From positions 1-21,581 of IMG/VR virus record IMGVR_UViG_3300028569_000194: a DNA stretch of 21,581 nt; one strand, 5' to 3'. Each line of letters starts with the position of its first letter. Position 1 is the stretch's first letter. Shown here piece after piece: positions 1 through 21,581 of the stretch. The stretch comes from a virus. The position numbers were made by a program, and so were the translations under genes. Below the pieces are notes generated by a model. That model worked only from the letters and a program-made list of their open reading frames with translations. It was not told the origin of the DNA and searched no databases.

Positions 1-1676
1 GGTAACCGCGCAAGAGGGGTAGCCCTAGAAGCTATTTTCCCGGCAAGGTTTACATTGTAATTTCCTAAAGCTTCTGGGCCTATCTTCATGTCACGCATGA
101 ACTTGGCAGCATCAAGGGCGTCGCCTTGACCCTCTGCAATGTTTTGCAAGGCACCTACAGCGCGCGCTCCAGCAGCGTCTGGGGCTTGTATGTACCTAAC
201 TAAAACTTTTTCTGTTCCAGACTCAAGTGCTTTCTGCAGTCGGTTATGGCCATTAACAACAAAATCATAACCATTTTCTGGATCTCTCCAAACACTAATA
301 ATGCCAGCAAGCTGAGGGTCGTACTCTTTGGCTTCTTTTAAAGAACCGCTAACACCTGTTCTAGTTTTTGAGCCTGCAATTTTATATTGGAATCTTTGAG
401 GATCTGCTGCAATACTTGCAGGGCGAACTTCTGCTACGTTGCGAGCAATGGGCCTATCTAGCTCGTCTGCAAAAGATGGTTGCTCGCCAGGATCTGCTTC
501 CCTTGTTTCTGTTTGCCTAACTAATTCGTTCTGAAAAGAATCATTAGCGTTCTTAACATCATCAATGGCTTCTAATACTTTTGGATCTTTTAATTTATCT
601 AATGTGTTTTTACCTTCAACAGCTTTGTTGTAATTTGCAGCAGCTTTAACTTGTTTAAAAAACCGGAAGGGCACTTCAAGGGCGCCACCAACAAGCAAAC
701 CTTCAAGGGCATTTTTAAAACGACCCTCTAGCGCCCCGTCGTTTGGATCACTTTTGAGGTAATCAATAACAAGGGATTCAAACGGTGTGCCTTTAACTAA
801 GTCGTTTGCAGCATCAGTAAGCCTGCCGGTGTATTGGTCAAAGGCAACTACATCAGTAATGGCAGATGTAATGGCAGCTTTGCCTGTTACTTGAGAAAGG
901 CCAGACTTGGCTACAGCTTGTGCGCCAGCTTGAGCAACTTGGCCAACAGGGCCTGCAGCTTTTACGCCAGCTTGCACGGCTCCTGATATTTTTGCACCGG
1001 CTTGAACGACAGGTGCTGCAGCTTGCGCAAAACCTTTAGCAGCTCTAAGCCTGGTCGTAGCTACACCAAGCCTGGCTGCCAGGGGCAAGGCGCCAAAGGC
1101 ACCTTTAATAGCCATGCCACCTAAACCTGTTGCGGCAGAGCCAGTAATAAACCCCATTCCTAGCTGTACAGCACCAACTGCCAGGTCTTCAGCAGCGCCG
1201 CTACTCCTAGCTCTAGGCAATGCAGGCAGCACACCAAGCAAAGGTGCGTCTGGTGTTTTAGCTGATGTAGGAGATTTATTGCCCGTTACTTTTGCGCCAA
1301 CTTCTTGTGCAAAATCGCTGGTTTCTTGCAACGTAGTAAGCAGAGCCCGTTGCGGAACTCTCTTAATCGCACCAGCAATACCAGTACCTTTATTGCTTTC
1401 ATCAACCATTGCCTTGGTGGTAGCACCAAAAGCTTTGCCAACGTCACCAGTTTTTTGTAAAGTCTGCAGCCCAGCCGCTCCTGCCTTTAGCCCTTGGCCC
1501 ACCATGGCAGTGGGGTTAAAAGTTTCCGCAATGCTTCTTGCGTCTGCAATTCCCTTCCCGGCCTTTTCAAGCAGCGATGGCTCGCGCTTGGGTTTGACCG
1601 CTGGCTTTTGGGTGCCAAACTCATACACCTCAGTAACCTTGCCTGTTACTGGATCGGTTTCGTACTTGACGGGCAT
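1..1676 (-). CDS. gp16-like internal (ejected) virion protein with ParB-like domain, N-terminal part
   Basis: This reading frame stays open from an ATG at 1676 to the left edge of the window, giving 558 complete codons; the C-terminus lies outside. A Shine-Dalgarno GAGGAA stands 8 nt before the ATG, and the gene begins 3 nt after the stop of the gp15-like gene. Residues about 170-270 are Ala/Gly-rich and weakly hydrophobic. A segment near 320-340 (FKNALEGLLVGGALEVPF) resembles stretches found in large internal proteins of T7-like phages. Residues about 425-550 look like a ParB N-terminal domain: VVNGHNRLQKALESG has the GHxRL core (G476, H477, R479, L480), followed by ALQNIAEGQGDALDAAKF, which fits the ParB helix that carries a conserved Asn and acidic residues. 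Position after gp14 and gp15 makes it the gp16 equivalent, probably ejected into the cell. In T7, gp16 carries a transglycosylase at its N-terminus; that domain is absent here and sits on the upstream protein. The biochemical role of the ParB domain is unknown. Confidence 0.85.
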   Translation of the reverse strand, partial: MPVKYETDPVTGKVTEVYEFGTQKPAVKPKREPSLLEKAGKGIADARSIAETFNPTAMVGQGLKAGAAGLQTLQKTGDVGKAFGATTKAMVDESNKGTGIAGAIKRVPQRALLTTLQETSDFAQEVGAKVTGNKSPTSAKTPDAPLLGVLPALPRARSSGAAEDLAVGAVQLGMGFITGSAATGLGGMAIKGAFGALPLAARLGVATTRLRAAKGFAQAAAPVVQAGAKISGAVQAGVKAAGPVGQVAQAGAQAVAKSGLSQVTGKAAITSAITDVVAFDQYTGRLTDAANDLVKGTPFESLVIDYLKSDPNDGALEGRFKNALEGLLVGGALEVPFRFFKQVKAAANYNKAVEGKNTLDKLKDPKVLEAIDDVKNANDSFQNELVRQTETREADPGEQPSFADELDRPIARNVAEVRPASIAADPQRFQYKIAGSKTRTGVSGSLKEAKEYDPQLAGIISVWRDPENGYDFVVNGHNRLQKALESGTEKVLVRYIQAPDAAGARAVGALQNIAEGQGDALDAAKFMRDMKIGPEALGNYNVNLAGKIASRATPLARL

Positions 1677-1679
1677 GGG

Positions 1680-4490
1680 TTAGGTTCCTCGTTGGACGCG
1701 GCGGAGAATGTCCATTGTGTATTCCCTAATGGAAGGATACCGTTTCCCCCCACTGGTTTGCACCCTGTTGTTGTCGTATAAATTGGGGTTGCCGCTATAC
1801 CAAGTAGAAGCAGCTCTGCGAATAGCAATAGCTTCTGAACGACCAGCCGCTCTTTCACCGTTGTAATACTCTTGCAGTTGACCCTTAACTACAGCGTCTT
1901 GAGCCGCTCTGTTGTATCTGTATTGGTTTGGGGTTAGTCGCTGCCCATAGTGCTTAGCTGTCCACGATGGCACGTTGGCAGGCATCACTTGCCCTATCCC
2001 AATTGCGCCAGAGTCTGGGTTCAGTATTTCATAGTTACCACCGCTTTCTTTACCTATAAGCGCCACCCTTAACCTTTGCCCTACATCGCCGCCAATGTAT
2101 CTGTCGGGAAGGTCGGGGCCTCCCATGCCGGTGAATCTTGTTGGAGCTGATATTTTTGCGTTAGGGTTTTTTCTAGCAAATTCATTAAGAGCATCTTGTA
2201 TTATGCGCATCACTGGTGTCGCTGTTGGAACCATGGCAAAGCCTGGGTAAGCGTTTGTAGCTGGCTCTGAAGTAGATACTTGGGTGCTGTTATCTAAATC
2301 TAAAAGTCTTTGCTCTTGCCCAGGCGCTAATTGCATATTGTGATTCTTCATTTGATTAAAGAAAAATTCACTGGGTTTTACTGTAGAACTTTTAATAATT
2401 AATTTAGTAGCATCGTCTAATTGTTTGCCGTTGCTTAAATCGTCTAATTGTTTAATTAATATAGTTTTGTCGTATAATCTTGTATTTTTTATTTGCCTGT
2501 TTAAAGCATTTACTTTTGTTGGAGTGTTTTGTTTAATGCCACCAAACATGCCGTAACCAAAACCTTGCTGTTCTAAAAGTTTTTTGTATGCCTCAGGAGT
2601 AGCTTTAGCTTGAGGGGCAGGGGTTCCTCCTCCTGTTGGGCTAGCTCCTCCCGTTGGAACAGTTCCAGGGGCTGCAGGGGTTGGAGCAGCCTTGCTGTAT
2701 TTGTCTGCAGCTTTTGAATACAAGGCTTCAAGCTCGGCACTTACATCCTTGCCTTTGCTTTGCTGGATTATGGTATTCCCTCGGCGCATTAAATCGTTCC
2801 GTTCTCTAGCGCCATCTAACTCTTCCTTTTTGCTAATTCCACCAGCTTTAAAATCTCCATAAAAACTGGTGCCAAAAGCATCTTCTTGCCGTTTCCTAAA
2901 TGTTCTATTTAAATCTTTAAGTAAATCCATGTTTAATCTATTCTCGCCAGCTTGCCGTTGTGTGTAATTTCTATTAAGTTCATTAAAGGCTTCTTGCGAT
3001 AAATTGCCGTTTCGATATTGCGTCAGTATGCGTTGCTTGCCTTGCGCAATGTCGCCAAGCATAGAAGCTTCGTACTCTCTTGTAAAAGTTTCTTGTTGTA
3101 TAGGAGCAATCCGGGCCGATGATACTGCAGCGACTACAGTGCCTAATCGAGCATTAGCAACAGCAAGTAGCTCAGGTTCGCTTCCGTAAATTGTAAGTAA
3201 TTTTTTTTCTAACTGTAGCCTAGCTTGCTGAAACTTTGTGGGGCTTGCCATTACGTCTTCGGTAAATGTATTTTTAATAAAATCTGCAGTCATATCTTCT
3301 GTGTTTTGCCTCTTCATACGGTCTTCTTCTGCTCTCTTTTCATTTAAACCTCCCTTCACCATTTTCTCTAATTCAAATCTTGCTACTGTTAATGGCACAC
3401 CAAAAGAACCTAGAAGGCTTGGCCGTTCCCCTGTGGTAACAGCCGGGCCGGTCTTAACAGCATTCAATACTGCCAATGATTCTAATATAAATTTGTCTGG
3501 GTTTTCAGCACCTTGTGCTATTACATTAAGAATTTTGCCAATGTTAGATAAAGCAGCGGCTTTATATTTTTCAAAGTTTTGCGGGGTAGTGGAATTGTAT
3601 AAGGTTTCTTCAAGTAATTGATACGCTTGGGCTGCACCATTTGGGCCTATTTGGCGTTCTTTAAGTTGTTTCATCAATTGAGAAACTTGTGAGAAATGAG
3701 TGGTAATTATTTTTTCATCAGCTGCGTCGGTATAGCGTTGTAATTGCGCAGCGTTTTGCGAACCTATAGCTTGCACTATACTCATTGAATTATTGCCTAT
3801 TGCTCTCCCATCAGCATTTTTAGGCAGCACTAACTCGGTAACCGTTTGCTTCCATTCATCCGTGGCAGGGTTTAAATCTTTTATTGGTGTGCCAAGTACG
3901 CCTGTCTTTAAAGCATTTACTTTGCTAGGCAGGCTAACAACGTTAGATTGAATCGCTAAGTTACTTAGTGCTGAGTTTACATAGCTTTGAGTTTCTGGCC
4001 AAGCTGCTCTTAATTGGTTGTAGACAGGTAGCAATGATGGGTCACTTTGAACCTTAGAACCAACGTCAGCAATTGCTTCTTTAAACGACACATAGCCTCT
4101 AGTTGCCAACGAGCCTGCAATGCTTTGAGCTTCAGCTTGATTCTCTTTAGTTTTTACTTCACGTCGTTGATCAAGGTATGTACCTAGATCCCCTAAGTTT
4201 TCGTTAAAGCCAGACAGTGCCTTGGCTAAATTAGATAAATCGTTATTAGGCCCCGGCGATGCAGGCCGGTCAAACATAAAAGGCTTACCACCTAACTCAG
4301 CTTTACCAGCTTGGATGTAGGTATTAACTGGCGCTGCTTGTGGGCTTAAGGCTGGTGTGCCCATGCTGTCTCCAGCAATAGGAGCACCGCTTGATGTTTG
4401 AGCAAGGCCACCTAGCAGGCGTTGCGATGTCGCCCCTGTGAATTTATTGAGTTGTTCAAAAGCAGATCCAGAGCCAAGTTGTTTTGCCAT
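1680..4490 (-). CDS. gp15-like internal virion protein with C-terminal lytic transglycosylase domain
   Basis: A 936-residue protein in the position of T7 gp15, one of the internal core proteins ejected to form the channel for DNA entry. Residues 1 to about 720 are polar, helical and Gln/Lys-rich, with a Pro/Gly/Thr-rich linker near 615-640, and carry no domain I recognise. The C-terminus from about 795 is an SLT-type lytic transglycosylase: IGKESGGNYE holds the expected catalytic Glu (E815), followed by GAIGIGQVMP, the usual G-x-x-Q-x-x-P element, and a final helical part with ASTWYSGNP. Such a domain would cut peptidoglycan locally during genome entry. The ATG at 4490 has GAGGGG 7 nt upstream and follows the gp14-like stop by 2 nt (TAACCATG). 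T7 gp15 is about 750 residues and has no such domain; in T7 it is on gp16, so the activity appears to have moved between neighbours. Confidence 0.9.
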   Translation of the reverse strand: MAKQLGSGSAFEQLNKFTGATSQRLLGGLAQTSSGAPIAGDSMGTPALSPQAAPVNTYIQAGKAELGGKPFMFDRPASPGPNNDLSNLAKALSGFNENLGDLGTYLDQRREVKTKENQAEAQSIAGSLATRGYVSFKEAIADVGSKVQSDPSLLPVYNQLRAAWPETQSYVNSALSNLAIQSNVVSLPSKVNALKTGVLGTPIKDLNPATDEWKQTVTELVLPKNADGRAIGNNSMSIVQAIGSQNAAQLQRYTDAADEKIITTHFSQVSQLMKQLKERQIGPNGAAQAYQLLEETLYNSTTPQNFEKYKAAALSNIGKILNVIAQGAENPDKFILESLAVLNAVKTGPAVTTGERPSLLGSFGVPLTVARFELEKMVKGGLNEKRAEEDRMKRQNTEDMTADFIKNTFTEDVMASPTKFQQARLQLEKKLLTIYGSEPELLAVANARLGTVVAAVSSARIAPIQQETFTREYEASMLGDIAQGKQRILTQYRNGNLSQEAFNELNRNYTQRQAGENRLNMDLLKDLNRTFRKRQEDAFGTSFYGDFKAGGISKKEELDGARERNDLMRRGNTIIQQSKGKDVSAELEALYSKAADKYSKAAPTPAAPGTVPTGGASPTGGGTPAPQAKATPEAYKKLLEQQGFGYGMFGGIKQNTPTKVNALNRQIKNTRLYDKTILIKQLDDLSNGKQLDDATKLIIKSSTVKPSEFFFNQMKNHNMQLAPGQEQRLLDLDNSTQVSTSEPATNAYPGFAMVPTATPVMRIIQDALNEFARKNPNAKISAPTRFTGMGGPDLPDRYIGGDVGQRLRVALIGKESGGNYEILNPDSGAIGIGQVMPANVPSWTAKHYGQRLTPNQYRYNRAAQDAVVKGQLQEYYNGERAAGRSEAIAIRRAASTWYSGNPNLYDNNRVQTSGGKRYPSIREYTMDILRRVQRGT

Positions 4491-4492
4491 GG

Positions 4493-5173
4493 TTATCCCC
4501 TCTTAGGCATGTTCATAGATTTATTGATGCCAGCCCCTGCTTGAACAAGAGCCCCTCCTGCCTGTAGCAGGTAAGGAGTAGAGCTAGGTGCTTTCTGCAT
4601 GATGGGGGCAATGGGGTCGTAGATCTGTTGCTTCACGTATTCTTGCTGAGAAGCAATCCGATTGGCCCTTTCAGAGCCAGAAGCGCGTTTCTGCTCTTGC
4701 GATTGCATAGAAGCAAAGGCTACGTTTCGATCTGTCACATAGTCGTATTGAGCTTGCTGCCTGTAGTAGTCATTAATTAGCGCATCAATGCTGTTACCGA
4801 CACGACCAGCGGCTTTGATCTCTCCCCTTGATTGCATCCCTTGTATTGCTGATTTTTGTTTTTGCTGGGCCGCGACTTCCTGCTCCTGCATCAACCGCAT
4901 GTTGATACTGCCTATCTCTTGGCCGTAAGCAATATCAGCTAGTGCTCTGGTTTGAGCCCTTAAAGCTTCTTGCTGATTGAATTTAAGATTCTCGTAGTAC
5001 CTGGCATTTGCTTGTTGGCGTTGTTGATATTCATAATTGCGCTGAGCCTCGTAATTGCGGAAGCCAACAGCTTCTTGCTCAGCTTGGTATCCAGCCTGTG
5101 CGCTAGCTATGCCTAGCCCGCCTTGAGCTACTGCCAGTACCCCAGTTGCAATGCCGCCAGTTGGATCACACAT
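4493..5173 (-). CDS. gp14-like internal virion protein
   Basis: A 226-residue protein resembling T7 gp14, the internal core protein that is ejected and thought to sit in the outer membrane at the start of infection. It begins with a short Cys-containing, Gly/Ala-rich hydrophobic segment (about residues 6-28, GIATGVLAVAQGGLGIASAQ) and continues as a long Gln/Ala/Arg-rich, strongly helical region (about 30-190) with many Tyr and Gln residues, ending in a small Gly-rich hydrophobic stretch (about 200-215). This layout and length (T7 gp14 is 196 residues) are typical of the family. The ATG overlaps the end of the gp13-like gene by 8 nt, and the gp15-like gene follows after 2 nt, so the internal proteins appear to be made from one message. 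Confidence 0.85.
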   Translation of the reverse strand: MCDPTGGIATGVLAVAQGGLGIASAQAGYQAEQEAVGFRNYEAQRNYEYQQRQQANARYYENLKFNQQEALRAQTRALADIAYGQEIGSINMRLMQEQEVAAQQKQKSAIQGMQSRGEIKAAGRVGNSIDALINDYYRQQAQYDYVTDRNVAFASMQSQEQKRASGSERANRIASQQEYVKQQIYDPIAPIMQKAPSSTPYLLQAGGALVQAGAGINKSMNMPKRG

Positions 5174-5642
5174 GGGTCACCTTGCAGAACTCCAGGAATA
5201 AACGACCTTCTGCTCCATAGTTTGGCTGTTTTGCGGTAAAAGTGAAGCCCATCCAGTCCAGCCATTTTTTATGCACGGTGTTCCGAGCATCCATGTAATT
5301 CCATAGAACGTCGTACTGCTGATCCAGGTCACCTACCCAGGTTTTAATGTTGCGCAGAAACCTGTGCCGGTTGGTAAAGTCATCGACCATAGCGTTGGTG
5401 CCTAACATCCATACTTGCCCAACCCGTGGGTTTAACTCATCAGGCACAACACCCCCAATAGCTATAGGCTTTTGGCTATGCGACAGCATTGTTTTCATTG
5501 GCTTGCTAATGCCGTAACTGTAAATCAAACAAGTTCTTGGGCTAAGGCCAGAAGCAGCTTTTACTTCCATAACGTCTGCTTCTCTCATATCTTCAGCAAC
5601 AATCTCAAGGTCGCCCCATTCAGTATCCCTAAGTAAATTCAT
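5166..5642 (-). CDS. gp13-like internal virion protein
   Basis: A 158-residue protein in the position of T7 gp13 (138 residues), a protein needed for assembly of the internal core. The sequence has the acetyltransferase-like character of the phage gp13/DUF2833 family: MREADVMEVKAASGLSP near the N-terminus, a central KPIAIGGVVPD strand-turn, VGQVWMLGTN, and a final part with NYMDARNTVHKKWLDWMGF, which in GNAT-fold proteins is the helix-turn before the last strands. Whether it binds acetyl-CoA is doubtful, and family members are best known as structural proteins. The ATG overlaps the stop of the gp12-like gene (ATGA), and the gp14-like gene overlaps its end by 8 nt, which suggests translational coupling. 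Confidence 0.82.
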   Translation of the reverse strand: MNLLRDTEWGDLEIVAEDMREADVMEVKAASGLSPRTCLIYSYGISKPMKTMLSHSQKPIAIGGVVPDELNPRVGQVWMLGTNAMVDDFTNRHRFLRNIKTWVGDLDQQYDVLWNYMDARNTVHKKWLDWMGFTFTAKQPNYGAEGRLFLEFCKVTHV

Positions 5643-8071
5643 AGCCTTGTAGCCCTACTGTGATACCAGCCTTCCCATTCAGCCGACTGGAAGCGGCAAG
5701 GCAAAGGGCTGCTGCTTGTTAATTTGATAATGGTCTTTATGTTTTCACCCATAACCGGAACTCTGTAGCGGTCAGATTTGCTGTTTAAGGTTCCGATATA
5801 GCTAGCATCGCCTGGCGTTATGGCGTTATAGGGGTAAGTTTGCGTGGCTCTGCCTTGCGGGGTAATTAAAATGTTAAAGGCTGAGGTCGTATCAAACACC
5901 ATTGTCCATGTTCTAAGCATCAGCTTTGGCCCAGCAGCTACAGCCATACCGCCGCCTGCTGGTTGTTCCATAATGTATTGAGTGCTGAATTGATAATCCA
6001 TGTTGTACAGCTCACCTACATAAAACCTTGTCCCTACCAGGGTTAAGTCACCACTTACAACTATCTGCCCGACTCCACCAGTACCACCAGTTAGCGATGT
6101 GCTAATAACGTTAGGTATTTGGCCATAGAGAAGAGGGTTGAGGGTGAAATATCTACCAACTACGCGATAGGTGGCGCCAGCTTGCAGTGGGTATGGCGGC
6201 TCAATGGTAGTTTGCACGGCCAAGCCAGAAGGCGTAGTCAATGTTGCTGTGCAAAAAGCTTCACTAACTTTGCGATCTAATAGCAATTCAATTGCTGTCG
6301 TAGTATCGTCAGTTTGGTTAGCCCTAAGTCTTATCCTTTCTAAGTACACGCCGTTAGCATATTCAACATATACATACAAATTACTGTCTATAACATTAGC
6401 GCCTACAATTGATTTAACAGTTCCAGAAAATTCCCAATACGACCAAGCTGATTGTAATTTTGTGTCATCTTGATAAGTAAATTTATAGATATAAAGTCTA
6501 CGCGGCTGGCTCTTGCTGACCAGTATTAGCATCTCTTCTGAGATGGTTGCAGTAAAAGAGCATAGGTCGCCTGGCAAATACTTGGGAATTGCCGATGTAA
6601 TTTCCTCTGATATAGGAGCAGGGCCGCTGCTATCGGGCAAGTAAAATTCTCGGATGCCAGTAAATAGACCTTTTGGTACAGCAAAATACAAAGTCCGACC
6701 AATGGCTACTGGGTCAACAGTTGCAACCATTTCAAACGCGGTCATAGAAGATATGTTTGCTGTCTTTGGCGTAAGCGCAGCAGCCACATTGCCTGTGTCT
6801 AGTCGGAACTGGCCATGGCGGCTGAACAGCAGCAGACTGTTAGCAAAAGCTGAGCTTGCAACTAGAAAGTTAATCTCTGTGCCGCCAACTGATATGTCGA
6901 TAGGGTCGCTGTCAACTACTGTTTGAACTGTTTCCGGCCAGAACCTATCGAAGCTGTCAGCTGCCGACAGAATTACGTTCTCGTCAGCTAGAAGCACCAA
7001 CCTATTCCTAAATAAGTTTATGTTTTGAATAGTTGTGCCAACAAATGAAGGGTTAGGGGCGGTAGTTGTGTCTCCCGCTACACGCTTAGCCCAATCAAAA
7101 TCTTCAAAACTAAAGTTACCAGTTGTTGGATTGCGTATTAATACATGCGGCATAGTTGCTTTATTAAATTCGTACACAATGCCAGGGGCTACAGTCTCTC
7201 TCCAAACTCCTGGGCCAAAGCCACTGCCTGCTGTCGTCTCAAATTTAACGTAGTAATCATCTAAGCCAGTAGCTTTGCTGCCTTGAATTTTTACGGTAAA
7301 ACCGTGCTCAGCAATAGTTGGCAGATCTGATATAGCATCAACCGTGCCCTTAATTGCTTTTGTCATTTCACCGTTTCTATTATCGGTAGAGCTGAGAGTG
7401 TAGGCTCCGCCGTCATTCTTAGTAATGCGAACGATGTAGTCAGAAGAAGTTGCTACAAATGAAGCATTAAAAGTAGCGTCAGCATTTAAGCTGGCGGCTA
7501 GGTTAGTGGCAATAGTTACGTTAGACGGAACAGTAGGTGACGCAGCTGTAGTTTCAGTTATGGTGATAGCATTAACTTTAATACTGTAAGTAACAGCATA
7601 GTCAGCAGTCTTAATAAACACCATGCTTTTGGTGCCCCAGTTAGCAGAGGTGGCAGCTGTCATTGCTACTACCATTTCTCTATTAACAATAAAAGTGTAG
7701 TCAGCAACAGAAGCTATCCTAAATGTTTCTGATGGTCTGCCAGCAATATTTAGATAGCCAGTTCCGTCAGGGGTGGAAACAGTTTTAGTTGTGCCATCTA
7801 TATCAAAAACTTTAATATCATTGTCTTGAATTATTATTATGTTTCTAATAGTTCCGTCTCGATCAACAATTGCAGTAAAAGGACGCTCAGATCCTGCACT
7901 GCCATTAAAAAGTTTGGCAATGTAGTAAGACGGTGGCCGCTTCTTCAAGCCTTCAACCGGGCTTGGCATACAGTTGACAACTGATTCAGCTTGGGAAGCT
8001 AAGCGCAAAGCTGCAGGCTGCAGGCTTACGCCGTTGATCAAGTTAGGAATAGAGCCAGCAATGAGGGGCAT
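5639..8071 (-). CDS. tail tubular protein B (gp12-like nozzle)
   Basis: An 810-residue protein matching T7 gp12 (794 residues), which forms the hexameric nozzle at the tip of the short tail. The start is characteristic: MPLIAGSIPNLINGVSLQP, then LASQAESVVNCMPSPVEGLKKRP, a segment shared by nearly all T7-like nozzle proteins. The rest is beta-rich with many Thr/Ser/Val stretches, including NLFRNRLVLLADENVILSAA and DIPSVGGTE-like strands (DPIDISVGGTEINFLVASS), as expected for the propeller part, and ends with the conserved PCRFQSAEWEGWYHSR. The ATG is 2 nt after the gp11 stop (TAATCATG) and has no good Shine-Dalgarno of its own, so coupling to gp11 translation is likely. The stop overlaps the gp13-like start as ATGA. 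Confidence 0.95.
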   Translation of the reverse strand: MPLIAGSIPNLINGVSLQPAALRLASQAESVVNCMPSPVEGLKKRPPSYYIAKLFNGSAGSERPFTAIVDRDGTIRNIIIIQDNDIKVFDIDGTTKTVSTPDGTGYLNIAGRPSETFRIASVADYTFIVNREMVVAMTAATSANWGTKSMVFIKTADYAVTYSIKVNAITITETTAASPTVPSNVTIATNLAASLNADATFNASFVATSSDYIVRITKNDGGAYTLSSTDNRNGEMTKAIKGTVDAISDLPTIAEHGFTVKIQGSKATGLDDYYVKFETTAGSGFGPGVWRETVAPGIVYEFNKATMPHVLIRNPTTGNFSFEDFDWAKRVAGDTTTAPNPSFVGTTIQNINLFRNRLVLLADENVILSAADSFDRFWPETVQTVVDSDPIDISVGGTEINFLVASSAFANSLLLFSRHGQFRLDTGNVAAALTPKTANISSMTAFEMVATVDPVAIGRTLYFAVPKGLFTGIREFYLPDSSGPAPISEEITSAIPKYLPGDLCSFTATISEEMLILVSKSQPRRLYIYKFTYQDDTKLQSAWSYWEFSGTVKSIVGANVIDSNLYVYVEYANGVYLERIRLRANQTDDTTTAIELLLDRKVSEAFCTATLTTPSGLAVQTTIEPPYPLQAGATYRVVGRYFTLNPLLYGQIPNVISTSLTGGTGGVGQIVVSGDLTLVGTRFYVGELYNMDYQFSTQYIMEQPAGGGMAVAAGPKLMLRTWTMVFDTTSAFNILITPQGRATQTYPYNAITPGDASYIGTLNSKSDRYRVPVMGENIKTIIKLTSSSPLPCRFQSAEWEGWYHSRATRL

Positions 8072-8073
8072 GA

Positions 8074-8685
8074 TTATTGGCGGCGAAGGGCACGGCTAGT
8101 CATGTAGCCCATTATGACAGCACTATGATTTGGATTACCTCGCAGCATATTGTGATCTGCAACACTGGTTTCTATGTCTAAGAACATAGACCTGGCTTCC
8201 AGCTCAGCAGTCAAATTAATTTTGCTTAGGTCGGCGCTACCAAGAATTGCCTCTTGCAATTGGCGGCCAGCTTTGATGGTGAAGTAGGAGCGAGCGTGTT
8301 CAGGGAGGTCATCCCAATCCAGGAAGTAAGTAACATCTGCATAAAGATCATCGTCAAATGCGTAGGTGTTGTTCTTGCGGTCATACAACTTAGAGCCACG
8401 TTGCACAATATCGACAAAGGGGTAACGGTATCCATCTATTACTACTCGGCTAACGGTAGTAGCTAAGTTAATGTGATTAGTAATTGCAGTTCTTTGTAGG
8501 AATTTTTCGAGGTCAGTATTAAACGACCAACCTTCGGCTTGCAGCTTACGACTAACGTCAGTCAATGTATCTTGCGCTTGAGAAGCTAAGCCAAACAAAC
8601 CGTTAAGGCTGGCAACTGGTGCCTCCCCTAGCATTTGCAATACCCTGTTAGTCGCCTCCAGGAAACTGGTCTTTGCAATAGTCAT
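8074..8685 (-). CDS. tail tubular protein A (gp11-like gatekeeper)
   Basis: A protein of 203 residues matching T7 gp11 (196 residues), the dodecameric adaptor between portal and nozzle. The start chosen (MTIAKTSFLEATNRVLQ) matches the family pattern MLEAVNxxLxxIGExPV (here VLQMLGEAPVASL); helices AQDTLTDVSRKLQAEGWSFN and a final ARSYFTIKAGRQLQEAILGS are also typical. An in-frame ATG at 8712 would add nine residues, but that extension is the terminator hairpin itself (8686-8710). The drawback of the 8685 start is that the eight T residues of the terminator end directly at the ATG, leaving no Shine-Dalgarno, so either start needs an unusual initiation or coupling to the capsid gene stop at 8738. 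Confidence 0.92.
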   Translation of the reverse strand: MTIAKTSFLEATNRVLQMLGEAPVASLNGLFGLASQAQDTLTDVSRKLQAEGWSFNTDLEKFLQRTAITNHINLATTVSRVVIDGYRYPFVDIVQRGSKLYDRKNNTYAFDDDLYADVTYFLDWDDLPEHARSYFTIKAGRQLQEAILGSADLSKINLTAELEARSMFLDIETSVADHNMLRGNPNHSAVIMGYMTSRALRRQ

Positions 8686-8710
8686 AAAAAAAAGGGGGCG
8701 TATTGCCCCC
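8686..8710 (-). terminator. rho-independent terminator after the capsid gene (T-phi position)
   Basis: On the minus strand the sequence GGGGGCAATACGCCCCC forms a perfect 6-bp GC stem with a 5-nt loop, followed at once by eight T residues. It lies 28 nt after the major capsid stop and before gp11. In T7 the phage RNA polymerase terminator T-phi lies at exactly this place, between genes 10 and 11, and lowers expression of the downstream tail genes relative to capsid. The structure is seen directly; its use by the phage or host polymerase is inferred. Confidence 0.9.
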
Positions 8711-8737
8711 ATTGTGCCTGATTAGTAAAGGACTGGC

Positions 8738-9721
8738 TTAAGAGACAGACCAGTAGATTTCAACAGCGCAGTCAGGACGCAAGATGCCTGTACCGATAGC
8801 CATTGAAGCGATCATGAACGTACCTTGCCAGATGGCATGAACGTCACCGCCAGTGGTTTCCATCTTCAGATCCATCAACTTGACAGTACCAGCTGCCATA
8901 GGATTCCAAACCAAAGCAACGTTGTCTGTGTAGTCAGCGTTGTAGGCGTTGTTCTCCCCGGTTACCGCAGAGCGGTTAGTGGTAGGTAGGTGATTGGATT
9001 TGATGATGCTGATGCCAGCTACCTTCAGAACAGTACCGTCTGCATAAGCACCGGCACCGCCCCAATCGCGGTTGATAACGTTGGTTTCTTGCACCAACTT
9101 GTAATACTCACGAGGAGGTAATGCGCAATAGCGATCACCCTCAGGCAAGTTGTTCTCATCCATGGACTGAGCAGATGCAAACAATGCAGCAGCCAACTGA
9201 GCTCCTGTTACTGCAGCCTTAGAAGCAGCAATGATCTTGACGCGAGTACCGCCAGGGAGGTCGGTGTTGAAGTTGGTGGCAGTCCTGGCCGCCTTAGCAA
9301 TAACAGCAGCTACGTTCTGGTCGTAGGTGTATGCAAGTGCATTACCCATTTCGACAGAGAACTGTGAACGCACGTCATAGTGGTTCTTAGCTTCGTCAAT
9401 GTCAGGCAGGAACACATGGCTGATCAGCTTGTCGTCAATGTTGACGGTAGCTTCAGCAACCTTTTGTGCAGTACCAACGATTTGGTCGCCAGGTGTGTGG
9501 TAGGCAGCACTGTTTAAACCGATGATCGGGAACTGTGCAGTCTTACCGCTAGCAATAGTGCGAACCTTGTGAAGGGATTCAAACACTGTTGCCTTACGGA
9601 ATGCGGTCAGGACTTCGCCAGCCCAGACCTTAAGGAACATAGCGTTGTCGCCAGCAAACGCGCCGCCGCCAGCGTTGTTGATTAGGCCAAGCCTAGTGGA
9701 AGTAAAGTTTGGTGCAGCCAT
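8738..9721 (-). CDS. major capsid protein (gp10A-like)
   Basis: A 327-residue HK97-fold type capsid protein matching T7 gp10A (345 residues). Shared landmarks are FLKVWAGEVLTAFRKATVFE near residues 29-48, ASGKTAQFPIIG near 57-68, DIDEAKNHYDVRSQFSVEMG near 107-126, and LPPREYYKLVQ in the second half. The ATG at 9721 has the strongest ribosome-binding site in the late block, AGGAG at 9730-9734 with an 8-nt spacer, fitting a highly made protein. It follows the longest noncoding gap of the late block (9722-9844) and is followed by a terminator. I saw no clear sign of a T7-style 10A/10B frameshift extension: only 25 nt separate its stop from the upstream in-frame ATG of gp11. Confidence 0.96.
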   Translation of the reverse strand: MAAPNFTSTRLGLINNAGGGAFAGDNAMFLKVWAGEVLTAFRKATVFESLHKVRTIASGKTAQFPIIGLNSAAYHTPGDQIVGTAQKVAEATVNIDDKLISHVFLPDIDEAKNHYDVRSQFSVEMGNALAYTYDQNVAAVIAKAARTATNFNTDLPGGTRVKIIAASKAAVTGAQLAAALFASAQSMDENNLPEGDRYCALPPREYYKLVQETNVINRDWGGAGAYADGTVLKVAGISIIKSNHLPTTNRSAVTGENNAYNADYTDNVALVWNPMAAGTVKLMDLKMETTGGDVHAIWQGTFMIASMAIGTGILRPDCAVEIYWSVS

Positions 9722-9844
9722 TGAAGGGGCTCCTAGAGAGTTTGGTTTGGGTTTCCCCGACCTGAACTCCTATCGCTGGGGGTGTCCGTCGCAACGGGCC
9801 GTCGGTCAATGAGCGGGTCTAGGTGTAGTAAGGATAAACCACTG
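9722..9844 (-). promoter_or_regulatory. leader region of the capsid gene (possible promoter)
   Basis: This 123-nt gap between scaffold and capsid is the only sizeable noncoding stretch in the late block, at the place where T7 has its strong phi10 promoter. On the minus strand it holds an inverted repeat CCGTTGCGACGG (4-bp stem), an AGCGATAGGAG element that weakly recalls the ATAGGG initiation end of phage promoters, an A/C-rich stretch (AAACCCAAACCAAAC) and the capsid Shine-Dalgarno. A TTGACA hexamer overlaps the scaffold stop, but no good -10 follows. A late promoter here is inferred from position; I cannot define its core. Confidence 0.35.
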
Positions 9845-10699
9845 TCAACCCATAATGCCAGGAGACTTAGCTAACTTGGCAAATACTTTTTGCCTGAACG
9901 CAGGATCTTTTGCGTACTTAGGATTTGCAATATCTTCTAGGTACTGCTCATTAGATTGATACCTGTTCTCTGTGCCTTGGGAACCACGACCACCCAGCAG
10001 CTTGGGTTCATAACCATTAGCTGCTCGGTATTGGCTTTGCAATTGCTGAGCTGCTAAACGAATCAACCCGCTGTTGTTAGTAGCAACAGCAAAGTTAAAA
10101 GCTTCCGCATCTTCTTTAGAGATGCTGCCTTCCTTGGCTGCCCAATCAATCATGCGTTGGTATTCTTCTGCCCCGCCTAATGCCTTCTTGATCTTGTTGG
10201 TTTCAGCAATGCTAAGAGCTTGGGCTTCTTCGCTTTTAGCTGAAGTACCACTGAGGTAAGCATCAACCATTGCGCGAGTAAAGCCAACGCGCTCCAGCTC
10301 GCCAAACATTTCATCGCTAAGGGTTCCGTTCTCTTGGTAGAACTGATCCATCCCCAAGAAGTCAACGTCGTTGTCTTGGAAGATCTGGCTGACAGCTGGG
10401 CCATACGCTTCAAGTAAAGCGCCTTGCCTTTCAGCACTGTCGTATTCAACCTGCTCCTCTTCAACAGCTTGAGGCTCTTCGGCTTCTTCGGCTTCTTGAG
10501 GTTGGCGGGTAGCTTGTAGCTTTTGCAGTTCTTTGTACCCGCGCTCTAACTCCTCAACAGATTTGTATTTGCCAGCAAAAAGCTGAGGTGCTTCTTCAAG
10601 GCTGTCACCTATCCGAGCATCCTCTTCTTCTAAGTAAGCAATGTTCTCTGCAGAGAACGCAGGCATTTCTGGTGCGCGTAGAACAACGGGGTCAGTCAT
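9845..10699 (-). CDS. capsid assembly scaffolding protein (gp9-like)
   Basis: A 284-residue, strongly acidic, helical protein directly before the major capsid gene, as T7 gp9 (307 residues). It has the features of the T7 scaffold family: an acidic Glu-rich stretch (about 70-90, EEAEEPQAVEEEQVEYD), LFAGKYKSVEELERGYKELQ near 40-60 (a short motif found in many T7-like scaffold proteins), and a basic C-terminal part (KDPAFRQKVFAKLAKSPGIMG) that would contact the capsid. The ATG at 10699 has no Shine-Dalgarno; it lies 2 nt after the TAG of the small ORF 10702-10941 (TAGCCATG), so translation may depend on reinitiation after that ORF. Confidence 0.92.
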   Translation of the reverse strand: MTDPVVLRAPEMPAFSAENIAYLEEEDARIGDSLEEAPQLFAGKYKSVEELERGYKELQKLQATRQPQEAEEAEEPQAVEEEQVEYDSAERQGALLEAYGPAVSQIFQDNDVDFLGMDQFYQENGTLSDEMFGELERVGFTRAMVDAYLSGTSAKSEEAQALSIAETNKIKKALGGAEEYQRMIDWAAKEGSISKEDAEAFNFAVATNNSGLIRLAAQQLQSQYRAANGYEPKLLGGRGSQGTENRYQSNEQYLEDIANPKYAKDPAFRQKVFAKLAKSPGIMG

Positions 10700-10701
10700 G
10701 G

Positions 10702-10941
10702 CTAGTTAATGGTGATGTGTTGTGGGCTGTCTTGAGTAACAACAGGTGGCTGATTAGGCTTTGACCTAGTGTTAAAAGGCGGCGGTGTATCCACCGTGAT
10801 CACTTCTCTAGGAGGGGCTGGCTCCACCTTCGTCGGCCCCAAGAGGCTGTTGCGGAATGGCGTCTCCTCCGTCTTCAGCGGGGCCTCCTGTGGGAGAGGG
10901 CAGTCCGCTTGGGATTCCTTGTTCGTCAAATTGCGGGCCAT
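10702..10941 (-). CDS. small proline-rich ORF partly overprinted on the portal gene
   Basis: A 79-residue frame whose first 134 nt lie inside the 3' end of the portal gene in another frame; the rest fills the otherwise empty gap before the scaffold gene. I recognise no family. The product is hydrophilic and Pro/Thr-rich (PPREVITVDTPPPF, NQPPVVTQDSPQ) with no membrane segment. Two things argue that it is translated: the ATG has GGAG with a 6-nt spacer (10948-10951), and its TAG is 2 nt from the scaffold ATG, which lacks its own ribosome-binding site. Against it: low-complexity composition, overlap with a real gene, and no known homologue. It could instead be a frameshifted tail of the portal protein or chance. 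Confidence 0.4.
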   Translation of the reverse strand: MARNLTNKESQADCPLPQEAPLKTEETPFRNSLLGPTKVEPAPPREVITVDTPPPFNTRSKPNQPPVVTQDSPQHITIN

Positions 10942-12586
10942 ACGGTGCTCCGGGTTGGGTAAAGTTTTTAGCTAGCTGGCCAAGGGCAGGGGATGCTAAG
11001 CCCTGCTTGGTCATTTCCATTTGCTGCATCTGTTGCTGTTGTTCTGCAGCCGCTTGAGCTGCAGCATCTAACTCTTCCTTACTCCTTACTAAATCAGTTG
11101 TGTCTATCGACACACTGTTAGCAAGACGGCGTAGCGCCTCGTCGATATTAATATACCGCTCTAATACTTCTGGGCCTAACACTTGGCTGGCAGTGGTAAT
11201 AAATTCAATCAGCTTGTTTCGATCATCGCCACGGCCAATAGCCTCAAGGCCAGTAACAGCCTTAGCAGTAATGGGATCTTTGCCGCCAGATGTTTTAGGT
11301 AGGCTTGGGATCTTGCCTTGCTTCTTAAGAACAAACATAAGGCGGCGCACCATAGGTAGCTGCAGCTCTTGAGTAAGGATCGAGTACAGGCCACCAATGC
11401 CAGCCTCCAACTCTTGGCTCATGAACCTAATCTCTTCTGCTGTTACCCTTTCGCCTGGCCGTTGGATGGCAGTGTTTAACAGGAAAGCAAATTGCAGCCT
11501 GCTCTCAATGCGATCAATCACACTGTTGGCGATGCTTAGATCCTGTGCCTTCTGGCTTTGGATAACAGTTACATCAGCTGCGTTGCCTTGAATGATTGCA
11601 CCGTTCATAGCGTTAGCTAAGGTGCGCGGCCTAGTTGTGCCGTTAGGATTAACAAGGAACAGGATCTTAGCTGCAGCAGCAGAAGCTTCCAGCACTGCTT
11701 GGTATAAAGCTTCAAGAGCTAGCAAGTCACCGTAGTATTCCTCGATGTAACTGCGGCCATACTCTTCGCCATCCACGCGGTTAAACCGCAGCGGTATCCA
11801 AGGGGATGAATCCTTCTTGCTCATGCCATGGCTGTCAGGTATCTCTTTGCCCTTTACTTCCTGATACCAGTGCACCTCGTCGCCCTTGTACTTAATGCAG
11901 GTATACATCTTGACGGTCTTCTCGGTATACATACCGTTGTCACCGTCTTCATATTCATTGCCGTACTCGTTTAAAAAATCTTCAGGCAATGCGCCTGGGT
12001 AGATCTCCTCTTCAATAATGATGTGCTCAATGTGACCCATCGGATCACGACACAAGGCGTAGCTGTTGAGGTGGTACACACGGAAGCCATCCTCTGCCAC
12101 GTACAGCAGAGCGTTACCACCTACAAGTAAATGCTTAAAGGCTTCGTGCATGGCAGCTCGACCACCATTCACTTCCATTGCCTGCATCACTGTGTTCTCT
12201 ACAGCAACCAGCGCCGACTCAAATGCACTCTTGGCTATTGCTTCAACTCCAGCTTCAGCAGCTTGCTTGAACACCTCACTGTCTACGGTCAGCTTGAAGA
12301 AGCTTTGGTTAGGTGGGAAGAGAGTGATCAGTAACTTACTGGCTAAGTAGTTAACACCTCTAGCTCCCAAGCTTTGGTAAGGGGTGCGAAGAGAACCTCT
12401 GTCCTTGTCCCCATCGTCAGGTATCAGGGTCGGGATAGTGACACGGCTGCAATCCCTAGCCCGTTGCAAGTAGGAATCTCTGTACCTTGAAAGCGACTGG
12501 TATCGGCCAGCCCCATTCAATTCGTCAAGGTCGTCTGAGTACAGATCCGACTGACGATCTACCTTGCCTGTTAGTAGGGCCTCCAT
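10808..12586 (-). CDS. portal protein (gp8-like head-tail connector)
   Basis: A 592-residue protein matching T7 gp8 (536 residues), the dodecameric portal through which DNA is packaged and ejected. The N-terminus has the conserved block RYRDSYLQRARDCSRVTIPTL, then RTPYQSLGARGVNYLASKL and LFPPNQSFFKL. The middle has WIPLRFNRVDGEEYGRS and the helical YGDLLALEALYQAVLEAS; then RPGERVTAEEIRFMSQELEA, the usual wing/crown region. The C-terminal 60 residues are Gln-, Pro- and Gly-rich and probably disordered; this part shares its DNA with the small ORF 10702-10941. The start overlaps the stop of the gp7.3-like gene (TGATG). Confidence 0.96.
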   Translation of the reverse strand: MEALLTGKVDRQSDLYSDDLDELNGAGRYQSLSRYRDSYLQRARDCSRVTIPTLIPDDGDKDRGSLRTPYQSLGARGVNYLASKLLITLFPPNQSFFKLTVDSEVFKQAAEAGVEAIAKSAFESALVAVENTVMQAMEVNGGRAAMHEAFKHLLVGGNALLYVAEDGFRVYHLNSYALCRDPMGHIEHIIIEEEIYPGALPEDFLNEYGNEYEDGDNGMYTEKTVKMYTCIKYKGDEVHWYQEVKGKEIPDSHGMSKKDSSPWIPLRFNRVDGEEYGRSYIEEYYGDLLALEALYQAVLEASAAAAKILFLVNPNGTTRPRTLANAMNGAIIQGNAADVTVIQSQKAQDLSIANSVIDRIESRLQFAFLLNTAIQRPGERVTAEEIRFMSQELEAGIGGLYSILTQELQLPMVRRLMFVLKKQGKIPSLPKTSGGKDPITAKAVTGLEAIGRGDDRNKLIEFITTASQVLGPEVLERYINIDEALRRLANSVSIDTTDLVRSKEELDAAAQAAAEQQQQMQQMEMTKQGLASPALGQLAKNFTQPGAPYGPQFDEQGIPSGLPSPTGGPAEDGGDAIPQQPLGADEGGASPS

Positions 12587-12912
12587 CAGACGCTAGGAAT
12601 AGAAAGGCCGCCAGTACCACCAGCTAAATCCTTCCGTAGTTTCTTGCGCCCTACGCCTTGCCTGATTGCTGCTGCTGGGGCAGCACCGCCGCTTGTTTCC
12701 AACGCAGACCCTGCCACGTCGGCAGATTTAACTGGGCCAGGTGGGGGTGGTGCCATGGCTATAGCTCTTTGCTCTTCGTATTGAGTTTGCTGCCTTGCCA
12801 TTTGCTCGTCTGCCTGTTGCCTCATAGCATTTTGCTGGTTGATCTCGTTGATCTCCCTGTAGTAATCAACATCTCTTTTCTTTGGAGCTTTAGCGCCGCC
12901 TCCTATGCACAT
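12586..12912 (-). CDS. gp7.3-like virion/tail assembly protein
   Basis: A 108-residue protein directly before the portal gene, where T7 has 7.3, a small virion protein needed for adsorption and tail function. It starts MCIGGGAKAPKKRDVDYY, followed by a Gln-rich helical part (about 20-50), a Pro-rich stretch (APPPPGP), and ends with GRKKLRKDLAGGTGGLSIPSV, similar in kind to the basic, glycine-rich C-terminus of T7 gp7.3 (GRKKARAGGKKSL...SGGGINI). The ATG has GAGG 9 nt upstream and follows the previous stop by 3 nt. Assignment rests on position and this C-terminal resemblance; residue-level similarity is low. Confidence 0.65.
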   Translation of the reverse strand: MCIGGGAKAPKKRDVDYYREINEINQQNAMRQQADEQMARQQTQYEEQRAIAMAPPPPGPVKSADVAGSALETSGGAAPAAAIRQGVGRKKLRKDLAGGTGGLSIPSV

Positions 12913-12915
12913 GGT

Positions 12916-13137
12916 CTAAGCCTCAAGGTTGTCTTGCTGTTCACGATAGACGCTAGTTAAGACCTTAACAACATGGGCGCAGCCAGCCTGAAACCAAATA
13001 GTTCTGTCCTCGTCATCCAAGTCCGGGCACTTGTCTGCGAACAGGATGTCCAACATGTTCAATAGTTCCTTGTCAATGACGGGCCATGTCTCATCTGGGT
13101 ACTGGTCGTTCACGAAAGCTGAAGCATTGGTTCCCAT
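12916..13137 (-). CDS. small hypothetical protein
   Basis: A 73-residue acidic protein that I do not recognise. It appears soluble: a probable helix (VIDKELLNMLDILFADKC), an acidic turn (PDLDDEDR) and a second helix (IWFQAGCAHVVKVLTSVYREQQ). No catalytic motif or zinc site is visible. It overlaps the end of the exonuclease gene by 28 nt and is followed after 3 nt by the gp7.3-like gene, so it sits at the border between replication and structural genes. No Shine-Dalgarno is apparent before its ATG. Its place and the tight packing support it as a real gene. Confidence 0.7.
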   Translation of the reverse strand: MGTNASAFVNDQYPDETWPVIDKELLNMLDILFADKCPDLDDEDRTIWFQAGCAHVVKVLTSVYREQQDNLEA

Positions 13138-13853
13138 AATTTTACAGTGTCGGTTGCGTAGTCGTAATCACTATTGCGTAGTATCCGTGACAACCTGGCA
13201 TTAAGTAAAGCATCATCAAATGTTAAGCCTGCCTTCTTGTATGCAGCAAGAACTAAAGCCCACATCTCACTCAATGTAGTGGCGCCTTCTAAAATTTTTG
13301 CAGCAGTTTTTGGGCCACAACCTTTTATGCCTGGGTAATTATCAGCTGCGTCACCAGTTAAAGTTTGCAACATCCAATTGGTAACAGCTTCTGTCGAGGT
13401 AATGGTAAGCAGCGTGTCGTCCACTAATAATTTGCCGGGTATAGTACGCATGTCCTTATCAATAGCCACAATGATAGGGTCTTGGTATTCATTGCTAGTT
13501 GCTAGCAAACCAAGAACGTCATCACCTTCTAGGTTTGGTATGGTTCTTGATTCAAAGCGTTCACTGCACCACTGACGTGTTGCCTTAAGGGCTAAAGGTT
13601 TGCGCTTACCTATGCGAGTACCTTTGTACTCTGGGTATAGCTGTGCCCTAAAACTTGGATAGTCACTCCAGCACATAACAACTTTGTTATGCGAGGTAAA
13701 GCTTTTCCACCCAGCAATCTTGTCTGTTACATACGCTTTAACTGCAGATGGTTCTGAGTGAAGGGTATGAATGTACTCATCCCATCTAATGTCAGTCTCA
13801 GCTGCACAGCAAGCTGTGTAAATTAACCAGTCGGCGTCAATTAGTAGGGTCAT
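13110..13853 (-). CDS. 5'-3' exonuclease (gp6-like)
   Basis: A 247-residue FEN/5' nuclease-family protein matching T7 gp6 (300 residues), which degrades host DNA and removes RNA primers. Metal-binding acidic residues are in place: D6 and D8 (LLIDADWL), E109, D111 and D112 (NLEGDDVLG), D132 and D134 (VAIDKDM), and D168 and D171 (TGDAADNYPG). The helix-3-turn-helix DNA-binding motif follows (GIKGCGPKTAAKIL, about 175-188). The gene overlaps the zinc-ribbon gene upstream by 17 nt. In T7, DNA polymerase gene 5 precedes this gene; here the polymerase is missing. Confidence 0.95.
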   Translation of the reverse strand: MTLLIDADWLIYTACCAAETDIRWDEYIHTLHSEPSAVKAYVTDKIAGWKSFTSHNKVVMCWSDYPSFRAQLYPEYKGTRIGKRKPLALKATRQWCSERFESRTIPNLEGDDVLGLLATSNEYQDPIIVAIDKDMRTIPGKLLVDDTLLTITSTEAVTNWMLQTLTGDAADNYPGIKGCGPKTAAKILEGATTLSEMWALVLAAYKKAGLTFDDALLNARLSRILRNSDYDYATDTVKLWEPMLQLS

Positions 13854-14076
13854 TGGGTGGGTTGTAAGTAAGAGTGCCGTTAAAAATAAAAGAAGTTCTT
13901 AGTCGATCGGCGTCCCTAGTATGCGACACCGCTTCAGCAGGTATCTCAACCTCTGCTGTGTACCAGCGGTGATCACAGCTGCGGCAATGCCTCCTCCTAA
14001 TAACAAGGTTAAGCCAATCGTCAGACCGAGTACGACCAGTGACAGGTTTCTTAGCTCCACAGTTAGGGCATTGCAT
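13837..14076 (-). CDS. NrdR-like zinc-ribbon protein
   Basis: A 79-residue protein with a four-cysteine zinc ribbon: C3 and C6 (MQCPNCGAKK) and C31 and C34 (CRSCDHRWYT), separated by a basic run RRR (27-29). The pattern MxCPxCG...VIRRRxCxxCxxRxxTxE is that of the DNA-binding N-terminal domain of NrdR, the repressor of ribonucleotide reductase genes. The ATP-cone that NrdR needs for nucleotide sensing is absent, and the second half (HTRDADRLRTSFIFNGTL) is unrelated. Its start overlaps the primase-helicase stop (TAATG) and its end overlaps the exonuclease start. It occupies the place where T7 encodes DNA polymerase. A DNA-binding role is likely; the target is unknown. Confidence 0.75.
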   Translation of the reverse strand: MQCPNCGAKKPVTGRTRSDDWLNLVIRRRHCRSCDHRWYTAEVEIPAEAVSHTRDADRLRTSFIFNGTLTYNPPNDPTN

Positions 14077-15677
14077 TAGAAGTAACTCGATAATGGTTTG
14101 ATAAGTCTGCCTTTAACGCTGTCGTACAACAGCTTGTCGCACAATCCAGTCTCTCCGCTAAACCTATTCTTTAATACTCTTAGCTGTAACTCATTACGTT
14201 CATCTGCCTGCCCCTGCTGGTTGCGTTCAGCACCAATCACCATGTCACTGAGCTGGGCAATAGCGTGGCTGCCACGCAACGCGCTTAAGGTAGTGGCCGC
14301 TCCCTCTTCATGGCCCCTGCCTTCAGGTCGTTTCAGGTGCGACACAAGGATGATGCCTACGCCTGATTGCTCAACCACTTGCCGCAGCTTGGTGCATGTC
14401 ACATCAATGGCACGGCGCTCATCTATGTCAGCTAAGCCACTAACCAATATGGTTAAGTGATCAAGAATAACTACATCACAACCTTCACCATCAGCCATGT
14501 ATTTAATCTTGTTAATTAAATGGTCAGGCTCCATGCTGCCAAAGTGATCATACAAATAACAACGACCACTAGCTAACAAACTATCAAAGGCTTCTTTAAT
14601 TTCTTTCTCACTAGCTAAGTCTTGGTTTAAGTGTATTGGTTTATTTAATTGAATGCCAATCAAGCCTTGCATGGTGCGCTTAATTGATTCCTCTAGTGCT
14701 ATGTAACCCACCTTCATGCCATTCAACAGAAAGTGGTGCGCCCATTCCCTACAAATACTGGACTTACCTATGCCACTGCCAGCGCATATCGTAACCATCT
14801 CACCCTTCCTAAACCCACGGGTCATTGCGTCTAACGCAGGCCACGGGTAAGGGCACACTGCCCCTGCCTGTGGTTTGATCAACTCATCCCATAGTTCACA
14901 CGCATTAACTATTCCGTCTGGCCGAGACGGCGTAGCCTTCCACAACAGATCCCTAAGTTGATCACCTTCATTGCTAAGCAGCATCTCGTTTGCATCCTTG
15001 CGGGGCAACCGACAGATCGCTGCCTTACCTAATGGCAAGACTGTCAACGCATCAGTTGATGCCTTAACTCCCGGCTCGTCACTGTCAAAGCACAGAACAA
15101 TGCGCTCGAACTGACTGAGCCAGACAGAGTTAGCAGCCAGGTATTTCTTGGCTGACTGCGCACCGTTAGGCAGGGATACGACTGGGTATTTATTACCTTG
15201 CACTTGGCTGACGCTCATTGCGTCAATCTCACCCTCAGTAATGACAACAAATTTCTGGGCTCCGCCGCCAATACCTTGCCGCCATAGGTGCTGACCCCAT
15301 AACTGCATGTCCTTTGGTTCACCTAGCCATTGAAACCGCTTGTCTTTATCGCGTAGGTGTTGAGCTATTACCTTGCCGGATTGATCCCTGAACTCTGATA
15401 CCTGTACCTGCCTGCCATGGTGGTCGGCACAACCGTAATTAAATAAGGCTGCTGTCTCTTTAGTTATGCCACGCTTGGGCATAGCTTTAATAGACACGAA
15501 CCCTATTAAAGGTTTGTCGCTTGGATAGACTTCTTGTACTACCGTCATGGGTATTTCTTTAGGTTGGATCTGGTGGCCACAACCAAAGCAATGGCTATGG
15601 CCGTCGTCGTACACAGCAAGGTTGTCTTTGCTGCCACAAGCAGGGCACGGTTCATGCCGCAGAAGTTTGGATGTCAT
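14076..15677 (-). CDS. DNA primase-helicase (gp4-like)
   Basis: A bifunctional replication protein matching T7 gp4A; 533 residues from the chosen start (T7: 566). In this numbering the primase zinc-binding domain has C11, C14, C30 and C33 (CPACG, HCFGC). The TOPRIM domain shows EGE at 148-150 and DSDEPG at 198-203. The helicase has Walker A GSGIGKSS (300-307), Walker B VVILDH (D406), the H-motif SHLKRPEG, the GHEEGAATTLSALRGSHA segment and the AERNQQG arginine region, all nearly as in T7. Upstream in-frame starts exist (ATG 15725, TTG 15752) but would overlap endonuclease further; the 15677 ATG gives the usual short lead before the first Cys. None has a clear Shine-Dalgarno. Confidence 0.96.
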   Translation of the reverse strand: MTSKLLRHEPCPACGSKDNLAVYDDGHSHCFGCGHQIQPKEIPMTVVQEVYPSDKPLIGFVSIKAMPKRGITKETAALFNYGCADHHGRQVQVSEFRDQSGKVIAQHLRDKDKRFQWLGEPKDMQLWGQHLWRQGIGGGAQKFVVITEGEIDAMSVSQVQGNKYPVVSLPNGAQSAKKYLAANSVWLSQFERIVLCFDSDEPGVKASTDALTVLPLGKAAICRLPRKDANEMLLSNEGDQLRDLLWKATPSRPDGIVNACELWDELIKPQAGAVCPYPWPALDAMTRGFRKGEMVTICAGSGIGKSSICREWAHHFLLNGMKVGYIALEESIKRTMQGLIGIQLNKPIHLNQDLASEKEIKEAFDSLLASGRCYLYDHFGSMEPDHLINKIKYMADGEGCDVVILDHLTILVSGLADIDERRAIDVTCTKLRQVVEQSGVGIILVSHLKRPEGRGHEEGAATTLSALRGSHAIAQLSDMVIGAERNQQGQADERNELQLRVLKNRFSGETGLCDKLLYDSVKGRLIKPLSSYF

Positions 15678-16125
15678 TGCTAAACCATGTGGTGGGGATG
15701 TGGCCTTGGCACCAGAGAAACCCATGGCGTTCAGCCCATTGCCAATAAGCAAGGGACTTAGGTGCCTTAGATAATTTCACTTGTGCATTCTGGAAACACA
15801 AGCGAATATCCAGCAATGGGTACTGGCTTTTAACAGCCAGCATCTTGCGCCGATCATCAGAACTGAAGTGCCCTTTGGTTTCTACTACTACCCCATTAGG
15901 CAAGAAGAAGTCAGGGGTGTAGGTAGCTCTGATTATGTAACCAAAGCTTCGAGCTTCGTACTGAAACTCAAGGCCACGCTGTAGAACAGAGGCAGCAACA
16001 GCTGCCTCGTACTTGCTGCGGTACTTAGAAGAGAGCGTCGTCTTCTTGGATTGGTTCAGCGTTGAACGGGACTGGCGGGGTAACTGCTGCCCCTTGCGTC
16101 CACCCTTCCTCTGAGCCAAAGCCAT
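15652..16125 (-). CDS. endonuclease I, Holliday junction resolvase (gp3-like)
   Basis: A 157-residue protein matching T7 gp3 (149 residues), which resolves branched DNA and helps degrade host DNA. The catalytic set is complete: E40 (SKYEAAVA), D72 (YTPDFFLPNG), E82 and K84 (VVETKG), with spacing close to that of T7 E20, D55, E65 and K67. DIRLCFQNAQVKLSKAPKS and the final WAERHGFLW are also typical. The first 30 residues form a basic extension (RKGGRKGQQLPRQSR) not present in T7; it is encoded out of frame over the last 101 nt of the SSB gene. No good Shine-Dalgarno is seen before the ATG, and no later ATG precedes the conserved part, so the extension is probably real. Confidence 0.95.
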   Translation of the reverse strand: MALAQRKGGRKGQQLPRQSRSTLNQSKKTTLSSKYRSKYEAAVAASVLQRGLEFQYEARSFGYIIRATYTPDFFLPNGVVVETKGHFSSDDRRKMLAVKSQYPLLDIRLCFQNAQVKLSKAPKSLAYWQWAERHGFLWCQGHIPTTWFSNDIQTSAA

Positions 16126-16663
16126 GTGTACTTGCGCTTGCGCCAGATTCCACCAGCTTAAGGATCTGAGTTGCTTCTAGCCTTAAGGTTACGCCTGCTC
16201 CTAACGCTGCCGTCCAGAAAGGTGCTGCTTTAAAAGCAACCTTGCCCTCTGTGCCAGACCACATAGCTTGGATCTGTCCATGCGGAACAGCCTTGCCTTG
16301 CGCGTCAAACATGGCGGGCTTGCGAGACCATGGCTTTCCATCCTTATCAATACCACTAGCCTTTGACTTAGCTTTTAAAACAAAACATGCAATGCCATTG
16401 GCATCCTCAAATTTCCAAGGGGTATCTACAAGTTTGAACTTCTGGTTTGGAGCTTGCGCTTTAAGAGAAGCCTTGTGCTGATCCATATATTTATCCAAAA
16501 AATCTGACAGTTGCTGCACCTCTGGATCGCTTGCATCCATAGCAATGATCACCTCATACACACCGCCAGCATGGAATTTAGTGTCAGGTTCTAGCAGCTT
16601 GGGGTACATGAATGTACCTACAGGTGTGGTGAATTTTTCTGGTGGGATTAGGTTGAAGTTCAT
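16025..16663 (-). CDS. single-stranded DNA-binding protein (gp2.5-like)
   Basis: A 212-residue protein between RNA polymerase and endonuclease I, the place of T7 gp2.5 (232 residues). It has the OB-fold-like beta pattern of that family (GTFMYPKLLEPDTKFHAGGVYEV, then a central KLVDTPWKF...CFVLKAKSKA, and GAGVTLRLEATQILKLV) and ends in an acidic tail with a terminal aromatic residue, EDDALF, the feature through which T7 gp2.5 contacts helicase and polymerase. The ATG overlaps the RNA polymerase stop (ATGA). The last 101 nt also encode the N-terminus of endonuclease I in another frame. Related phage proteins are sometimes labelled DUF2815; the acidic tail and place favour SSB. Confidence 0.85.
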   Translation of the reverse strand: MNFNLIPPEKFTTPVGTFMYPKLLEPDTKFHAGGVYEVIIAMDASDPEVQQLSDFLDKYMDQHKASLKAQAPNQKFKLVDTPWKFEDANGIACFVLKAKSKASGIDKDGKPWSRKPAMFDAQGKAVPHGQIQAMWSGTEGKVAFKAAPFWTAALGAGVTLRLEATQILKLVESGASASTHGFGSEEGWTQGAAVTPPVPFNAEPIQEDDALF

Positions 16664-19053
16664 GTGATGAAGTAGGAAGAGGAACGTGTTTGATTAGTGT
16701 TGAGTGAGCCCAGCACTGGTCGCGGCGGCAAAGCTGCCACGACTTTAGATGGCAGCTGCTGCAATAGTTCATTAGTTATATTTCCCCACCAATCAAAAGA
16801 ATATAAATCAGAGAACGCATGACGCACTGCCTCACGCATTAAACTCATCTCAGCTGGTGTTGTAGCAAAGCAATCATGTATGCCACCAAAGTTAGTAATG
16901 CCTGTGTTCTTAGCGTAGACAGAAGTTAAGGCCATGTGACTAGCGTCTAATGAATGGATAATGTTAGGGCTTAAAGCTGATGTTGTCTTCTGTTTATTTA
17001 TTGTGTCGTTGTGTTTAGCTGCAACAATAAAGCGGGTAACTGGTGACAAGTAATTTAATTTGATAACTCTTCTACTTATGTTGGTGTACTTGTTAAGCAC
17101 TAGCAAACCACTAGGACTGTGCCATTGCAACGTCTGCTTACTAGCGCCAGCTGCTTTGCCTACTGTCTTAAGCCAATCCATTGCTTCTATCGCAGGGTTG
17201 ATATGTTTCTGGGTGTACTTAGTTAGTACGTTAGTAAGATAATACGATGCACTGTAAGTGCCGTTCTTAAACTTCCAATTATCAGTGCTGCCATACAGTT
17301 CTTCTGTCCTTTCAAATGCCCATTGCATAACAAAACCAAACAGGGATGTGCGACTAGCTGAGTAAGGAATTGTCATTACTATTTTCTTTAGCAGTGTGCG
17401 ATCAGGCTGTAGCTGTAACCAATCAGCTGCATGTTCATGATTGTTAGCAGCGTCATGTCGTAACAACTCAAGCACTTCGTTTAACACAACGCTATAAATA
17501 TCTTGCGGCTTGTCTGTGTCTGTAAGATTAACTAGCTTGGCCATGTCTTCCGACCTAAGCAAAGCAGAGTAGTGCTGCACACCAGAGCAAGTACAATCAA
17601 GCACGACAGGTAGGCTGCACACATAGCCATATCCGTGGTGGTTAAAGTTGTAATACTCAAGACAGAAAGCTAAGAACTGCCAAGGTTCTTTAGCTAAGTT
17701 CCAAAAGCTGGCCATGCCCCATACATCTGCACCAGTTTGCATGATCTGCAAATGGTTTTCTTTTACCCAATCAACACGATCTTGCCAAGTTGATTTAGTG
17801 TAGCCATACATGCCAGCTCCATGCGCATACAACCAGTGAGCATCATCTGCATTAGCAATAGGTTTGCCCTTACTAAACTTAAGCAATGACCTAGCTATGT
17901 CACCACCTTGCGGGTTTAAGAAAGGGGGTATGTAATAATACCTGCCCCTAAAATCTATCTGTACTGGAAAATATATTTCCTCATACCCTGCCATTCTGTT
18001 AGCTATCCATAATTGTTTAGCTGTTTTTATTCTTGTCATCATAGTCTTGTCATTCTTCCTATGTATTTGGTAAGCAGCAAACTTCCACTCCTTAACCGCA
18101 TCACTGTCGTCGTCCTGACCCTTGGGGTATGGAGGTATGGGCCACCCCTCCCTGGGATTCATGCTGCCAATATTAAAGTTATGTTCCCATGCGTACTGCA
18201 CATGTTCAAGCAATTGGTTATTTATCTTCCAAGGTATAGCTTGCTGCATGTTGGCAGCTTGTAAATACAATGCGCCTTCTACGTGCGCAACAATCTGTAA
18301 GCTTGTATGGTCTTTAGTTAAATCGTTGTGCGGGAACTGTGTGTAATACCCGCCTTGCATCTTGTTATTGTATGAACGAGGCGGTGCAATCATAGGCATT
18401 CTAAACGGGCACAACAATTGATTGGTTGCACGTACATCCGTAATCCAATCCATGCACTCTTTAGTTATATTAACAATCCTTTTATTCCTTTTGCTTGTGT
18501 ATCTATAACTAATATCAATCATGCCTGTGCAAGTAGCAATGGCAAACAACAACCAGCCACCAATAGCTACTGTCTCTTTGTAATCCCATATCTTTGTATG
18601 GTCTAAGCGCATTACATCTTGCTTCTTTGCTTCGTACTTGCGCCTAACTTTCTTGTGCATCTTTAATTCAAATGCAGTTGCAGTTGATAGCTGTGTCTCC
18701 ATCCATAACAGCTCACCAATCCTGCCAGCAAGCACAGTAAAAGAACTATCAGTTTGGCTGATCTGATCAACGACCACACGCATAGCTGTAGCTGCCACCT
18801 TGTATGGATGCAGGTCACACATGTGATTCATCAAGGCCATGTTTATCCCCGCTTCACCAGCAAGAATCTTCTTGCAGGTTTCAGCTACCTGTTTAGCCAA
18901 TGGCTCTACGCCCAACTTGGTAAGCGCCTCGCCGTACACACTCAAGGATTCCATGCCTCCTTTGACTCGGCGTTGATGCAAGAACTGCTGCCTATCAACA
19001 CCTAGCTGGAGCATCTCTTGCTCTAGCTCTAGCTGATCTTCAACGCTGGCCAT
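16660..19053 (-). CDS. T7-type single-subunit RNA polymerase
   Basis: A 797-residue DNA-directed RNA polymerase (T7: 883) that would transcribe the middle and late genes. In this numbering: DFRGRYYYIPPFLNPQG near 367-383 (T7 DWRGR motif); motif A with catalytic D486 (LDCTCSGVQHYSALLR); motif B R552, K556 and Y564 (LLKKIVMTIPYSAS, matching T7 R627, K631, Y639); motif C H726 and D727 (GGIHDCFATTPAE, matching H811 and D812). All catalytic residues are present. The N-terminal domain is shorter than in T7, and the C-terminus lacks the T7 FAFA ending (here SSSYFIT). I chose the ATG at 19053 over 19083 because AGAGGGAGGAG precedes it with about 7 nt spacing. It overlaps the upstream gene by 14 nt and the SSB gene by 4. 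Confidence 0.97.
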   Translation of the reverse strand: MASVEDQLELEQEMLQLGVDRQQFLHQRRVKGGMESLSVYGEALTKLGVEPLAKQVAETCKKILAGEAGINMALMNHMCDLHPYKVAATAMRVVVDQISQTDSSFTVLAGRIGELLWMETQLSTATAFELKMHKKVRRKYEAKKQDVMRLDHTKIWDYKETVAIGGWLLFAIATCTGMIDISYRYTSKRNKRIVNITKECMDWITDVRATNQLLCPFRMPMIAPPRSYNNKMQGGYYTQFPHNDLTKDHTSLQIVAHVEGALYLQAANMQQAIPWKINNQLLEHVQYAWEHNFNIGSMNPREGWPIPPYPKGQDDDSDAVKEWKFAAYQIHRKNDKTMMTRIKTAKQLWIANRMAGYEEIYFPVQIDFRGRYYYIPPFLNPQGGDIARSLLKFSKGKPIANADDAHWLYAHGAGMYGYTKSTWQDRVDWVKENHLQIMQTGADVWGMASFWNLAKEPWQFLAFCLEYYNFNHHGYGYVCSLPVVLDCTCSGVQHYSALLRSEDMAKLVNLTDTDKPQDIYSVVLNEVLELLRHDAANNHEHAADWLQLQPDRTLLKKIVMTIPYSASRTSLFGFVMQWAFERTEELYGSTDNWKFKNGTYSASYYLTNVLTKYTQKHINPAIEAMDWLKTVGKAAGASKQTLQWHSPSGLLVLNKYTNISRRVIKLNYLSPVTRFIVAAKHNDTINKQKTTSALSPNIIHSLDASHMALTSVYAKNTGITNFGGIHDCFATTPAEMSLMREAVRHAFSDLYSFDWWGNITNELLQQLPSKVVAALPPRPVLGSLNTNQTRSSSYFIT

Positions 19054-19393
19054 CACTGCTCCTCCCTCTATACCATCCATCATTGAATGCAGAAATCATG
19101 GTGCTCTTCAATGCTTCCCTTACTTCCTTGCTAAAGCCCTGCATATATTTTTCAAATTGATTATCACGCAATGCGTCGTCTTCATCATGTTCAGGTCTGT
19201 CTGGCATGAGAGTCCAGTGTGTAGTGCGTGGCATGTGACCACCCCAGAAGTTACCGACATACCAGCCATGCCCTCTTGCATACCAAAGAACTTCGCCGCT
19301 TTCGTTGGCCACTTCCTTGGTGGGCATATTTAATACTGAGTACACATCCTCATCAGGGTTGCGGTACGCCTTGTCCATTGAATCTTGAATCAT
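19040..19393 (-). CDS. hypothetical protein with DUF551-like segment
   Basis: A 117-residue protein between the winged-helix-like gene and RNA polymerase. The segment VLWYARGHGWYVGNFWGGHMPRTTHWTLMPDRPE (about 36-69) recalls the DUF551 family, whose members show V.VY...GW..G.......THW.PLP..P; here THWTLMPDRP is the signature-like part. DUF551 domains are common in phages, with no known function. The remainder is an acidic linker (HDEDDALRDNQFEKY) and a helical C-terminus (GFSKEVREALKSTMISAFNDGW). Its ATG overlaps the preceding stop (ATGA), and its end overlaps the RNA polymerase start by 14 nt, so all three are probably translated together. The DUF551 link is a resemblance only. Confidence 0.7.
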   Translation of the reverse strand: MIQDSMDKAYRNPDEDVYSVLNMPTKEVANESGEVLWYARGHGWYVGNFWGGHMPRTTHWTLMPDRPEHDEDDALRDNQFEKYMQGFSKEVREALKSTMISAFNDGWYRGRSSDGQR

Positions 19394-19683
19394 GCTGCCT
19401 CTGTTGGTGGTGTTGGTGGATTGAAACGTGCTGCTTGGTTGCGATCTGTCCTGCCTCTCTCTGTTAAGGCGTAGCCCTTGTTAAAGGGACGGATCAGACC
19501 AGCAATTAAAAGAACAGACAACTGTTCCTTCATTGAATCCTTGTACCACTGCTCGTCCTTAGTAAGGAAAGGCATACGGCACTTAGCTTCTAGATCTTTA
19601 ACAGTTAGTGGCACGGGGTACACACCAGCTAACTTGTTAAGTACCTGATCCCGCAGCGTACTCATCGCTTGGCTGTCATTCAT
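19390..19683 (-). CDS. small winged-helix-like protein
   Basis: A 97-residue protein at the head of the RNA polymerase operon. Residues about 8-80 fit a winged helix: a first helix (LRDQVLNKLAG), PLTVKDLEAKCRMPF as a helix-turn-helix, then QLSVLLIAGLIRPFNKGYALTERGR, which reads as recognition helix followed by a beta-hairpin wing. The C-terminus is Pro-rich. A longer frame to a TTG at 20064 exists, but it would run through the terminator, the GC-rich repeats and another gene; the first ATG after that noncoding region (19683) is preferred. ATG 19665 is an alternative. Neither has a clear Shine-Dalgarno. A DNA-binding or regulatory role is inferred from the fold and the place only. Confidence 0.6.
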   Translation of the reverse strand: MNDSQAMSTLRDQVLNKLAGVYPVPLTVKDLEAKCRMPFLTKDEQWYKDSMKEQLSVLLIAGLIRPFNKGYALTERGRTDRNQAARFNPPTPPTEAA

Positions 19684-19782
19684 ATCTAGACGTGGTGGTT
19701 TTGATTTGGGGTACACACCCCTATATGCCAGGCCCCTGGCCTGGGGCCGGGGCTGGCCGGGGCTGGTGCCCTGGCCTCTTGC
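19684..19782. repeat. GC-rich tandem and inverted repeats before the RNA polymerase operon
   Basis: This stretch holds two perfect tandem copies of the 10-mer GGCCGGGGCT (19745-19764), a palindrome GCCAGGCCCCTGGC (19727-19740), an overlapping inverted repeat GGCCCC/GGGGCC (19731-19748), and a hairpin GGGGT-ACAC-ACCCC (19708-19721) 24 nt before the ATG at 19683. On the minus strand ATATAGGGG lies just before that hairpin and weakly recalls the initiation end of T7-type promoters. The hairpin is followed by AAATC, not a T run, so it is not a terminator on the minus strand. It may be an operator, a leader structure, or part of an origin. Confidence 0.55.
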
Positions 19783-19812
19783 AGTATGGCCCCTAAATCT
19801 GGGTGCCGTCAA
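19783..19812 (-). promoter_or_regulatory. candidate sigma70 promoter for the RNA polymerase operon
   Basis: On the minus strand TTGACG (19807-19812) is followed after 18 nt by CATACT (19783-19788), matching 5/6 and 4/6 of the sigma70 hexamers. It lies just after the terminator at 19863-19890 and before the winged-helix-like gene, so host RNA polymerase could restart transcription here toward the phage RNA polymerase gene. Predicted by eye; the 18-nt spacer is acceptable but not ideal. Confidence 0.4.
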
Positions 19813-19862
19813 CTTATTGGGTAAATGGACGAGGGCTAGGCCGTGGCTGTCCATTAAATGGG

Positions 19863-19890
19863 CACAAAGAAAGGGGGGCTGGTGCCCCCC
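19863..19890 (-). terminator. rho-independent terminator after the early operon
   Basis: On the minus strand GGGGGGCACCAGCCCCCC forms a perfect 7-bp GC stem with a 4-nt loop (19873-19890), followed by TTTCTTTGTG. It starts 20 nt after the stop of the small membrane-protein gene and ends the early operon that contains the ArdC gene. It would separate early transcription from the RNA polymerase operon. The T run is interrupted by one C, so some read-through is likely. Confidence 0.85.
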
Positions 19891-19909
19891 CTGCGTATTT
19901 GGTGCGCGC

Positions 19910-20104
19910 TCAGTCTGCCCAGGTGGTGGACTCGGTCGCTCGGTAGCAATCAAAGGCCATGGCTCCAGGCTTGCAACGTTCAGGCACCACTGGCCGGGGC
20001 CAGCTGCACCCTTGCGGTAGATCGTGGCAACTCTTGACAGATATAACCCACAACCAAGGGGCAACGATGACAGCAGCTAAGCCAAGCCGGTAAAGGAAAA
20101 TCAT
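19910..20104 (-). CDS. small membrane-anchored or secreted cysteine-containing protein
   Basis: A 64-residue protein, not recognised. It starts with a short positively charged lead and a hydrophobic segment (about residues 3-23, FLYRLGLAAVIVAPWLWVIS), which could be a membrane anchor or an uncleaved signal. The rest is hydrophilic with four cysteines (C26, C33, C44, C53), a number that would allow two disulfide bonds outside the cytoplasm. The ATG overlaps the preceding stop (ATGA), and a terminator follows its own stop, so it is the last gene of the early operon. Small early membrane proteins of phages often act in superinfection exclusion or lysis control; neither is shown here. Confidence 0.6.
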   Translation of the reverse strand: MIFLYRLGLAAVIVAPWLWVISVKSCHDLPQGCSWPRPVVPERCKPGAMAFDCYRATESTTWAD

Positions 20105-20331
20105 TGAGCCCCCAGCAGCTCGCGGCGCTGCAATCTGTAGAGGGAGAGCTTGCGATCCAACCCATAGAGCAGATCGGCATACCCTCCCGGCTCAACGTCC
20201 TTGTGCGGGGTGCTGAGTTCCCCTGATGCGCAGCGTATCAACGTATATAAGAGATCATGTTCCTCCTGCGTAAGCAAGGGAAAGGCCCGGCTTTCGCCGG
20301 GATAGTTTGCCTCTGGGTAGTGGCGGCTCAT
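20101..20331 (-). CDS. small hypothetical early protein
   Basis: A 76-residue protein, not recognised. It appears soluble, with two helices: LTQEEHDLLYTLIRCASGEL (about 20-39) and GYADLLYGLDRKLSLYRLQRREL (about 50-72). It has one cysteine and no visible catalytic motif. Its ATG overlaps the ArdC stop (ATGA), and its stop overlaps the next start in the same way, so translation of all three is probably coupled. The coupling makes it likely to be a real gene although nothing can be said of its function. Confidence 0.65.
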   Translation of the reverse strand: MSRHYPEANYPGESRAFPLLTQEEHDLLYTLIRCASGELSTPHKDVEPGGYADLLYGLDRKLSLYRLQRRELLGAQ

Positions 20332-21308
20332 GCTTCCACCTCGTGGGTAGTGGTGCCGGTGATCAGATCAGCGGCGGCCCTTGATTTACTTAGGATCTTA
20401 AACAGCTGTTTGGGTTCAGCTCTTAACGCTGACGCCCAACCTTTTAGGTAGGCCGCGTGATTGGTAAACTCTGAGCCTATCTGCAGGCGGTAGCAAATGA
20501 GCACCGCTGCAAGCTCAGCAATCAGCTCCTCTAGGGCGTAGGTTTTAGACGATGAGCCGCCGCCCATATCACGGTTCAGCCTTGAGCTATGGCCCGTGCT
20601 GTGTGCCTGTTCATGAGCCCAGGTTGCACAGAATGCCTCGCGGTTCATGAACGAGTCAGCCGGTGGCATGGTGATCTGATCACGCGTCGGGCTGTAGGAG
20701 GCCCGGCCCCCCTCAAACGTGGTGATCACTTCCCAAGATTCAAGCACTGCCTCGGCACCCTCCAGCCTGGCAGCTGGTGCCGCTGGCTCGCCCTGTCCTA
20801 GTGCTGCCTTAATGGCTGCATCGAGGGCGGCTTGGCTTTCCTCGGTGGCCCCTTGTAGGTCTGCCGCATTGAATACGGCAACAGCTTTAAAGCTCACCCA
20901 TGCCCGCGATTGATCGACAATCTCAGGCTGGCCGGTCTGGACGTTGTTCATCTCCACTTGGTCGGTGTAGCTGTTCAGCTGCGGGCGGATTATCCGGCAG
21001 GCTTTGGTGCCCTTGCGAGGCCACCAGCCCAACGGCTTACCCTGCCCAGCTCCAAGCCATAACGGCAACGAGTGGCCGCGGCTGAGGCTGCCAAGCTCCA
21101 GTAATAGAGGATTACTGCCGCTGTACTCGGCACCGGTAACAAGGTTGCGGTGGTTGCCGCTGTGCCCGTGCCATTCACGCCGCCAAGGTGGCAGCTCTGC
21201 TGATTCCATTAGCGCCACTAGGTCAGCTGCTAACTGTTCCTCAGGTGTTGGCCCGTCGTATTGCTTGCGGGCCCTGGTGCTGGTGGTCTTGGTTGTGGTG
21301 GCGGTCAT
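20328..21308 (-). CDS. ArdC-like antirestriction protein (ssDNA-binding domain plus zincin)
   Basis: A 326-residue protein with the two-domain layout of ArdC. The N-terminal ssDNA-binding domain (DUF1738/ArdC-N, about residues 15-115 and onward) shows ELPPWRREWH, HRNLVTGAEYSGSNPLLL and GKPLGWWPRKGTKA. The C-terminal zincin-like metallopeptidase domain has HEQAHSTGH (HExxH at 232-236) and the third-ligand helix ALEELIAELAA, as in the polyvalent-protein metallopeptidase family. ArdC of plasmids and related phage proteins protect incoming DNA from restriction. The ATG at 21308 is preferred over 21356 because GGGAGG stands 9 nt upstream (21318-21323) and it forms a TGATG overlap with the previous stop. 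Its early place corresponds to that of the T7 antirestriction gene 0.3. The middle (about 135-190) is Ala/Gln-rich and may be an insertion. Confidence 0.9.
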   Translation of the reverse strand: MTATTTKTTSTRARKQYDGPTPEEQLAADLVALMESAELPPWRREWHGHSGNHRNLVTGAEYSGSNPLLLELGSLSRGHSLPLWLGAGQGKPLGWWPRKGTKACRIIRPQLNSYTDQVEMNNVQTGQPEIVDQSRAWVSFKAVAVFNAADLQGATEESQAALDAAIKAALGQGEPAAPAARLEGAEAVLESWEVITTFEGGRASYSPTRDQITMPPADSFMNREAFCATWAHEQAHSTGHSSRLNRDMGGGSSSKTYALEELIAELAAVLICYRLQIGSEFTNHAAYLKGWASALRAEPKQLFKILSKSRAAADLITGTTTHEVEA

Positions 21309-21514
21309 CAGATCGCGCCTCCCTTGGTGGTGGTGGTGTTGTTGCTTGGCTGCCATCCCAAATGGCGGCCATACATAGCTGTTAAGCCTGCCTTTACTGC
21401 GGCATAAGTCTCCGCGTATTGCTGCTCTTGGTCTGAGCCTGCGTCCGCTAAATCCTCAACTGTTGAAAGCAAGGCTGCACGTATCCGCAGCCAATCAAAT
21501 TGTGTTAGTTCCAT
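21308..21514 (-). CDS. small hypothetical early protein
   Basis: A 68-residue protein, not recognised. The first 50 residues look helical (FDWLRIRAALLSTVEDLADA, then QQYAETYAAVKAGLTAMYG), and the end is a Thr-rich tail (SNNTTTTKGGAI). There is no membrane segment or metal site. Its stop and the ArdC start overlap as TGATG, which supports its translation and coupling to ArdC. Only a weak Shine-Dalgarno-like AGAG precedes its ATG. Confidence 0.6.
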   Translation of the reverse strand: MELTQFDWLRIRAALLSTVEDLADAGSDQEQQYAETYAAVKAGLTAMYGRHLGWQPSNNTTTTKGGAI

Positions 21515-21581
21515 TGTGCTCTGTGGTGGTGGTGCTACCCAATGAGGGCAGCAGATAAGCGAGGCCCATGGCCCCGCCTAC
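21495..21581 (-). CDS. possible 3' end of an upstream early gene (partial)
   Basis: An open frame enters from the right edge and stops at TGA 21495-21497, giving 28 residues that end in GSTTTTEHNGTNTI and overlapping the start of the next gene by 20 nt. Such overlap is usual in this operon, so it may be the C-terminus of the preceding gene. An internal ATG at 21569 would give a 24-residue peptide. Too short to assign; it may be chance. Confidence 0.2.
   Translation of the reverse strand, partial: VGGAMGLAYLLPSLGSTTTTEHNGTNTI

Follow-up and report, generated by a model that had tools for sequence, protein, structure and literature searches.

Chromosomal and plasmid ParB, Noc and KorB proteins are CTP-switch DNA clamps. 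In B. subtilis ParB, the E78Q and E111Q variants still bind CTP, shut the gate and trap DNA, yet fail to hydrolyse the nucleotide, and the G77S and R80A variants lose CTP binding (PMC8494293). Myxococcus PadC, which is without E78 and the ENLQR motif (both glutamates absent), binds CTP without hydrolysis (PMC8494293). Polyvalent proteins, and ParB-like domains within them, are also already known (PMC5512222). The genes that occupy the T7 gp16 slot in cyanophages related to P-SCSP1 (MPP-C) were guessed by the authors of that work to encode internal virion proteins, judging from size and position, and received no functional annotation (PMC9860041). In the cryo-EM paper on the relative P-SCSP1u, the portal, adaptor, nozzle, fibre and capsid are modelled, and a term search of its text gave nothing on core proteins.

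In a T7-like aquatic phage, we describe a gp16-slot protein that carries a predicted ParB-type module. No earlier report of ParB in ejection or internal virion proteins was found in the literature searched. As far as that literature shows, the following points are new: a canonical ParB N-domain and HTH module as the common part, its position in gp16-slot proteins, including those of isolate cyanophages, its transfer more than once to portals and to long proteins of the tape-measure type, and the loss of the hydrolysis residues. A defined and testable biochemical module is now placed in a protein previously guessed to be an internal virion protein (PMC9860041), and cultured isolates exist for testing (P-SCSP1 on Prochlorococcus MED4).

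Genomic context of the gp16-slot gene

The window, i.e. the whole stretch of DNA analysed, comprises 21,581 nt of IMG/VR record IMGVR_UViG_3300028569_000194, a linear fragment of 21.6 kb. Its genes follow a T7-like order: RNA polymerase, SSB, endonuclease I, primase-helicase, exonuclease, portal, scaffold, capsid, tube, nozzle, gp13-like, gp14-like and gp15-slot. The last ORF begins with an ATG just after the gp15-slot gene, encodes 558 aa and is open at the left contig edge. The relevant features are as follows.

3..1676 (-): gp16-slot internal virion protein gene, 5' part (558 codons); the rest lies beyond the contig end; relatives L003 and L002 are 81-90% identical here
3..440 (-): ParB-like N-domain (residues 413-~540) and first HTH residues, cut at 558 (AlphaFold2, Foldseek against the PDB, hhalign)
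99..155 (-): GALQNIAEGQGDALDAAKF, equivalent of ParB ENLQREDLNPIEE
240..263 (-): FVVNGHNR motif, equivalent of ParB GERR (nucleotide-phosphate motif)
630..945 (-): N-terminal region (residues ~245-348) common to internal virion proteins of Pelagibacter phages Gjalp and S30-C28
1680..4490 (-): gp15-slot internal virion protein, by position (Pfam SLT E=0.012, below cut-off)
~1809-2069 (-): SLT-like transglycosylase motif near the C-terminus of the gp15-slot protein (Pfam SLT E=0.012, below cut-off)
4493..5173 (-): gp14-like internal virion protein (PF24072, E=2.7e-11)
5166..5642 (-): gp13-like protein (PF11090, E=5.4e-8; phrog_308, E=1e-38)
5639..8071 (-): nozzle, gp12 (PF25675, E=1.8e-227)
10811-12586: portal (PF12236)

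A preliminary description of this DNA, made from the letters alone, had placed the truncated frame in the T7 gp16 slot. The placement held: in the window, the gp15-slot, gp14-like, gp13-like, nozzle, tube and capsid genes lie upstream of the frame in T7 order, and in every one of the 54 distinct contigs that extend upstream and allowed its recognition, the gp15-slot gene directly precedes the module ORF. Relative L003 has a complete gene of 2608 aa (81% identical to the window part), and L002 has 2044 aa, still open (90% identical). Beyond the contig end, the gene is described here from such relatives. A 2563-aa "hypothetical protein" of the Prochlorococcus phage isolate P-SCSP1g and a 1484-aa protein of the fosmid phage S31-C1 occupy the same place. 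The module is present, unannotated, in the Prochlorococcus P-SCSP1 isolate phages, where it is ~340 aa long and belongs to the product of PSCSP1g_00025 (ULF49719). Judged by the relatives, the full gene product is about 2000-2700 aa long.

Both ends of the protein resemble known internal virion proteins. The N part is 41-48% identical to those of Gjalp and S30-C28, with residues ~251-344 aligning to 163-251 of the 1234-aa "internal virion protein" of Gjalp. The C-terminus of L003 aligns to 755-1003 of the same Gjalp protein (E 9e-18), and the C-terminal part matches the phrog_6651 internal virion protein (E 2e-28). Since both ends match the Gjalp protein, the block from ParB to zincin is most readily understood as having been inserted into a protein of the gp16 slot. 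In T7, transglycosylase (SLT) activity is part of gp16. The window-type protein shares the gene slot of T7 gp16, and its two ends are related to Autographiviridae proteins annotated as internal virion protein; it differs in holding an inserted, effector-like block of ~1300 aa, and the SLT-like motif sits instead at the end of the gp15-slot protein. The best explanation of these features is that the window gene encodes a very large gp16-position ejection protein of the polyvalent type, the presence of which in the virion we infer.

Fold and family of the ParB-like module

The preliminary description pointed to GHNRL and a following ALQN...AAKF helix as signs of a ParB N-domain. Both are real, at residues 476-480 (window 237-251) and within residues 508-526 (window 99-155), respectively, and the conservation of NGHxR across the family together with a significant fold match speaks against a chance occurrence. 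The module starts at residue ~413, and its HTH half is lost at the contig end at residue 558. The full-length relatives show that the domain in the window is half of a ~220-aa ParB N-domain and HTH module.

An alignment of 34 sequences over a ~357-aa region was the basis of an AlphaFold2 model, with the L003 row as the query and the window row included. The model of the module region had a pLDDT of 81.5 and a pTM of 0.74. In a Foldseek search against the PDB, the top 32 matches were all ParB, Noc, KorB or Spo0J (best 6t1f_D, E 1.5e-6, prob 1.00), and the alignment spanned ~210 columns, corresponding to the N-domain plus HTH; PadC, SbnI, sulfiredoxin and a serine kinase followed far lower. When the N-domain and HTH columns were compared by hhalign with ten canonical ParBs, 210 colinear columns aligned with an E of 2.2e-7, placing GHNR on GERR and QNIAEGQGTPIDAA on ENLQREDLNPIEE. 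The N-domain alone gave 0.0027 and the HTH alone 4e-4, and the DdrB set, like the zincin and ART alignments used as controls, gave values within 0.05-0.8. The structure model and the profile comparison thus put the module region inside the ParB/Srx fold, as had been proposed from the motifs.

As a single sequence, the window protein had no match in Pfam and only a chance match by phmmer in the PDB, and hmmsearch of the family profile against the PDB also gave chance matches only. The commonest weak match was the Pfam ParB HTH model (HTH_ParB, PF17762), found in 6 of the 34 members with a best E of 5.7e-5. AlphaFold2 predicted a third helical part after the HTH (hhalign to ParB, E 0.47), in which no ParB-like C-terminal dimerisation domain was recognised, and the 21,581 nt contained no canonical parS.

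According to the model and the profiles, the module is ParB-like in the narrow sense (N-domain plus HTH) and not DdrB-like. It shares with ParB, Noc and KorB the fold and order of the two domains and the positions of the GxxR and N motifs. It differs from them in that GERR is replaced by GHNR and ENLQR by [QTE]N[IM], in the lack of a recognised C-terminal dimerisation domain and of a known ParA partner, and in being embedded in what are presumably virion proteins.

Residues of the nucleotide pocket

The equivalents of B. subtilis ParB G77, R80 and N112 (the Asn of ENLQR) were invariant in all 46 aligned members covering the site, and the G, H and R of NGHxR were kept in all 46 covering that motif. 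In the L003 module, the invariant Arg and Asn are at positions 77 and 110. The E78 position was His in 46 of 46, and the E111 position was occupied by Gln (23), Thr (14), Glu (5), Ala (3) or Ile (1). With E78 always His, E111 rarely Glu, and G77, R80 and Asn retained, the module is predicted to be a nucleotide-binding clamp that is poor at hydrolysis. By analogy with the B. subtilis variants, we infer that it keeps nucleotide binding and that hydrolysis is weak or lost. The preliminary description had left a choice between a nuclease and a CTP-binding module; the pattern of retained and lost residues favours a nucleotide-binding clamp, with probably weak or no hydrolysis. The likeness to PadC, also ParB-like, is partial, as the ENLQR motif is wholly lost in PadC whereas its Asn is kept in the phage module, and PadC is not a phage protein. 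We must also note that GHxR occurs in ATP-using ParB/Srx enzymes as well, so that the nucleotide may be another than CTP. The similarity of GHNR to GHHR/GCHR, motifs found in ParB/Srx enzymes that are not clamps, counts against the clamp reading.

Domains downstream of the module

Further domains toward the C-terminus, as had been anticipated, are present in the full-length relatives. Every T7-like member that is long enough to include the region and can be aligned to the profile has an HExxH domain downstream of the module. In the 34-row alignment of this domain, H95, E96, H99 and E145 are invariant, as in a zincin with glutamate as the third ligand. An ART-like domain is found in about 30 members, nearly always after the HExxH domain, and in L003 and L011 the ParB module is immediately followed by another kind of ART-like domain. 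The zincin-like and ART-like assignments are at the level of motifs. The AlphaFold2 model of the HExxH and ART part had a mean pLDDT of 67, and its best Foldseek match was an ART enzyme (E 0.1, prob 0.72), followed by an HExxH domain (E 0.76). Polyvalent proteins are marked by at least two disparate domains per chain, and the relatives combine a ParB module with HExxH...E and ART-like domains, the latter two at motif level.

L002 and L003 share ~90% identity as far as residue 783 and ~75% identity again after a ~305-aa cassette (~784-1087) by which they differ, so that the block behaves as a set of swappable cassettes. The cassette lies directly after the module. S31-C1 and L102 represent a second lineage, in which one gene encodes the block and another is the large ORF that comes next.

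Distribution of the module among phage proteins

Outside the gp16 slot, in unrelated phages, the module was located at the C-terminus of three lambda-type portals (L071, L072 and L084; E ~1e-108 to 1e-113). One Mu-type portal also ends in it (L091; E 3e-96), and it occurs in an ORF directly beside the portal in L074 and L094. It was also found inside tape-measure-type proteins of 4000-5600 aa, one of which (L083) has a TMP_3 match, and in ORFs of ~400 aa. Bacterial genomes held 12 module loci, half of them cyanobacterial.

Two of the loci merit a separate remark. At L094:6427-10210, a Mu-type portal with an InPase polyvalent-type domain is followed by the ParB-module ORF; the contig was binned as Woesearchaeota and is probably a mis-binned bacterial phage. 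At L102:285-16860, T7-like genes with a ParB-module gp16-slot protein occur in a Sphingomonadaceae MAG, the slot being split into two ORFs as in S31-C1.

In the module tree, the main T7-like clade was on one branch (100/100), and S31-C1 and L102 were placed elsewhere (98/94), both on long branches that make the placement less sure. The nozzle tree also set S31-C1 apart from the main clade (100/100). Taken together, the two trees suggest that T7-like phages apparently gained the module in the gp16 slot at least two times independently, unless repeated loss is preferred.

The PHROGs family phrog_21, labelled "portal protein", matches window residues 409-557 at profile positions ~1013-1327. We rejected the identification of the gp16-slot protein as a portal, since the window has its own portal at 10811-12586. 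In our opinion, fusions of the module to portals are the source of this label; PHROGs annotation can therefore mislabel gp16-slot proteins as portals.

Possible function of the module

The spread of the module suggests a DNA-gripping device carried in the virion, and its repeated attachment to ejection proteins, to portals and to proteins of the tape-measure type suggests a common, yet unnamed step of DNA exit or entry. Our preferred reading, which we hold to be about evenly balanced between right and wrong, is a virion ParB-type clamp acting on exiting or entering DNA. The conserved ends of the gp16-slot protein flank an inserted block in which a ParB-type module (CTP-pocket N-domain and HTH) comes first, followed by a zincin-like domain with HExxH and, in many relatives, by one of ART-like type. 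The protein would reside in the virion and leave the particle with the DNA, and the module may grip the DNA leaving the particle or entering the cell by closing as a nucleotide-loaded clamp. Because both hydrolysis glutamates are lost, the clamp, once shut, would probably stay shut, which fits a single-use device. It might hold the leading DNA, assist in drawing it in or in ordering its entry, or protect it against host nucleases, and the zincin-like domain may cut the clamp free of the ejection part. If true, ParB-type clamps extend to phage genome delivery. A more specific version, in which unrelated phages have repeatedly grafted a hydrolysis-dead, one-way ParB clamp onto the proteins through or beside which their DNA exits, so that the leading genome end is gripped, ratcheted or guarded during entry, is tentative and to us rather doubtful.

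It is less probable that the role is purely structural, with the module bound, close to the portal or core, to the end of the packaged DNA, which it would organise or retain, and with no action in the cell. Portals do not leave the particle; this explanation therefore stays a serious rival, and the carriers need not have delivery into the cell in common. The gp16-slot, portal and tape-measure-type carriers all share contact with packaged or exiting DNA. However, the HExxH and ART-like domains that belong to the same chain are hard to reconcile with a place inside a capsid, and one neighbouring portal holds an InPase polyvalent-type domain.

A nuclease directed against the host or competitors, nicking or degrading DNA after injection, is likewise less probable. 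The polyvalent setting and the other conflict-type domains in the chain speak for it, and ParB/Srx nucleases are known, such a role having been proposed for the ParB-like domains of polyvalent proteins (PMC5512222). Nevertheless, the closest structures belong to HTH-containing DNA-clamp CTPases, not to nucleases, and in the portal and tape-measure-type fusions a nuclease would be exposed to the phage's own packaged DNA. As all carriers share contact with packaged or leaving DNA, we favour a DNA-holding role over a host-directed nuclease.

That the fold is degenerate and retained as an inert spacer is very unlikely: two catalytic glutamates are indeed replaced, but 23 positions, including the nucleotide motif, are invariant over 34 members with identity down to ~31%.

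Membership in the DdrB-like ParB family of polyvalent proteins can be dismissed with near certainty: P1 DdrB (PF18763) shares the ParB/Srx superfamily, a late-gene setting and a large multidomain architecture, but its motif is ESGNGR, it has no HTH_ParB match, hhalign gave 0.29-0.7 (no better than the controls), and PF18763 matched neither the window nor its relatives (E<=1; E<=10), whereas P1 DdrB as positive control scored 2e-39 to 6e-42. Of the link to polyvalent proteins drawn in the preliminary description, the conflict-type domains in the same chain were borne out, but the module itself is closer to canonical ParB.

Other genes of the window

Between the primase-helicase and the 5'-3' exonuclease (window 13113-15752) there is no DNA polymerase A gene, the sole gene being a 79-aa NrdR-type zinc ribbon. 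PolA was missing from all module-bearing T7-like records tested (11 of these >=33 kb) and was present in 11 of 13 relatives without the module; the two that lack it are the cyanophages P-SCSP2 and S-SRP02. According to the nozzle tree, the correlation depends on about two lineages and is possibly a clade effect. The window also carries a separate ArdC-type antirestriction gene at 20331-21356, with ArdcN (E 5e-15) and MPTase-PolyVal (E 2e-35) matches.
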